Source: Lachnospiraceae bacterium
GTDB lineage: Bacteria; Bacillota; Clostridia; Lachnospirales; Lachnospiraceae
Length of the DNA: 62,117 bases
Direction of reading: 5' to 3'
NCBI GenBank assembly: GCA_017614155.1
Contig: JAGACK010000016.1
Span: forward strand, 1 to 62,117
Below the pieces are notes generated by a model. The model was not told the origin of the DNA. It searched no databases and saw nothing but the letters and a program-made list of their open reading frames with translations. The position numbers and the translations under genes are program-made. Each line of letters begins with the position of its first letter. The stretch's first letter is position 1. Shown here piece by piece: positions 1 to 62,117 of this stretch.

Positions 1-2364
1 ATCGCAAAGAAAAAATATGATACCAAAGGTACCCCGGAAGATTGGAAGAAATGGCATATTTCGACGAACGGCCTCTACGGAGCGGAAGGGATGATCGATT
101 TTTCATCCTGTATCCCTGAGGGGGAACACCCCAGCCTGATCGCTTTCCAAAGCGGTGATACATGGGGGATCTTAAGAGATAATAAAGTCATCACCGACGA
201 GAAGAATATGAGGATCAGCTACGAGGCAAAGAGGGACGAGGAGCTTCCTCCCTCCACGAACAGATGCCTCACATTTACCGTCTCCTGTACCAATATGAAG
301 AATTACCTGGCTTATGATCTGCCTATCGATTGTTACTTTAAGATTACCTGTCCTGAAAACCATGCTGATAAGGAGTACCTGTATGATGATAAGGCGCCTA
401 ACTGTATGGAAGAAGGCTATACAGGCGGATGGTGGTGTCATTGCTGTCACGCGATCCTTGAAAGAGAGTATCTCCCGATCGATCCGGATAATCATGACTT
501 TGATTATTCAAACGGCAAGGTGATAAAGGAGCCGACTGCCCTGACCTGGGGGTGGCATCTCTATCACTGCAGACGAAATTACGCTCATACGATAACAGTA
601 CCGGATATTCCGCCCCTGCCTTCTGATGACGGAATTGATTACGGCGATCTTGCTGAGGATACAAGGTATTTAAGCGGTGATGCGGCTGTAAGCCGGAACA
701 CTGTCGAAGATCCCAAAAGCAAAATGATCACGGAAACCGTAAGCGTAGGAGGGACAGAAATATCAAAGATCGTAAAGGATCCCGAAAGCGGCAAAGAGAC
801 AGTGGAGTCAAAGATCTGGGTTGGAGGACTTCAAAGCAGTTACACTTATACCGGCTCTGCGATCAAGCCTTCCTTCCATATATACGACGGGATAAGAAAG
901 CTTGCCGAGAATAAGGATTACTCATTCACATACAAAAACAACAGGGATGTCGGAACTGCGACCATAACGATCAGATTTAAAGGAAATTATAAGGGTACAG
1001 CGGAACAGAAGGTCGATTTTGTGATCGGTCCGGCAATGCTCGGAAAGGATATCATCGCATATAGTACCGCCGTTGCTGTGACGAAAAAGGCGCAGAAGCC
1101 GAAACCGACCTTTATATGGGCGTCGACGGGAAAAGAAGTTTCTTCAAAGTACTTTACGGTGACCTATGACGGCGCTGACAGCGTAAAGGAAGAGGGTACC
1201 TATACCGCAGAGATAACTCCGGATAATAAAAACTATGGCGGTACGGCGAAGGTAAAGGTAAAGCTGGTCGGGAAGAATGTGGGGTTACTTTCAAAAGCGA
1301 AGGTCACATTCAAGCCTTCATCCTATGCCTATACGGGCAGTGAGATCGTACCCGAAAGGGGAACCTATACCTTAAAGCTGGGTGGAAAAACACTGATCGA
1401 GGGAACGGACTATAAGCTTGCAGAGGTCAGGAACAATGTAAATCCCGGAACCGCGAAAGTGGTATTTAAAGGGATCGGCATCGACGAAACAAGTATTGCC
1501 GGTACAAAGACCGCAACATTTAAGATAAAAGGAGGCAGGAAGCTTGAACAGGCTGGGGAAGGGTCCGATTTCACCTACAGCTTTTCAGACAGTGTTCCCT
1601 ATGCAAAGAAAGGCGCAAAACCGTCTGTTACTGTAATGGACAGGGGAGTTGCACTGAAGGAAGGAAAGGATTATACCCTGTCCTATGAAAAGAACAAAGC
1701 AGTCACAAACGGCAATAAAACTGCTTTGATCGAGGTCAAAGGGAAAGGAAGCTACAAGGGAAAAGTCAAACTCTGTTTTGAGATCACAAAGCAGAGCCTG
1801 AAGGCAAAGGGCATAAGCATCACGACCGGAGATCAGTTTGCGATGAAGACAAAGCTTAAGAAACCGTCGGTAACGGTCATCGATACGGACGGAAAGAAGC
1901 TGAAGGCAGGTACTGATTATACTGTCGGTACTCCTGACACCTCTGCGCCCGGGAACACTGATGAGAGCGGTGAGGCCTTTATCACGATAACCGGAAAGGG
2001 AAACTACAGGGATGATGAATCTGTGACCGTATCCTTCAGGTACATGAATTCGCTGTCATCCAATTTAAACAGCGCAAAGGCTATGAATAAGATAGCAGAT
2101 CAGATCTACACGGGAAGCTATGTACATCTTGCCGGAAACGACTTTATGGAGATACTGTATACCGGCAAAAAGGACGCTCCTGAGTATCTTGTTTACGGAA
2201 AGGATTTTGCAGTGACCGGCTACAAGAATAATATGAAGAAAGGCACGGCAAAGGTCACTCTCAGAGGAAAGGGAGGCTTTGCCGGAACAAAGACATTGTC
2301 ATTTAAGATCAAAGAAAAGAAGGGCGATTACAAGGGCGCGCTGGTCGGAGACAGCTGGAAATAA
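1..2364 (+). CDS. Secreted Ig-like/MBG repeat protein, 5' end cut by window
   Basis: The frame is open from base 1, so the gene begins upstream of the window; the first in-frame ATG here (91) is probably internal. The visible 787 residues contain a Cys-rich segment (about 134-195) with one intact CxxC (WWCHCC). A second pair looks half lost, since YHCRRN stands where the paralogue has YTCIRC. From about residue 270 to the end there are some six Ig-like/MBG-type beta repeats with the pattern YTGS..I.P..., DYxxxYKNN, GTA and G.GxYxGT. The last residues (KGALVGDSWK) match the tail of the next gene. There is no LPXTG motif or C-terminal membrane anchor. It is probably an exported surface or matrix protein; the function is unknown. 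It is a close tandem paralogue of the C-terminal third of the next gene. Confidence 0.8.
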   Translation: MAKKKYDTKGTPEDWKKWHISTNGLYGAEGMIDFSSCIPEGEHPSLIAFQSGDTWGILRDNKVITDEKNMRISYEAKRDEELPPSTNRCLTFTVSCTNMKNYLAYDLPIDCYFKITCPENHADKEYLYDDKAPNCMEEGYTGGWWCHCCHAILEREYLPIDPDNHDFDYSNGKVIKEPTALTWGWHLYHCRRNYAHTITVPDIPPLPSDDGIDYGDLAEDTRYLSGDAAVSRNTVEDPKSKMITETVSVGGTEISKIVKDPESGKETVESKIWVGGLQSSYTYTGSAIKPSFHIYDGIRKLAENKDYSFTYKNNRDVGTATITIRFKGNYKGTAEQKVDFVIGPAMLGKDIIAYSTAVAVTKKAQKPKPTFIWASTGKEVSSKYFTVTYDGADSVKEEGTYTAEITPDNKNYGGTAKVKVKLVGKNVGLLSKAKVTFKPSSYAYTGSEIVPERGTYTLKLGGKTLIEGTDYKLAEVRNNVNPGTAKVVFKGIGIDETSIAGTKTATFKIKGGRKLEQAGEGSDFTYSFSDSVPYAKKGAKPSVTVMDRGVALKEGKDYTLSYEKNKAVTNGNKTALIEVKGKGSYKGKVKLCFEITKQSLKAKGISITTGDQFAMKTKLKKPSVTVIDTDGKKLKAGTDYTVGTPDTSAPGNTDESGEAFITITGKGNYRDDESVTVSFRYMNSLSSNLNSAKAMNKIADQIYTGSYVHLAGNDFMEILYTGKKDAPEYLVYGKDFAVTGYKNNMKKGTAKVTLRGKGGFAGTKTLSFKIKEKKGDYKGALVGDSWK

Positions 2365-2370
2365 AACAGG

Positions 2371-2418
2371 GGGAGACAGGGGGACGGTCCTTCTGTCTCC
2401 CTGTTTCCTTCTGTCTCC
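2371..2418. repeat. REP-like palindrome, copy A, with duplicated right arm
   Basis: Bases 2371-2400 form a near-perfect palindrome with arms GGAGACAG and CTGTCTCC around GGGGAC/GGTCCTT. Folded, it gives a 14-bp stem that includes two G.T pairs. The same 30 bases recur at 32927-32956 with one difference. The 13-base right arm (TCCTTCTGTCTCC) is repeated at 2406-2418. The element starts seven bases after the preceding stop codon, so it may also act as a transcription terminator. Confidence 0.75.
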
Positions 2419-2434
2419 TTACATCGAAAAGTAG

Positions 2435-2461
2435 TATAATAACGACAGTTTTATATACTGT
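2435..2461 (+). promoter_or_regulatory. Possible -10 and dyad upstream of the 1990-aa gene
   Basis: A consensus -10 (TATAAT, 2435-2440) lies 148 bases before the chosen start of the next gene. No good -35 is visible at 16-18 bp. Just downstream is a dyad, ACAGT-N7-ACTGT (2445-2461), placed where a repressor could block initiation. The assignment is tentative. Confidence 0.35.
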
Positions 2462-2588
2462 TTAGTAGTTATTCCTAAAACATATTTCTCGTTTGGAAAA
2501 TATAGCGAGTAAGCAGTATATGACAATACCTTTGGTGGGAATTGAAACTAAAAGGCTAAAGCTATGGCTATATAGGAGAAATAAGATC

Positions 2589-5500
2589 ATGAAGAAGAAT
2601 GTTTTGTTGAAAATGACGGCTATCACATTTTTTATGGTGGTGGCAATAGTATTTGGGACTGCACCTATGCCGGATAACACCCTGAGAGTATGGGGAGCAG
2701 AAAATCTGCCTGATGCTGTTGATGGAAGGATCACTCTGTCGGAGGATGTGACGCTTTCCTCAGGCTGGGAGATAAGTGATAACAGCGTCACCCTTGATAC
2801 AAACGGACATACGCTGACAGTGAATGGCACAGTTAAAGTCGGCAGTGATGGAAACGGGATGCTTACGGTTCAAGGCGATGGTGCGCTTATCATAACCGGT
2901 GCCGAAGGCGATCATAATGGAAATGTCACACTGGATGGCGGATCTTTCCGGGCAAGCGGAGTAAACACGATCTGTTTTGACACTTTGACGATCGCCGATG
3001 GAAGGATCTACAGGGACGATGGAAGCTCTGTCAATTACTATACAGGCGAACTGACCGAAGATGTATTATCGGCGCTCAACGGCAAAACTCTTTCGGTTGC
3101 AGCCGACATGCACACCGTGAGTATAGATGGCATCACAAAGGGAACACTGGAGCTGACGGATGGGGTACATACTACTGTCAGCGCATCTCCGGTCGCAATA
3201 GCGAGGAAAAATGATACTGTAACCCTGACGGCAACGCCGGATGCGAGTTATAAACTGGATAGCGTGACTGTGGCAAAAACCGGCGACGGCAGCATCACAG
3301 TTGCTGCAGGAGGCACGGGCAATACCCGCTCCTTTACCATGCCCGATTACGATGTTACCGTGAGCGCGGCATTTACTCAGATACCTGTAAGTTATATCTC
3401 ATATTTTAATGATCCTGGAAATCCGGTCGCGGAGACAAAGACAATCCCATCGGAAAGTGTTGAGGGATACACCCTCCTTACCGGAAAAGAAACTGAACTG
3501 GCGAGAGGCTATTACGTAGCAGAGGGAACTCTCAGCTATCCGAACGGCCTCACCATTCTCGACGGCGATGATCCCGGCACTGAAAATGGTGTAACACTGA
3601 TCCTCAAGGACGGATGCTGCCTGACCGTTGGTTCGGAAAGCAGTGATTATGGCTTGAAATATGAAGGATCAGGTGCGCTGAATATTCATGGCCAATCCCA
3701 CGGTGAAAATGCCGGGAAGATGATCGCTGTCGGAAAGAAGGGCATAATTTCAAATGAAGGTCTCCGGATCTGCAGCTGTAACATATCCGCCAGCGGGTCA
3801 GAGGGAGAGGGTGTACATGCCGATGATTTTCACATATATGGAGGCACTATGAATGCCGGCTCTGCGGGCAGTAATGCCTGCGCCATATTCTCCGAGTGGA
3901 ATGTCATGATTTACGAAAGCAAAGTGACGGCAACCGCCACCGGCAGGGGTACAGACTGCAAAGCCTATGCCTTGTACATAAAAGATTCTGATTTTGATAT
4001 AACCCGCAGTACCTTGACGGCTGAAGCCGGTGTCCCCGAGGGACAGACCGCTGCCTGCGCCCTGTATGGTGATTATAAAGAAAATGGTAGTGTTTTTCGA
4101 ATAGAGGACAGTACGATCAGTGTCGATGGCCACAGCGGTGTGGGCATGTGTAATATGAGTTCATCAGGAAGTATGATAATAAAAGGAGGCAATATCACCG
4201 TTAAAGGCAGCTCCGGCGGCATTAAAGCTGACACAGTCTATATTTACCCGGCGAAGGACTCGGACAGCTTTACCGTCAGCAGTTATGTTTCTGCTTCAGA
4301 TGATGTCAGGATTCCCACTGTACTGATTACATCCTATGACTCTGTGGAAAAAATAAAGGCCCTAAAGGACAGGAACGCTGCAGGAGATGGACGCCGATAC
4401 GGTTATATTATGACTCCGGAGGAACTATCGTATATCAGGGGCAGAACCCTGGTGCCTTCCGGGGGAAATATCGGCCTGTGGTGGACAGGAACCGGTGAGT
4501 TGAAGGTTGACAGGCCTGATGCGTCGGATAATGAAACTGTTACCGTGACTGCAACACCCGGAGCGCAGAAGATGCTCAGCTCGCTGAAGGTGACTGATAC
4601 GGGTGGACGTGAGATAAAAACTGTAAAAGCAGGAGACAATAAATGGAATTTTAAAATGCCTTCAGGTTATGATGTGAAGGTCACGGCAGAGTTCAGGGAA
4701 TGCGGCAGGGTCGTATATGTGAATGAGGAAGGTCAGAAGGTCACCTCCGATCCGGTGCCTTTTCTTACCGGTAATGAGACAGAAATTGACCCCGGGTGGT
4801 ATGCCGTAAACAGGGATATGACGTTCCCGGGTCAGCTTAAGCTTAAGGGTGATGTTAATCTGATATTGATGGACGGCTGCACAGCTACTGTTCCCAGTAA
4901 CGAGAACCATTACGATTATGCTGTCGATGGAAAGGATAAGGACCTTCTATTTCAAGATATCTACCACAGCCTGAACGTCTACGGGCAGGAAAAGCAGACG
5001 GGCAGCCTGAACTGTGAGGCTGGGATCCAGGCAGGGCAGCTGAATATCTATGGAGGCAGGGTTACCGCCAGTGAAATAGAAGGTGGTTTCAATATAGAAC
5101 GATCTGTAGTTTTTGCAAATGAGAACCTGTCTGTTTTTCGTGGTGCGCTGACCGCCACAGCGAATAATGATAGTAATAACTGCGAGACCGCCATTTCTGT
5201 TGTTGGCAGTGTCAGCATAAACGGTGGTACCGTAAACGCCACCGGGCCTTCGAGCGGCTGCGGCATCCGGGCGGGAGGAGACATCTCACTGGGGTATACC
5301 GGCAGCTCGGACAGCATTACCGCCTCTAAATGGGAGGTTGCAGACGGGCATAATCTGCGCGTGAAAGACGGTCAGACGTTCATTTGTGACGGGAGTCTGT
5401 ACAGCGGCACTTTATCCGGAGAAGAGATTTCCGGGATCGCCGGAAAGCCCCTCTATCCTGTATACAGAGTGAGGATCGCAGGCGGCATCGAACACGGCAC

Positions 5501-8500
5501 AGTGAATGCATCCCCGGAGTACTACAGGCAGAATGATTTCGCTTCCCTTACCGCAGCAAACAAAACCGTCACTCTGACACTTACGCCCGATGCGGGTTAC
5601 GCACCCGTAAATGTTAAATACAATGACGGAAGCGATCATGCTGTAACTTTGGTGGACGAAGAGTGCTCATTTACGATGCCGGCAAAGGATGTTACTGTTT
5701 CTGCGACATTTTTAAAAACACTTGCTTACAGCAATGTTACCATTGACGACATCGGCGATCAGACCTATTCGGGCAATGGCATCATGCCTGCTGTCACGAT
5801 CAGGGATGGTGATACAGAGCTGACCATTGATGTGGATTATACCGTGGCGTACAGTAACAATATCAACGCAGCATCCAAAGACGCGGAAAATGCGCCCACT
5901 GTCACTATCACAGGCAAGGACAGATACACCGGGCAGAGAAAGGTGAGTTTTACCATTAATAAAGCAGCTGTGTCTTTTAACGCTCCCACAGCAAAAGAAA
6001 ATATGAAATACACAGGTTCAGAGCAGGTTCTGGTCATGGCAGGAACTGCCACCGGCGGCACCATGTATTATGCCGTGACCGACAGCAAAACAGTATCCGC
6101 GCCTGATTTTGACGGCACTTCGGGATCATCCGGCAGGAAATGGAGCACAGAAGTACCTGAAAAGACCGATGCCGGAAATTATAAGGTCTGGTACATGGTT
6201 AAAGGCGATCTAAACCATCTGGATTCTGAAATAAGAAGCATCAGCGCAGGCATAGCAAAGGCGGATTTTGAAAAGACCAAGGCCGAAGGCAGAGCAAGGT
6301 TCGGGACATTCGGAATGCTGGACCTGAAGGAGTATCTGGCCCCGCTGTCTGAAGACGGTTCCTATGCTGTCAGAAAAATTGAAGATACGGCACAGACGCT
6401 GAGCGTAAACGCCGCTCTTTCAGGCACGAAGCTTTCATGGACATTCAAGGATAATAAGGAACTTGTCGGTCAGAAGGCAAAGGTCATCGTTTCGGTAAAT
6501 AATGCCGTAAATTACAATGATTATGATCTTGAGGTTACTCTGACAGTCAACGACTGCAGCCATCCCTCAACCACCCTGAAAAATGTGCTGGCAGGCACAT
6601 GTACGACAGAAGGTTATTCCGGAGATGTCTACTGCTCAGTCTGCGGGGCATTCATGGAATGGGGAAAGGTGACAGACAAAGATCCCGATAATCATGAGTT
6701 TGATTTTACGAATGGCACGGTTAAAAGAGAGCCGACCTTGCTGCAGCCGGGTATTCATACATATACCTGCATCCGCTGTCACAAGGCCACGGTGGACAGA
6801 GAGGATATCCCATGCCTGCCGGATGAAAAGGGCAGGGATCTGGATGATCTGCGTGAGGATGTAAAGAATCTCAGCGGCAATAACATTCCCGTGGTCGAGG
6901 AAAAGGAGCTTTCCGACGGAAGCAGAGAGGAGACCGTAAAGATCGGCGGCGATGAGGTCTCAAAGATCATCACGGATCCGGAAAGCGGCAGCGAGACCGT
7001 ACAGTCAAAGATCTGGGTGGGAGGACTTCAAAGCGGTTACACTTATACCGGCTCTGTTATCAAGCCTTCCTTCCATGTATATGACGGAACAAGGAAACTG
7101 ACTGAAAAGAATGATTATTCCGTCACATATAAGAACAACAAGGATGCCGGCACAGCGACGATAAGGCTGAGATTTACGGGGAGTTTCAAGGGCACGGCTG
7201 AACAGATCATTTCATTTACGATCGTTCCTGCTGTCCTAGGAAAGGATATCGTCGTCCATGATGCTGCAGCGGCGGCAACAAACAAAGACCAGAAGCCGAT
7301 GCCGGTGTTTACCTGGGCGTCGACCGGAAAAACAGTTTCTTCAAAGTTCTTTACAGTGACCTATGACGGAGCTGAAAGCGTAAAGGAAGAGGGCGTTTAT
7401 ACCGCAACCGTTACTGCAGATAATAAAAACTTTGACGGAACCGCAACAGCAAAGGTAAGGCTGGTCGGAAAGAACGGAGCATTGCTTTCAAAGGCGAAGG
7501 TGATCTTTAAGCCGAAATCCTATGACTATACCGGAAGCGAGATCATACCTGCAAAGGGAAGCTATACATTAAAGCTTAGCGGCAAAACCCTGAATGAAGG
7601 AACTGACTATAAGATCAAAGAGATAAAGAACAATATAAACCCCGGAACTGCGACATTGATATTTGAAGGAGTCGGAACAGGCGAAGGCAGTCCTGCCGGG
7701 ACAAAGACCGCTACATTCAAGATAACCGGAAGCAGGAAACTTACGGAAGCAGGGGAAGGATCTGATTTTACCTACATCTTTTCGGAAAGCGCCCCCTTTG
7801 CAAAGAACGGCGCAAAACCGTCTGTTACAGTAATGGATAAGGGCGTCACGCTGAAGGAAGGGAAGGATTACAGCCTTTCGTATGATAAGAACAAAGCTTT
7901 GACGAACGGGAATAAGACTGCCGTGATCGAGGTCAAAGGAAAAGGAAACTACAAAGGAAGCGTGAAGCTCTATTTTGCGATCACAAAGCAGAGCCTGAAG
8001 GCAAAGGAAATCACCCTTGAAGCTGAAGACCAGTTTACGACGAAGACAAGGCTGAAAAAAGCATCGGTCATTGTCATTGATTCGGACGGAAAGAAGCTGA
8101 AGGCAGGTACTGATTATACAGTCGGTACTCCTGACACTTCTGCGCCCGGGAACACTGATGAAAGCGGAGAGGCATTCGTTATGGTGACCGGAAAGGGAAA
8201 CTACAGGGACGATGAATCGGTGAAGGTATCCTTCCGTTATCTGAGTACAAGGGCTTCCAATATAAACATTGCAAAGGCAATGAAGAAGATCGATGATAAA
8301 ACCTATACCGGAAGCTATGTGCGACTTGCAGGAACCGACTTTAAGGACGTACTGTACACCGGCAAAAAGGATTCGCCAGTATATCTTGAATATGGAAAGG
8401 ACTTTTCAGTGTCCGGTTACAAAGACAATGTAAAGAAAGGCGTGGCAAAGGTAACCTTAAAAGGCGCCGGAAGCTTTGCAGGCACAAAGACACTGTCCTT

Positions 8501-8561
8501 TAAGATCAAACAAAAGAAGGGCGATTTCAAGGGCTCACTGGTCGGGGATAATTGGAAGTAA
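2589..8561 (+). CDS. Giant secreted beta-repeat/Ig-like protein (1990 aa)
   Basis: I chose ATG 2589 over the upstream in-frame ATG at 2493. It has an AGGAG ribosome site at 2574-2578 and begins a signal peptide (MKKNVLLKMTAITFFMVVAI..., cleavage probably near VWGA-EN). Residues about 40-960 are Gly/Asp/Thr-rich short beta repeats with runs such as LNIHG, FHIYGGT and VSINGGTVNATG, resembling beta-helix or Cthe_2159-type carbohydrate-binding domains. Bacterial-repeat modules (SFTMP.YDVTVSAAF) are interspersed. MBG-type modules lie at about 1060-1230. A Cys segment with two CxxC pairs (about 1336-1400) follows, then about six Ig-like repeats to the C-terminus (KGSLVGDNWK). The last third is a paralogue of the upstream gene. 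It is probably a surface adhesin or glycan-binding protein; the substrate is unknown. No sortase motif is seen. Confidence 0.8.
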   Translation: MKKNVLLKMTAITFFMVVAIVFGTAPMPDNTLRVWGAENLPDAVDGRITLSEDVTLSSGWEISDNSVTLDTNGHTLTVNGTVKVGSDGNGMLTVQGDGALIITGAEGDHNGNVTLDGGSFRASGVNTICFDTLTIADGRIYRDDGSSVNYYTGELTEDVLSALNGKTLSVAADMHTVSIDGITKGTLELTDGVHTTVSASPVAIARKNDTVTLTATPDASYKLDSVTVAKTGDGSITVAAGGTGNTRSFTMPDYDVTVSAAFTQIPVSYISYFNDPGNPVAETKTIPSESVEGYTLLTGKETELARGYYVAEGTLSYPNGLTILDGDDPGTENGVTLILKDGCCLTVGSESSDYGLKYEGSGALNIHGQSHGENAGKMIAVGKKGIISNEGLRICSCNISASGSEGEGVHADDFHIYGGTMNAGSAGSNACAIFSEWNVMIYESKVTATATGRGTDCKAYALYIKDSDFDITRSTLTAEAGVPEGQTAACALYGDYKENGSVFRIEDSTISVDGHSGVGMCNMSSSGSMIIKGGNITVKGSSGGIKADTVYIYPAKDSDSFTVSSYVSASDDVRIPTVLITSYDSVEKIKALKDRNAAGDGRRYGYIMTPEELSYIRGRTLVPSGGNIGLWWTGTGELKVDRPDASDNETVTVTATPGAQKMLSSLKVTDTGGREIKTVKAGDNKWNFKMPSGYDVKVTAEFRECGRVVYVNEEGQKVTSDPVPFLTGNETEIDPGWYAVNRDMTFPGQLKLKGDVNLILMDGCTATVPSNENHYDYAVDGKDKDLLFQDIYHSLNVYGQEKQTGSLNCEAGIQAGQLNIYGGRVTASEIEGGFNIERSVVFANENLSVFRGALTATANNDSNNCETAISVVGSVSINGGTVNATGPSSGCGIRAGGDISLGYTGSSDSITASKWEVADGHNLRVKDGQTFICDGSLYSGTLSGEEISGIAGKPLYPVYRVRIAGGIEHGTVNASPEYYRQNDFASLTAANKTVTLTLTPDAGYAPVNVKYNDGSDHAVTLVDEECSFTMPAKDVTVSATFLKTLAYSNVTIDDIGDQTYSGNGIMPAVTIRDGDTELTIDVDYTVAYSNNINAASKDAENAPTVTITGKDRYTGQRKVSFTINKAAVSFNAPTAKENMKYTGSEQVLVMAGTATGGTMYYAVTDSKTVSAPDFDGTSGSSGRKWSTEVPEKTDAGNYKVWYMVKGDLNHLDSEIRSISAGIAKADFEKTKAEGRARFGTFGMLDLKEYLAPLSEDGSYAVRKIEDTAQTLSVNAALSGTKLSWTFKDNKELVGQKAKVIVSVNNAVNYNDYDLEVTLTVNDCSHPSTTLKNVLAGTCTTEGYSGDVYCSVCGAFMEWGKVTDKDPDNHEFDFTNGTVKREPTLLQPGIHTYTCIRCHKATVDREDIPCLPDEKGRDLDDLREDVKNLSGNNIPVVEEKELSDGSREETVKIGGDEVSKIITDPESGSETVQSKIWVGGLQSGYTYTGSVIKPSFHVYDGTRKLTEKNDYSVTYKNNKDAGTATIRLRFTGSFKGTAEQIISFTIVPAVLGKDIVVHDAAAAATNKDQKPMPVFTWASTGKTVSSKFFTVTYDGAESVKEEGVYTATVTADNKNFDGTATAKVRLVGKNGALLSKAKVIFKPKSYDYTGSEIIPAKGSYTLKLSGKTLNEGTDYKIKEIKNNINPGTATLIFEGVGTGEGSPAGTKTATFKITGSRKLTEAGEGSDFTYIFSESAPFAKNGAKPSVTVMDKGVTLKEGKDYSLSYDKNKALTNGNKTAVIEVKGKGNYKGSVKLYFAITKQSLKAKEITLEAEDQFTTKTRLKKASVIVIDSDGKKLKAGTDYTVGTPDTSAPGNTDESGEAFVMVTGKGNYRDDESVKVSFRYLSTRASNINIAKAMKKIDDKTYTGSYVRLAGTDFKDVLYTGKKDSPVYLEYGKDFSVSGYKDNVKKGVAKVTLKGAGSFAGTKTLSFKIKQKKGDFKGSLVGDNWK

Positions 8562-8568
8562 AAAAGCG

Positions 8569-8591
8569 GACAGCGAACCCGTTCCCCTGTC
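8569..8591. terminator. Hairpin after the giant gene, degenerate REP-like
   Basis: The inverted repeat GACAG-c-GAAC-cc-GTTC-cc-CTGTC starts eight bases after the stop codon. It resembles a decayed relative of the GACAGG...CTGTC palindromes at 2371 and 32927. No long T-run follows, so termination would be weak. Confidence 0.45.
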
Positions 8592-8618
8592 TTACATGGA
8601 GGTTTAAAGGAAAGTCGC

Positions 8619-8681
8619 TTGAATCAATCCAACAGATATGGTATATTATGGTCAGAAAGACTACCCTGGTCAACATGGTCA
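8619..8681 (+). promoter_or_regulatory. Toxin-antitoxin promoter with TGGTCA direct-repeat operator
   Basis: A -35 TTGAAT (8619-8624), a 17-bp spacer and a -10 TATATT (8642-8647) lie upstream of the antitoxin gene. TGGTCA occurs three times starting at 8649, 8667 and 8676, spaced 18 and 9 bp, across the expected start of transcription. The longer unit ATGGTCAGAA is exactly repeated at 8648 and 8675. Autorepression by the antitoxin, alone or with toxin, is the usual arrangement for Phd/YefM modules; the operator role is inferred. Confidence 0.6.
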
Positions 8682-8700
8682 GAATATGAGGTGAAATAAG

Positions 8701-8946
8701 ATGATGCAGGTTAATGTACTCGAGGCAAAAACTGATTTTTCAAAACTCATCCGTTTACTTGAATCAAAAAAAGAGGATTCAATAACAGTAGCCAGAAACG
8801 GGAAACCTGTTGTAAAACTGACGCTGATCGAAGAGACACCTGTTTCCAATCGCATAGGAATAGCGAAAGGTCAATTTAAAGCGCCTGATGATTTCGATGC
8901 GTGCAATGAAGATGCTGCAGCAATGCTGTTGGGAGGAAATCTGTGA
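8701..8946 (+). CDS. Phd/YefM-family antitoxin
   Basis: This 81-residue protein has the typical Phd/YefM N-terminal DNA-binding fold. It begins with a strand (MQVNVLEAKTDFSKLI) and continues with a helix and the conserved segment VARNGKPVVKLTLIEE, where the family normally reads NGKPVA. The C-terminal residues, about 50-81, should be the flexible toxin-neutralising part. A GAGGTG ribosome site at 8688-8693 precedes ATG 8701; ATG 8704 is an equally possible start. The stop overlaps the toxin start (GTGA), indicating translational coupling. The protein probably also represses its own promoter through the upstream TGGTCA repeats. Confidence 0.85.
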   Translation: MMQVNVLEAKTDFSKLIRLLESKKEDSITVARNGKPVVKLTLIEETPVSNRIGIAKGQFKAPDDFDACNEDAAAMLLGGNL

Positions 8947-9347
8947 ACATACTGCTTGATACGCATATTGCTGTCTGGGCGATAACAGACGATCCGAGAC
9001 TATCCCCAAAAGCCAGAGAGCTGCTCCTTGATCCGGGAAATAACATTTATTTCAGTGTCATTTCTGCAATGGAGATTGCTCTCAAAAGAAAGAGCAGGTC
9101 AAACAATCTGGATTTTACAACCGAAGAGTTTGTAGATTATTGTGAAAAAGCAGGATACATACAGCTCTTACTGAAATCTGAACACATACTTGCAGAGGAA
9201 AACCTGAGAAGGAAAGGTGAGGGTCCAGAGCATCAGGATCCTTTCGACCGGTTTCTGATTGCACAGGCTAAAGTTGAAAAGCTTTCTTTTATGACACACG
9301 ATCATGAAATCCCTTCATTTGATGTGAAAGGGATAATAAGTATCTGA
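8943..9347 (+). CDS. PIN-domain toxin (VapC-like ribonuclease)
   Basis: This 134-residue protein is a single PIN domain of the group that pairs with Phd/YefM antitoxins. The predicted metal-binding acids are all visible: D6 in LLDTH, E44 in SAMEIALK, D102 in HQDPFDRFLIAQA and D120 in MTHDHEI. It is probably a Mg-dependent endoribonuclease; PIN toxins typically cut tRNA or rRNA, but the target cannot be read from sequence. Translation starts at GTG 8943 overlapping the antitoxin stop, so toxin synthesis depends on antitoxin translation. All active-site acids are present, so it looks functional rather than decayed. Confidence 0.88.
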   Translation: MNILLDTHIAVWAITDDPRLSPKARELLLDPGNNIYFSVISAMEIALKRKSRSNNLDFTTEEFVDYCEKAGYIQLLLKSEHILAEENLRRKGEGPEHQDPFDRFLIAQAKVEKLSFMTHDHEIPSFDVKGIISI

Positions 9348-9447
9348 TTCCGCTATCCGATATCGTTTTAGATGAAAATGGAGGAGTGTGATAAGCTATC
9401 GATAAATGTTCGTATAATATAAATTATGCGAACAAAGAGTAGCGGAA
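9348..9447 (+). other. Structured three-stem element after the toxin gene
   Basis: Three nested inverted repeats fill this gap. The outer arms are TTCCGCTA (9348-9355) and TAGCGGAA (9440-9447). A second pair is TATCG (9361-9365) with CGATA (9400-9404). A third is TGTTCGTATAAT (9407-9418) with ATTATGCGAACA (9423-9434) around an ATAA loop. The single imperfect pair of the third stem is T.G on plus-strand RNA but C.A on the other strand, which favours a plus-strand RNA. No T-run follows. It could be a small RNA, an mRNA 3' structure or a remnant of a mobile element. Confidence 0.45.
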
Positions 9448-9481
9448 AAAGCTGATAAACACGGGATTTTTAAAAAACACA

Positions 9482-9517
9482 AAAAAACGGCCAGATCTTT
9501 TCATCAGGCCGTTTTTT
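9482..9517 (-). terminator. Intrinsic terminator of the EAL gene
   Basis: The stem AAAAAACGGCC/GGCCGTTTTTT has a 14-base loop and is followed on the minus strand by a T-rich tail. The 5' arm covers codons just before the gene's stop (9504-9506 lies in the loop). The symmetric A/T flanks would also let it work for plus-strand transcripts. Confidence 0.8.
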
Positions 9518-11213
9518 CATATCTGTCATACCAGTCAAGGAATTCATCAAAGACGATCGGTTTGGAATAAAGATAACCCTGGAAAAATGAAACGGAAAAA
9601 TTCTCTCTGAGGTAATCACGCATTTCTTTTGTCTCGACACCTTCCACACAGACCTTCTTGCCAAGTTCTGTTGTACAGGTCGTGATCGCTCTCAAAAGAC
9701 ATTGCTTGGGAATATCATTTTCAATATTGATAACAAAACTCCTGTCTATCTTCACCTGGTCGACCGGAAGCTCTGTCAGAAGGCTCAGTGCCGAATAACC
9801 GGTCCCAAAATCGTCCAGAGCCGTCTGCATGCCGGATGATTTGAAAAATATCATATCGTTCCGAAGCAGATTCATGTCACGCAGCCTGCATCTTTCTGTA
9901 AGCTCCAGCTTCAGGTTTTCAGCCGGGAATTCTTCTTCTTTTATTATATTGTTGAGCGCAGTCTTGAAATCGGATCTTTGAAGCTGAGGATAAGCCAGAT
10001 TGACATTTACGACAAATTCCGGATTTCTTTCTATGAGCGCCTTGGTATCATGCATTGCAGTCTTTAATATCCAGTTACCGAGCTCGAAAAAGATCGGATC
10101 GCGCTCAAGCCACGGGATAAAATCATTCGGAGGAACTACTCCGTACTTTTTGCTTCTCCATCTAAGCAGGGCTTCCATTCCGCAGACTTTGTTTGTTTCG
10201 GCGCTGACTATAGGCTGATAGCAAAGGTAGAAGCCCTTGAGGCCGTCTGCTATGTCGTTCCTGATGGCGTTCAGTATTTCCAAACGCCTGTTTGTCTCAT
10301 TGAAAAGATCATTTTCAAATACCTGCAGCTCGGCAAGCTTTTCCTCTTTTGCAACAGAAAGCGCGTAAAGAGCGCTGTTATATATCGTATTGTAATCAGT
10401 GGAGAACTCGTTTGCCAGGATCGCGCCTCCGCAGACCTCGAGGGCGATGTGGATATTCTTGATATAGAGGCTTCTGTAGAGCTGGTCGCGGATATTGTTG
10501 AATACCTCAGTGATGTCTTTCAGATCGTAACGTTCAGCCTCAAAAAGGAGCGCAGTTTTCACACCCTCGCCTCTGAATACCAATGCGCCGTTCCCTTGCT
10601 TCAGTACGACTTCGGAGACCTCTTTTAATACCTGGTTGCCGAAACGGTATCCGTACATCCTGTTTATCTCGGCATAATTCAATATACCGATGAGCATCAG
10701 GTAATAAGGCCTGTTGTCATGAGTATATTTTTTGAGTATATCCGTGAGATTGTTCCGGTTAAACAGACCTGTCACGGGATCTATGGTCTCTGTTGCCTCG
10801 TGATTTATGATCGTAGCCGTAAAAAATACGGGAACATTGTTTGAGTCGGTGATCAGTTTTCCTTTGCAGGATATGGTCACATACTGTCCGTCCCTGTTTT
10901 TTACACGGTAGATGAGGTCATGTTCGAAATTATCTGCATGTGCGGGATCGATGTTGATACTGTCAAAAAAAGCCTTTTTGTGATTTTCTTCGATCCTTTC
11001 GCCCCAGATCTTTCCAAAATCGGGCATGATCACACCCGGCAGATCAAAATCATCAGCCAGAGCCTGGGATACCATGGTAAGACCCATCTGAAGATGAGTA
11101 ATCACAAAATAGATATTATCGGCACAATGAGAAAAAGTTTTAAAGATATCACAGAAATACTCGGAAAGCAGCTCCGATCTGAAAACTTCTTCATCCTTTT
11201 CGTATATGCTCAT
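9504..11213 (-). CDS. PAS/degenerate-GGDEF/EAL protein, probable c-di-GMP phosphodiesterase
   Basis: The 569-residue protein has a PAS-like segment (about 30-140), a GGDEF-type domain (about 140-300) and an EAL domain (about 310-560). The cyclase signature is lost: residues 213-218 read FRGEGV where GGDEF is expected, so this domain should not make c-di-GMP. The EAL domain keeps its metal and catalytic residues: E347 in GMEALLRW, N404 region, the ELTER acids near 438-440, D467-D468 in DDFGTGYSAL, K488, E524 in CVEGVET and Q545. The likely role is hydrolysis of c-di-GMP to pGpG, controlled by the PAS and GGDEF-like parts. There is no membrane segment. A GGAGGTG ribosome site (11221-11227) and a strong promoter precede it, so it is transcribed independently. 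Confidence 0.88.
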   Translation of the reverse strand: MSIYEKDEEVFRSELLSEYFCDIFKTFSHCADNIYFVITHLQMGLTMVSQALADDFDLPGVIMPDFGKIWGERIEENHKKAFFDSINIDPAHADNFEHDLIYRVKNRDGQYVTISCKGKLITDSNNVPVFFTATIINHEATETIDPVTGLFNRNNLTDILKKYTHDNRPYYLMLIGILNYAEINRMYGYRFGNQVLKEVSEVVLKQGNGALVFRGEGVKTALLFEAERYDLKDITEVFNNIRDQLYRSLYIKNIHIALEVCGGAILANEFSTDYNTIYNSALYALSVAKEEKLAELQVFENDLFNETNRRLEILNAIRNDIADGLKGFYLCYQPIVSAETNKVCGMEALLRWRSKKYGVVPPNDFIPWLERDPIFFELGNWILKTAMHDTKALIERNPEFVVNVNLAYPQLQRSDFKTALNNIIKEEEFPAENLKLELTERCRLRDMNLLRNDMIFFKSSGMQTALDDFGTGYSALSLLTELPVDQVKIDRSFVINIENDIPKQCLLRAITTCTTELGKKVCVEGVETKEMRDYLRENFSVSFFQGYLYSKPIVFDEFLDWYDRYEKTA

Positions 11214-11253
11214 TCAAACACACCTCCATGTTAAGCATACTCCCCTCCGAAAA

Positions 11254-11301
11254 GAACAAATACTTGTTCATATTATAGCATATTTCAGTGGAAAAATCCA
11301 A
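11254..11301 (-). promoter_or_regulatory. Promoter of the EAL gene with GAACAA-N4-TTGTTC dyad
   Basis: On the minus strand, a -35 TTGGAT (11296-11301), an 18-bp spacer and a -10 TATAAT (11272-11277) lie ahead of the gene. A perfect dyad GAACAA-ATAC-TTGTTC (11254-11269) covers the expected transcription start, suggesting an operator. The spacing does not fit the Gram-positive LexA box (GAAC-N4-GTTC). Confidence 0.65.
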
Positions 11302-11994
11302 TTAAAAATGCGTTCCTGAGGCCGAAAGAGGCATCATTTCATCGTTGTAGATCTCAAGTCTTTTTATCGATAACGAAACCGGGTCAAAATCACAGCCTCC
11401 GGCTTCGAAGAGATACTCCATTATGAGCGCAGGCTTGACACTGTTTGCGCTTGAAGCATTCAGCGTCATGAATATGAGATCATCCCGTTTTTCAAGAGCA
11501 TATACAAGATCCTTTAATTCCAGTTCACGGGAGGTCTTTTTGGTCGTCTTGGTGATCTTTACGCTGCTCTTTTCGTTGAAATCAGCGATCATTCTGCCAA
11601 GATCAAATGCGGGAGCATGGCCCTGTCTGAAACCTACAAGATAATCTGCGGCATAGACTGAAGCCATGGCATTTTTTGATTTTTCAGGAAGCTTCACACA
11701 GTCACTGATTTCAATACCATCGACAGTGCAGGAATTGAGCATGGCTACGATCTTTTCCGAAGACAGGCCTTCACACAGTTCATCCTTCAGTTCCAGATCA
11801 AAATATTCCCCGTCGCTTTCAACGCCCACGCCCAAAGCCTGGGCAAAAGACATCTTCTGATGAGGCGAAAAGCCTTCCGAATAGGCAACAGGAATACCGG
11901 CACGCCGGATGAGTTTTTGAAAAAATCTCATGGTATCCAGATGGCCTATAAATTTCACGGGGCCGGATTTTTTAAACCTGATCCTGACTTTCAT
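11302..11994 (-). CDS. TIGR03936-family protein (DUF2344), radical SAM partner
   Basis: This 230-residue protein matches the DUF2344/TIGR03936 family, recognised from the N-terminus (MKVRIRFKKSGPVKFIGHLD, then RRAGIPVAYSEGFSPHQKM and a GVGVES segment). The family is nearly always encoded beside or fused to the TIGR03960 radical SAM protein, as here. The two genes overlap by ATGA (11991-11994), implying coupled translation and a stoichiometric partner role. The biochemical function is not established. It is the last gene before the promoter of the downstream EAL gene; no terminator is visible after it. Confidence 0.85.
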   Translation of the reverse strand: MKVRIRFKKSGPVKFIGHLDTMRFFQKLIRRAGIPVAYSEGFSPHQKMSFAQALGVGVESDGEYFDLELKDELCEGLSSEKIVAMLNSCTVDGIEISDCVKLPEKSKNAMASVYAADYLVGFRQGHAPAFDLGRMIADFNEKSSVKITKTTKKTSRELELKDLVYALEKRDDLIFMTLNASSANSVKPALIMEYLFEAGGCDFDPVSLSIKRLEIYNDEMMPLSASGTHF

Positions 11995-13874
11995 GATCCG
12001 GCCTCCTCCCTTTTGTCAAAACAGACTCCGCCCCCAAAAGACATGGCGCCGCATCCGCTGCATTTTTCACGGCAGTTGGGCGTTTTGATGCCGCTTTTCG
12101 CATTCAGGTATTCCCTTTTTAGAAATTCCTTTGATACTCCGACATTTATGAAATCCCAGGGAAAGGCTTCGCTGAGGTCTCTTTCGCGAAGTGTGTAAAA
12201 ATCCATGGCTATGCCGTTCTTTTCAAAGGCCATGCACCACAGGTCATATCTGAAGCATTCAGACCAGCTGTCAAAACGGCAGCCGGACATATATGCATCA
12301 TATATGACCTTTGAGAGTCTTCTGTCTCCTCTTGCAAATACGCCTTCAAGCTCGCTTAAGTCACTTTCATGATACTGGTAGCGAAGGCTTTTGTGATTGA
12401 GTTCCTTTTCCATTGTCTCTTTCACAAGATGGGCTTTTCTGAGAAACTCTTCCTTCGGGTTCATGGGAGCCCATTGAAAAGGCGTGAAGGGCTTGGGAAT
12501 GAAAAATGATGTGGAAGTGTTCACATCTACTCTCTTTCCCTTCCTCTCCTCTTTCGGTACGGTATCAAAATAATTCATGGCGATATCATTTGCCAGATCG
12601 GGGATAGCTTTTACATCTTCGTCTGTTTCGCCGGGAAGGCCGAGCATGAAATACAGCTTGACCTTTGTCCAGCCGGCTCTGAAGGCAAGGCCGGATCCGG
12701 ACATGATATCTTCTGTCGTGATTCCCTTGTTTATGACATCGCGCATCCTCTGGCTTCCTGCCTCAGGCGCAAAGGTCAGAGATCCCTTTTTTGAATCGCT
12801 CACCCGTTCCATCATATCAAGGAAGAAATTGTCTATTCTCAGTGAAGGCAGGGAGATATTTATGAATTTTTCCCTGTATTCGTCAACGAGCCATCTGACT
12901 AGCTCGCTGATCCTTGAATAATCCGAGGTTGAAAGGGAACTTAAAGAGATCTCTTCGTGCCCCGTGCTTTCGATCATCGCTCGGGCATGGCTTTTAAGTA
13001 CCTCAAGGGATTTTTCGCGCACAGGCCTGTAGATCATGCCTGCCTGACAGAACCGGCAGCCTCTGATACATCCTCGCTGCACCTCGAGCACCACCCTGTC
13101 CTGAGTTATCTTTATAAAGGGAATGACAGGCTTTAAGGCGTATGGAGCATTGTCCAGGTCCATGCAGACATCCTTGGTGATGACTGAGGGAGCATTCTCG
13201 TTGAGGAGCCTCATCTCCTTAAAGGTATTGTCGCTGTTGTAAACAGGTTCATAGAAGGAAGGCACATAGAGCCCCGGAATATGGGCTGCTTCTTCCAGAA
13301 ACTCCTTCCGGCTTTTACTCTCATTTTTAATTTTGATATAAAGGTCAAAAAGGGAGTTGTAATCTGTCTCACCTTCGCCGAGGTAGATGATATCAAAGAA
13401 ATCGGCAATCGGCTCGCTGTTGTAGGTACAGGGGCCTCCGCCGATGACGATGGGGTCGTTTTCTGTCCTGTCTTTTGAATAAATGGGGATCTTTGAAAGA
13501 TCGAGAACCTGAAGTATATTTGAATAACACATCTCATACTGGATGGTTATTCCGAGAAAATCAAATGATCTGACAGGGTCCTGGGATTCGAGGGCAAACA
13601 GCGGGATGTCTTTTTCCCTCATGACTGCTTCCAGGTCAGTCCATGGCGAATAGACCCTTTCGCACCAGACATCATCACGGCTGTTGAACATGCTGTAAAG
13701 GATCTGTATGCCAAGATGAGACATACCGATCTCGTAGATGTCCGGAAAACACATGGCAAATCTTATCTTTACCCGATCCGGATCTTTCATGACAGAATTA
13801 AGTTCGTTTCCGATATACCGCTCCGGATGGGTCACCGACAGCAGGATCTCGTCACTTAAGGCAAGCTGTCTCAT
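11991..13874 (-). CDS. TIGR03960-family B12-binding radical SAM protein
   Basis: The 627-residue protein has an N-terminal B12-binding-like region (about 35-165, including MCFPDIYEIGMSHLG and the VIGGGPC segment). The radical SAM core follows, with a CxxxCxxC cluster at C269, C273 and C276 (RGCIRGCRFCQAG), which should bind a [4Fe-4S] cluster and S-adenosylmethionine. A second Cys group lies at the C-terminus (CREKCSGCG). Length and order fit the TIGR03960 family, which is conserved in clostridia. Its substrate is unknown; genomic links to ribosome and RNA genes have suggested an RNA or ribosomal target, but this is inference. It overlaps its TIGR03936 partner by four bases and lies nine bases downstream of the histidine genes. 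Confidence 0.87.
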   Translation of the reverse strand: MRQLALSDEILLSVTHPERYIGNELNSVMKDPDRVKIRFAMCFPDIYEIGMSHLGIQILYSMFNSRDDVWCERVYSPWTDLEAVMREKDIPLFALESQDPVRSFDFLGITIQYEMCYSNILQVLDLSKIPIYSKDRTENDPIVIGGGPCTYNSEPIADFFDIIYLGEGETDYNSLFDLYIKIKNESKSRKEFLEEAAHIPGLYVPSFYEPVYNSDNTFKEMRLLNENAPSVITKDVCMDLDNAPYALKPVIPFIKITQDRVVLEVQRGCIRGCRFCQAGMIYRPVREKSLEVLKSHARAMIESTGHEEISLSSLSTSDYSRISELVRWLVDEYREKFINISLPSLRIDNFFLDMMERVSDSKKGSLTFAPEAGSQRMRDVINKGITTEDIMSGSGLAFRAGWTKVKLYFMLGLPGETDEDVKAIPDLANDIAMNYFDTVPKEERKGKRVDVNTSTSFFIPKPFTPFQWAPMNPKEEFLRKAHLVKETMEKELNHKSLRYQYHESDLSELEGVFARGDRRLSKVIYDAYMSGCRFDSWSECFRYDLWCMAFEKNGIAMDFYTLRERDLSEAFPWDFINVGVSKEFLKREYLNAKSGIKTPNCREKCSGCGAMSFGGGVCFDKREEAGS

Positions 13875-13883
13875 AATAAAAAC

Positions 13884-15203
13884 CTATCTGTTCGAGATCT
13901 CTTTTGTTATTTCATCCCAGGTGACGCCTTTTTCAACCATGAGCACCATGGCATGATAGAGCCAGTCTGCCATCTCGTATTTGAGCTCCTCGGGATCGGG
14001 ATTTTTGGCGGCTATTATTATCTCCGTATTCTCCTCTCCCACCTTCTTTAATATCTTGTCGATGCCCTTGTCAAAGAGATAATTGGTGTAGGAGCCTTCC
14101 TTCGGATGATCCCTCCTGTCAAGGATGATGCTGTATTCGTGTTCAAAGACCTTTAGCAGGTTTGTCTCATCATATTCCTTCTTCATTATCTCATTAAAGA
14201 AGCATGAATACTCGCCTGTATGGCAGGCATTTCCGATCTGGAGGACCTTTGCGAGGATGGTATCATAATCGCAGTCGGCGTACAGGGCCTTCACATACTG
14301 GAAGTGTCCGCTGGTCTCCCCTTTTGTCCAAAGCTCCTGTCTGCTCCTTGAATAATAGGTCATTTTTCCGCACTCAAGGGTTTTATTAAATGCCTGTTCG
14401 TTCATGTAGGCAAGCATCAGGACTTCGCCTGTTTTGTATTCCTGGACGACTACCGGGACCATACCGTCGGAGTTCAGCTTCAGATCAGACCATTTAAGAG
14501 AACCTTCATAGGTGTTTACGGGTATGCCCAGTCCCTTGCACTGCCTCTTGAAGCTCATCAGATAGTCAGCGCTCCTGTCAAGTATACCGCCGGCTATGCC
14601 TGCGATATCATACTGACGCAGGATCGCGGCGCTTTCGTGAAGAGCCTTCTCCTTGAGAAGAAGGATCAGATCCACGGCTATGGCGTTATCCCTGCAGTTC
14701 TTATCGATCCAGTCAACACAGGAGGCAATATTGTTTTCATCTATGAGGATGACGGAGCCCAGGTAGTTCTTGATCTCAGACTCTGCTTCTTCAAGTTCGC
14801 TTACATCCCTTACGCAGGCAGCTATCTTGTCCTTGCCGAACCTCTTGCTGACTTCCTTTGTCAGTTCGATATTGTTCGTCTTTGAATAGTTCAGCGCCGC
14901 TTTGCTGCAGCCCGCATACAGGAGTTTTTTGATATCTTCAAAACGCTTGATGTTTCCTGCGCCGTACATGGGTATGTCGATATTGCGCCTGATCTCCTTG
15001 ATGAGGCTTAGGTTCTTTTCATGCCCTGCATCATTTGCGGAAAAGTCAAAGATCATTATGGCGTCCGCGCCGGAATTTGCGTATTCGCTGGCGATACCCA
15101 CGGGATCTTCGCTTATCTTCGTCTTGTCCTCCAGGCTTTTTACTGCCAGTCCGTTGTTCAGATATATACAGGGTATTATCTGTTTGTAATCATTGTGTTC
15201 CAT
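13884..15203 (-). CDS. hisI: HisF-like domain fused to HisI-HisE (HisIE)
   Basis: This 439-residue fusion has three parts. Residues about 1-225 form a HisF/HisA-type (beta-alpha)8 barrel. Residues about 240-340 are HisI, phosphoribosyl-AMP cyclohydrolase, with the Zn/Mg ligands D310-C311-D312-Y-D314, C327-H328-T-G and C334. Residues about 345-439 are HisE, phosphoribosyl-ATP pyrophosphatase, with GEENTE and the acidic helix EMADWLYH. HisI and HisE look active and catalyse steps 2 and 3 of histidine synthesis. The barrel looks inactive as cyclase: IIPCIY has Tyr14 where HisF has its catalytic Asp (IIPCLD), and the second Asp position aligns with Arg132 (AACVRD). An alternative is a shifted alignment using D133. 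A GGAGG site 11 bases upstream supports the start. Confidence 0.85.
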   Translation of the reverse strand: MEHNDYKQIIPCIYLNNGLAVKSLEDKTKISEDPVGIASEYANSGADAIMIFDFSANDAGHEKNLSLIKEIRRNIDIPMYGAGNIKRFEDIKKLLYAGCSKAALNYSKTNNIELTKEVSKRFGKDKIAACVRDVSELEEAESEIKNYLGSVILIDENNIASCVDWIDKNCRDNAIAVDLILLLKEKALHESAAILRQYDIAGIAGGILDRSADYLMSFKRQCKGLGIPVNTYEGSLKWSDLKLNSDGMVPVVVQEYKTGEVLMLAYMNEQAFNKTLECGKMTYYSRSRQELWTKGETSGHFQYVKALYADCDYDTILAKVLQIGNACHTGEYSCFFNEIMKKEYDETNLLKVFEHEYSIILDRRDHPKEGSYTNYLFDKGIDKILKKVGEENTEIIIAAKNPDPEELKYEMADWLYHAMVLMVEKGVTWDEITKEISNR

Positions 15204-15227
15204 GATAATAAAAACCTCCGTTGTTGA

Positions 15228-15815
15228 TCAAAGTTTTCCCTTTGTGGAAAGTACATCTCCCACCCTGGGATCTTTAGTCAGGGCCATGTCAAGTGACTTC
15301 GCAAATGCCTTGAAACAGGCCTCTGCTATGTGATGGCTGTTGTCGCCTGAAAACATCTTAAAATGCAGGTTCATGAGGCCGCTGTAGCTGACGGCATAGA
15401 AGAATTCCTTCAAAACATCCATTTCCATATCGGCGCATTTTGCCTGAGGGAATTCGATATCGCTTGAATAATAAGGGCGTCCGCAAAGATCGACGGCGCA
15501 TGCAACAAGTGTCTCATCCATTGGCAGCATGAAAAATCCGTATCGGGAAATGCCGGCTTTGTCTCCGGCTGCTTTTTTTATGGCATCACCCAGGGCAATG
15601 CCGCAGTCCTCCACGGTATGATGGCAGTCAACATTGAGATCGCCCTTGCAGGTCAGCTTCAGATCAAAGAAGCCGTGTTTTGCAAAGCCTTCGAGCATAT
15701 GATCAAAGAATCCGATACCGGTGTCGATCTCGCTTTTTCCGGTGCCGTCAAGCTCGATGGTTATCTTTATGTCGGTCTCCTTCGTTTTTCTTTCAACCTC
15801 TCCTGTTCTTCCCAT
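15228..15815 (-). CDS. hisB: Imidazoleglycerol-phosphate dehydratase
   Basis: The 195-residue protein is a monofunctional HisB, converting imidazole glycerol phosphate to imidazole acetol phosphate (step 6 or 7 of histidine synthesis, depending on counting). Visible family motifs are GIGFFDHMLEGFAKHG and the metal-binding DCHHTVEDCGIALGDA, and the second half carries the repeated pattern SGDNSHHIAEACFKAFAKS. The length is typical of the dehydratase without a phosphatase domain. A strong AAGGAGG site precedes ATG 15815. It sits between hisD (11 bases upstream) and the HisF-like/HisIE fusion in the histidine block. Confidence 0.95.
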   Translation of the reverse strand: MGRTGEVERKTKETDIKITIELDGTGKSEIDTGIGFFDHMLEGFAKHGFFDLKLTCKGDLNVDCHHTVEDCGIALGDAIKKAAGDKAGISRYGFFMLPMDETLVACAVDLCGRPYYSSDIEFPQAKCADMEMDVLKEFFYAVSYSGLMNLHFKMFSGDNSHHIAEACFKAFAKSLDMALTKDPRVGDVLSTKGKL

Positions 15816-15826
15816 GGTAAACCTCC

Positions 15827-17116
15827 TTATTCGAATCTCACGGCGATCGAGTTGGCGTGAGCTGTGAGCTGTTCAGCTTCAGCGAAGCGCTCGATCTTTG
15901 TATGCACCTTCTCAAGAGCTTCTTTTGAGTATGAGATAACGGATGACTTCTTTATGAAATCATCGACTGAAAGCGGTGAGAAGAAACGCGCGGTACCGTT
16001 GGTGGGCAGGACATGGTTGGGTCCCGCAAAATAGTCTCCAAGCGGTTCAGAGGAATACGGTCCGATAAAGATCGCTCCTGCATTGTGGATGCCTGTCATG
16101 TCATTCCAGGGATCCTTTGTCACGATTTCAAGATGCTCCGGCGCGATGAGATCTATTACCTCAAAGGCATCCTTTTTGTTTTCGGCGATAAGTATGAATC
16201 CGAACTGATCGAGAGATTTTTCGAGGATTTCCCTTCTCGAAAGCTTCGGAAGAAAAGCTTCGATCTCTTTTTCTACAGCATCGGCAATATCGGAGGATGT
16301 TGTCACAAGGATGGCGGATGCCATCTCGTCATGCTCTGCCTGGCTTAAAAGATCGGCTGCTACAAAGTGCGGATTTGAAGTCTCGTCGGCAAATACCATG
16401 ATCTCTGAAGGCCCTGCGACCGAATCGATGCTCACATGTCCGTATACGGCTTTTTTCGCAAGTGCAACAAAGATGTTTCCTGGGCCGACTATCTTGTCGA
16501 CTTTTTCAATGGTCTGCGTGCCGTAGGCAAAGGCTGCGATAGCCTGGGCGCCTCCTGTTTTGTAGATCTTTTTGATACCGGTAAGCCTTGCTGCGGCAAG
16601 GACATAAGGGCTTACTTTACCGTCCTTTCCCGCAGGAGTGCAGATCGATATTTCCTTTACTCCTGCAACAAGGGCCGGAGTGATATTCATGAGCAGTGTC
16701 GAAGGATACACGGCTTTCCCGCCGGGCACATAGACTCCGGCTTTTTCAAGCGGAGTGATCCTCTGTCCTAAAATGATACCGTCCTCTTCTGTTGCAAAGA
16801 AGCTTTGACGCACCTGTTTTTCGTGGTATTTCTTTATGTTCAGAAAGGAATCCTGCATCACATCTATGAGATCTGCGGGTATGGCAGCAACTCCTTCGTC
16901 GATCTCCTCTTCTGTCACGATGAAATTTGAGTGGTCAAGGATGCAGCCGTCAAACTTTTTTGCCAGGTCAAACAGCGCCTCATCGCCTCTTGCCTTCACA
17001 TCCTCGATGATGTCAAGGACGGTCTTTTCGTACGGACCATAGTCATTGGTGCTTCTTTTGAGGAGTACGGACAATATGTCTTTTTTGTTGCCTTCTTCTA
17101 TCTTTATCCTTTTCAT
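15827..17116 (-). CDS. hisD: Histidinol dehydrogenase
   Basis: The 429-residue protein is a full-length HisD, the Zn-dependent enzyme that oxidises L-histidinol to L-histidine with two NAD. Diagnostic segments include VPGGKAVYPSTLLMN, GGAQAIAAFAYGT, the KIVGPGNIFVA loop, DSVAGPSEIMV and the Zn-site region SQAEHDEMASAIL, with the C-terminal GPNHVLPTNGTARF. Its ATG abuts the stop codon of the hisZ-hisG fusion with no gap, so it is co-translated with the first enzyme of the pathway. Confidence 0.96.
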   Translation of the reverse strand: MKRIKIEEGNKKDILSVLLKRSTNDYGPYEKTVLDIIEDVKARGDEALFDLAKKFDGCILDHSNFIVTEEEIDEGVAAIPADLIDVMQDSFLNIKKYHEKQVRQSFFATEEDGIILGQRITPLEKAGVYVPGGKAVYPSTLLMNITPALVAGVKEISICTPAGKDGKVSPYVLAAARLTGIKKIYKTGGAQAIAAFAYGTQTIEKVDKIVGPGNIFVALAKKAVYGHVSIDSVAGPSEIMVFADETSNPHFVAADLLSQAEHDEMASAILVTTSSDIADAVEKEIEAFLPKLSRREILEKSLDQFGFILIAENKKDAFEVIDLIAPEHLEIVTKDPWNDMTGIHNAGAIFIGPYSSEPLGDYFAGPNHVLPTNGTARFFSPLSVDDFIKKSSVISYSKEALEKVHTKIERFAEAEQLTAHANSIAVRFE

Positions 17117-18760
17117 TTACGATACCTGTATGATTCCTTTCAGGGCATTGGTCAGTGATTGGATACGCTCTGCCTCAAGTCTTAATGATACGGGATTTAC
17201 GACCATCCTTGCAGAAAGCGAAGCAACCTCCTCAAGAACCTGAAGCCCGTTTTCCCTCAGGGTTGAGCCTGTTTCCACAATATCACAGATCACCTGGGAA
17301 AGTCCAACTATCGGAGCAAGCTCAATGGAGCCGTTGAGCTTGATGATATCAACGGTCTGATGCTTGACATTCTGGAAATAGTCTCTTGTTATGCTGGGAT
17401 ATTTAGTTGCAACCCTTATCATTTCGTGATGCTTCAAAAGCTCTCCTGCTTCTTTTGGTCCGCAGATGCACATCCGGCATTTTCCGAAGCCGAGATCTAA
17501 AACCTCATAGATCTTCCGGCCTTCCTCCATGATGGTATCCCTGCCGACTACGCCGATATCTGCAGCGCCGTATTCGACATAGGTTGGGACATCCGGTCCC
17601 TTTGCAAGAAAGAATCGAAGCTTTTTTTCTTCGTTTACAAAGATCAGCTTCCTGGTTTCCTTGTCCCGCATCTCATCGCAGGATATACCGGTCTTTTCAA
17701 GAAGATCCAGGGTTTTCATCGCAAGGCGTCCCTTTGTGAGAGCTATGGTCAGATAACCGTCCCTCTTCTTTCCTGCGGCTTCTTCATCAAGGCACATGAT
17801 CACCTGGTCAAGTGACAGTGTAAGCCCTACGGCAGGGCATTCCTTTCCGTATTTGCCTAAAAGGTCATCATACCTTCCGCCCTTGATCACTGCTTCTCCG
17901 ACGAAGGGAACATATGCGCGGAAGACAATGCCGGTATAATAATCATATTGTGAAAGCATTCCGAGGTCAAAAGAGATATGATCTCCGATCCCGCTGGCTA
18001 CGGCTATCTCATATACTTTTTCAAGACGTGAAAGCGCCTCCGAAGCTCTCTTTCCCTTTGCCTGTTTTTTGGCTCCGGCAAGAACCTCAGGGCCCCCCAT
18101 ATGTCCTATGCAGTCAAGGATGGCCGATCTTAATGAGGTTTCGCATCCGGCTGCATCCAGTATCCTTGCGGCAGTTTCTGAATTCCTGTTTGAGATCGCG
18201 GTTTTGAGCTCGGTTTCCGTTTCACGGTCCATGCCTGCCTCGCTGCAGAGCCCTCTGAAGTATTCGGCATTTCCGATACAGATCATGAAATCTGAAAGTC
18301 CTGCTTTTTTTAAGAGATCGAAAGCCAGACGTATCATCTCAGCATCGGCTTTCTCCGATCCGTCGCCCATATATTCGGCACCGATCTCCGATCTTTCTTT
18401 CAGTCTTCCTTTGTAGGTTCCGTTATCCGAAAAGACATTTCCCATGTAGCACAGCTTTACAACATCTTCGGAATCAAGGAAGTATTTGGCTGCGGCGCGC
18501 GCTATCCCCGGAGTGAAATCGGGACGAAGCACCAGGGTGTTATTATCGTTGTCAAAGAATTTATACAGTTCATTTGAAGGGGTTGTACCTATATCGCTTG
18601 AAAAGATGTCAAAATACTCAAATGAGGGCGTCTGTATATCCCTGTAGCCGAAGTCTTTTAAGACATCATGAAGCGAAAGCTGCAGCTTCAGCCTCTTTTC
18701 GTAATCATTTCCGTATGAATCCCGGACCCCGTCCGGTGTGTGCAATAGTCTGTTGTTCAA
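17117..18760 (-). CDS. hisG: HisZ-HisG fusion, ATP phosphoribosyltransferase
   Basis: This 547-residue protein joins two normally separate subunits. Residues about 1-325 are HisZ, the HisRS-like regulatory subunit (LLHTPDGVRDSYG, LRPDFTPGIARAAAKYF, QYDYYTGIVF, KGGRYDDLLGKYG). Residues about 336-547 are short-form HisG (YLTIALTKGRLA, GAADIGVVGRDTI, and the PRPP-binding end LAPIVGLSQVICDIVETGST). Short HisG lacks its own histidine-binding domain and needs HisZ for activity and feedback control, so the fusion fixes the partnership in one chain. It catalyses the first committed step of histidine synthesis. It lies 13 bases after recU and directly abuts hisD. No T-box or his leader is seen upstream. 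Confidence 0.92.
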   Translation of the reverse strand: MNNRLLHTPDGVRDSYGNDYEKRLKLQLSLHDVLKDFGYRDIQTPSFEYFDIFSSDIGTTPSNELYKFFDNDNNTLVLRPDFTPGIARAAAKYFLDSEDVVKLCYMGNVFSDNGTYKGRLKERSEIGAEYMGDGSEKADAEMIRLAFDLLKKAGLSDFMICIGNAEYFRGLCSEAGMDRETETELKTAISNRNSETAARILDAAGCETSLRSAILDCIGHMGGPEVLAGAKKQAKGKRASEALSRLEKVYEIAVASGIGDHISFDLGMLSQYDYYTGIVFRAYVPFVGEAVIKGGRYDDLLGKYGKECPAVGLTLSLDQVIMCLDEEAAGKKRDGYLTIALTKGRLAMKTLDLLEKTGISCDEMRDKETRKLIFVNEEKKLRFFLAKGPDVPTYVEYGAADIGVVGRDTIMEEGRKIYEVLDLGFGKCRMCICGPKEAGELLKHHEMIRVATKYPSITRDYFQNVKHQTVDIIKLNGSIELAPIVGLSQVICDIVETGSTLRENGLQVLEEVASLSARMVVNPVSLRLEAERIQSLTNALKGIIQVS

Positions 18761-18773
18761 AGGTCATTTCCTT

Positions 18774-19313
18774 TCATTTTTCAGGCCGCTCATCCAGATC
18801 CTTCTGGATATAATCAAGATACGGTATAAGTATCCCGGGCCTTGCCTTTATTATATATTCCTCATCCAGTTCATCAAATCTGAAGCTTTTTCTGTCTCCG
18901 GACTTCATCCTTTCCCAGAAGACCGAAAGCTTTCTGAAAGTCAGATAATACATTATATCTCTTGAAGTATAATAAATCAAAATAAAGGATACTCCGCCCT
19001 GCCGCTCGAATTCCTCCATGAAGAATACCTGATGTTCATGGATGTTTGAGAGCGCAAATGTATCAACGGCGCATTCCTTTGCATCAAAGCATACGGGAAT
19101 GCCCTGGACGGCTCCGATATAGTCGACCGTGCTCTGCTGCTCGAAATATGCGAGGGTGATCTGCCTTGTATCCTTGTCGAAGCGCACCGGAGTTATGGGA
19201 GTCGGTATCTTCTGGATCAGGGCAAGATGGGATGCTTCATATTTTTCATTTGTGCGGTTTACGAGTTCTTCAAGCGAAGAACCGCGAAGACCTCTTGAGT
19301 TCCATGTGGCCAT
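18774..19313 (-). CDS. recU: Holliday junction resolvase RecU
   Basis: The 179-residue protein matches RecU, the Gram-positive Holliday junction resolvase. It has an N-terminal NSRGLRGSSLEELVNRTNE segment, the KIPTPITPVRF motif, and nuclease core residues D64 (VDYIGAVQG) and D77-x-K79-E80 (CFDAKE), then SNIHEHQVFF. RecU usually has E-x-K here; Asp is a conservative change. It cuts four-way DNA junctions during recombinational repair and chromosome segregation. In many Firmicutes recU pairs with pbp genes; here it lies between an RluA-type synthase gene and the histidine block. Only a weak ribosome site is visible. Confidence 0.88.
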   Translation of the reverse strand: MATWNSRGLRGSSLEELVNRTNEKYEASHLALIQKIPTPITPVRFDKDTRQITLAYFEQQSTVDYIGAVQGIPVCFDAKECAVDTFALSNIHEHQVFFMEEFERQGGVSFILIYYTSRDIMYYLTFRKLSVFWERMKSGDRKSFRFDELDEEYIIKARPGILIPYLDYIQKDLDERPEK

Positions 19314-19344
19314 ATATTATCTGATTTCCTGCCTCAGGCAAAAT

Positions 19345-20244
19345 CTATTTGATGAATGACTGCATGTCTTCGGGACAGTCTGCCGTAAATTCACTGCCGT
19401 CAAGAATATCCTCCGGGAAGATTACTCTGTGTGCGTGCAGCAGCTGTCTTTTGGCCGGTCCCTTTTTAGCTTTGTACTTGATATCGCCGACGATCGGATG
19501 TCCCATGTGCGAAAGCGTTGCGCGGATCTGATGAGGCTTGCCGGTGATAAGTTCTGCTTCCAAAAGCGAGAAGCCGCCGCCCGTTTTTATTATGCGAAAA
19601 TCCGTTTCAACGGGATCAAAACCCTGTTTTGGGATATCTGATATCAGGGCAGTGTTTGTGGTCTCATCTTTTTTCAGGAAAAACCGCGCTTTTCCTTCTT
19701 TTTCAAATATGCCTTCACATATGCAAAGATAGTATTTTTTTATCCTTCTGTCACGGATGGCTTCATCGAGAGCAGCCAGCCCTTTTGCTGACAGTCCGCA
19801 AAGGATGATGCCTGAGGTGTTCCTGTCAAGCCTGTTGCAGATCGAGGGGGTAAATGTACCGGTTTTTCCGGCATAGGAAAGAAGCATGTCATTTACGGAT
19901 ATTTCCCCGGATATATCCGACTGCGAAAGCAGCCCGGCATCTTTGTCATAGATCAGATAGTCGCTGTCCTCATATATTATCCTGGCTTTTTCAAGCGGCT
20001 TTGTACAGGTGATGGCTTTAGACGATCCGTGAAATTTATCAAAGGTCTCTTCTGACAGAAAAAATGAGATCCGGTCTCCGGACTTCAGTCTGTCGCTTCC
20101 GTTGCTTTTTCTGCCGTTCAGTTCGATATTTTTGTTGCGGAGGAATTTACGGATCATTCCCTGTCCGGCGTCGGGCAGCATTTTTGTGCTGTATCTGATA
20201 AGGGTCATCCCCTCTTCTTTTTCGGATATTATGAATTCTTTCAT
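19345..20244 (-). CDS. RluA-family pseudouridine synthase
   Basis: This 299-residue protein has an N-terminal S4-type RNA-binding segment (about 10-60: DAGQGMIRKFLRNKNIELNG) followed by the RluA/RluC/RluD catalytic domain. The active-site Asp lies in NRLDRNTSGIILCG, and the family end motif TGKPHQIRATLSHMGHPIVGD is clear. It should isomerise specific uridines to pseudouridine in 23S rRNA, or possibly tRNA; the exact site cannot be assigned from sequence, so I give no symbol. It lies four bases downstream of a small membrane-protein gene and no obvious Shine-Dalgarno is present, suggesting translational coupling. Confidence 0.9.
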   Translation of the reverse strand: MKEFIISEKEEGMTLIRYSTKMLPDAGQGMIRKFLRNKNIELNGRKSNGSDRLKSGDRISFFLSEETFDKFHGSSKAITCTKPLEKARIIYEDSDYLIYDKDAGLLSQSDISGEISVNDMLLSYAGKTGTFTPSICNRLDRNTSGIILCGLSAKGLAALDEAIRDRRIKKYYLCICEGIFEKEGKARFFLKKDETTNTALISDIPKQGFDPVETDFRIIKTGGGFSLLEAELITGKPHQIRATLSHMGHPIVGDIKYKAKKGPAKRQLLHAHRVIFPEDILDGSEFTADCPEDMQSFIK

Positions 20245-20248
20245 CGTA

Positions 20249-20809
20249 TTACAGGGAAAGGTTCAGGAGGAGCGTCCTGATGCTGTCTGTCTTTCCCTCA
20301 TCATGGCTTTTCCGGGCCGAAAGCTCTGAGGATCGCCGCAGGAATTTATCCTCCTCTTTGAATATCTTTATCCCGACCGATTTCAGACTGTTTTTATCAA
20401 ACATTTCCCGCAGATGCTTTTCAAGCTTTTGCATATCCTTTTTGGGATCGGGACAAAAGCCGGCAACACTGTCATCTGCTATACAGAAGGCGTACACATC
20501 ATAGCTGTCGCCTGTCGTTGTGACCACACAGTCAAAGATCAGCAGCTTTTCATCCAGATCACTGCACTTTTCAAAAAAAGCCGTATCACCGCCCCTGTGT
20601 ATCATGAACATAATAAATGACACCAGGCGCATGGACCCGGGTATGCACACAACAACGGCAGTGATGGAAAACATAGTCGCATAATCGCTGTATCTTGTTT
20701 TTCCGACAAAAAAAATGAAAAAGGCTATGATGTAGAGAATGAGGGCATGGATGAGCATTTTTTTTCTCATATGCCTGATATAGCCGAAGGATCCTTTGTT
20801 CTTTCCCAT
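20249..20809 (-). CDS. Small membrane protein of unknown function
   Basis: The 186-residue protein is not recognised. It begins with a basic stretch (MGKNKGSFGYIRHMRKKM) and two predicted membrane helices (about 20-37 and 45-70), followed by a soluble region of about 115 residues rich in charged residues. The region includes CVVTTTGDSYDVYAFC and a Lys/Glu-rich helix. This looks like a membrane-anchored cytoplasmic domain. Its ATG directly follows the SDR stop codon and its stop lies four bases before the pseudouridine synthase gene, so it is within the same transcript. No catalytic motif is visible. Confidence 0.7.
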   Translation of the reverse strand: MGKNKGSFGYIRHMRKKMLIHALILYIIAFFIFFVGKTRYSDYATMFSITAVVVCIPGSMRLVSFIMFMIHRGGDTAFFEKCSDLDEKLLIFDCVVTTTGDSYDVYAFCIADDSVAGFCPDPKKDMQKLEKHLREMFDKNSLKSVGIKIFKEEDKFLRRSSELSARKSHDEGKTDSIRTLLLNLSL

Positions 20810-21571
20810 CTATGCTTCCTTCCAGAAATACAGGAAAAGCGAGTGCGGGAGAACCTTTGTAAAGAATCTGAATATGTTCATGGCAGCTGAATAAACAGAG
20901 ACTTCCCTTTTCGCCCGGCTGTCGCGTATCGCTTTTTCAACTACTGCCGCAGGCCTTACCATTGCTATCTTTTTGTATGCTGCCATGCTGTGATGTTTTT
21001 CGGCGATTTCAAAGAATTCGGTCGCGACAGGCCCGGGACACACAGCAGTCACGGCTATGCCTCGGCCTTTGAGTTCTTTTCTGAGCGCTCTTGAAAAGCT
21101 TAGGACATAGGATTTCGTCGCAGCATATACCGCAAAATCGGGCTGTGGCAGAAAGGCTGCTGCGGAAGCAAAATTTATGATCCGGGAATTCCTTTTCATA
21201 TAGGGCAGACAGATCTTTGTAAATGCAGTCAGCGCCCTGCAGTTTAAGTCTATCATCATCAGCTCATCATCATAGCTTTCATCATCAAAGCGGCCGATGA
21301 CACCGGTTCCTGCAGCGTTTACAAGCATCCGTATCTGAGGCTTCACCTCTCTTAAGGCTTCTATCAGGGCTTCTACATGGGTATCATTTGTGATATCCAT
21401 GGCGATGGGGCGTATTTTTGCATTGCCCTCGATGTCTTCAAGTTCCTTAAGCCTGTCGAGCCTTCTGGCAAAGACCCATATCTCGTCAAGCTTCGTATAA
21501 GCTTTGTTTATCTGTTTGACACATTCGGCGCCCATCCCGGATGAGGCACCGGTTATTATGGCTACATTCAT
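20810..21571 (-). CDS. Short-chain dehydrogenase/reductase
   Basis: The 253-residue protein is a classical SDR. The Rossmann nucleotide-binding motif TGASSGMG lies at residues 7-14. The NAAGTG motif is in the middle of the sheet, and the catalytic YAATK (Tyr and Lys) is preceded by a Ser-containing strand (IINFASAAAF). The PGPVATEF segment follows. The C-terminal region (about 215-253) is hydrophobic and could touch the membrane, as in DltE/YqjQ-like SDRs. The substrate is unknown. It lies six bases after pepD. Confidence 0.88.
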   Translation of the reverse strand: MNVAIITGASSGMGAECVKQINKAYTKLDEIWVFARRLDRLKELEDIEGNAKIRPIAMDITNDTHVEALIEALREVKPQIRMLVNAAGTGVIGRFDDESYDDELMMIDLNCRALTAFTKICLPYMKRNSRIINFASAAAFLPQPDFAVYAATKSYVLSFSRALRKELKGRGIAVTAVCPGPVATEFFEIAEKHHSMAAYKKIAMVRPAAVVEKAIRDSRAKREVSVYSAAMNIFRFFTKVLPHSLFLYFWKEA

Positions 21572-21577
21572 ATCGTT

Positions 21578-23035
21578 CTATTTAAGCTCCTTCAGCATGC
21601 GGAGCAGAAAATCCCAGGTTTTCTGAACTGAAGTGATGGAAAGCTTTTCCTTGGGAGTATGTGCACCGTTTATCTGGGGTCCGAAGGAAATCACATCGAC
21701 CGGTTTTAAGGCGTGATAGATAACGCCGCATTCCAGCCCGGCATGTATTCCTTTTATTACGGGATGATACCCGAAAAGATCTTTGTAGACATCGGAGGAA
21801 AGCTTCATGAGCTTTGAGTTCTCGTTAAACTCCCAGGCGGGATAATCGCCTTTTACCTCATAGGTGCCGCCTATCCCTTCCGCCAGGAACTTCAGTTTGT
21901 CGGAAAGGGCGTATTTCTCGCTTGAAACACTGCTGCGAAGTGATGCCTCCAGAGTGAAATGATCATCCCTGAGCCGCATGATACCGAAGTTCAAAGAGGT
22001 CTTTACCAGCCCTTTTTGCTGTTCGTCCATGCACATGTTCTGCACACCGTCGGGCACAGTATTCATCAGAAAGATCATCCTGTTCTGAAGTCTCGGCTTT
22101 ATGACGTTCTCTGTGGATTCGCCGAGGCTTTCGCAGTAGATCATCATGTTCTTTTCGTTGGCAGAAAACTCATTTTTGATCGTTCCCTCGAATTCTTCTA
22201 TCAGTTTTTCGAAATCCTTTGAATGCGCGGGAGAAACAATCAGGCGGCAGTTCGCTTCACGGGGTATAGCGTTGTCCATGAGTCCGCCCTGGAGTTTAAA
22301 TATATGGAAAGAGGTTCTGGTCGTCAGGAAATGAAGCAGCCTGCCCATGATAATAATAGCGTTGGCGAAATATCTGTCTATCATGTCACCCGAGTGGCCG
22401 CCGTGAAGTCCGCTGATGACAACATTGTACACGATACCGGACATATCAAAGCGCTTTACGGGTATCCGAAGCGTCCCGCGAAGTCCGCCTGCGCAGCTGA
22501 CATATACCACGCCCTCATCTTCCGAGTCGAGATTGATGACATTGCGGGCTTTTACATTCGTGAAATCAAAGCCCTTCACGCCGTTCATTCCTGTCTCCTC
22601 ATCTGAGGTAAACAGGCACTCAAGCTCAGGGTGGGGACAGTCTTCGCCCGAGTCTATGATGGCAAGTATATAGGCAAGCGCAATGCCGTCATCGGCACCC
22701 AGCGTCGTGCCCCTTGCAAATATCTCATTATCCATATGGTCGACATCTATGGGATCCTTCTGGAAATCATGTCTGCTCTGGGAGGTCTTTTCACAGACCA
22801 TATCCATATGTCCCTGGAGCAGGACTGATGGGCTTTCCTCATAACCTTTTGTAGCAGGGACGCGGATGAAGACATTGTTCAGGCTGTCCTTAAAATGCTC
22901 CAGATTTCTTTTTTTGGCAAAATCAGCCAGATATGAAGATATTGCCTCCGTGTTGCCGGAGCCTCTGGGTATGGCGCATATCTCCTCAAAATAATCAAAT
23001 ACTTTTTCCGGTTCAAGTCCGCTCAGTTTTCCCAT
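21578..23035 (-). CDS. pepD: Aminoacyl-histidine dipeptidase PepD (M20)
   Basis: The 485-residue protein is a full-length M20 family (PepD/Xaa-His dipeptidase) metallopeptidase. Metal ligands and catalytic residues are visible in LQGHMDMV, GTTLGADDGIALAYILA, FTSDEETGMNGVKGFD and the INLDSEDEG segment; the lid-domain His lies in GLHGGHSGDM and the final His in GPQINGAHTPKE. It hydrolyses short peptides, classically Xaa-His dipeptides, in the cytoplasm. An AAGGAAA site precedes the ATG. An intrinsic terminator lies only 24 bases upstream, so expression depends on read-through or on a promoter I cannot see. Confidence 0.92.
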   Translation of the reverse strand: MGKLSGLEPEKVFDYFEEICAIPRGSGNTEAISSYLADFAKKRNLEHFKDSLNNVFIRVPATKGYEESPSVLLQGHMDMVCEKTSQSRHDFQKDPIDVDHMDNEIFARGTTLGADDGIALAYILAIIDSGEDCPHPELECLFTSDEETGMNGVKGFDFTNVKARNVINLDSEDEGVVYVSCAGGLRGTLRIPVKRFDMSGIVYNVVISGLHGGHSGDMIDRYFANAIIIMGRLLHFLTTRTSFHIFKLQGGLMDNAIPREANCRLIVSPAHSKDFEKLIEEFEGTIKNEFSANEKNMMIYCESLGESTENVIKPRLQNRMIFLMNTVPDGVQNMCMDEQQKGLVKTSLNFGIMRLRDDHFTLEASLRSSVSSEKYALSDKLKFLAEGIGGTYEVKGDYPAWEFNENSKLMKLSSDVYKDLFGYHPVIKGIHAGLECGVIYHALKPVDVISFGPQINGAHTPKEKLSITSVQKTWDFLLRMLKELK

Positions 23036-23058
23036 TATCTTTCCTTTTGTCCGTTGCT

Positions 23059-23084
23059 AAAAAACGGGAGGCATACAGCCTCCC
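23059..23084 (-). terminator. Perfect intrinsic terminator between coiled-coil gene and pepD
   Basis: The perfect stem GGGAGGC-TGTAT-GCCTCCC (minus strand) is followed by GTTTTTT. It ends the parE-parC-rsmD-coaD-coiled-coil run 16 bases after the last stop codon. Confidence 0.9.
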
Positions 23085-23100
23085 TTGACCTTTGATCTTT

Positions 23101-23784
23101 TCAGATGATGTCTATGTTATCCTTGGGTAACGCTGCTTTTTGTACACCTGCATCAGCCTCGCTGACAGCTCCATCCGGCTGTTCGTCTGATGGTATATTC
23201 TGTCCGTTCCCTATCACCGGATTTCCGGATGCATCCATCGTTATCTGCTGTGAAAGCTGCGACCGGTTCGTTGAAACCCTGCTCATCGCCTCATTCAGGG
23301 AGGCAATTAGATCTGTGTATCTGTCCTGCGCGCTTGAGATCGCCCTGCTCAGTATATCCTGCAGCGTCGACAGCTCCTGATCCGTATAGGTAACAGCCTG
23401 CATCTGGTAATTGTTTGCGTCATTCGTCGCCTGGCTGAGGACATCATGGGCTTCTGCTTTTGCCTGGTTTACTATCTCTCCTGCCTGCGCATAGGCTCTC
23501 TGCATTATCTCGTTCTGATCGACCATCTGGCTCTGATACTGCTGAGCCTGCTTTATCATCTCGTCAGCCTGCATCTTCGCATTTTTCAATATGGTATCGC
23601 GGTTCGCTATGATATTCTGACAATGGATGACTTCCTCGGGAGTCCTCTCACGAAGTTCCTCGAGAAGTTCGAATATATCCTCTTTGTTGACTACGATGCT
23701 TTCTTTGTTGGAAAAGGGCGCGTACTTGCAGCTTTCCAGCAATGCATAGATATCATCGATAGTCTGTTCAATCTTTGCCGCCAT
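23101..23784 (-). CDS. DivIVA/ATPase-subunit-like coiled-coil protein
   Basis: I place the start at ATG 23784, which has a GGGGAGA site just upstream (23789-23795). The open frame extends further, but only into the coaD gene. The 227-residue protein is mostly helical: [19 protein letters not shown], a motif [17 protein letters not shown], then a long Ala/Gln/Glu-rich coiled coil (about 60-175), then a low-complexity Ser/Gln/Pro/Asp tail. It resembles the small coiled-coil proteins often annotated as DivIVA-like or V-type ATPase subunit-like and found after coaD in Lachnospiraceae; a cell-division or scaffold role is only a guess. It overlaps coaD by 17 bases and is followed by a strong terminator. 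Confidence 0.8.
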
Positions 23785-24277
23785 TTTTCTCCCCGTTCTG
23801 TTTACTGAATTTTTCGTAAACTTCTTTTGCCACGCTGTCCGGGACAAACAAAGAGATATCTCCGCCGAAAGCGGCAACCTCTCTGACGGTTGTCGATGAC
23901 AGATAGGCATATTCAAGGCTTGTAGTCAGAAAGACCGTATCAGCCTGAAGAAGAAGCTTTCTGTTCGTCTGGGCCATCTGAAGTTCATATTCGAAATCCG
24001 TTATAGCCCTGAGTCCTCTGATAACAACATCGAAACTGTTCTCGCGTACATAATCGACCAGAAGTCCCGAGAAGGAATCAACCCTTACATTCGGTATATC
24101 AGAGCACACTTCATGTAACATTTTAACACGATCATCAGCAGAAAACAACGCACTTTTTGCCTTGTTGTCCAGAACCGATACAGTCAGACTGTCAAAGAGC
24201 TTTGAAGCGCGTTTTATTATGTCGATATGTCCGAAAGTCACGGGATCAAAGCTTCCCGGATAAATAGCACTTGTCAT
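23768..24277 (-). CDS. coaD: Phosphopantetheine adenylyltransferase
   Basis: The 169-residue protein is CoaD, a hexameric nucleotidyltransferase that transfers AMP from ATP to 4'-phosphopantetheine, the penultimate step of coenzyme A synthesis. The T/HxGH-type signature is seen in [18 protein letters not shown], with the second motif [19 protein letters not shown] and the C-terminal ISSTTVRE equivalent ([15 protein letters not shown]). Its ATG overlaps the rsmD stop (ATGA, 24274-24277), the usual rsmD-coaD pairing in Firmicutes. Confidence 0.95.
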
Positions 24278-24831
24278 TTTACTTTCCTTTTCATAAAAAT
24301 ATGACGGTTAGTCTTGTAATCCTTTGTTCTGATTATTTCAAATCCTGTCCGGGCAAGCTCGTCCGTATCGGTATCATTTGAAGCCTCAACGATGATCAGG
24401 GTATCGTCCGCAACAAGAGCGGATGTTGAAAGATACTGCAGGACCTGAAGCTCGAGTCCCGCGTCATAGGGCGGATCCATGAAGATGACATCAAAAGCGC
24501 CCTTTCTTTCAATCATCATCATGCCGTTTATCACATCCGAAGTCATGACCTCGCCTCTGTCCTCAAGGTGGGTGATCGCCAGGTTCTCGTGTATGACCCT
24601 TACGGCTTCACGATCATTTTCTATGAAAACGCAGCTCTGTGCGCCTCGGCTTAAAGCCTCTATTCCGATGCTACCGGTGCCGGCAAAGAGATCGAGGAAC
24701 CTTGACTGTGGGACATAGCCCTGTATGGTATTGAAAAGAGTCTCCTTGTATCTGTCAAGTGTTGGCCTGGTCTTTGTGCCCTTCAGGCTTTTCAGCTGGA
24801 GTCTCCTGGCGCTTCCGGCTATCACACGCAT
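24274..24831 (-). CDS. rsmD: 16S rRNA (guanine966-N2)-methyltransferase RsmD
   Basis: The 185-residue protein has the RsmD start ([18 protein letters not shown]), the segment [16 protein letters not shown], the S-adenosylmethionine-binding motif [20 protein letters not shown] and the catalytic DPPYD motif in [11 protein letters not shown]. It methylates N2 of G966 in 16S rRNA. It sits between parC and coaD, overlapping coaD by four bases. Its ribosome site is GAGG followed by TTTTTATT-ATG, an arrangement also seen at the TIGR03960 gene start. Confidence 0.94.
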
Positions 24832-24848
24832 AATAAAAACCTCTTTTA

Positions 24849-27107
24849 TCAGATCCTGACCTTTGTGCCCTTGCCGTCTCTTTTTGTGAGCTTGACATGT
24901 GTCAGCGGCATCTGTCTGTCGTGATATTCTATGGTGCGTTCATCTGCAAAGTTCATGTAATAAACCGCATCAATACAGTCATCTTCAGCAAGCTTCATAC
25001 TTCTGACGCCCATGGCATTCTTCTTCTTTTCGGGTATTTCTTCGAGCGAGAAACGCAGGAAGAATCCCGCCGAGGACTGAAGCAGCACCTGCCTGTCGGT
25101 TTCTTCGTCATATATCCTTATGTCAAAAAGCTCGTCGCTGTCTGAAAGGGTTGTGCAGGAAACGGTCCTCTTGCTCATGACATTGAATTCCTGACCGTCC
25201 ACAAACTTCATCATGCCTTTTTTTGTTACAAAAATCAACCGGTTGTTTATGATCCGGTCCATGTCCTCGACAAAGACAAAGTGCTCTTTTGCGCTGTCAA
25301 AGTTGCTCATATTGTCGACAGGAATTCCCTTGTCGCGCAGCTTGCTCATTGGAAGGCTTAAAACCCTGATGATATGAAGCTGGCCTGTGTTGGTAAAGAT
25401 GCCGACCCTGCCTGTATTTTTTACAGTGAAATAATATCTGAAAGAAGCATCATCTCCCTCGATGGTTTCTTTGTTCCTTTCAAAGGTGGGCATGTCTATG
25501 ACTTTCGCATAGCCGAACCTGTCCATGACAAAGACCACATCGGCCTCTTCTATCGGTTTTTCCTCAAATGCCGCGGTCTTGAAATTGCCGATTTCGGTAA
25601 GTCTTTCACGGCCTATGCTTTTCTTGATCTCTTCGAGATCGGACAGGATCTGGCGGGACATGGCATCCCGGCTCTCAAGCTTTTCCCTGTAATCACGGAT
25701 GTTTGCCAGTGTCTGCTCATGTTCTTTTTTCAGGGCGTTTATCTCGAGTCCTATCAGCTTTGAAAGACGCATGTCAAGGATGGCTTCGGCCTGTTTCAAA
25801 GAAAAGCGCAGCTCGGCGGCTTCCTTTGCCCTCGCCGGATCTTTGAATACTATACCGGTCGTATTTCCGTTGACCAGGCAGTCTAAAACCTGATCCCTCT
25901 TTTTGCTGCCGCGGAGTATGTCTATGATAAGGTCGATGCAGTCGGTTGCCTTTATGAGGCCCTCCTGAATATGTGCCTTCTCCTCTTCTTTTTTCAAAAG
26001 ACAGGTGTATTTTCTGGTGTTTATATCATACAGGAAAGAAACATGCATCGATATCGCATCCCTAAGCCCCAGTGTCTCGGGCCTGCCGGAGCATACGGCC
26101 AGCATGTTCACGCCGAAGGTGTCCTCAAGCTTTGTCTTGCTGTACAGAAGGTTCTTGATGTTCTCGGGATCGGCATCTTTTTTGAGCTCTATGACTATCC
26201 TGATGCCCTCTTTTGAGGACTGATTTGAAACATCGACTATATCCGTTGTCTTTTTTGATTCGGCCAGATCGATGACATCGGACATGAATTTTGCTATACC
26301 GGATCCTATCATCGTGTAGGGGATCTCGGAAACTACCAGATTGATTCTTCCGTTCTTTCCCTTTTCGACTCCGACTTTTCCCCTGATCTTTATCTTGCCG
26401 GTCCCTGTCTCGTAGATGGCCTTCAGCTCGTCAGCATTTGTTATTATGCCGCCCGTGGGAAAATCGGGTCCCTGCACATACTGCATCAGCTCATCAAGAG
26501 AAATATCCCTGTTCCGGATATAGGCCTGTTCGGCTTCTATCACTTCCTTGGGGTTGTGAGGAGGAGTGGACGTCGTCATTCCGACAGCTATGCCCTCTGA
26601 ACCGTTTATGAGGAAGTTGGGTATCTTTACCGGCAGTACCTCCGGCTCCTTTTCGGTTTCGTCAAAATTCGGTACGAAGTCGACGGTGTCTTTGTCCAGG
26701 TCCTTTAAGAATACATCCTCGGTGACATTCTGCAGCCTGGCTTCCGTGTACCTCATCGCTGCGGCTCCGTCTCCCTCGATGGAGCCGAAATTTCCATGGC
26801 CGTCAACAAGGGGACATTCTTTTTTGAAATCCTGCGACATGACCACCAGTGCTTCATAGATAGAACTGTCTCCGTGCGGATGATATTTACCCATGGTATC
26901 TCCGACTATACGGGCGCATTTCCTGTAGGGCCTGTCGCTCTTTAGTCCAAGCTCGCTCATGTCATACAGGGTTCGTCTCTGCACTGGCTTTAATCCGTCC
27001 CTGATATCAGGTATGGCACGGCTTATGATGACGCTCATGGCGTAATCGATATAGGATTTCTGCATTATGTCCGAATACTCGGAATTGATGATATTATCTG
27101 TCGTCAT
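24849..27107 (-). CDS. parC: DNA topoisomerase IV subunit A (GyrA/ParC family)
   Basis: The 752-residue protein is a type IIA topoisomerase A subunit. The breakage-reunion domain begins SYIDYAMSVIISRAIPDIRD and GLKPVQRRTLYDM; the quinolone-region helix is HPHGDSSIYEALV; the catalytic Tyr is in AAMRYTEARL (about residue 122). A coiled-coil and a C-terminal beta-pinwheel follow. The pinwheel lacks an obvious GyrA box, and the gene lies directly after a GyrB-like gene outside any dnaA-gyr context, so topoisomerase IV (decatenation of daughter chromosomes) is more likely than gyrase. A divergent second gyrase is the alternative. Confidence 0.88.
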   Translation of the reverse strand: MTTDNIINSEYSDIMQKSYIDYAMSVIISRAIPDIRDGLKPVQRRTLYDMSELGLKSDRPYRKCARIVGDTMGKYHPHGDSSIYEALVVMSQDFKKECPLVDGHGNFGSIEGDGAAAMRYTEARLQNVTEDVFLKDLDKDTVDFVPNFDETEKEPEVLPVKIPNFLINGSEGIAVGMTTSTPPHNPKEVIEAEQAYIRNRDISLDELMQYVQGPDFPTGGIITNADELKAIYETGTGKIKIRGKVGVEKGKNGRINLVVSEIPYTMIGSGIAKFMSDVIDLAESKKTTDIVDVSNQSSKEGIRIVIELKKDADPENIKNLLYSKTKLEDTFGVNMLAVCSGRPETLGLRDAISMHVSFLYDINTRKYTCLLKKEEEKAHIQEGLIKATDCIDLIIDILRGSKKRDQVLDCLVNGNTTGIVFKDPARAKEAAELRFSLKQAEAILDMRLSKLIGLEINALKKEHEQTLANIRDYREKLESRDAMSRQILSDLEEIKKSIGRERLTEIGNFKTAAFEEKPIEEADVVFVMDRFGYAKVIDMPTFERNKETIEGDDASFRYYFTVKNTGRVGIFTNTGQLHIIRVLSLPMSKLRDKGIPVDNMSNFDSAKEHFVFVEDMDRIINNRLIFVTKKGMMKFVDGQEFNVMSKRTVSCTTLSDSDELFDIRIYDEETDRQVLLQSSAGFFLRFSLEEIPEKKKNAMGVRSMKLAEDDCIDAVYYMNFADERTIEYHDRQMPLTHVKLTKRDGKGTKVRI

Positions 27108-27129
27108 GGTTTTTCCTCAAATGATAAAC

Positions 27130-29058
27130 TTATACATCGAGCATCGCGTCACGCGCATGTTCATATATGAAATCTTTCCTGGGCGCGACATCATTTCCCA
27201 TCAGAAGCTCCGTCGTAGATGAAGCAAGTCTGGCATCATCTATGCTGATCTGCATGAGAAGCCTGCGTTCGGGATCCATCGTGGTCTCCCAAAGCTGTTC
27301 CGGATCCATCTCTCCGAGTCCTTTGTATCGCTGGAGAGTAAAGGTGCCTTTGTGGGTCTTTCTGTATTTTTCCAAAGCCCTGTCATCATACAGGTATTCG
27401 CCCTCTCCTTTTGACGGCTGGGCCCTGTAGAGAGGCGGCATAGCCAGATAAACATGCCCCTGAAAGATAAGGTCGGGCATGAACCTGTAGAAAAGCGTCA
27501 GCAGCAGCGTGGATATATGAGCTCCGTCAACATCCGCATCCGCCATGATGATGATCTTGTCATAACGGAGCTTTGAAATGTCGAAATCATTTCCGTAGCC
27601 CTCCGAGAAACCGCAGCCGAACGCATTTATCATTGTCTTTATCTCGGCATTTGCAAGTATCTTGTCTATGGATGCTTTTTCCACATTCAATATCTTTCCC
27701 CTGATCGGAAGGATGGACTGATACATCCTGTTTCTGGCGGTTTTTGCCGAGCCGCCTGCAGAATCTCCCTCGACGATGAAAATTTCGCATTTTTTGGGAT
27801 CTCTGGATTCGCAGTTTGCCAGCTTCCCGTTTGAATCAAAGGAGTATTTCTGCTTTGAAAGAAGGTTTGTCCGGGTCTTCTCTTCGGCCTTTCTGATCTT
27901 TGCGGCTTTTTCCGCGCATGAGATAACGGTCTTCAGGGTTTCCAGATTTCTGTCGAAATACAGCTGGATCTCGTCGCCTGTGACTTTTCCGACAGCCCTT
28001 GACGCGTCCTGATTATCAAGCTTTGTCTTGGTCTGTCCCTCAAATCGTGGGTCGGGATGCTTGATGGATACAACAGCCGTCATGCCGTTCCGGATATCCG
28101 TGCCGTTGAAATTACCGTCTTTTTCCTTCAATATGCCAAGCTGTCTGGCGTATGAGTTCATGACCTGAGTGAACATGGTCTTGAAGCCGGTGATATGAGA
28201 TCCGCCCTCGGCGTTGTAGATACAGTTGCAAAAGCCCAGTACATCCTCGTGGAATTCATTTACATACTGGAAGGCACATTCCACGGTTATGCCCTCTGAA
28301 GCCCCCTTGAAATAAACAACATCCGTCAGGGCCTCATTGTTTTTGTTCATGTCCTTGATAAATCCGACAAGGCCTTCCGGCTCGTGGTAGGTTATTTCTT
28401 CAAAAAGCGGGCCGCGCAGATCTTTGTATATGATGGTAAGCTCCGGATTCAGGTATGCTGTTTCGTGGAGCCTTGATTTGATCTCGTCAGCCCTGAAGCG
28501 GATGGTGTCAAATATCTCGGAGTCCGGCAGAAAGTTGATCTTTGTACCGGTCTTGTTTGTTCTGCCTAGTACGGGAAGCAGCCCGTTTTCAAGTTCGACA
28601 ACCGGCTTGCCTCTTTCGTATCTGTCGTGTGAGATTACTCCGTCTCTTTTGACGGTTATATCAAGATATTCTGAAAGAGCATTTACAGCCGAGGAACCGA
28701 CTCCGTGCAGACCGCCGGAGGTTTTATAGGAGGCGCCGTCAAATTTTCCGCCTGCATGAAGCGTAGTCAGAACCACACGTTCGGCGGATATGCCTTTTTC
28801 GTGCATGCCGACGGGTATGCCTCTTCCGTTGTCTTCTACGGTTGCCGAACCGTCAGCTTCAAGCGTAACCTTTATGGTGTCGCAAAAGCCGGCCAGATGC
28901 TCGTCTACCGAATTGTCCATGATCTCGTACAGGCAGTGGTTCAGTCCCTTGACACCGGTGCTTCCGATGTACATGCCCGGACGCAGCCGTACAGGCTCCA
29001 GTCCTTCGAGGACCTGGATACTGCCGGCGTCGTAAACTTCATTTGCTGTCGTATCCAT
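27130..29058 (-). CDS. parE: DNA topoisomerase IV subunit B (GyrB/ParE family)
   Basis: I choose ATG 29058 because an AGAGGG site lies just upstream and the conserved protein begins here (NEVYDAGSIQVLEGLEPVRL). The frame runs 19 codons further but without family similarity. The 642-residue protein has the GHKL ATPase motifs (RPGMYIGS, EIMDNSVDEHLAG, VEDNGRGIPV, GGLHGVGSSAVNALS) and the Toprim segment (EGDSAGGSAKTARNR, ADADVDGAHISTLLL). It ends with the KRYKGLGEMD-type motif (LQRYKGLGEMDPEQLWETT). It supplies ATP-driven strand passage with the subunit encoded next. Confidence 0.92.
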   Translation of the reverse strand: MDTTANEVYDAGSIQVLEGLEPVRLRPGMYIGSTGVKGLNHCLYEIMDNSVDEHLAGFCDTIKVTLEADGSATVEDNGRGIPVGMHEKGISAERVVLTTLHAGGKFDGASYKTSGGLHGVGSSAVNALSEYLDITVKRDGVISHDRYERGKPVVELENGLLPVLGRTNKTGTKINFLPDSEIFDTIRFRADEIKSRLHETAYLNPELTIIYKDLRGPLFEEITYHEPEGLVGFIKDMNKNNEALTDVVYFKGASEGITVECAFQYVNEFHEDVLGFCNCIYNAEGGSHITGFKTMFTQVMNSYARQLGILKEKDGNFNGTDIRNGMTAVVSIKHPDPRFEGQTKTKLDNQDASRAVGKVTGDEIQLYFDRNLETLKTVISCAEKAAKIRKAEEKTRTNLLSKQKYSFDSNGKLANCESRDPKKCEIFIVEGDSAGGSAKTARNRMYQSILPIRGKILNVEKASIDKILANAEIKTMINAFGCGFSEGYGNDFDISKLRYDKIIIMADADVDGAHISTLLLTLFYRFMPDLIFQGHVYLAMPPLYRAQPSKGEGEYLYDDRALEKYRKTHKGTFTLQRYKGLGEMDPEQLWETTMDPERRLLMQISIDDARLASSTTELLMGNDVAPRKDFIYEHARDAMLDV

Positions 29059-29124
29059 CTGTATTCCCTCTGAAAAAAATAAACGAATAAAACGGCCTTC
29101 CGGCCCTGATATCAAACAATATCT

Positions 29125-29145
29125 AGTTGCAACTCATGGATTATA
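29125..29145 (-). promoter_or_regulatory. Probable parE promoter -10 with AGTTGCAACT palindrome
   Basis: On the minus strand a consensus -10 (TATAAT, 29140-29145) lies 82 bases before parE; only a weak -35 (TTTCTT) is in range. The 10-bp palindrome AGTTGCAACT (29125-29134) covers the expected start point. The leader also contains GGCC-GGAA-GGCC (29094-29105) followed by T-rich sequence, which might act as a weak attenuator. Confidence 0.45.
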
Positions 29146-29213
29146 ACACAAGATTTTGAAAAAAGAAAGTGTTTTCGAACATATGTTTTTATTTGGAGCA
29201 CAAAAAGAGGTGA

Positions 29214-30791
29214 TCATTCGGTATCGGATCTGCTTCCGCGGGTTGCAGCCCATTCATTGTCGGCGTCAAAGCATACCGCATCAATGACCTGTTCGGACAG
29301 TTTGTCGTAAACTACGGCCTCTATACCGCGCGTGACTTTATCTTTCCCCGAGTTTTTATACACAGAATAGTCAACATCATCGATATATATGCAGGGTACA
29401 CCATTTTCGTCATCTGTTATCTCGATTACCCTGTCACCGATATCGCTATGCCAGTCATTTTTGATCCTGTGTGCATCATTTCCTGCAGTTTCCTTATCAT
29501 GTCCCAGCCTTATATCATTGAGCACGGCTGACGGATGAGAGTCGCTTTCATATCCCAGAGCCCCGTAGATGATATTTGAGCCGTCAATGACCCAGGTTCC
29601 GCCCATCCTGTACACATCTTCGTTGCAAAGCACATGCTTTAGGGCATCCTCCTGTCCTATGAAGCTGCTGTCGTAACCGTCAAGCAGACAGATAACAGCG
29701 ATATAGTTTTCATCGGGAAAACAGTTGAAGTATGTCCCGAACCCGGTTATCATGTTCAGGCCGTTGTCTTTTATCTTTTCATAATGGTATTCTTTGTTCT
29801 CTTCCCAGGAGATGTAGGCGGCATCTCCCCTGTGGTCCTTCAGATCGTAGTTTTCGCTTAATATTTTCGCGAAGAAGCTGCCGACTTTCTTGCTGCCGTA
29901 GATATTCATATGTCCTTCGTCTATGAAATCGGACGAGGTATCAATGCCAATCTCTTCATAGTAGTCTGACAGATTTATAAAGGTCAGTTCAGGGTGTCTT
30001 GAAAAATAATCATCTATTCCCGAATACTTTATCCTGTAGGCTGCCGGGGTAAGTGTAAAGATGAGGCCGGTGCCGTTGTCATTACAAAGCTTTGCTATCC
30101 TGTCAAAGTTCCTGTCCATGCCTGCATCAAACAGCCTGTCATCCTGCTCCCTGTATTCATCCGTATAATCTTCAAAAGCAGTTGAATGATAATACTCAAC
30201 AGCGCCTTTGTAGCCTGCTGCGTGGCTTTGGGGATATTCCGGGTAAGTATCCTCGACATATATGTCTTTGTCGACCATTTCGTATCGGCCGTGATAAAGC
30301 GGGAATTCGAGCAGCCCGTTCATGGCGTTCCGGAAGCTGCATTTTTCAATGAATGCCATCAGATAGTTTGCTCCGTACCGCATTCCGTTTATGCTCGGCA
30401 GATGATCGTCGTGACCGTCATTATCCGGGAGCTGGCTTACTTCAACTATAACGACCTTTGGCTTCTGGTATCTGAAGGCTTCCCTGAGAGCATAGTATGT
30501 CGTGTCAACAGTCTGTCCGTTTAAACCCAGGCAGTATGATGAAATCCCGTATCCTTCCCATAATCCGACCGGATTTATGTTTGAATGAACCCTGCTGCTG
30601 CCCGCAAACAGTACATCAACAGTCCCCTCCGGCTGTGCATAAAAACAGCGGAACTGTCTGAAAGACCCGTTCTGTCTGTCACTGAACTGCATTGTTATGA
30701 TTATCGTTGAAAAAAGCAGTGTCAGGAAAAACAGCAGGAAAACGGATACTCTTATGAAATTTTTTCTTGTCCTGTTTGTTTTTTCTTCCAT
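29214..30791 (-). CDS. SGNH-like membrane-anchored partner of MBOAT
   Basis: The 525-residue protein has an N-terminal membrane anchor (about 12-35) after a basic stretch. An SGNH/GDSL-like extracytoplasmic domain follows, with the Ser motif VLFAGSSRVHSNINP and a late catalytic D/H motif DEGHMNIYGSKKV. It resembles DltD/AlgJ-type partners that move acyl groups onto surface polymers. The last 180 residues (from about 340) form an unrecognised beta-rich domain. It starts five bases after the MBOAT gene, which supports a joint role in O-acylating a wall or capsule glycan; the polymer is unknown. Confidence 0.75.
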   Translation of the reverse strand: MEEKTNRTRKNFIRVSVFLLFFLTLLFSTIIITMQFSDRQNGSFRQFRCFYAQPEGTVDVLFAGSSRVHSNINPVGLWEGYGISSYCLGLNGQTVDTTYYALREAFRYQKPKVVIVEVSQLPDNDGHDDHLPSINGMRYGANYLMAFIEKCSFRNAMNGLLEFPLYHGRYEMVDKDIYVEDTYPEYPQSHAAGYKGAVEYYHSTAFEDYTDEYREQDDRLFDAGMDRNFDRIAKLCNDNGTGLIFTLTPAAYRIKYSGIDDYFSRHPELTFINLSDYYEEIGIDTSSDFIDEGHMNIYGSKKVGSFFAKILSENYDLKDHRGDAAYISWEENKEYHYEKIKDNGLNMITGFGTYFNCFPDENYIAVICLLDGYDSSFIGQEDALKHVLCNEDVYRMGGTWVIDGSNIIYGALGYESDSHPSAVLNDIRLGHDKETAGNDAHRIKNDWHSDIGDRVIEITDDENGVPCIYIDDVDYSVYKNSGKDKVTRGIEAVVYDKLSEQVIDAVCFDADNEWAATRGSRSDTE

Positions 30792-30796
30792 TATCC

Positions 30797-32290
30797 CTAA
30801 AACCTGAAATATATAAATGCGTTCATTTCATCGGAAGCGCCGTATTTTCCGAAGATCATTATTATCATCAACAACGCGTATACGGCAAATGCCTGGAACA
30901 ATGACCCCTGGGAACAGATGAAGCTGTCTATCCTGATTCCCTTATGGTACCGGAGTATGCTGACTGCAATCAGGATAAGAAGTGAAAACCAGAGTATATG
31001 CATCTGCGAAACGTCAAGGCCGAGAGTATAGATGCTTTTATCGGTGAGTGTCCATGGATCAAAATGAGAAAACATCCTGGAAACGATGGCGAGTGCATCC
31101 GTTATCGAATCAGCCCTGAAAAACAGCCAGGCAAAGGAGGTGAGGGCAAAAGTTACGATCATCTGTGCAAACCGGTGACCGAAGGACTCCGTTTTTACCA
31201 TAAAAAAGCCGGCGATCTTTTTTCTGAAAGGCAGAGTGATGTCACCTGCGACCTGATAGAGACCGTGAAGTCCTCCCCAGAATACAAAGGTCCAGTCGGC
31301 GCCGTGCCACAGTCCGCTGACCATAAAGGTTATCATTATATTTATGTATTTTCTGAGCTTCGAACAGCGGCTTCCGCCAAGCGGTATATAAAGATAATCA
31401 CGAAACCATGTGGAAAGCGAGATATGCCATCTTCTCCAGAATTCACGGACAGTTCTTGAAAAGTACGGCGTCTCAAAGTTCTCCATGAGCGTAAATCCCA
31501 GTATCCTTGCCGACCCTACAGCTATACATGAATAGCTTGCAAAGTCGCAGTAGATCTGGAGCGAAAAAGATATTACTGCAATAATGAGTATTATGGTTCC
31601 ATACGCATAATAGCGGTCAAAGACATTGTCCACGAGGATCGAGATCCGGTCAGCGATGACCATTTTAAGAAAGAAACCCCAGAACATGTAGATGAATCCC
31701 GACTTGATCATGTCAGGATCAAAGCGGTGCTCCTTACATACAACATCTATCTGAGACAGTATATTCTTTGATCTTTCTATGGGTCCGGCAACAAGCTGGG
31801 GAAAGAAAGATACAAACAGCCCGTATTTTACGGGGTCCTTTTCGGCGGGTATTTCTTTTCTGAAAACATCAATGATATATCCGACGCTTTGGAATGTATA
31901 AAAGGAAATGCCCACGGGAAGCGTCACATCAAATCCTTCGGCATAAGGACCGAGTCCGAAACGGGAAAGAATGCTGTTTACGGTCGCGACAAAGAAACCA
32001 CTGTATTTGAAAAAGAATAAAAGACCAAAATTTATGATCAGTCCAAAAGCAACTATCAGCCTGCGCATTTTTTGTCCTTCGGTTCTGTCAAGCAGCAGGC
32101 CGCAGCAATAGGTTGTTGCTATGCAGGTGACAAGAAGTATGAGATGACGCGGATTCCAGCATGAATAGAAAAACAGGCTGCAAAGAAACAGCCATATTCT
32201 TTTCCATTTAAACCATCTTCGTGGGATCATCATGAAAATGATGAGGACAACAGGATAGAAAAGTAAAAACTGGTACGAGTTAAAAAGCAT
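30797..32290 (-). CDS. MBOAT family O-acyltransferase (AlgI/DltB-like)
   Basis: The 497-residue integral membrane protein has about ten hydrophobic helices and the MBOAT signatures. These are FWRRWHISLSTWFRDYLYIP, which contains the conserved His and Trp, and the catalytic His region SGLWHGADWTFVFWGGLHG. It should transfer an acyl group, often acetyl, across the membrane to the partner SGNH protein encoded five bases downstream. A good promoter precedes it (32336-32364). The start lies 12 bases after an AAGGA site. Confidence 0.9.
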   Translation of the reverse strand: MLFNSYQFLLFYPVVLIIFMMIPRRWFKWKRIWLFLCSLFFYSCWNPRHLILLVTCIATTYCCGLLLDRTEGQKMRRLIVAFGLIINFGLLFFFKYSGFFVATVNSILSRFGLGPYAEGFDVTLPVGISFYTFQSVGYIIDVFRKEIPAEKDPVKYGLFVSFFPQLVAGPIERSKNILSQIDVVCKEHRFDPDMIKSGFIYMFWGFFLKMVIADRISILVDNVFDRYYAYGTIILIIAVISFSLQIYCDFASYSCIAVGSARILGFTLMENFETPYFSRTVREFWRRWHISLSTWFRDYLYIPLGGSRCSKLRKYINIMITFMVSGLWHGADWTFVFWGGLHGLYQVAGDITLPFRKKIAGFFMVKTESFGHRFAQMIVTFALTSFAWLFFRADSITDALAIVSRMFSHFDPWTLTDKSIYTLGLDVSQMHILWFSLLILIAVSILRYHKGIRIDSFICSQGSLFQAFAVYALLMIIMIFGKYGASDEMNAFIYFRF

Positions 32291-32335
32291 GTCTGATGAT
32301 AGTCCTTTTTTAGGTGATTAGTCCTGACAGACAAA

Positions 32336-32364
32336 ATATACACTCATAACGACAATAATTCAAT
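32336..32364 (-). promoter_or_regulatory. Promoter of the MBOAT-SGNH pair
   Basis: On the minus strand, a -35 TTGAAT (32359-32364), a 17-bp spacer and a -10 TATATT (32336-32341) lie about 45 bases before the MBOAT start codon. Confidence 0.7.
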
Positions 32365-32405
32365 ACATGCTTCTTAAACAGCGCTCCTTAAGCCGTAACG
32401 GAGAT

Positions 32406-32858
32406 CTAAAATATCAGATCCCCGTCAACCGATTTGAGGTATTCTATGTCGGAAACCCTTTCGGGATCCAGTTTTTTATAATACTCGCTCAGGTACAGGT
32501 TCTTTTTGTGCCTGTAGTAGGTGGCCTGTGCCATGTCAAGGATACTGATAATCTGATTGTCTTTATTGTCCTGCATCAGATAAACCACATCTGAAAACCT
32601 GTATGCCTCGATCCCGTTGTGCTTCCATGCGACTGCCCTTCTACGGCCTGCTCCCCTGCATCTCTTTTTCAGATAGTCGGCAGGGAAAACGGAAAGTACA
32701 AGGTCGCTCCCCTTTATATCCATATGTATGCCGACATCTTCAAAGAGAGATTTAAGGTTGTCAAAGCTTTTGCGTTTGAATGCGTCTTCAAGCTCTTCCC
32801 TTGAAATATTGTATCTGAGCCTGATGTCATCAAAATCAAGTTTTTCAGCGATCTTCAT
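32406..32858 (-). CDS. Small putative DNA-binding protein, unknown family
   Basis: I place the start at ATG 32858, which has a GGAGGAA site (32866-32872) and a strong promoter. The 150-residue protein is not recognised. It has a Lys/Arg-rich middle (KKRCRGAGRRRAVAWKHNG) and a likely helix-turn-helix near residues 104-122 (ISILDMAQATYYRHKKNL), reminiscent of resolvase or repressor HTH segments. A regulator or plasmid/phage-derived DNA-binding protein is possible. It is a single-gene unit between eno and the MBOAT gene, both with their own promoters. Confidence 0.65.
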   Translation of the reverse strand: MKIAEKLDFDDIRLRYNISREELEDAFKRKSFDNLKSLFEDVGIHMDIKGSDLVLSVFPADYLKKRCRGAGRRRAVAWKHNGIEAYRFSDVVYLMQDNKDNQIISILDMAQATYYRHKKNLYLSEYYKKLDPERVSDIEYLKSVDGDLIF

Positions 32859-32883
32859 GAGGCTATTCCTCCTTATAATCCCA

Positions 32884-32912
32884 ATAGTATCATAATTAAA
32901 TTTGATAGTCAA
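32884..32912 (-). promoter_or_regulatory. Promoter of the small DNA-binding-like gene
   Basis: On the minus strand, a -35 TTGACT (32907-32912), a 17-bp spacer and a -10 TACTAT (32884-32889) precede the gene. The spacer region carries a dyad TATCA-N10-TGATA, a plausible autoregulatory operator given the product's likely HTH. Confidence 0.65.
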
Positions 32913-32926
32913 CAGAAATAATTTAA

Positions 32927-32956
32927 GGGAGACAGGGGGACGGTCCTTTTGTCTCC
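32927..32956. repeat. REP-like palindrome, copy B
   Basis: The 30 bases differ from copy A (2371-2400) at one position, which turns a G-C pair into a G.T pair and so keeps the fold. It sits directly beyond the eno terminator. Confidence 0.75.
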
Positions 32957-32967
32957 TTTTTCTCCGC

Positions 32968-32999
32968 AAAAAAACCGCCGCGTTGCCGCGACGGTTTTT
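32968..32999 (-). terminator. Intrinsic terminator of eno
   Basis: On the minus strand AAAAACCGTCGCG pairs with CGCGGCGGTTTTT around GCAA and is followed by more T. The single non-Watson-Crick pair is T.G on the minus strand but C.A on the plus strand, so the structure fits eno transcripts. Confidence 0.9.
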
Positions 33000-33025
33000 G
33001 TCTTTATTTAATTAATGCAGGCGCT

Positions 33026-34366
<1,341 letters not shown>

Positions 34367-34373
34367 TCATGAC

Positions 34374-34430
34374 TGCCGTCAGTTTTCAAACGGCAAGATT
34401 TATACTATCACATTTTTACGGCGCCTTCAA
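34374..34430 (-). promoter_or_regulatory. eno promoter and leader hairpin
   Basis: On the minus strand, a -35 TTGAAG (34425-34430), a 17-bp spacer and a -10 TAGTAT (34402-34407) precede eno. A 6-bp hairpin, TGCCGT-N10-ACGGCA (34374-34395), starts near the expected transcript 5' end and could stabilise the mRNA. Confidence 0.6.
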
Positions 34431-34455
34431 CAGTCCGGACAGCATGATCTGCAGT

Positions 34456-36459
34456 CTATTTTTTGTTTACCTTCTCGATCGCTGCAAGATTCGGCCTGAT
34501 CTTTTGGGCTATGTCATTGTTTTTTATCGTATTCACATATTTTGAGACATATCTGTAAAGGGTAGCCCTGTATTCTTCGGGGGTTATCTCTCCCTTTTCA
34601 ACTCCTGCCAGACCCTTTTCCCAGCTTGCGGTCATCTTCGGCTCGAGCATGTTTGGCAGAGTGTTCAGCACTATCTCGTATATCATCTCTCCTATTTTCC
34701 GTGGTGTCAGGACCTGGGTCTTTTTGTTGAGGTTCAGGTAGCCTATCCTGACAAGCTTTTCAATGATGCCGGCCCTTGTCGCCGAAGTTCCGATGCCTGC
34801 ACCTTTTATCTGGGCGCGTAGTTCCTCGTCCTCAATAAGCTGCCCCGCGTTTTCCATTGCAAGGACCATCGAGCCTGATGTATACCTTTTCGGAGGGGTC
34901 GTCTTTCCTTCTTTTATTGCAAAAGAACCGATATTTACTATGTCCCCCTTGTGCAGGCTGTGGATCAGATTTAAGAGTCCTTCGCTGTCTGAAACAGGAT
35001 CCTCTTCCTGCTGATCATCATTTTCTTCCTTTTCCTTCTCTTTTTCGTTTTCTTTTCTTGCAACCTCAAGAAAACCGGGATCTTTCAGTATCTTTACATT
35101 TGAAAAGAATTTTTCCTTCCCGGCCTGGAGCGTCAGCGATGCCTTTTCATAAACGGCAGGCGGATAAAAGATCGAAAGAAAGCGCCTTGCGATCAGGTCA
35201 TAGATTTTCTTCTGAAGTTCTGACATATTATTCAGGCTTGAAAGGTTTCCGGTAGGAATGATCGCATAGTGGTCAGTCACTTTGCTGTCATCAACATACT
35301 GTGTTTTTTCAAGCCCCTTATAAAGGCCTTCGTCTCTGATTCTTAACACAAAATCCTTCACGGGTGTGTATTTATACAGACCGGACAGATTCTTTGTTAT
35401 CTCCTTTGATACAGCTGTCGTAAGGACTCTCGCATCCGTCCTCGGATAAGTCGTAAGCTTGTTCTCATAGAGGGTCTGTACTGCATCAAGGGTCTCATCA
35501 GGACTTATCTTGAACCGTTTTGAGCATTCTGCCTGAAGCTCCGCCAGATTAAATAATAAGGGCGCTTTTTTCTTTTCCTCCGATATGTCGCTTTTGAAAA
35601 CCATGGCGGATTTGTATTCCGACATCTCTTCGATGAAAGCTTCGGCGTCTGCTTTTTCCTTAAAGCCTTTCTCGTTATAAAGCTTTGGCGATTCAAAATA
35701 TCCGGAGCCCTTTACGGCCTTCCATGCGCCCTCAAAGCTTTGGTCGTCCTTTTCAAAAGCCGCATTTATCTTGAAGAACGGAGTCTCCTTAAAATCTCTT
35801 ATCTCACGTTCTCTTTTGACGACCATGCCCAGGACACAGGTCATAACCCTTCCTACGGCGATGGCGGTATATTTTTTTGTGCCTGCCGATTCGTTCAGCA
35901 TCCTTCCGTATTTGACCGACAGAGCTCTGGAGAAGTTGATACCCATGGAATAGTCTTCAATGCCGCGCATGATCCCTGCATTTGCCAGGTTCCTGTAATC
36001 CTCATAGGGCTTTGCTTCGTTTATCCCGCGCAGGATCTCTTCCTCGGTGGTCGAATCTATCCAGACACGCTTTTCTTCAAGTCCTTCCCTGACACCGGCT
36101 TTTTTCCTGATCAGTTCCTCAATGACCTGTCCTTCGCGTCCGGAGTCTCCGGCCCACAGCACCAGATCGACATCCTTGCGGTGCAGGCAGTCATTCACGG
36201 TTTTATATTGTTTTTTCACATTGGGGATGACATCATAGAGGTATTCTTCCGGCAGAAAGGGAAGATCCTTCAGAGACCATTTCTTCAGCTTCGGATCATA
36301 GCTTTCGGGATAAAGCATCTCTACCAGGTGCCCTACACACCAGGTAATGCAGTATGCATCATTTTCTATCAGTCCGTTGCCGTTGCCTCTGACATTGAGT
36401 ATCCTTGCGTATTCACGCGCGACCGAGGGCTTTTCGGTTATTATCAAGGTCTTGCCCAA
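34456..36459 (-). CDS. topB: DNA topoisomerase III (type IA)
   Basis: The 667-residue protein is a type IA topoisomerase of the TopB kind. The Toprim domain (LIITEKPSVAREYARIL, LWAGDSGREGQVIEEL with the DxGRE form common in TopB) is followed by the toroid, with the catalytic Tyr338 in LTTYPRTDARVL. A Glu/Lys-rich insertion (about 470-495) interrupts the C-terminal half. There is no C-terminal zinc finger, so it is the minimal form. It relaxes and decatenates single-stranded or negatively supercoiled DNA. The start overlaps the upstream beta-lactamase-like gene by 16 bases. No clear terminator follows before the eno promoter. Confidence 0.92.
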   Translation of the reverse strand: MGKTLIITEKPSVAREYARILNVRGNGNGLIENDAYCITWCVGHLVEMLYPESYDPKLKKWSLKDLPFLPEEYLYDVIPNVKKQYKTVNDCLHRKDVDLVLWAGDSGREGQVIEELIRKKAGVREGLEEKRVWIDSTTEEEILRGINEAKPYEDYRNLANAGIMRGIEDYSMGINFSRALSVKYGRMLNESAGTKKYTAIAVGRVMTCVLGMVVKREREIRDFKETPFFKINAAFEKDDQSFEGAWKAVKGSGYFESPKLYNEKGFKEKADAEAFIEEMSEYKSAMVFKSDISEEKKKAPLLFNLAELQAECSKRFKISPDETLDAVQTLYENKLTTYPRTDARVLTTAVSKEITKNLSGLYKYTPVKDFVLRIRDEGLYKGLEKTQYVDDSKVTDHYAIIPTGNLSSLNNMSELQKKIYDLIARRFLSIFYPPAVYEKASLTLQAGKEKFFSNVKILKDPGFLEVARKENEKEKEKEENDDQQEEDPVSDSEGLLNLIHSLHKGDIVNIGSFAIKEGKTTPPKRYTSGSMVLAMENAGQLIEDEELRAQIKGAGIGTSATRAGIIEKLVRIGYLNLNKKTQVLTPRKIGEMIYEIVLNTLPNMLEPKMTASWEKGLAGVEKGEITPEEYRATLYRYVSKYVNTIKNNDIAQKIRPNLAAIEKVNKK

Positions 36460-38210
36460 AGTATGTTCTCTCCGATCTTTTCATTTGTGTCTTTTCTGTA
36501 TCCGGTCACCGTATCAGTGATATCGTGCAGGCCTGCTTCTTTCAGGGACATATCCGTTCCCCGTGTTTCCGAAAGCTCGATCTTTATCCGCTCAAAGCCG
36601 TCCTTGAAAAAGAAGCGCAGATATCTTTTGCTGTCTGCTTCAATAAAGGCTGCTTCCACCTTCAGGCACAGATCGTCATCCTCATCTCTTGAAAAGCCGC
36701 CTATCCCGGACACCAGATATATCTCCCCCTTGAAATTCATTACCGCGTATCTGTCCCTGTCGTGTGACAGGAAAAGGTCATTCGTCCTGCCGCCTTCGGT
36801 CAGGTGAATGACAAGGCCCCTGTGATCCTTTTCAAAGGATACCTCCTTCAGTCCTGATGTGTGATTATTCTGGATATACTGAAGAAAATGAGGCATAAAT
36901 CCGGCAGTACTGCCCGAAAGCACATAGGAATGATCATTGAGGCATTCACACAGCCTGTCAAAAGGAAGGACTGTCTTTGTAACGGGTTTTCTTGTACGCC
37001 AGCCTCCGCGCTTTATCCTTATCTTACGGTTTCTTTTTTCAAATGAGGACAATAAGGACGACAATGAAAGAAAGCTGCTCCTGTTTTCGACCAGAAACGC
37101 CGGCGGGTTGTAGACGGATCCGAAATAGGAATTGACAAGATCATTGACTCTTCTGTCAAGACCGCTTCTGTCGCCTGCATTTATCACGATTACGATCTCG
37201 TTCTGAGAAAAGACAAAGCATTTCTGCATCATTATTCCCGAAAAGAGCAGGTCTCCTTCCTTTGCGCCGGTCCAGACATGATAGCCGTAACCGTACGGAA
37301 GGTCGCCTTCCGGACTGAAGGCGCAGGCAATGGATCTTTTCATCCATACTTCGGAAACGATACGTTTTTCGCTGTATATGCCTCTGTTAAGATACAGCAT
37401 TCCTATCTTTGCAATATCCTCAGGATACATAAACAGTCCCCAGCCGCCTTTGGTAATGCCGTTTGGACATCTTTCCCAGATAAAGGAAGTTATTCCCAGG
37501 GGATCAAAAAGCCTGGTTTTTAAGAATTCGTCCATGGGTAGCTTTGTTATGGCTGTTACCGCGGCAGAAAGGATGTATGTGTTCAGGGAATTGTATTCAA
37601 ACCTTGTGCCGGGTTCAAAATGAAGGGGCGCGTCAAAGAACATCCCGGCCCAGTCGTTACCGGAAAAGATCTTTTCTTCATCAAAGACTGTTCCGGAGGA
37701 CATGGTCAGAAGATCATGAATCGTTATGTTTTTCAGTTTGAGTGAATTCAGGAAGGATATTTTCGATCCGAAAACATCGGTAAGTCTTGTTTCGCAAGTC
37801 AGCTTCCCTTCATCGCAGAGAATGCCGACGGCTATATTCGTGATGCTTTTTGCGATTCCGTGACAGGAGTGCCATGTACCTTTAAGGTATGGTGCAAAAG
37901 AGGCTTCAGCTATGATCTTTCCTTTGCGAAGCATCAGAAAATGATGCAGGTCGCAGGAAAGACCGGTCAGTTCTTTCAGGAAATCACTGATATAAAGTGA
38001 AGAAACCCCGACACTTTCCGGGGTAACTATGGGCAGGCCGGCTCCTGTTTTTGTTCTTATCTCACAGGCCCTTGTTTTCCAGGGCTCATAATCTGCCTTC
38101 ATCGGACTGCTGTCCATGGCAATAAGGGCTTTTTTTTCGAGGGCGGCAACGCTGTTTTTATCTGAAGGCGTGGGCATGGATCTCTCCTTTGAATCTATGA
38201 TGCCTGTCAT
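36444..38210 (-). CDS. Beta-lactamase/PBP-fold protein with altered SxxK motif
   Basis: The 588-residue protein has the class C beta-lactamase/DD-peptidase fold (PF00144) in residues about 60-370. Visible features are CDEGKLTCETRLTDV, IHDLLTMSSG, FEPGTRFEYNSLNTYILS (Y206, N207, S208), DPLGITSF and GYGYHVWTG. The SxxK motif, normally the catalytic Ser and Lys, reads G118-I-A-K121 (CHGIAKSITNIAVG): the Lys is kept but the Ser is Gly, confirmed on the nucleotides. It is therefore probably not a standard serine hydrolase. About 200 further C-terminal residues are unrecognised. No signal peptide is seen, so it looks cytoplasmic. It overlaps the EAL gene by ATGA (38207-38210). Confidence 0.75.
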   Translation of the reverse strand: MTGIIDSKERSMPTPSDKNSVAALEKKALIAMDSSPMKADYEPWKTRACEIRTKTGAGLPIVTPESVGVSSLYISDFLKELTGLSCDLHHFLMLRKGKIIAEASFAPYLKGTWHSCHGIAKSITNIAVGILCDEGKLTCETRLTDVFGSKISFLNSLKLKNITIHDLLTMSSGTVFDEEKIFSGNDWAGMFFDAPLHFEPGTRFEYNSLNTYILSAAVTAITKLPMDEFLKTRLFDPLGITSFIWERCPNGITKGGWGLFMYPEDIAKIGMLYLNRGIYSEKRIVSEVWMKRSIACAFSPEGDLPYGYGYHVWTGAKEGDLLFSGIMMQKCFVFSQNEIVIVINAGDRSGLDRRVNDLVNSYFGSVYNPPAFLVENRSSFLSLSSLLSSFEKRNRKIRIKRGGWRTRKPVTKTVLPFDRLCECLNDHSYVLSGSTAGFMPHFLQYIQNNHTSGLKEVSFEKDHRGLVIHLTEGGRTNDLFLSHDRDRYAVMNFKGEIYLVSGIGGFSRDEDDDLCLKVEAAFIEADSKRYLRFFFKDGFERIKIELSETRGTDMSLKEAGLHDITDTVTGYRKDTNEKIGENILWARP

Positions 38211-39943
38211 ATTGCGGCTTCAAGGACAATCTTTTCAAAATCCTTCTCTGTCATCGGCTTTCCCAAAAGATAACCCTGGATGTTGTCACAGTTGATCTTT
38301 TTGAGAAAATCCATCTGCCCTTCCTCTTCTACGCCCTCGGCGATCGTTTCAAGACCCAGCCGTCTGACCATGTTCACGACTGATTCGGTTATGATCCCCG
38401 TGGTATCATCCGAGATTACGGTATCAATAAAACTCTTGTCGATCTTCAGGGTGCTGATAGGAAGCGAACGCAGGTATGAAAGAGAAGAAAAACCGGTGCC
38501 GAAATCATCAAGCGCGATCTTCAGTCCGAACTGTCGCATCCTTGATACTTTTTCGATTATCTCTGAGGTTTTTTCTATGAGTACACTTTCCGTTATCTCG
38601 ATCTCGATATTTTCGGGATCGATCTTCGCGGATCGAAGGAACATGATAAGGTCATCCACAAAACTGTCTTTTTTCAGCTGTATCGCGGAGATATTAATGG
38701 ACATAATGCCGTTAAAATTATATTTCTGACGCCATTCCTCAAGCTTCGACACGGCGGTTCGTATGACCCACTGTCCTATCGGTATGATTCCGCCGCTTTT
38801 TTCGGCAAGCGGAATGAATTTCATGGGGGGAATGTAACTGCCGTCATGCTCCTTCCAGCGGATCAGCGCCTCACATCCACGAAGCTGGCCTGTGCTCACA
38901 TTGTACTGGGGCTGGTAAAAGAGAACGAAATTCTGCATCAGTATGGCATCCTGAAGGCGCTTTTCAACTTCGAAGCTCTCAAGGAATTTTTTCATCATCG
39001 TCGTATCAAAGTAGTGTATCTTCTCACGGTCTGAATCCTTTGCGGCATAAACACAGATCTCGGCATTCTGAAGCACGCCGAGCCCGGTGTCTGCCGAATC
39101 CGGAAAGACTGCGACACCGACCGTTACTGAAAGATAGATCTCGTCCTTATTGCTGAGGATGAAAGGTTTTTTGAGACGTTCCCGTATCTTTTCGACAACA
39201 GCTTCAATGCTTGCGTCTTTACCGGGATCATATACTGATATAACAAACACATCCGTGCCGAAACGGCCTACGGTTATCCTCTCATTGTTGAACGAGGAAA
39301 GGTACTGTCCGAAGAGCATAATAAGCTCATCACCGTAGACAAGGCCCAAAGAATCATTGATCCTTTTGAAAGAATCGATATCCACGAGCGCAACATGCAT
39401 GGGAACATGTTCTTCGCGGGCCTTTTCCACTCTGTCATTTAACTGTTCGATGAAAAAATTTCTGTTGATCAGACCGGTCTGATTATCATAATAGGCAAGA
39501 TATGTCAGTTCATCCTTTTGAACCTTCAGTCGCGTGATGTTCCTGAAGCATACATACTTTTCGACAGGAAAGCCTTCGTCGTCGCGTATCGTGAAGGCAT
39601 TTATCTCGATCCATTTTCTGCCGGTCTTCAGGGCGAATTCCTTTGTGATAATATCGGCATTTTTTTCGGGATCTGTCGAAAGGATATCCATGACAGTGTC
39701 TGCTTCCTCTGCTTTTATCACATCACGGATGAGGGCTATGTCGTCAATGGTGTTCACATCAACGCCAAGCATCCCGGCAAAATTTCCTACACAGTGGAAA
39801 TTGCCGTTTTCAAATCCGTAACAGAAATAAGCATTTCCGGATACATCCAGAAACTTGTCAAAGATATGCTTGTCCAGGCTCAGCTGTCTGTTTTCTTCTT
39901 TCAAAAGGTCGAACTGATAAACAAGAGAAGCGTTATCTTGCAT
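38207..39943 (-). CDS. PAS/degenerate-GGDEF/EAL protein, probable c-di-GMP phosphodiesterase
   Basis: The 578-residue protein has a short N-terminal coiled segment, a PAS-like domain (about 25-140), a GGDEF-type domain (about 145-310) and an EAL domain (about 320-575). The cyclase motif is altered: GRFGTDVF stands where RxGGDEF is expected. The EAL residues are intact: E358 in GCEALIRW, N417 in SINISA, the EIEITES acids near 448-452, D479-D480 in ALDDFGTGFSSL, K500, E536 in IAEGVE and Q556. It probably hydrolyses c-di-GMP. It overlaps asd by 11 bases and the downstream beta-lactamase-like gene by four, so it is embedded in the argH-asd transcript. Confidence 0.88.
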   Translation of the reverse strand: MQDNASLVYQFDLLKEENRQLSLDKHIFDKFLDVSGNAYFCYGFENGNFHCVGNFAGMLGVDVNTIDDIALIRDVIKAEEADTVMDILSTDPEKNADIITKEFALKTGRKWIEINAFTIRDDEGFPVEKYVCFRNITRLKVQKDELTYLAYYDNQTGLINRNFFIEQLNDRVEKAREEHVPMHVALVDIDSFKRINDSLGLVYGDELIMLFGQYLSSFNNERITVGRFGTDVFVISVYDPGKDASIEAVVEKIRERLKKPFILSNKDEIYLSVTVGVAVFPDSADTGLGVLQNAEICVYAAKDSDREKIHYFDTTMMKKFLESFEVEKRLQDAILMQNFVLFYQPQYNVSTGQLRGCEALIRWKEHDGSYIPPMKFIPLAEKSGGIIPIGQWVIRTAVSKLEEWRQKYNFNGIMSINISAIQLKKDSFVDDLIMFLRSAKIDPENIEIEITESVLIEKTSEIIEKVSRMRQFGLKIALDDFGTGFSSLSYLRSLPISTLKIDKSFIDTVISDDTTGIITESVVNMVRRLGLETIAEGVEEEGQMDFLKKINCDNIQGYLLGKPMTEKDFEKIVLEAAI

Positions 39944-41015
39944 TTATATAACCCTTTGCTTTCAACAGCTCCGCACAGAGTACTGCTCCGCCTGCAGCAC
40001 CGCGCACGGTGTTGTGTGATAAACCGACGAACTTGTAATCAAAGATGGTATCGGGACGCAGCCTTCCTACAGATATCCCAAACCCGTTTTCAAAATCCAC
40101 ATCTTTTGTGACCTGCGGTCTGTCATCATCTGAAAGATACTGGATAAACTGTTTCGGAGCAGAAGGAAGGGCGAGTCGCTGGGGCTCTCCGCTGAAATTA
40201 ACAAGCCTGTCAATAAGATCTTCCTTTTGCGGCTTTTTATCGAAATCAACAAAAACGCTTGCGGTATGTCCGTTCAGAACCGGTACGCGGATACACTGGC
40301 TTGTGATCCGGGGTCCGTCAGCGCTGACTATCTCATCATTTTTTATGGTTCCGAAGATCTTTAAGGGCTCCTTTTCGCTCTTTTCTTCTTCTCCGTTTAT
40401 GAAGGGGATAACATTTCCGAGCATCTCGGGCCAGTCCTTAAAGTTCTTTCCGGCTCCGGATATTGCCTGATAGGTTGAAACAACGACCCTTGTGGGCACA
40501 AACTCACGCCATGCGAAAAGAACGGGAGCATATGACTGTATAGAGCAGTTTGGTTTGACCGCGATAAATCCGCGGCTGGTACCTAAACGTTTTTTCTGTA
40601 CATCGATTATCGCGGCATGTTCGGGATTGATCTCCGGTACGATCATCGGAACATCTTTCGTCCATCTGTGGGCAGAATTGTTTGATACAACTGGGGTCTC
40701 CGCTTTTGCATACTTCTCTTCTATCGCCCTAATCTCATCTTTTGACATGTCGACTGCAGAAAAACAGAAATCAATATCCTTTATGACATTCTCAACATCG
40801 CTGACATCCTTTACGACGATATCCTTTACGCCTTCAGGTATGGGCTCTTCGAGCTTCCAGCGATCTTTGACACATTCGATATAGGTCTTTCCTGCGCTTC
40901 TGGGACTTGCTGCAATCGTTTTCACTTCAAACCACGGATGATCGGAAAGCAGAGATATGAATCTTTGTCCAACCATTCCGGTTCCGCCGAGTATGGCAAC
41001 TCTTAATTTTTCCAT
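39933..41015 (-). CDS. asd: Aspartate-semialdehyde dehydrogenase (archaeal/fungal type)
   Basis: The 360-residue protein reduces aspartyl phosphate to aspartate semialdehyde, the branch point to Lys, Met, Thr and diaminopimelate. The NADP motif LGGTGMVGQRFISLL, the catalytic-Cys motif VKPNCSIQSYAP and the C-terminal GLSHNTVRGAAGGAVLCAELL are clear. Sequence and length fit the archaeal/fungal-type Asd common in Lachnospiraceae. A GAGGAGG site precedes the ATG. It follows argH by 22 bases, with a 17-base perfect palindrome at the junction (41032-41048). Confidence 0.94.
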   Translation of the reverse strand: MEKLRVAILGGTGMVGQRFISLLSDHPWFEVKTIAASPRSAGKTYIECVKDRWKLEEPIPEGVKDIVVKDVSDVENVIKDIDFCFSAVDMSKDEIRAIEEKYAKAETPVVSNNSAHRWTKDVPMIVPEINPEHAAIIDVQKKRLGTSRGFIAVKPNCSIQSYAPVLFAWREFVPTRVVVSTYQAISGAGKNFKDWPEMLGNVIPFINGEEEKSEKEPLKIFGTIKNDEIVSADGPRITSQCIRVPVLNGHTASVFVDFDKKPQKEDLIDRLVNFSGEPQRLALPSAPKQFIQYLSDDDRPQVTKDVDFENGFGISVGRLRPDTIFDYKFVGLSHNTVRGAAGGAVLCAELLKAKGYINAR

Positions 41016-41037
41016 AATATTCCTCCTCTTTTGCAGA

Positions 41038-42447
41038 TCAGATCTGCATATCCGAATACTCTTCCGCTCCCTTTTTCAGATAATCATCATAATAAGCGAT
41101 GATCTTTTCCATGCTTTCAATGCCGGGGGCACCGTATGTGCTCCTCTTTTCAACGCAGGTCCTCAAGGATATGGCTTCATATATGTCTTCTTCAAAAGCT
41201 TCACTTTCTTCTTTATAATCCGAAAGGGAGAGTCCGTCAAGTGATGTGGAAAGAGAGATGGCCTTTAATACAAGCCTTCCGGATATGCTGTGGGCATCTC
41301 TGAAGGGGATCCCTTTCTTTACAAGATAATCGGCAACATCAGTGGCATTTGTGAACCCCTGTTTTGCACTTTCTTCCATTACAGCATTATTAAAATGCAT
41401 CGTTGAAAGCATTCCGTTGAACTCACGCAGACAGTCGGTCACTGTTTTCATTGCATCAAAAGCCGGTTCCTTGTCCTCCTGCATATCCTTGTCATAGGCC
41501 AACGGAATGCCTTTCATGGTTGTCAGAAGGGACATCAGCGATCCGTACACCCTGCCGGTCTTGCCTCTGACAAGCTCGGCTATGTCCGGATTCTTTTTCT
41601 GAGGCATGATGGATGATCCGGTCGAATACCTGTCATCTATTTCAACAAAGCCGTAATCGTTGCTGTTCCATATGATGATCTCTTCGCAGAACCTTGAAAG
41701 ATGCATCATAATGATACTCAGAGCCGAAAGAAATTCGATCAGATAATCCCTGTCAGAGACCGAATCCATCGAATTTCTGGTAGGGCCTCTGTCAAAAAGC
41801 AGAAGCCGGGCCGTATATTCACGGTCAAGAGGATAGGTCGTCCCTGCTAAAGCACCGGAGCCTAACGGACAGGTGTTCATACGGTTCATGATACTGTCCA
41901 GACGCTCTCTGTCTCTTATGAACATCTCAAAATACGCGCTCATATGATGCGACAGGGTCACGGGCTGTGCTTTCTGCAGATGGGTGAAACCCGGCATAAA
42001 GGTCTGTGTATTGTTTTTTATTATCCCCAAAAGTGTTTTCTGAAGATCAAATATTCCCCTGTCCGTAAGCTTTATCTGATTCCTGGTATAAAGCTTCATG
42101 TCAAGAGCTACCTGATCGTTGCGGCTCCTGCCGGTATGGAGCTTTTTGCCCGCATCTCCGATCCTTGAAGTCAGCACGCTTTCAACAAAACTGTGGATGT
42201 CCTCATACTCATCAGTTATGTGAAGGGCATCCGTTTCGAGATCTTCGCGTATCTTTATCAGGCCCTCTATGATCTTTTCGCTTTCATCGGCGGGAATGAT
42301 GCCGCATTTTCCGAGCATCTTTGCATGCGCTATGCTTCCGGCGATATCCTCGCGGTACATTTTTTTGTCAAAAGACGAGGAAGCATTGAATTCATATGCA
42401 GACCTGTCGGTCGCGGACGTAAATCGTCCTCCCCACAACTGCGCCAT
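41038..42447 (-). CDS. argH: Argininosuccinate lyase
   Basis: The 469-residue protein splits argininosuccinate to arginine and fumarate, the last step of arginine synthesis. It starts MAQLWGGRFTSATDRSAYEF. Family signatures are HTGRSRNDQVALDMKL, FTHLQKAQPVTLSHH and the fumarase/ASL signature GSSIMPQKKNPD. A strong AAGGAG site overlaps the end of the upstream repeat-protein gene, whose stop lies one base before the ATG, so the two are translationally linked. No argG is present in the window. Confidence 0.96.
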   Translation of the reverse strand: MAQLWGGRFTSATDRSAYEFNASSSFDKKMYREDIAGSIAHAKMLGKCGIIPADESEKIIEGLIKIREDLETDALHITDEYEDIHSFVESVLTSRIGDAGKKLHTGRSRNDQVALDMKLYTRNQIKLTDRGIFDLQKTLLGIIKNNTQTFMPGFTHLQKAQPVTLSHHMSAYFEMFIRDRERLDSIMNRMNTCPLGSGALAGTTYPLDREYTARLLLFDRGPTRNSMDSVSDRDYLIEFLSALSIIMMHLSRFCEEIIIWNSNDYGFVEIDDRYSTGSSIMPQKKNPDIAELVRGKTGRVYGSLMSLLTTMKGIPLAYDKDMQEDKEPAFDAMKTVTDCLREFNGMLSTMHFNNAVMEESAKQGFTNATDVADYLVKKGIPFRDAHSISGRLVLKAISLSTSLDGLSLSDYKEESEAFEEDIYEAISLRTCVEKRSTYGAPGIESMEKIIAYYDDYLKKGAEEYSDMQI

Positions 42448-42448
42448 C

Positions 42449-44668
42449 CTACTCTCCTTTTATCACAAGACCTGCACTGAGCATGACAGCGTTCCCTATA
42501 CAGACAGGGATCAGGAATCCTGTCAGCGCGCCGACCACCGTCAGTCCTGCTGCGACAAGTATCGAAACAAAGGAAGGCATATGGGCAAGGAAGATACCCA
42601 TAATGACTTCAATTACCATTATTATCACGAGCACGGGTATGGTGACTTCAAGGTTGATCACTGAAAAAATACCGGTCACTATAATAAGAGCCACCAGGAA
42701 GATAAGGCTCATTGTTGCCCTTGGTATCGCGCCGAATATGAGGGAATCCGTCGAGCGCCTGTTGGGCGACTGGTCGCGAAGCCTCCTTTCATCCTGCATC
42801 ATATTCCTGCTGTTATCACGCGCTCTTTCACGCAGGGGTCTGTCCGGGTCGGGAACGGAATTTGCATGATGAATGCTTCCGGATGCATTCATAGTATTGG
42901 CTGTGTTCATAGTGCTGGGCGCATAATTCATATTCATGCCGCCGGCATTAAAATCTGCAGTTCCCATTTTGGGATCAGAAACCTGCTGCTGATAGGGAGG
43001 CATGAATGTCATGCCCTGAAGATCAGGGTTCTGATATAAGGGTGTATTCTGAACATTGTTCTGTTCATAGGCAGGTTCTTCATAATAAGTACTCCGCTCT
43101 CTTGCTCTGCGTCTGTCAGTTCTTTCAGCAGGGGCCTCTTTCCTGGGATATCTTTGAGGCTTTTCTCTCCTGGAAACAGACCTGGACTTTTCGGGCCGCT
43201 CTCTTCTTGCCGAACTTCTTCCCCTTTCACCTGAAGATCTGCTGTCGGCACGTTCGAGTATCTCGGCATTGTCGGGATCAAGCGCTGTCGGAGCAACTGT
43301 TCTGGCTATGGGCTTTTGATTATTATACAAAGGCGGAGTGATGAAAAATCCGTTGTCGAATGAAGGAGGGATCGGCGCTGTGGGCTTTACCGCAGGTTCA
43401 GGAACAGCCTGCTGTACAGGTTCAGGCTCTTCGGTTTTTTCAGGTTCTGCCGCCGCAGTTTCAATTTCGGGCTCGGAAACTTCGGGCTCGGAAACTTCGG
43501 GCTCGGAAATTTCGGGCTCGGAAACTTCGGGCTCGGAAACTTCGGGCTCGGAAACTTCGGGCTCGGAAACTTCAGGCTCGGAAACTTCGGGCTCGGAAAC
43601 TTCGGGCTCGGAAACTTCGGGCTCGGAAACTTCGGGTTCGGATACTTCGGGCTCGGAAACCTCAGCTTCAGAAACTTCAGGTTCGGAAACTTCGGGTTCG
43701 GACACTTCGGGCTCGGAAACCTCAGGCTCGGAAACCTCGGGCTCGGAAACCTCAGGCTCAGAAACTTCAGGTTCGGTTTCTTCCGGTATCGGTTCTTTGT
43801 CATCAGAATCTGCGGTTAAAGACTCTGAAGGTTCAGGCTCTTTTGCGCTTTGCGGGGTACTGACGGGAGCTGCCGCACCAAAAAATTCTCCGCCTATAAG
43901 CTCTGTTTCCTCATATGCCGGTTCGGGAGCATCATACATTACAAAGCCTGTATTTTCGGGCTGGAAGTTATTATTTTCAGGAGCAGCCGCAGGATCGGAA
44001 ACATGCATTTCCTGTTCAAAGCCGTTGCCGGCATTCGGGTTCATGTCAAAGCCGTTACCGGCATTCGGGTTCATGTCAAAGCCGTTACCGGCATTCGGGT
44101 TCATGTCAAAGCCGTTACCGGCATTCGGGTTCATGTCAAAGCCGTTGCCGGCATTTAGGTTCATGTCAAAGCCGTTGCCGGTGTTCGGGTTCATGTCAAA
44201 GCCGTTGCCGGTATTCAGGTTCATGTCAAAGCCGTTGCCGGCATTCAGGTTCATGTCAAAGCCGTTGCCGGCATTCGGATTCATGTCAAACCCACTGGCG
44301 GTGTTCAGGTCTATATCGAAACCGCCCGAGGCCGAAGTTTCATCATAAAAGTTCCTGCTTTTTGAAGCTGAGGCATTTGGCTTTTCCTGCCTTACATCCT
44401 CGGGATAGATCTCTTTTACTGCTTTCTTCTTTTTTCCGAACAGCGAAAACCCCTTTTCTTTGCGGGGCTTTTCGGGAGATTCCTTTTTAACGGGTGCAGC
44501 TTTTGAAGGCTTGACTGCAGACGGCTTGGTTCCGCCCTGTCCTAAAGACCTGCCGCCTGACTGACGGTTCAAAGAAGGGTTTGAAGATCCGCGGCTTAAA
44601 GAAGGACCCTGCGACATGCGGTTACCCATCGATCTGGAATTGTTGTTTCCAAAGTTTCTTTCATCCAC
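42449..44668 (-). CDS. Low-complexity repeat membrane protein (GFDMN and SEPEV repeats)
   Basis: The start is GTG 44668: AAGGAG lies seven bases upstream, while the nearby ATG is in another frame. The 739-residue protein is unrecognised. It has a basic, Ser/Asn/Gly-rich N-terminus (1-115), nine exact-length 10-residue repeats GFDMN(P/L)N(A/T)GN (126-215), an acidic array of 21 pentapeptides SEPEV, and a basic Arg/Ser-rich region ([18 protein letters not shown]). A Tyr/Gln/Asn/Met-rich stretch follows, and about 100 C-terminal residues with three or four membrane helices. There is no signal peptide, so the long disordered part is probably cytoplasmic, tethered to the membrane by its tail. A scaffold or condensate role is conceivable but unproven. 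Confidence 0.8.
43463..43777 (-). repeat. 15-bp tandem array, 21 units, encoding SEPEV
   Basis: Exactly 315 bases form 21 units of 15 bp encoding (S/T)E(P/A)E(V/I). Most units share GGCTCGGAAACTTCG on the plus strand, with scattered synonymous changes that suggest slippage expansion and conversion. It is unbroken in frame. Confidence 0.95.
44024..44293 (-). repeat. 30-bp tandem array, 9 units, encoding [10 protein letters not shown]
   Basis: Exactly 270 bases form nine 30-bp units with no spacers between them, encoding GFDMN(P/L)N(A/T)GN. A diverged unit ([10 protein letters not shown]) flanks it on the N-terminal side. Neighbouring identical units show recent expansion. Confidence 0.95.
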
Positions 44669-44681
44669 AGCGGGACTCCTT

Positions 44682-44720
44682 TCAGGCTATTACACTATTG
44701 CCGAAGAACATTGAGATCAT
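44682..44720 (-). CDS. Putative 12-codon leader ORF before the repeat-protein gene
   Basis: The ORF encodes [13 protein letters not shown] consensus Shine-Dalgarno (GGAGG, 44727-44731) lies six bases before its ATG. Its TGA runs directly into AAGGAG (44676-44681), the ribosome site of the repeat-protein gene. The leader's own ribosome site is buried in the 18-bp hairpin at 44697-44737, and its ATG lies at the loop. This is the layout of a translationally coupled or attenuating leader peptide. It is inferred from sequence only; so short an ORF can arise by chance. Confidence 0.4.
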
Positions 44721-44737
44721 CAATATCCTCCGGCAAT
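44697..44737 (-). promoter_or_regulatory. 18-bp hairpin between tRNA-Thr and repeat-protein gene
   Basis: On the minus strand ATTGCCGGAGGATATTGA pairs fully with TCAATGTTCTTCGGCAAT around TGATC. Three pairs are G.U on this strand but would be A.C on the other, which points to an RNA structure of the minus transcript. No T-run follows, so it is not a standard intrinsic terminator. It begins nine bases after the tRNA 3' end. Confidence 0.6.
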
Positions 44738-44745
44738 TTTCAAAA

Positions 44746-44818
<73 letters not shown>

Positions 44819-44831
44819 ATATTACCAGAGT

Positions 44832-44860
44832 ATTATAAGCAAATATCAGTATTATTTCAA
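44832..44860 (-). promoter_or_regulatory. Strong promoter of tRNA-Thr
   Basis: On the minus strand, a -35 TTGAAA (44855-44860), a 17-bp spacer and a -10 TATAAT (44832-44837) are close to consensus. The -35 overlaps the stop codon of the upstream branching-enzyme-like gene (44857-44859). With no clear terminator after the tRNA, this promoter may also feed the repeat-protein-argH-asd genes. Confidence 0.8.
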
Positions 44861-46980
44861 GTGTCGGAATGTCTGAAGAGCGTAACGCTCATCGGTGCGA
44901 CTTTAACCCTGATGGAATCATCCCTCATGTCGCACTCATCTTTTTTTGAAATTATCCCCTTTGCAGGATTTACAAAACCGAATCCGCCGTATTTTTCAGA
45001 ATCCGAATTGAAAACTTCAGTATATTTTCCGGCCTTTGGTACGCCTATCTTGTATTCTTTCCTGGGAATGCTCAGAAAATTCACGACGCACACGACCAGA
45101 TCCTTTTTATCGGGGCTGTATCTTGCAAAAACAAGAATGTTTTCATTGGCTGAAATATTGTTTATCCACTCAAAGCATTCGGGGATGTCATCGGATCCGT
45201 AAAGAGCCTTTTCAGTCCTGTAAAGGCCAAGCAAATCCTTTAAGCACTGACAGAACCGCCCGTCAAGCTTTTCAGGCAGGCCGAGTCCCGGGTATATCAG
45301 TTTTTTCCCGGGGTGGAACATGAAAAATGAATACAGCGCCCTCAGGTTCGAGAACTTCTCATCTTCATCTCCCGACATCATGTCATAAAGAGAACTTCTG
45401 CCGTACATGGCCTTGTTTTCTGAAAGCGGAAGAAGGAAGCTTTCGTTGTACTGATAGACCATGGGGAAGCAGACTTCATTGTAGTGGGCAGATCTGCTCA
45501 AAGGTTCGTAGGACAGATATCCTGAAACATCTGCAAACCATCCGTTGTTTATCTTCAGTGAAAATCCCATTCCTTCATTCTCGGCATCCTTTGTGATGTC
45601 GGGATAGACTGATTCATCATCAGCGATCATGATGATACCGCCTGAAAGCTTTTTGATCACGGAGTTCAGATGCCTGAAATAATCAATAGCGTCAAGATTC
45701 TCGTTCCCTCCGTACATATTGGGTGTCCACTGCCCCGGTCCCTTGTCATAGTCAAGGTAAAGGAGTTTGGCAACATCATTTACCTTCAGACCGTCAGCAT
45801 GGAATACAAGGAGCATATACAGCGCATTTGCAATGAGGAGATTTTTGACCTCGTTTCTGCCGGTATTGAAATACCTGTAGCCACCGCCGGGATAAAAGCT
45901 TCTGTTCGCATCGGGATCCTCGTACAGGCAGGAACCGTCATAAAGCGAAAGCCCCGAAGAATTCTCGGGGAATCTGACGGTATTCCAGTTCAGAATGACA
46001 CCGATTTCTTTTTTATGAAGTTCATTGATAAGGCTCATCAGGCCGTCACATGAAAGGATTGATGCGGACGGGCAGAAAAGAGGATCTTTGTCATCTGTTG
46101 CGTCATCGAGCAGAACATGGGTATATCCGTTTTCCGTAATAAGTTCTGTTATGTTTGAGGCAAGCTTCTTTACTGTTCCCGTTTTTTCGAAAAGCTCCCT
46201 GACATTTATCTCGCAGATCGATACAGGGCTGTCCTGTATGCTGATGCTGTCTCTTTTTTCTATCCATTCGTCATCGGTGAACTTGAAATCATGAAGGCCT
46301 TTTACTATGGATGCCCCGTCTTCGCCTTCTTCACTTTCAAAAGCATATGGATCACTCTTCAGGATGCAGATGCCGTTCTTCATTTTTATCTCATATTTAT
46401 ACCTGTCGCCCTTTTTTGCGCCCGGGATAAATATCTCAAAGACACCGGAATCCCAGAGCCTTTCCATCTGGTGTATGCGGCCGTCCCAGTTATTGAAATC
46501 CCCGACGACGCTGACCCGTATGGCAGACGGAGCCCATACTGCAAAATGAACGCCCGAAATGCCCGAAAGTTCCATGATCCTTGCGCCCATGACATCATAA
46601 CTCTTGTAATGGATCCCGCCATTGAACTTCTGGATGTCTCTTTTGTTCAGGACTCCTCCGAAGGAATACGGATCATATTCCTCGCGCTTATCACCGTTTT
46701 CATCAGTGATTATAAAAGAATACTCAAAAGGTTCGCGGTTTTTTACAAGAATGGCAAAATACCCCTCTTCGTCCGCAAGCTCCATCTCTGTACTCTTTTT
46801 TTCGCCCTTAAACTTTATTGCTATCTTTTTTGCATCAGGCCTGTATGCTGTTACAAGGGTTTGGCCTCCGCGGACAGGGTGAGCGCCCAGTACACCCTTC
46901 GGGTGATCTTCTTCGGAATAAGTGACGGCTTCGATTTCAGCCCAGTCCATCAGATTGTATAATTTTTTTGACATTGCCAT
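44857..46980 (-). CDS. Glycogen branching enzyme-like protein, catalytic residues lost
   Basis: The 707-residue protein has the GlgB architecture: an N-terminal beta domain (about 25-120), CBM48 (about 130-215, FAVWAPSAIRVSVVGDFNNW), a GH13 barrel (about 255-590) and a C-terminal beta domain. The barrel aligns through HADGLKVNDVAKLLYLDYDK, GGNENLDAIDYFRHLN and FSNLRALYSFFMFHPGKKL. All three catalytic acids appear changed: the nucleophile Asp of GLRVDAV is Asn401 (GLKVND), the acid/base Glu of AEEST is Asp454 (ADDES), and the transition-state Asp of SHDEV is Asn522 (SENKA). Substrate loops (GYQVTGYFAP, PAHFP) are also not conserved. It is probably a glycan-binding or regulatory pseudoenzyme. 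It ends the leuB-ser transcript, 17 bases after the DUF1015 gene. Confidence 0.85.
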   Translation of the reverse strand: MAMSKKLYNLMDWAEIEAVTYSEEDHPKGVLGAHPVRGGQTLVTAYRPDAKKIAIKFKGEKKSTEMELADEEGYFAILVKNREPFEYSFIITDENGDKREEYDPYSFGGVLNKRDIQKFNGGIHYKSYDVMGARIMELSGISGVHFAVWAPSAIRVSVVGDFNNWDGRIHQMERLWDSGVFEIFIPGAKKGDRYKYEIKMKNGICILKSDPYAFESEEGEDGASIVKGLHDFKFTDDEWIEKRDSISIQDSPVSICEINVRELFEKTGTVKKLASNITELITENGYTHVLLDDATDDKDPLFCPSASILSCDGLMSLINELHKKEIGVILNWNTVRFPENSSGLSLYDGSCLYEDPDANRSFYPGGGYRYFNTGRNEVKNLLIANALYMLLVFHADGLKVNDVAKLLYLDYDKGPGQWTPNMYGGNENLDAIDYFRHLNSVIKKLSGGIIMIADDESVYPDITKDAENEGMGFSLKINNGWFADVSGYLSYEPLSRSAHYNEVCFPMVYQYNESFLLPLSENKAMYGRSSLYDMMSGDEDEKFSNLRALYSFFMFHPGKKLIYPGLGLPEKLDGRFCQCLKDLLGLYRTEKALYGSDDIPECFEWINNISANENILVFARYSPDKKDLVVCVVNFLSIPRKEYKIGVPKAGKYTEVFNSDSEKYGGFGFVNPAKGIISKKDECDMRDDSIRVKVAPMSVTLFRHSDT

Positions 46981-46997
46981 GATGCAGTTACCCCTTC

Positions 46998-48239
46998 CTA
47001 TATCTTGTGAATGAATAATCCCGAGCGAAGCTTCGGTTCAAACCAGGTTGATTTCGGTGGCATGAGCCTTCCTGCATCCGCTACGGCAAAAAGCTCTTCG
47101 ATCGAAGTCGGATACATTGCAAAAGCTACAGTCGCCCTGCCCGAATCTACTCTTTTTGAAAGCTCTTCAAGTCCGCGGATCCCGCCTACAAAATCAATGC
47201 GGCTGTCAGTCTTCGGATCCTCGATATTCAGTATCGGTGAAAGCACCTCGTTCTGAAGCACCGATACATCAAGGCTCTCTACGGGATCGTCTGTTTCAGG
47301 CCTGTCCTTCAGGGTGAGTCTGTACCATTTTCCGCTGATGTACATACCTATGCAGCCTTTTTCTTCGGGATGGTATATCGTGTCGCCGCGGTCTTCTATA
47401 TTGAATTTCTTTCTGAGCCTGTCAAAGAACCTCTCCTCGGACAGTCCGTTCAGATCAGATACCAGCCTGTTGTAATCAAGGATCTTTAATTCTTCATCAG
47501 GGAAAAGCACAGAAAGGAAGAAATTATACTCGGCGTTTGGATCAAAGCTGTCTTTTGCGGATGCTCTTTTTTCCAGGCAGACCTTTACTGCCGAAGCGCA
47601 TCTGTGATGTCCGTCAGCTATATAGATATCATTTATTGAAGAAAAGGCATTCCTTACGGCGACTATGTCCTCTTTGTCTTTTATTATCCATACCCTGTGC
47701 CTGATACCGTCCGGAGACACAAAATCATATTCAGGATCGTTCGTTTTTGTTTTTTCGGTAACTGAGGCTATCACCTCGTTTTTCCTGTAGGCAAGAAAGA
47801 TCGGCCCTGTCTGGGCATTGCATGCTTTTACATGCTCTATCCTGTCTTTTTCCTTGTCAGCGCGTGTGTTCTCATGCTTTTTTATTATGCCGTTTGAATA
47901 ATCATCCGCTGAAGCAGCTGCAACTATTCCGGTCTGGCATCTTCCGTCCATTGTCAGCTCATAGATATAATAAAAACGGTCTTCATCCATCGACAGCTCG
48001 CCGTTTTCCATCATCTGTGACAGTATCGAAGCAGCTTTTTCATATACTCTCGGATCGTCAAAAGATACGCTGTCATCAAAGGAGGTCTCTGCCCTGTCAA
48101 CTCTCAGAAAGGAAAGAGGCTCCCTTTTTATTTCCTCTCTTGCCTCCTTCGTGTCCATGACATCATAAGGCAGAGCCGCTATATGCGATGCGGCATCCTT
48201 TGCAGGCCTTACGGCTTTGAATGGTCTGATATCTGCCAT
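46998..48239 (-). CDS. DUF1015 family protein
   Basis: The 413-residue protein fits the DUF1015 family. It starts ADIRPFKAVRP, has ALPYDVMDTKEAREE, the conserved KKHENTRADKEKDRIEH motif (about 120-136) and IYIADGHHRCASAV (DGHHR at 209-213), and ends near MPPKSTWFEPKLRSGLFIHK. DUF1015 proteins have been linked to the ParB/sulfiredoxin-like fold; members of that superfamily include free-serine kinases. Its place 12 bases after serA, with no serB in the window, suggests a role in serine or phosphoserine metabolism. That role is inference. Confidence 0.85.
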   Translation of the reverse strand: MADIRPFKAVRPAKDAASHIAALPYDVMDTKEAREEIKREPLSFLRVDRAETSFDDSVSFDDPRVYEKAASILSQMMENGELSMDEDRFYYIYELTMDGRCQTGIVAAASADDYSNGIIKKHENTRADKEKDRIEHVKACNAQTGPIFLAYRKNEVIASVTEKTKTNDPEYDFVSPDGIRHRVWIIKDKEDIVAVRNAFSSINDIYIADGHHRCASAVKVCLEKRASAKDSFDPNAEYNFFLSVLFPDEELKILDYNRLVSDLNGLSEERFFDRLRKKFNIEDRGDTIYHPEEKGCIGMYISGKWYRLTLKDRPETDDPVESLDVSVLQNEVLSPILNIEDPKTDSRIDFVGGIRGLEELSKRVDSGRATVAFAMYPTSIEELFAVADAGRLMPPKSTWFEPKLRSGLFIHKI

Positions 48240-48251
48240 TTTTCCACCTTC

Positions 48252-49415
48252 TTACTTTACTATCCTTACCCTGTATACGCCTTCAAGCGATGAAAGCTTT
48301 TCAACAAGCTCTTCGCTCACTGTCATATCGGTATCCATCATGGTCACTGCATTGTCGCCCTTTGACCTGTTGTTCATCTCGGAGATATTGATCCCTGCTT
48401 CTCCGAAGATCGCGGAATACTTTGTGATCATGTTTGCCACATTTTTGTGGAAGATCAGGATCCTGGATGCTTTTTCGAAGGACCCCATGCTGATGGCAGG
48501 GAAATTGACGGAATTCCTGATGTTTCCGTTTTCCATATAGTCGGAAAGCTCCTGTACAGCCATGACTGCGCAGTTGTCTTCCGATTCCTCCGTTGATGCT
48601 CCGAGGTGAGGTATGATGATGCAGCCTTCCTTTCCGGCATTGGTAGGGTTGGGGAAATCGCAGACATATCTGCGAAGCTTGCCGACCTTCAGTGCATCCA
48701 CAACGGCGCTTTCATCAACGAGAAGATCCCTGGCAAGATTGATAAGTATCGCGCTGTTCTTCATGAGCTTTATGGCGTTGACATCAATCATCTTTTTTGT
48801 CGCATCCATTAACGGCACATGAACGGTAATGAAATCACAGTTTGCATAGATTTCGGAAACTTCTTTTACATGCTTTACCGAACGGGAAAGCTTCCATGCC
48901 GCATCTATCGAGATATAGGGATCATAGCCGTAAACCTCCATGCCAAGATTGACAGCGGCATTTGCTACTTGTATGCCTATTGCGCCAAGTCCGATGACAC
49001 CGAGTTTTTTGCCGTAGATCTCAGTTCCGGCATAAGCCTTCTTTTGCTTCTCTGCAGTCTTTGCGATGTCTTCTGCGCCTTCCTGTGAGGATACCCAGTT
49101 TATTCCGCCGACTATGTCGCGGCTGGCAAGAAGCATGGCAGCTATCACGAGTTCTTTTACACCGTTTGCATTTGCTCCGGGAGTATTAAAGACAACGATG
49201 CCCTTTTCGGCGCATTTATCAAGAGGAATGTTGTTTACGCCCGCGCCTGCCCTGGCTATAGCCAGAAGATTGTCGGAAAAATCCATCTCATGCATGGATG
49301 CGGATCTGACGAGCACACAGTCAGCATCATTAATGTCATCACACTGGACAAAGTTTTCATCAAAGCCGTCAAGTCCGATCTTTGCGATATTGTTTAAGCA
49401 GTTATATTTGAACAT
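48252..49415 (-). CDS. serA: D-3-phosphoglycerate dehydrogenase
   Basis: The 387-residue protein oxidises 3-phosphoglycerate to 3-phosphohydroxypyruvate, the first step of serine synthesis. The D-isomer dehydrogenase motifs are present: NAD site LGVIGLGAIGIQVANAAVNL, catalytic Arg in INLARDLLVDE, catalytic Glu segment and His in PHLGASTEESEDNCA. A C-terminal ACT domain (about 315-387, EAGINISEMNNRSKGDNAV) suggests allosteric control by serine or another amino acid. The length fits short-form SerA. It lies 16 bases after serC. Confidence 0.94.
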   Translation of the reverse strand: MFKYNCLNNIAKIGLDGFDENFVQCDDINDADCVLVRSASMHEMDFSDNLLAIARAGAGVNNIPLDKCAEKGIVVFNTPGANANGVKELVIAAMLLASRDIVGGINWVSSQEGAEDIAKTAEKQKKAYAGTEIYGKKLGVIGLGAIGIQVANAAVNLGMEVYGYDPYISIDAAWKLSRSVKHVKEVSEIYANCDFITVHVPLMDATKKMIDVNAIKLMKNSAILINLARDLLVDESAVVDALKVGKLRRYVCDFPNPTNAGKEGCIIIPHLGASTEESEDNCAVMAVQELSDYMENGNIRNSVNFPAISMGSFEKASRILIFHKNVANMITKYSAIFGEAGINISEMNNRSKGDNAVTMMDTDMTVSEELVEKLSSLEGVYRVRIVK

Positions 49416-49431
49416 CTTATTATCCTTCCTT

Positions 49432-50511
49432 TTAGTTTTCTGACTCGAATTTCTTCATGAATTCAACAAGCTTTACAACGCCTTCCTTCGGCATCGCATT
49501 GTAGATGGAAGCCCTCATGCCGCCGACGCTTCGATGACCCTTGAGATTTACGAAGCCGTTTGCTTCAGCTTCTTTTATGAATTTGGCGTTGAGTTCGTCA
49601 CTGTCTGTTACGAAGGGTACATTCATCAATGATCTGTATTCACGATCCACTGTTCCTTTGAACATCTTTGACTGATCAAGGAAATCATAAAGGACAGCCG
49701 CTTTCTCCTCATTCATTTTCTTTATGACCTCAAGTCCGCCAAGCTTTAACAGCCATTTGAAAACAAGGCCGCATACATAGATGTTGTAGCAGGGAGGCGT
49801 GTTGTAAAGCGAATCGGCATCTGCGTGAGTCTTGTATGTGAGCATCGTGGGAGTTCCGGGAAGCGGTGTGTCTGTTATCAGGTCTTCACGGATCACAACT
49901 ATGACTACACCGGCAGGTCCGACATTCTTCTGGACGCCGCCGTAAACGAGACCGTACTTTGTGACATCCATCGGCTCTGACAGGAACATGGATGATACAT
50001 CCGATACAAGGGTCTTTCCCTTTGTGTTAGGAAGTTCCCTGTATTTTGTTCCGTAGATGGTGTTGTTCTGACAGATATACACATAATCTGCATCTTCGCT
50101 TATCGGAAGATCGGACACATCGGGTATATAAGCAAATGTCCTGTCTTCGCTTGATGCGATCTTGTTTGCTTTACCGTATTTTGAGGCTTCCTGCCAGGCT
50201 TTTTTTGCCCACTGTCCTGTCACGATGAAATCTGCGACACCGTTCTTCATGAGATTCATCGGGATCATGGCAAACTGCGTTGAAGCTCCTCCCTGAAGGA
50301 AGAGGACTTTGTAGTTATCCGGGACATTTACAAGCTTTCTGAAATCGGCCTCGGCCGTTTTTATTATCCCGTCATAAACCTTTGATCTGTGGCTCATTTC
50401 CATAACAGACTGACCTGAACCTTCATAGTCAAGCATCTGCTCTGCCGCCGTTTTTAATACCTCTTCCGGGAGCATTCCCGGGCCTGCCGAAAAATTAAAT
50501 ACTCTGCTCAT
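49432..50511 (-). CDS. serC: Phosphoserine aminotransferase
   Basis: The 359-residue PLP enzyme converts 3-phosphohydroxypyruvate to O-phosphoserine using glutamate. It begins RVFNFSAGPGMLPEEVLKTA and has the SerC segments LQGGASTQFAMIPMNL and YGGVQKNVGPAGVVIVVIRE, which contains the PLP Lys, then YNTPPCYNIYVCGLVF and the C-terminal GHRSVGGMRASIYNAMP. It precedes serA by 16 bases. The third enzyme, SerB, is not encoded here. Confidence 0.96.
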   Translation of the reverse strand: MSRVFNFSAGPGMLPEEVLKTAAEQMLDYEGSGQSVMEMSHRSKVYDGIIKTAEADFRKLVNVPDNYKVLFLQGGASTQFAMIPMNLMKNGVADFIVTGQWAKKAWQEASKYGKANKIASSEDRTFAYIPDVSDLPISEDADYVYICQNNTIYGTKYRELPNTKGKTLVSDVSSMFLSEPMDVTKYGLVYGGVQKNVGPAGVVIVVIREDLITDTPLPGTPTMLTYKTHADADSLYNTPPCYNIYVCGLVFKWLLKLGGLEVIKKMNEEKAAVLYDFLDQSKMFKGTVDREYRSLMNVPFVTDSDELNAKFIKEAEANGFVNLKGHRSVGGMRASIYNAMPKEGVVKLVEFMKKFESEN

Positions 50512-50529
50512 AGTTCCTGCATCTCCTTT

Positions 50530-51936
50530 TTAATAATATGTTATAACAGGTGTTCCAACCCTGACATATCCGTAAAGCTCCTCTGCCGTCTTTGTCGGCA
50601 GATTGACGCATCCGTGAGATCCGTCTGTCTTGTATATATCTCCGCCGAATTTGCTCCGCCAGTTCGCGTCATGAAGTCCTACATGATTGTGGAATGCCAT
50701 CCAGAACTTCACCGGGGTCCGGTAGTTTTCTCCGACCAGCACTCTGTTTTTCTGCATGAAATATATCGGCTCGATCGTCTGGGGAGTATCATTGTGCCTT
50801 GCATGGTTTCCTGTGACCACATCGCTTTCCATCTTCAGCTTTCCGTTCTGGAAAAAATACATCTTCTGCGCGGTCATATCTACCTCGACATAGGTGTCCC
50901 CGAGTCTGTTGTGTTTTGATTCCTCAGTATATACAGGGGTTCCGCTGTAATCCTTTCCGGAAGTTATCGCATCCTTCAGAAGCTCAAAGGTTTTCTCCTT
51001 GTCGACTTCCACACCGTATTTAACATGGTTAAATGATACCGTGCCGCCGTTATGCTTTTTCCACCAGAAGGTGGAATCAAAGCTTGTGAAATCGTCCCTT
51101 ATCCCGATGCAGATATCGTCAAGCTTTGCTTCGGAAAGTATCGGCTTTTTATCTGTTCCCATTAACGGAGTGCTGCCGTCGTTGGATACGATCAGATCGG
51201 CGATGTCTTTTCCTTCAAGCGTCATCGAGCTTCCCATATCCTCAAGCAATATCTTTACATCCTGCCATTTTTTTATCTCATCAAAGAATACTATCGTCTC
51301 AAGCTGGTCTTCGCTGTAAGGCAGGTCGATGTCATAATCCACTTCGGAAAGATCGAGGAGATCGTCTCCTTCTTCTATAGCCTGTCTGATACTGGCTATC
51401 AGTTTGTCCTTGTCCTTCAGACTGTCATGATTATCCTCGAGCTCATATATGCCGTCCCCGTTCATGGCAATCCGGACAACGAGCTGGGGATGGTCGGGAA
51501 GCACACTTACAAATTCAAGCTGTCTGATGCATTTGTCGATCAGATCCTCATCATAATTTAAGTTCTTTATGATGCTGTGATCCTTGTCGGACGAAAGATC
51601 CGGAAACACCTCTCCGGAAGCAATCTCGTCGTGTATCCTTCCGATGGGAAGCGCGGATCTCTTTTTTGTGATGTCAGAACCGTTGATCACGCCTACGATC
51701 ATCCCGTCTTTCAGGATCGTCAGTGAATAATCATCCTTTTCACTGTCATCCGTCACATAGTCAGTCGCGAAGCTTGTGACAACCAGCCTGTTGAAAAAAT
51801 CATTGCAGCTGAAGCCGTTTGCATAGACATTTTTGCTGAATATAAGCATTCCCGAGACAAAGAGAATACAAAAAACAGCTGACAATCCGATAATTTTATT
51901 GATCTCAGGCCCTGCCTTCCCTGATATCGTTTTCAT
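50530..51936 (-). CDS. L,D-transpeptidase (YkuD) with membrane anchor
   Basis: I choose ATG 51936, which has GAGGAGG (51943-51949) six bases upstream; the longer frame starting at 51990 lies wholly inside ilvB. The 468-residue protein has an N-terminal membrane anchor (about 15-38, IIGLSAVFCILFVSGMLIF), two probable peptidoglycan-binding repeats and a C-terminal YkuD domain. The catalytic motif is DGSHGCVNLP (His and Cys), preceded by HNHVGLHDA. It should form 3-3 cross-links or attach proteins to the wall, outside the membrane. Its 5' end overlaps the ilvB 3' end by 32 bases. Confidence 0.9.
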   Translation of the reverse strand: MKTISGKAGPEINKIIGLSAVFCILFVSGMLIFSKNVYANGFSCNDFFNRLVVTSFATDYVTDDSEKDDYSLTILKDGMIVGVINGSDITKKRSALPIGRIHDEIASGEVFPDLSSDKDHSIIKNLNYDEDLIDKCIRQLEFVSVLPDHPQLVVRIAMNGDGIYELEDNHDSLKDKDKLIASIRQAIEEGDDLLDLSEVDYDIDLPYSEDQLETIVFFDEIKKWQDVKILLEDMGSSMTLEGKDIADLIVSNDGSTPLMGTDKKPILSEAKLDDICIGIRDDFTSFDSTFWWKKHNGGTVSFNHVKYGVEVDKEKTFELLKDAITSGKDYSGTPVYTEESKHNRLGDTYVEVDMTAQKMYFFQNGKLKMESDVVTGNHARHNDTPQTIEPIYFMQKNRVLVGENYRTPVKFWMAFHNHVGLHDANWRSKFGGDIYKTDGSHGCVNLPTKTAEELYGYVRVGTPVITYY

Positions 51937-53590
51937 CAAATGCCTCCTCGATGGCTCCACCGGGAGAGACCATCGGAAATACCTTGTCATCCTCTTCTAT
52001 TACTACATCGATAACTGTGGGCTTTTTTGAAGACAGCGCCTTTTTTATGGCGTCATCAACTTCTTCCTTTTTGGTGACCCGTATGGCCCTGCAGCCCATC
52101 CCTTCAGCGATCTTTATATAATCAGAACTGTCCTCGAGTATCGTATTGGAATATCTTTTATCGTAGAACAAGGTCTGCCACTGCCTGACCATGCCAAGTA
52201 CCCTGTTATCTATGACTATCTCTATGATGGGTATGCTGTTCCTTGCTGCAGTCATGAGCTCGTTCATGTTCATACGGAAACATCCGTCACCGGCGATGTT
52301 CACACATACCCTGTCCGGATTTGCGGTTTTTGCGCCGATACAGGCGCCCAGTCCGTAACCCATCGTGCCCAGCCCTCCTGAGGTCAGGAACTGCCTGGGA
52401 GCCTTGAATTTGTAGAACTGTGCAGTCCACATCTGATGCTGCCCCACATCCGTCGAAACTATCGCATCTGAAGATGTCAGTTCATCCAGTCTTTCTATCA
52501 CATAGGGACAGGTAAGCCTGTCTTTCGGATAATCCAGCGGATATTTTTTTCTGTATTCATCTATATGTGCATTCCATTCAGAATTATCTTTCTTTTCGAT
52601 GAGGGGCAGAAGTTCTGAAAGCACTTCCTTGAGATCGCCGACCACCGAAGCATCGGTCCGGATATTTTTATTGATTTCGGCATCATCTATGTCGATATGA
52701 AGGATCCTTGCGTGGGATGCAAAGCGTTTCGCATTGCCCACAACGCGGTCCGAGAACCTGGCGCCTAAAGCTATCAGAAGGTCGCACTCGGAAACTCCTT
52801 TGTTCGAGGCTTTTGTTCCGTGCATGCCGATCATGCCCGTGTAATGCGGATCATAGGCGCTGACTGCGCCCTTCCCCATCAGTGTATCACAGACCGGGGA
52901 ATCGATCTTTTCGATAAATGCCTTCAGCTCATCTGAGGCGCCGGAGATCACTGCTCCTCCTCCGACATAGATGAAAGGCTTTTTTGATCTGTTGATAAGC
53001 TTTGCCGCTTCCATAAGGCTGTCTTTATCAACAGCCGGATCGGCATATGCAGCTGCGGGTGAATCTTCGGCTTCAAATCTGCATTTTGCAGCTGTCACAT
53101 CTTTTGTGATATCAACGATGACAGGTCCGGGCCTGCCGCTTTTTGCTATACTGAAAGCTTTTCTCAGCGTATCGGCAAGGATGTTTACATCCTTTACTAT
53201 ATATCCGTGCTTCGTTATCGGCATGGTTATACCGACGATGTCAACCTCCTGGAAGGTATCTTTTCCGAGCAGGGGAAGATTTACATTTGCTGTTATGGCT
53301 ACCATGGGTACTGAATCCATGTATGCTGTAGCGATACCGGTCACAAGATTCGTTGCCCCGGGACCTGAGGTCGCAAAACAGACTCCGACCTTTCCGGTGC
53401 TGCGCGCATAACCGTCCGCAGCATGTGAAGCGCCCTGCTCATGTGAGGTAAGGATATGCCTTATCTCTTTTGAGTGCTTGTATAATTCATCATAAACATT
53501 CAGGATCGTACCGCCGGGATATCCGAAAACGGTATCAACTCCCTGTTCCTTCAAAACCTCTATGACTATCTGTGCGCCTGTAAGCTGCAT
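51905..53590 (-). CDS. ilvB: Acetolactate synthase large subunit
   Basis: The 561-residue TPP/FAD enzyme condenses pyruvate with pyruvate or 2-ketobutyrate, the first common step to Val, Leu and Ile. Motifs are VDTVFGYPGGTILNVYDEL, the TPP Glu in SHEQGASHAADGYAR, SGPGATNLVTG, the FAD-binding region GVSECDLLIALGARFSDR, and the TPP-Mg motif GDGCFRMNMNELMTA. It begins one base before the ilvD gene end, with no gap. No small subunit (ilvN) is encoded next to it. Confidence 0.95.
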   Translation of the reverse strand: MQLTGAQIVIEVLKEQGVDTVFGYPGGTILNVYDELYKHSKEIRHILTSHEQGASHAADGYARSTGKVGVCFATSGPGATNLVTGIATAYMDSVPMVAITANVNLPLLGKDTFQEVDIVGITMPITKHGYIVKDVNILADTLRKAFSIAKSGRPGPVIVDITKDVTAAKCRFEAEDSPAAAYADPAVDKDSLMEAAKLINRSKKPFIYVGGGAVISGASDELKAFIEKIDSPVCDTLMGKGAVSAYDPHYTGMIGMHGTKASNKGVSECDLLIALGARFSDRVVGNAKRFASHARILHIDIDDAEINKNIRTDASVVGDLKEVLSELLPLIEKKDNSEWNAHIDEYRKKYPLDYPKDRLTCPYVIERLDELTSSDAIVSTDVGQHQMWTAQFYKFKAPRQFLTSGGLGTMGYGLGACIGAKTANPDRVCVNIAGDGCFRMNMNELMTAARNSIPIIEIVIDNRVLGMVRQWQTLFYDKRYSNTILEDSSDYIKIAEGMGCRAIRVTKKEEVDDAIKKALSSKKPTVIDVVIEEDDKVFPMVSPGGAIEEAFDENDIREGRA

Positions 53591-55273
53591 TTAGTTTTCC
53601 TCCGGATCCTGCTTTATTTCCAGTATCGCGCCTCTGTTGCCGCTGGTCACGAGTTTTTCATAGCGGGCAAGATATCCTGTCGTTACCTTCGGCTTCTTTG
53701 GCTTCCACTCTTTTTGGCGTTTGTTCAGCTCTTCATCAGAAACTTCAACATTGAGCGAGTTGCCGGGGATGTCTATCTTTATGATATCCCCCTCCCTGAT
53801 CAGGGCTATCGGGCCTCCGACTGCGGCTTCGGGAGATATATGTCCGATGGAAGCGCCTCTGGAAGCGCCCGAGAATCTGCCGTCGGTCAAAAGGGCAACT
53901 GTTTCGCCAAGTCCCATTCCGGCGATCGCCGAGGTGGGATTCAGCATTTCTCTCATGCCGGGTCCGCCCTTGGGGCCTTCATATCTGATGACCACAACAT
54001 CGCCCGGATTGATCTTTCCGCCGTATATTGCCGCTATGGCATCCTCTTCACAGTCAAAAACCCTTGCCGGGCCTTCATGTACCATCATTGAAGGCGCAAC
54101 TGCAGAACGTTTCACTATACCGGTATCAGGGGCTATGTTCCCCGAAAGAACAGCAATGCCGCCCTCCGGACTGAAGGGATTATCAATGGGCCGGATTGTT
54201 TCCGGATCGAGATTTTCGGCATCTTTAATGTTTTCACCGACTGTCTTTCCGGTTACTGTCATGCAGTCGAGATTTAAAAGCCCCTTCTTTGAAAGCTCCT
54301 TCATCACTGCATATACTCCGCCGGCTTCATTTAAGTCCTCCATATAAGTCCTGCCTGCAGGTGCCAGATGGCAGAGGTTCGGGGTCCTTGCGCTGACTTC
54401 GTTTGCGATCTGCATGTTCAGTTCAAAACCTGCCTCGTGAGCGATGGCAGGCAGATGCAGCATGGTATTTGTTGAACATCCAAGAGCCATATCAACAGTC
54501 AGGGCATTCATGAAAGCGTCCTTTGTGAGGATGTCTCTGGGTCTGATATTTCTTCTGTACATTTCCATGACCATGTTACCGGCTGTCTTTGCAAGACGGA
54601 TCCTTTCGGAATAGACCGCAGGGATAGTACCGTTTCCGCCCAGGCCCATTCCGATGGCCTCGGTCAGGCAGTTCATGGAATTTGCGGTATACATTCCCGA
54701 GCAAGAACCGCAGGTTGGACAGGTATGCTCATCATAATAATCCAGTTCTTTTTCATCTATGGTACCGGCCTTTTTTGCTCCGACCGCTTCGAACATGGAT
54801 GAAAGGGAGGTCTTTTTGCCGTGGACCTTTCCTGCAAGCATGGGACCGCCCGATACGAATACCGTGGGAATATTTACCCTCGCGGCTGCCATCAGAAGTC
54901 CGGGAACATTTTTGTCGCAGTTCGGGACCATGACCAGAGCATCAAACTGATGCGCTATCGCCATACATTCGGTCGAATCGCAGATGAGATCCCTTGTAAC
55001 AAGTGAATACTTCATTCCGATATGGCCCATCGCGATACCGTCGCATACTGCTATGGCAGGGAAAACAACAGGCATTCCTCCGGCTTCGGCCACGCCCAGT
55101 TTTACGGCTTCAACGATCTTGTCTATATTCATATGGCCCGGTACTATCTCATTATAGGAACTGACTATGCCTACCATGGGGCGTTTCATCTCCTCGCGGG
55201 TAAACCCGAGGGCATTGAAAAGACTCCTGTGAGGCGCGTGTTCATCTCCTGTTTTTACATTATCACTTAACAT
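53591..55273 (-). CDS. ilvD: Dihydroxy-acid dehydratase
   Basis: The 560-residue protein dehydrates dihydroxy-acids to keto-acids in Val and Ile synthesis, using an Fe-S cluster. Cluster Cys are in [17 protein letters not shown] and [18 protein letters not shown], and the C-terminal family block reads [23 protein letters not shown] good AGGAG site precedes the ATG. The gene lies ten bases after leuB and abuts ilvB. Confidence 0.97.
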
Positions 55274-55283
55274 ATCCGTTCTC

Positions 55284-56360
55284 CTATATCCTTTCAGCTA
55301 TCAGTGTTCCCATCTCATCGGTATTTACCTGCTTCATTCCGTCAGACATGATATCTCCGGTCCTGTATCCTTCCTTCAGGACAGTCTTTACTGCGGCCTC
55401 TATGTCGGAACCGGCCTTATCCATGTCAAAAGTAAACTTGAGCATCATCGCAGCTGAAAGAATTGTTGCTATCGGATTGGCAATGTTCTTTCCTGCGATA
55501 TCCGGAGCGGAGCCTCCGGATGGTTCATACAGTCCGAATTTTGTCTCATTCAGGGAGGCGCTTGAAAGCATCCCTATAGAGCCTGTTATCTCGGCTGCTT
55601 CATCTGAAAGGATATCTCCGAACATGTTCTCGGTGAAAATGACATCGAACTGGGCCGGATCCTTTACAAGCTGCATTGCCGCATTATCAACGAGCATGTG
55701 TGACAGCTCAATATCGGGATATTCTTTTGCGACCTCTTCCGTCACTTTTCTCCAAAGTCTTGATGAGTCAAGTACATTTGCCTTGTCTACGCTTGTGACC
55801 TTTTTTCTTCTTTTGGAAGCGATCTCAAAGGCCTTGACGGCACAGCGCCTGATCTCTTCTTCGCTGTAAGTCAGCGTATCCACTGCTGTTGTCAGGCCGT
55901 TTTGTTCTCTGGTATATCTTTCTCCGAAATACAGCCCGCCGGTCAGTTCCCTGACTATGATCATATCAAATCCTGCATCAGCTATGGAACTCTTTAAAGG
56001 ACATGCACCTTTAAGCTCATCATAGAGTATGGACGGACGCAGGTTTGCAAAAAGATTCAAAGCCTTTCTGATGCCCAAAAGTCCGGCCTCGGGTCTTTTT
56101 TCGGGAGGAAGTTTGTACCACGGTGATGTTGTGGTGTTTCCTCCGATGGAGCCCATCAGGACAGCATCACAGCTTTTTGCCGCTTCAATCGCTTCATCTG
56201 TCAGAGGAATGCCATATCTGTCAATTGAACATCCGCCCATCAGTATATCCGTATAGTCGATAGAAAAGCCGTTCTTTGAGGCACTGGCGTCAAGGACTTT
56301 TCTGGCTTCCCTGACAACCTCAGGGCCTATCCCGTCGCCTGCAATAACACCTATCTTCAT
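55284..56360 (-). CDS. leuB: 3-isopropylmalate dehydrogenase
   Basis: The 358-residue protein oxidises and decarboxylates 3-isopropylmalate in leucine synthesis. It starts [19 protein letters not shown], with the substrate Arg region [27 protein letters not shown], and the Mg/NAD motif [22 protein letters not shown] ending in [15 protein letters not shown]. No leuA, leuC or leuD is in the window, so the remaining steps must be encoded elsewhere. It lies one base after yajC. Confidence 0.96.
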
Positions 56361-56361
56361 A

Positions 56362-56715
56362 TCATTTATCCTTCTTTTCCTCGGATACCGAAGATGCTGT
56401 TTCAGCCTTTTCTATCTGGGTAATGGCTTCCTTCTTCATAGGTATCCTGCAGTTTTTATTATTTCCGAACTCAACTATGACCGTATCATCAGATATGTCT
56501 ATGATCACACCGTAGAAACCGCTGGTCGTCAGAACGGAATCCCCTACCTCGAGACCGGAAAGAAGCTCTTTCATGCGGTTCTGCTCTTTTTTCTGAGGCC
56601 TGATCATCACCAGATAAAGAAAAGCGCCGATGGCAACTACATACAGGACCATCATCAGGATGCTCTGTGTGGATGAGCCTCCCTGTGCTGTTGCATTAAG
56701 CATTACATTATTCAT
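56362..56715 (-). CDS. yajC: Preprotein translocase subunit YajC
   Basis: The 117-residue protein has one N-terminal membrane helix (about 20-40, ILMMVLYVVAIGAFLYLVMI), the conserved RPQKKEQNRMKELLSGLEVGD segment and the KOW-like beta region VLTTSGFYGVIIDISDDTVIVE. A charged Glu/Lys-rich tail follows. YajC associates with SecDF at the Sec translocon. It overlaps tgt by four bases (56712-56715), the usual tgt-yajC pairing. Confidence 0.94.
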   Translation of the reverse strand: MNNVMLNATAQGGSSTQSILMMVLYVVAIGAFLYLVMIRPQKKEQNRMKELLSGLEVGDSVLTTSGFYGVIIDISDDTVIVEFGNNKNCRIPMKKEAITQIEKAETASSVSEEKKDK

Positions 56716-57866
56716 ATGACACCTCCGTTTGTTTTATTGTATTTATTGAGGAAATCCTTTCTGAATCCCTCGTAATCTCCGCTTTCAAGAGCTGTTCTTA
56801 TCTCAGCCATGAGATGGTTGTAAAAATACAGGTTGTGCGTGACGCAAAGCCGCAGTCCCAGCATTTCGTTTGCCTTCAGAAGATGCCTGATATATGCCCT
56901 GCTGTATCTTCTGCAGGCTGGACATGGGCAGCCCTCTTCAATTGGTCTTTCATCCTCGGCATAAACGGCATTTTTCAGGTTAAGCTTGCCGGCATGAGTG
57001 TACAGCTGTCCGTGCCGGGCGTTTCTTGATGGATAGACACAGTCAAAGAAATCAACACCTCTGTATACTGCCTCTACTATGTTTTCAGGCGTGCCGACCC
57101 CCATCAGATATACCGGCCTGTCCTTTGGAAGGTGGGGGATCGTAACATCAAGCACATGGTACATCTCTTCATGGCTTTCGCCAACGGCAAGACCGCCTAT
57201 CGCGTTTCCGTCCAGGTCAAGATCTGCCATGAAACGGGCATTTTCGATCCTCAGGTCATCATATACCGCTCCCTGGTTTATCCCAAACAGCAGCTGTTCC
57301 CGGTTCACGGTTTCAGGAAGGGAATTGAGCCTGTTTTTTTCTTCGATGCATCGCAGCAGCCACCGTTGTGTCCTCATGACAGCTTCTTTAACATATTCCT
57401 TTGATGCCCTTGAACTGGGACATTCATCAAAAGCCATCGCGATGGTCGATCCGAGATTTGACTGGATCTGCATGCTTTCCTCGGGACCCATGAATATCCT
57501 GTGTCCGTCTATATGAGATCTGAAATGTACTCCGTCGTCATTAATTTTTCTGAGCGGCTTCAGGGAAAAAACCTGAAATCCGCCGGAATCGGTCAGGACC
57601 GGTCCTTCCCAGGATGTAAACTTCCTGATGCCTCCCATTTTTCTGATAAGGGCGTCCCCGGTCCGGACATGCAGGTGATAGGTGTTGGCAAGTACAACCT
57701 GTGTATCTATGCTTTCGAGGTCATCAAAAGACACCGCTCCTTTTATCGCTCCGACGGTTGCGACATTCATAAAGACGGGAGTATTTATTGTTCCGTGCGG
57801 AGTCGAAAAGCTGCCCAGTCTTGCCCGGTTTTCCTGTTTTATAACCGTAAATCTGCCCGAACTCAT
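56712..57866 (-). CDS. tgt: tRNA-guanine transglycosylase
   Basis: The 384-residue protein exchanges G34 for the queuosine precursor in GUN-anticodon tRNAs. Motifs are the base-exchange Asp in LTDSGGFQVFSL, the FDECPS segment, GGLAVGESHEEMY, the second Asp in VDFFDCVYPSRNARHG and the Zn-binding CPCPACRRYSRAYIRHL with the later THNL His. It overlaps both neighbours by four bases. Confidence 0.96.
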   Translation of the reverse strand: MSSGRFTVIKQENRARLGSFSTPHGTINTPVFMNVATVGAIKGAVSFDDLESIDTQVVLANTYHLHVRTGDALIRKMGGIRKFTSWEGPVLTDSGGFQVFSLKPLRKINDDGVHFRSHIDGHRIFMGPEESMQIQSNLGSTIAMAFDECPSSRASKEYVKEAVMRTQRWLLRCIEEKNRLNSLPETVNREQLLFGINQGAVYDDLRIENARFMADLDLDGNAIGGLAVGESHEEMYHVLDVTIPHLPKDRPVYLMGVGTPENIVEAVYRGVDFFDCVYPSRNARHGQLYTHAGKLNLKNAVYAEDERPIEEGCPCPACRRYSRAYIRHLLKANEMLGLRLCVTHNLYFYNHLMAEIRTALESGDYEGFRKDFLNKYNKTNGGVI

Positions 57867-58750
57867 TCCACCAGACCGATCATTTCATCATATTCTTCTA
57901 AAGACAAGTTCAATGCCGTCATCTCTTTTGCGGCCTTTACACCGACATATCTGTAATGCCAGGGTTCATATCCTATATCGGTCTCTTTAACTTTGTCTGC
58001 CGGGTATCTTAATATGAACCCGTAATCGGGGGCATTCTGTCTGAGCCATATGCCGGCTTCAGTTTCGCCGAATCCGTCGTCGAGCCTCTGATACTTTGTT
58101 GTCACAAAATCAAAAGCAAGGCCGACCTGATGCTCGCTGGAACCCGGTATGGCCACGGTTTCCGAAGCGAGATCCACGGCTTTTTCATGATAATACCCCT
58201 CGCGCTCATACTGGGCCACTTTCTTTTCAAAAAGCTTTTGCTGCTTTTCTTCATCCCTGTAGGGAGAGCATATGAAAATGTCGACTCCGTCAGACTTTGC
58301 TGCCTCGAGAAGGCTGTTCACATGTTCAACGACTCTGACATCGGATTTTATATTGCCCTTTATCGTGGCCAGCTCGAATTTATAATCATCGGGAATGACA
58401 TGCTGCTTGTTGATGAGGATCAGTGACCAGTCATCATCAAAGGATGCTTCTTTAAGGCCTTCATTTTCATCATATACCATTACCTGTCCGTCGGTTCCTG
58501 ACAGCCTGTTTTCTTCATCAAGTTTTTTTGCGGCATCCTTTGAGCCTTCAAGGATTCCGGAGATATTCGTATCATCAGCCTTTTCTACTCTGAATTCGCT
58601 GCCGTCCTCATCGATGAGCAGTATGGTCCCGGTATCTTCAGATTCATCTCCGGCATTTGATACATCTGCCGTAAAGCTTGAAAAGATAACAAAAAAGAGG
58701 ATGGTAATAACTGCGGCGCTGATTTTTCTGATATAGGGAATATTCCTCAT
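57863..58750 (-). CDS. VanY-type D-alanyl-D-alanine carboxypeptidase
   Basis: The 295-residue protein has an N-terminal signal or anchor helix (about 10-32, AAVITILFFVIFSSFTADVS) and a C-terminal M15 (VanY) domain. The Zn ligands and catalytic motifs are in SSEHQVGLAFDFV (His and Asp) and EPWHYRYVG (His). It should trim D-Ala from peptidoglycan stem peptides outside the membrane. In this operon it could prepare the tetrapeptide donors that L,D-transpeptidases use; an L,D-transpeptidase is encoded six genes downstream. It overlaps gltA (58747-58750) and tgt (57863-57866) by four bases each. Confidence 0.9.
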   Translation of the reverse strand: MRNIPYIRKISAAVITILFFVIFSSFTADVSNAGDESEDTGTILLIDEDGSEFRVEKADDTNISGILEGSKDAAKKLDEENRLSGTDGQVMVYDENEGLKEASFDDDWSLILINKQHVIPDDYKFELATIKGNIKSDVRVVEHVNSLLEAAKSDGVDIFICSPYRDEEKQQKLFEKKVAQYEREGYYHEKAVDLASETVAIPGSSEHQVGLAFDFVTTKYQRLDDGFGETEAGIWLRQNAPDYGFILRYPADKVKETDIGYEPWHYRYVGVKAAKEMTALNLSLEEYDEMIGLVE

Positions 58751-60126
58751 TTATGCTCCCTTTTTTCAATCGGGACATAATCCCTTTGCGGCTGTGCGCT
58801 TTTGAATGCAGGACGTATTATCTTTCCATTGTTCGAAAGCTCTTCTATGCGGTGTGCTGTCCAGCCTGATATCCTGGCGCAGGCAAACAAAGGGGTGTAA
58901 AGCTCCACCGGAAGGTTCAGCATGCTGTAGACAAATCCGGAATAAAAGTCCACATTGCAGCAGACACCTTTGTATATAGGCCTTTTTTTCTCGATAATGC
59001 CGGGGCCGAGCTTTTCGATAAGCGAGTACAGGTTGAATTCATCAACTTTCCCCTTTTCTTCGGCAAGTTTCTGCACGAAGCTTTTGAATATGACCTCTCT
59101 GGGATCTGAATGTGAATAGACCGCATGGCCCATACCATAGATCAGTCCCTGCTTGTCAAATGCCTTTTTGTCGACGATGTCAGTCAGATACGCCGATACG
59201 GCTTCCTCATCTGTCCAGTCCGATATGGACTTTTTCATGTCTTCGATCATCTTTATGACCTTGATGTTTGCTCCGCCGTGCCTGGGCCCTTTCAGTGATG
59301 CAAGCGATGCTGCTACGGTCGAATATGTATCCGTGCCGGTGGAGGTGATGACATGTGTTGTAAATGTCGAATTGTTTCCACCGCCGTGATCGGCATGAAG
59401 GACCAGGGCTATATCGAGTATCTTTGCTTCCAAAGGCGTAAATTCGCTGGTGGGACGCAGTATATGCAGCAGGTTTTCAGCGCTGGAAAGCTCTGCCACA
59501 GGCGGATGAATGAAAAGGCTGGTACCGTTCTGATAATGTGAATATGCCTGATAAGCATACACCGCCAGCATCGGGAAAACAGATATCAGCTGCAGTCCCT
59601 GCCTGAGCACATTCGGGATCGAAATGTCATCCGCGTTATTATCATATGAATAAAGTGTCAGCACGCTCCTTGCAAGCGTATTCATCATGTCACTGCTGGG
59701 CGCTTTCATGATGACATCCCTGACAAAATTCTTTGGCAGCGATCTGTATGAGCCGAGCAGCGCTGAAAATTCCTCGAGTTCCGAACGGCACGGGAGTTTT
59801 CCGAATATCAGCAGATAGCATATCTCCTCAAAACCGAAACGGTTCTCGTTTTCAAAACCTTTGACGAGATCCTTGATATTGTAGCCTCTGTAGTAAAGAT
59901 TGCCGTCAGTGGGTATCCTCTCTCCGTTTACGATCTTTACAGCCTGGATATCGGATATATGGGTCAGTCCGGCCAGGACTCCCTTTCCGTCAAGGTCACG
60001 AAGCCCTCTTTTGACATCATACTTCCGGTAAAGCTCTGAATCTATTATCACCGAGTTTTTTGCCTTGTCGGCAAGTATCTCAAGTTCAGGTGTTATCTCG
60101 GAATAATCTATCTCATTTTTTGTCAT
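58747..60126 (-). CDS. gltA: Citrate synthase
   Basis: The 459-residue protein condenses oxaloacetate and acetyl-CoA. The active-site His is in LKGPRHGGANIKV, the second His in YGMGHAVYSHSDPR and the Asp in the NVDFYSGFVYSML region, with the family motif LHADHGGGNNSTFTTH. The N-terminus is about 30-40 residues longer than in typical CitZ, as in other clostridial forms. A GGAGG site and a good promoter (60175-60203) precede it, and it heads a long, closely spaced gene run. An insertion sequence lies 12 bp upstream of the promoter -35. Confidence 0.95.
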   Translation of the reverse strand: MTKNEIDYSEITPELEILADKAKNSVIIDSELYRKYDVKRGLRDLDGKGVLAGLTHISDIQAVKIVNGERIPTDGNLYYRGYNIKDLVKGFENENRFGFEEICYLLIFGKLPCRSELEEFSALLGSYRSLPKNFVRDVIMKAPSSDMMNTLARSVLTLYSYDNNADDISIPNVLRQGLQLISVFPMLAVYAYQAYSHYQNGTSLFIHPPVAELSSAENLLHILRPTSEFTPLEAKILDIALVLHADHGGGNNSTFTTHVITSTGTDTYSTVAASLASLKGPRHGGANIKVIKMIEDMKKSISDWTDEEAVSAYLTDIVDKKAFDKQGLIYGMGHAVYSHSDPREVIFKSFVQKLAEEKGKVDEFNLYSLIEKLGPGIIEKKRPIYKGVCCNVDFYSGFVYSMLNLPVELYTPLFACARISGWTAHRIEELSNNGKIIRPAFKSAQPQRDYVPIEKREHK

Positions 60127-60171
60127 ATATTCCTCCGGGCAAATAGTGATCTTTTTTTAAACATTCAAAGA

Positions 60172-60203
60172 TTTAGTATACACTAAAGAAGTTCTTAACG
60201 CAA
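60172..60203 (-). promoter_or_regulatory. gltA promoter with TTTAGT-N4-ACTAAA dyad
   Basis: On the minus strand, a -35 TTGCGT (60198-60203), a 17-bp spacer and a -10 TATACT (60175-60180) preceded by TG (extended -10) are visible. A perfect 6-4-6 dyad (60172-60187) overlaps the -10, which would suit a repressor. The adjoining ISLre2-type element begins at 60215. Confidence 0.7.
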
Positions 60204-60214
60204 ACCCATAGTTA

Positions 60215-60240
60215 GATAGAGTAAACTTGTTGTCAGTTGG
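60215..60240. repeat. IS inverted repeat, left end
   Basis: GATAGAGTAAA followed by TGTCAGTTG after five variable bases; it matches the far end at 22 of 26 positions. Confidence 0.85.
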
Positions 60241-60380
60241 AAAAGATTAGAGATGCTCCAAGAATTATGATTTTGCCCAAAATGGATACCTCATTTTAAT
60301 TCATTCTTCTCCGGCTGTCAAAAAGGAAGCCTTGCTACGCAAGCCTCTTATCGGGTTTCCTTCACCGATGCACTCTTATC

Positions 60381-60503
60381 CATCCCCTGCTTAACTGATA
60401 TTTTATCTGCAAGAGAATGGGGGTCAAGGACTTGCCGCGTAGCGGTGCTTCGCATCCTTGACGCCCATTCTCCTGCAGATACACTGTAATCAAGCAGGGG
60501 ATG
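60381..60503. other. Very long hairpin inside the insertion sequence
   Basis: Outer arms CATCCCCTGCTT (60381-60392) and AAGCAGGGGATG (60492-60503) pair perfectly. Inner arms of 26 bases (60405-60430 and 60455-60480) pair at 24 positions. The loop folds again as GCCGC-GTA-GCGGT. Two smaller hairpins flank it: CTTGC-TAC-GCAAG (60332-60344) and AACACC/GGTGTT near 60526-60541. It lies between the transposase stop and the left IS end; the role is unknown. Confidence 0.7.
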
Positions 60504-60549
60504 CCTATTGTATTTCATTCAAGGCAACACCGGCAGGTGTTGTTTCCTT

Positions 60550-62007
60550 TTACAGACCTCGCAGATGAGTCCTTATACTTGAAATCTTTTTTGCGGTGAT
60601 ACCCGGAATGCTGGCCCTGTATCTGTCAAAGTAGCTCCTTGCCTGATCGTAGTGATCTGATATCACATCCCTGACAGTGAGCTTTTTTATTATCTTATTG
60701 TCAGTTCCGGTTTTTTCTGCTTTCTGCTGTTCCCTGCTGTATCTGACAAGATCGATTATATTTTCGCGTCCATGATTCCTCTCATAACACCTGAGTTTGC
60801 TCATCCTGTCTGCTCCCGTCTGGCTCCAGCCCATCGGTCGTGAGCTTAAACGGTCCGACAGTACATGACTGACATGGCTTTCTGCACTGCACCCGTATAC
60901 CAGCCTGTTACGGAGAGTCCTTCTTACAGCTCCCCAGTTACCTAAAACATAATTCCTGAGATTTTCTATACGTTCAGGTTTTTCAGCTGACAAAAGCATT
61001 TGCGCTGTATATCTGTCAAACCTTTCTTTTGCTTTATTCTTTGAGTTAAGGATGTGCCAGAGTTCCGCCTTTACTTCTTCCTTGTCATCAAGCATCTGTC
61101 CTGCTGCTGCATTGATATACTGCATCAGATGATATTTGTCCGCACAGAATATCGACCTGTCTACATAGTTTGTTCCGCTTTTGATCCACGATGCCCCGTC
61201 TCCGCTTATAAACACACGTTTTATGCTGTCGGTATCGTAGTTCTTTTCTATATATGACTCCACTTCAGTCCACAGTTTTTCCGTGCCTTCCTTACCCGGA
61301 TATACCCCGCTGAAGTAGTGCCTGTTTACCAGCTCTTTTCTGTCCTTATACCCCTTGGCATCCTGTTTATCCTCATAGATATAGACCAGCTTGGATATGA
61401 AGCCTTTATTATCTTCCGGCTTGCTCTGATCCCCGTGCTGTTCAGAGATGTGATCCTCGTCTGCCTCTATGAACAGATATTTATTATGTCTTTGTTCTGA
61501 CGGCTCCTCCGGCGGCATCGCATCTGATATGTTATGGACCTTATTCATCACCGTGGTTTTGGTGATCTTCTGTTTGGACGGAATGCTTCTTGCTGCCTCT
61601 GCATAGCTTGTTTTCAGGGCTTCCGTGAGCATCATGACTTCAGCTTCTTCGGTGAATCGTTCATTCTTATCAATGCCTATTACCTGTGCTAAAAGTGATG
61701 TATAGCCTCCATGCCTTGCTCCCTTTTTCCGATAGACTGTGTTGTCAAAAGCTAAATCTCCGACTGAGCTGATCAGTCCTCGCTGTCGTGTTCTTTGGAC
61801 ATTATAGCGTCCTTTCCTGTAGCTGCTGTCATAGATCTGTTTGTTAAGATCAGTCAGCACTCCTGATATAAAAGTGGCGGCAAGATCATCAGTTGTTGTC
61901 TTGGTTGCTACTTCCAGAGCGTGCAGATCCTTGGGGTTTGATAAATAATCTTCCTCAATCTTGATTAACCCGTTCACTACCTGTTCGATTAATGCTACAA
62001 TGTTCAT
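60550..62007 (-). CDS. ISLre2-family transposase (UPF0236)
   Basis: The 485-residue protein resembles the ISLre2/UPF0236 transposases. It starts MNIVALIEQVVNGLIKIEED and has the LAFDNTVYRKKGARHGGYTS region and an RNase H-like core: the first acid is likely in FIEADEDH, the second in VFISGDGASWIKSG, with DKYHLMQYINAAAG following. The C-terminal part reads SHVLSDRLSSRPMGWSQTGADRMSKLR. It cuts and joins the ends of its element. A strong AAGGAGGAG site precedes the ATG. The frame is intact, so the element may still be active. Confidence 0.88.
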   Translation of the reverse strand: MNIVALIEQVVNGLIKIEEDYLSNPKDLHALEVATKTTTDDLAATFISGVLTDLNKQIYDSSYRKGRYNVQRTRQRGLISSVGDLAFDNTVYRKKGARHGGYTSLLAQVIGIDKNERFTEEAEVMMLTEALKTSYAEAARSIPSKQKITKTTVMNKVHNISDAMPPEEPSEQRHNKYLFIEADEDHISEQHGDQSKPEDNKGFISKLVYIYEDKQDAKGYKDRKELVNRHYFSGVYPGKEGTEKLWTEVESYIEKNYDTDSIKRVFISGDGASWIKSGTNYVDRSIFCADKYHLMQYINAAAGQMLDDKEEVKAELWHILNSKNKAKERFDRYTAQMLLSAEKPERIENLRNYVLGNWGAVRRTLRNRLVYGCSAESHVSHVLSDRLSSRPMGWSQTGADRMSKLRCYERNHGRENIIDLVRYSREQQKAEKTGTDNKIIKKLTVRDVISDHYDQARSYFDRYRASIPGITAKKISSIRTHLRGL

Positions 62008-62091
62008 GAGAGTGGCTCCTCCTTAGTATTTGTTTTTTAGCCAAAACCATTATACCTTAGAGGATGTTCACTCTCATTTCTTTTTCTTTAT

Positions 62092-62117
62092 TCAACTGAC
62101 AAAATCTTTACTCTATC
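62092..62117. repeat. IS inverted repeat, right end
   Basis: The reverse complement begins GATAGAGTAAAG and matches the left end at 22 of 26 positions. It coincides with the last base of the window. Confidence 0.85.

Follow-up and report, generated by a model that had tools for sequence, protein, structure and literature searches.

A DUF1015-linked GlgB homolog of Lachnospiraceae with a replaced catalytic triad, probably kept under selection in a non-catalytic role

We analyzed a 62,117-nucleotide stretch of DNA from a Lachnospiraceae bacterium related to rumen bacteria (contig JAGACK010000016.1, hereafter the window), in which the gene glgB2 encodes a homolog of the branching enzyme GlgB. 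All three catalytic acids of this protein (GLGB2) are replaced and, from the comparison of related sequences, it is very probably neither a branching enzyme nor simply decaying. In the type 1/type 2 naming of GlgB proteins given in an excerpt of the literature (PMC6339891), we consider it probable that GLGB2 derives from a type 1 (N1 + CBM48) branching enzyme, is no longer an enzyme and is still selected, and, as part of the same reading, that it acts as a non-catalytic glucan-binding protein or scaffold.

Domains and active site of GLGB2

The gene and the features discussed below are located in the window as follows.

44857..46980, minus strand: GLGB2, pseudo-branching enzyme, 707 aa
46843..46968, minus strand: frozen segment, residues 5-46, with 97% pairwise identity among seven window-clade sequences
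46666..46944, minus strand: GlgB_N (N1) domain, residues 13-105 (PF22019, E 1.2e-25)
46342..46590, minus strand: CBM48, residues 131-213 (PF02922, E 2.3e-31)
45301..46230, minus strand: degenerate (beta/alpha)8 barrel, residues 251-560, WGYQ loop deleted
45778..45780, minus strand: Asn401 at the nucleophile position, with Asp402 next (alignment)
45619..45621, minus strand: Asp454 at the general acid position, with Asp455 next (alignment)
45415..45417, minus strand: Asn522 at the stabiliser position (alignment)
44869..45168, minus strand: C-terminal beta domain, residues 605-704 (PF02806, E 1.3e-17)

The reading frame is open on the minus strand, the sequence-only reading that preceded this work having named no strand. 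GlgB_N, CBM48 and Alpha-amylase_C score above their Pfam cut-offs, and the domain order and fold of GlgB are present; PF00128 is absent from the Pfam matches of the window protein. GLGB2 exceeds the equivalog cut-off of TIGR01515 (514.1 vs 463.95) and lies below the cut-offs of NF003811 (543.1 vs 741), NF008967 (526.6 vs 577) and the longer models PRK14705, PRK12568 and PRK14706. By profile and fold it is a GlgB, and not a member of the isoamylase subfamily GH13_11.

The active site was read from an alignment of 58 sequences that includes L002, the intact GlgB of the same genome. The triad positions, which we take to correspond to E. coli D405, E458 and D526, are occupied by Asn401, Asp454 and Asn522, while L002 reads D/E/D in the same columns. 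GH13 branching enzymes are characterised by seven hallmark positions, and all seven are changed or missing in GLGB2 relative to L002: besides the triad, the Tyr of the WGYQ motif is deleted, the PAHF His is Arg336, Lys399 replaces the Arg two residues ahead of the nucleophile, and Glu521 the His preceding the stabiliser. These columns are invariant in the 10 intact family members and the three intact genus members compared, and a Cyanothece GlgB aligns through the same active-site columns as GLGB2. The replacement at the general acid is still acidic, which softens the loss of the triad. The sequence-only reading had claimed exactly these three substitutions, together with a kept fold and CBM48, an intact gene and the disappearance of the substrate-loop motifs; the alignment, the domain matches and the deleted WGYQ loop bear it out on each point.

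Genomic context, orthologues and repeated loss of the triad

Three genes upstream of glgB2 lie on the same strand.

46998..48239, minus strand: DUF1015 gene, 17 nt upstream of glgB2, serine-kinase-like fold in its structure model
48252..49415, minus strand: serA-like phosphoglycerate dehydrogenase, below NCBIfam cut-offs
49432..50511, minus strand: serC phosphoserine transaminase (TIGR01364, 509 bits vs a cut-off of 443.6)

The DUF1015 stop codon is separated by 17 nt from the glgB2 start, which is preceded by AGGAAGGGG. A search by sequence returned no convincing solved relative of the DUF1015 protein (best E 0.068). Where genus loci extend far enough in the upstream direction, glgB2 lies directly 3' of DUF1015, and the order ilvD-ilvB-(YkuD)-serC-serA-DUF1015-glgB2 is found in many, not all, relatives: L067-L070 have no serA in the roughly 2.6 kb upstream of DUF1015, and about 4 kb separate serA from DUF1015 in L037 and L084.

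On the other side of glgB2, a tRNA-Thr(CGT) gene (44745-44819, minus strand) lies 37 nt past the stop codon with a promoter-like TTGAAA-17-TATAAT; it is the sole Rfam match between 36000 and 62117, and the same tRNA is found 3' of glgB2 in 13 of the 19 relatives' loci scanned. Next to it, 42449-44668 (minus strand) encodes a 739-residue protein with tandem EVSEP and a second tandem repeat, whose C-terminal stretches look membrane-like by eye. This protein matched Extensin below the cut-off and no other family, and it is only partly alike in relatives.

Among 48 genomes of the window's genus, glgB2 is present in 47 and the remaining one is cut by a contig end. None carries more than one DUF1015 gene. 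Triads were tallied by hand in the 46 scorable genomes; the other two, G015 (whose contig fits L064, which contains the opening residues of the gene) and G021 (where the match to DUF1015 is itself partial), are cut by contig ends. At least one acid is missing in 30 of the 46 and all three are present in 16. Twenty of the 30, comprising the window clade (7) and its sister clade (13), are changed at every triad position; one of these 20 is the AC3007 record (L059, with a protein identical to L011), whose title carries no MAG mark. Changes at every triad position in 20 genomes are very unlikely to stem from chance or from faulty assembly. An alignment error was likewise rejected, as the changes recur in two sister clades and an intact GlgB fits the same columns. 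The stops listed in genus copies are confined to G043 and G039, both just ahead of the start codon, a reading that applies to copies not split by contig ends. Orthologues with the same substitutions, a search for which the sequence-only reading had suggested, do recur after DUF1015, mostly with serA upstream.

A further clade, DEDa (L024, L026, L028-L031, L052, L053), keeps the triad within changed flanks (VDNT, AEDN, HDAF). Its members are possible half-way forms, in which N1 is already more conserved than the barrel.

A second GlgB has intact motifs in all 18 genus copies checked. No second GlgB was matched in three of the 48 genomes (G007, G018 and G039, which are 79, 75 and 81% complete), and in G022 a 51-residue piece alone was matched. 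All 48 genomes encode a phosphorylase (PF00343) and 41 of them a GT5 synthase domain (PF08323); glycogen metabolism is therefore there for GLGB2 to act on.

DUF1015 was found in 245 of 299 genomes searched. We surveyed other genera, chosen without regard to similarity to an intact copy, by taking the first 60 DUF1015 rows, apart from one that abuts a contig end and three collected earlier (L087, L088, L090), and fetching the 56 downstream regions, one genome each. A GlgB with a readable triad lies within 4.7 kb of DUF1015 in 16 of these regions, nine intact and seven changed (TDE, SKD, VE-, IQD, ADD, HEK, CE-). One region holds a partial GlgB, and 39 are without GlgB, at least five of them cut by contig ends; DUF1015 therefore does not need GlgB. 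With these three earlier loci, all intact, the survey comes to 12 intact and seven changed of 19. A second set of 40 GlgB genes, from the lower rows of a search with the intact L020, contains 36 intact and four changed. In the changed copies that were scanned (L182, L199, L217, L223), GlgB_N, CBM48 and the C domain score above cut-offs, and PF00128 does so in two. All eight other-genus genomes with a changed DUF1015-linked copy also encode a second GlgB with intact motifs (L232 being listed with a TGA). L155, L161 and L166 are other-genus GlgB genes with the triads GDQ, NED and DET, and there is no DUF1015 in their fetched flanks.

In a protein tree of 58 sequences, which samples the 30 family loci L085-L114 with 10 sequences, intact and changed copies are intermixed. 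The changed groups are the window clade with its sister clade; L023/L025/L078 (NEN), beside the intact L020; L072-L075; L077; and L027. A DUF1015 tree of 62 sequences, read without printed supports, gives much the same groups, with L073 apart from L072/L074 and with L077 and L027 as sisters. Provided that lost catalysis never returns, the protein, DUF1015 and non-barrel trees each require four losses or more within the genus. A larger whole-protein tree of 97 sequences draws 21 sequences from the 30 family loci and 14 from the 40 second-set genes, among them all four changed ones, so that changed copies are enriched; here the window clade joins changed copies of other genera and seven losses are counted. 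We take this grouping to be long-branch attraction, because the non-barrel and DUF1015 trees place the window clade with its genus. In the non-barrel tree (314 columns), the window clade falls in a group of 44 genus-coloured sequences plus L085 and L088 with a support of 0.98, the node joining it to other genus members has a support of 0.15, and the losses counted on the best such tree come to 11 vs seven on the whole-protein tree; L048 is genus-coloured there and lies outside the 48 genomes. Fragments (L061, L063, L071, L079, L080, L081) and the distant L056 and L060 were excluded from the trees, L071, L079 and L081 being nevertheless counted among the 46 scored genomes. The 97-sequence tree also excludes L190, L213 and L214 (same gene as L055 and L141; one partial).

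Selection and the shift of constraint between domains

Codon models give omega values for GLGB2 of 0.042 (the window with its three closest relatives), 0.061 (seven of the window clade) and 0.079 (nine of the sister clade), and for DUF1015 of the same genomes 0.091, 0.095 and 0.090 (sets of 4, 7 and 9); as synonymous sites are saturated, we rely on omega lying far below 1 and not on its exact value. In matched genomes, omega is 0.057 for GLGB2 vs 0.019 for the second GlgB in the window clade, and 0.082 vs 0.038 in the sister clade. The pseudo form is therefore less constrained than the second GlgB beside it, and far from neutral. In four matched intact/NEN genomes the second GlgB has the higher value (0.046 vs 0.025), and triad-bearing clades give about 0.025 to 0.08 (interim program values).

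The distribution of constraint over the protein differs between intact and changed copies. Among ten intact family copies, N1 (residues 1-105) averages 47% identity and the barrel 76%; within the window clade these values are 83% vs 65%, and between the window and sister clades 70% and 50%. Amino-acid distances were used for the domain comparison in place of per-segment omega, which for the intact family set is saturated and was not used as evidence (N1 0.029, C domain 0.013, though these are the least identical parts). The N1/barrel distance ratio is 0.42 in the window clade (bootstrap 0.29-0.58), 2.76 in the intact family (2.15-3.52) and 1.48 in three intact genus members (1.00-2.15). The ratio of 0.56 (0.34-0.88) in DEDa, which keeps the triad, suggests that the shift of constraint may have preceded triad loss, and the triad-less NEN clade has a ratio of 1.10 (0.59-1.79). 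Given the low DEDa ratio and an NEN clade without the shift, the shift is not strictly tied to the loss of the triad. Thirteen intact sequences share 250 invariant sites, of which the pseudo sequences keep 131, a site being counted as kept when no less than 94% of 17 pseudo sequences carry that residue. By domain, 17/20 are kept in GlgB_N, 33/38 in CBM48 and 18/22 in the C domain, with 3, 5 and 4 lost; the barrel keeps 51 and loses 92 of 143.

Residues 5-46 are 97% identical within the window clade and 96% within the sister clade. Codons for identical residues in this segment differ synonymously in 56% (seven window-clade sequences) and 50% (ten sister-clade sequences) of cases. A hidden regulatory constraint on the DNA was considered and rejected, since synonymous differences occur there as elsewhere in the gene; the segment is constrained at the protein, not the DNA, level. 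It is not common to the changed copies of other genera, of which 11 sequences show 29-54% identity to the window.

Taken together, the recurrence of the substitutions after DUF1015, the low omega (0.04-0.08 for GLGB2 orthologues, with saturated synonymous sites) and the concentration of constraint in the non-catalytic domains favor a conserved pseudoenzyme over decay, as had been proposed in the sequence-only reading, which also called for dN/dS on the orthologues.

Proposed role, alternatives and known systems

Because the catalytic residues are lost, repeatedly in relatives, and the gene is under selection, GLGB2 probably has another job. The pattern is best fitted by a non-catalytic alpha-glucan-binding subunit or scaffold with N1 as a docking surface, which we regard as probable jointly with the loss of catalysis under selection. 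The surfaces of CBM48 and the C domain would hold glycogen and the frozen N1 segment would dock on an unvarying partner, for which the intact GlgB or a different glycogen enzyme is the likeliest candidate and the DUF1015 protein a less likely one. A glycan sensor or scaffold, the role suggested at the outset, is thus plausible. In its favor are the changed hallmarks, the intact second GlgB, the kept place after DUF1015 and the movement of constraint off the barrel. Against it are the lineage-bound nature of the segment, the DEDa and NEN ratios, the retention of Asp454-Asp455, which a dead barrel would not need, the higher omega of GLGB2 relative to the second GlgB, and the three of 48 genomes in which no second GlgB was matched.

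The strongest rival explanation is a new activity of the barrel, with Asp402, Asp454 and Asp455 forming a new catalytic or ligand-binding site. All 19 sequences compared from the window and sister clades carry Asp at both 454 and 455, and 17 of the 19 have an acidic residue (Asp or Glu) at 402; the alpha-amylase BmaN1 is described as active with a putatively shifted nucleophile and a changed stabiliser (PMC5347038). However, position 402 is Asn in two of the seven window-clade sequences (Asp in the other five), all 12 sister-clade sequences lack the stabiliser position through a deletion, most sequences have a changed hallmark Arg and PAHF His, BmaN1 retained its general acid Glu, and the barrel is the fastest of the four compared domains within the window and sister clades; we consider a new activity unlikely. 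A redundant gene in slow decay, the second GlgB having taken over while the operon holds an eroding copy, would account for the intact-motif second GlgB in every genome whose motifs were checked, for the fast divergence of the barrel and for an erosion that looks graded, from DED with changed flanks through NEN and KQD to full loss. Decay is nonetheless quite unlikely in view of omega values of 0.04-0.08, the 97% identity of residues 5-46, the lack of listed internal stops in genus copies not split by contig ends (the only two lying just before a start codon) and the presence of the gene in all genus genomes but the contig-cut one.

That GLGB2 remains a functional branching enzyme with an unusual active site is hardly credible, its score above the TIGR01515 equivalog cut-off notwithstanding, with seven hallmarks changed or missing and the substrate loops gone. 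A last explanation overlaps with the scaffold and differs in the partner: GLGB2 would partner the serine-kinase-like DUF1015 protein and tie serine metabolism to carbon storage. The 17-nt spacing, the position after DUF1015 in genus loci having flank, the GlgB that 16 of the 56 other genera sampled carry within 4.7 kb and the serine kinase fold of the DUF1015 model are consistent with such a pairing, but 39 of the 56 regions are without GlgB (some contig-cut) and a shared operon is not binding, which makes it improbable.

Returning to the non-catalytic scaffold, we tentatively raise a broader possibility for the DUF1015-linked GlgB of Lachnospiraceae, about which we are rather doubtful: a non-catalytic job of N1, CBM48 and the C domain may predate the loss of catalysis and explain the survival of the gene each time. 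If so, this one syntenic gene would offer a natural series of independent changes from enzyme to pseudoenzyme, linked to serine biosynthesis and to a serine-kinase-like protein. Versions of this syntenic bacterial gene that are intact, partly changed or fully changed occur alongside one another, and repeatedly, which makes it testable whether the new job or the loss came first. In addition, since TIGR01515 accepts a protein without the triad, predictions of branching from glgB counts in Lachnospiraceae can be off.

Among the titles and abstract openings listed in searches of the openly licensed literature, which for one search covered 15 of 1,489 papers, none describes a bacterial pseudo-GlgB of this kind, which leaves its absence unproven. 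GLGB2 differs from GlgB of GH13_9 type 1 (N1 + CBM48) in the changed or missing triad and four further hallmarks and in the deletion of WGYQ. In Criblamydiaceae and Waddliaceae, an excerpt reports an inactive branching domain in a glgA-glgB fusion (PMC11046441); that is a gene rearrangement, whereas GLGB2 is a single open frame under purifying selection. BmaN1, as excerpted (PMC5347038), is active with an aberrant triad whose Asp lies one place past the usual nucleophile, like D402 in the window, and it shares a changed stabiliser; it keeps the Glu general acid, whereas GLGB2 has Asp454 and changed Arg and His positions. The nearest precedent, by analogy, appears to be plant ISA2 beside ISA1. 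ISA2 is described in passages of PMC12510319 as a non-catalytic isoamylase (GH13_11) that lost its catalytic residues and is selected beside an active paralog. On that description it resembles GLGB2 in being a GH13 protein with lost catalytic residues, an active paralog and an N-terminal beta domain before CBM48. It differs in belonging to a debranching subfamily, and its loss is placed in one common ancestor; the best-studied GH13 precedent is thus a single ancient loss, in contrast to the several bacterial losses of GLGB2, for which a complex is putative.
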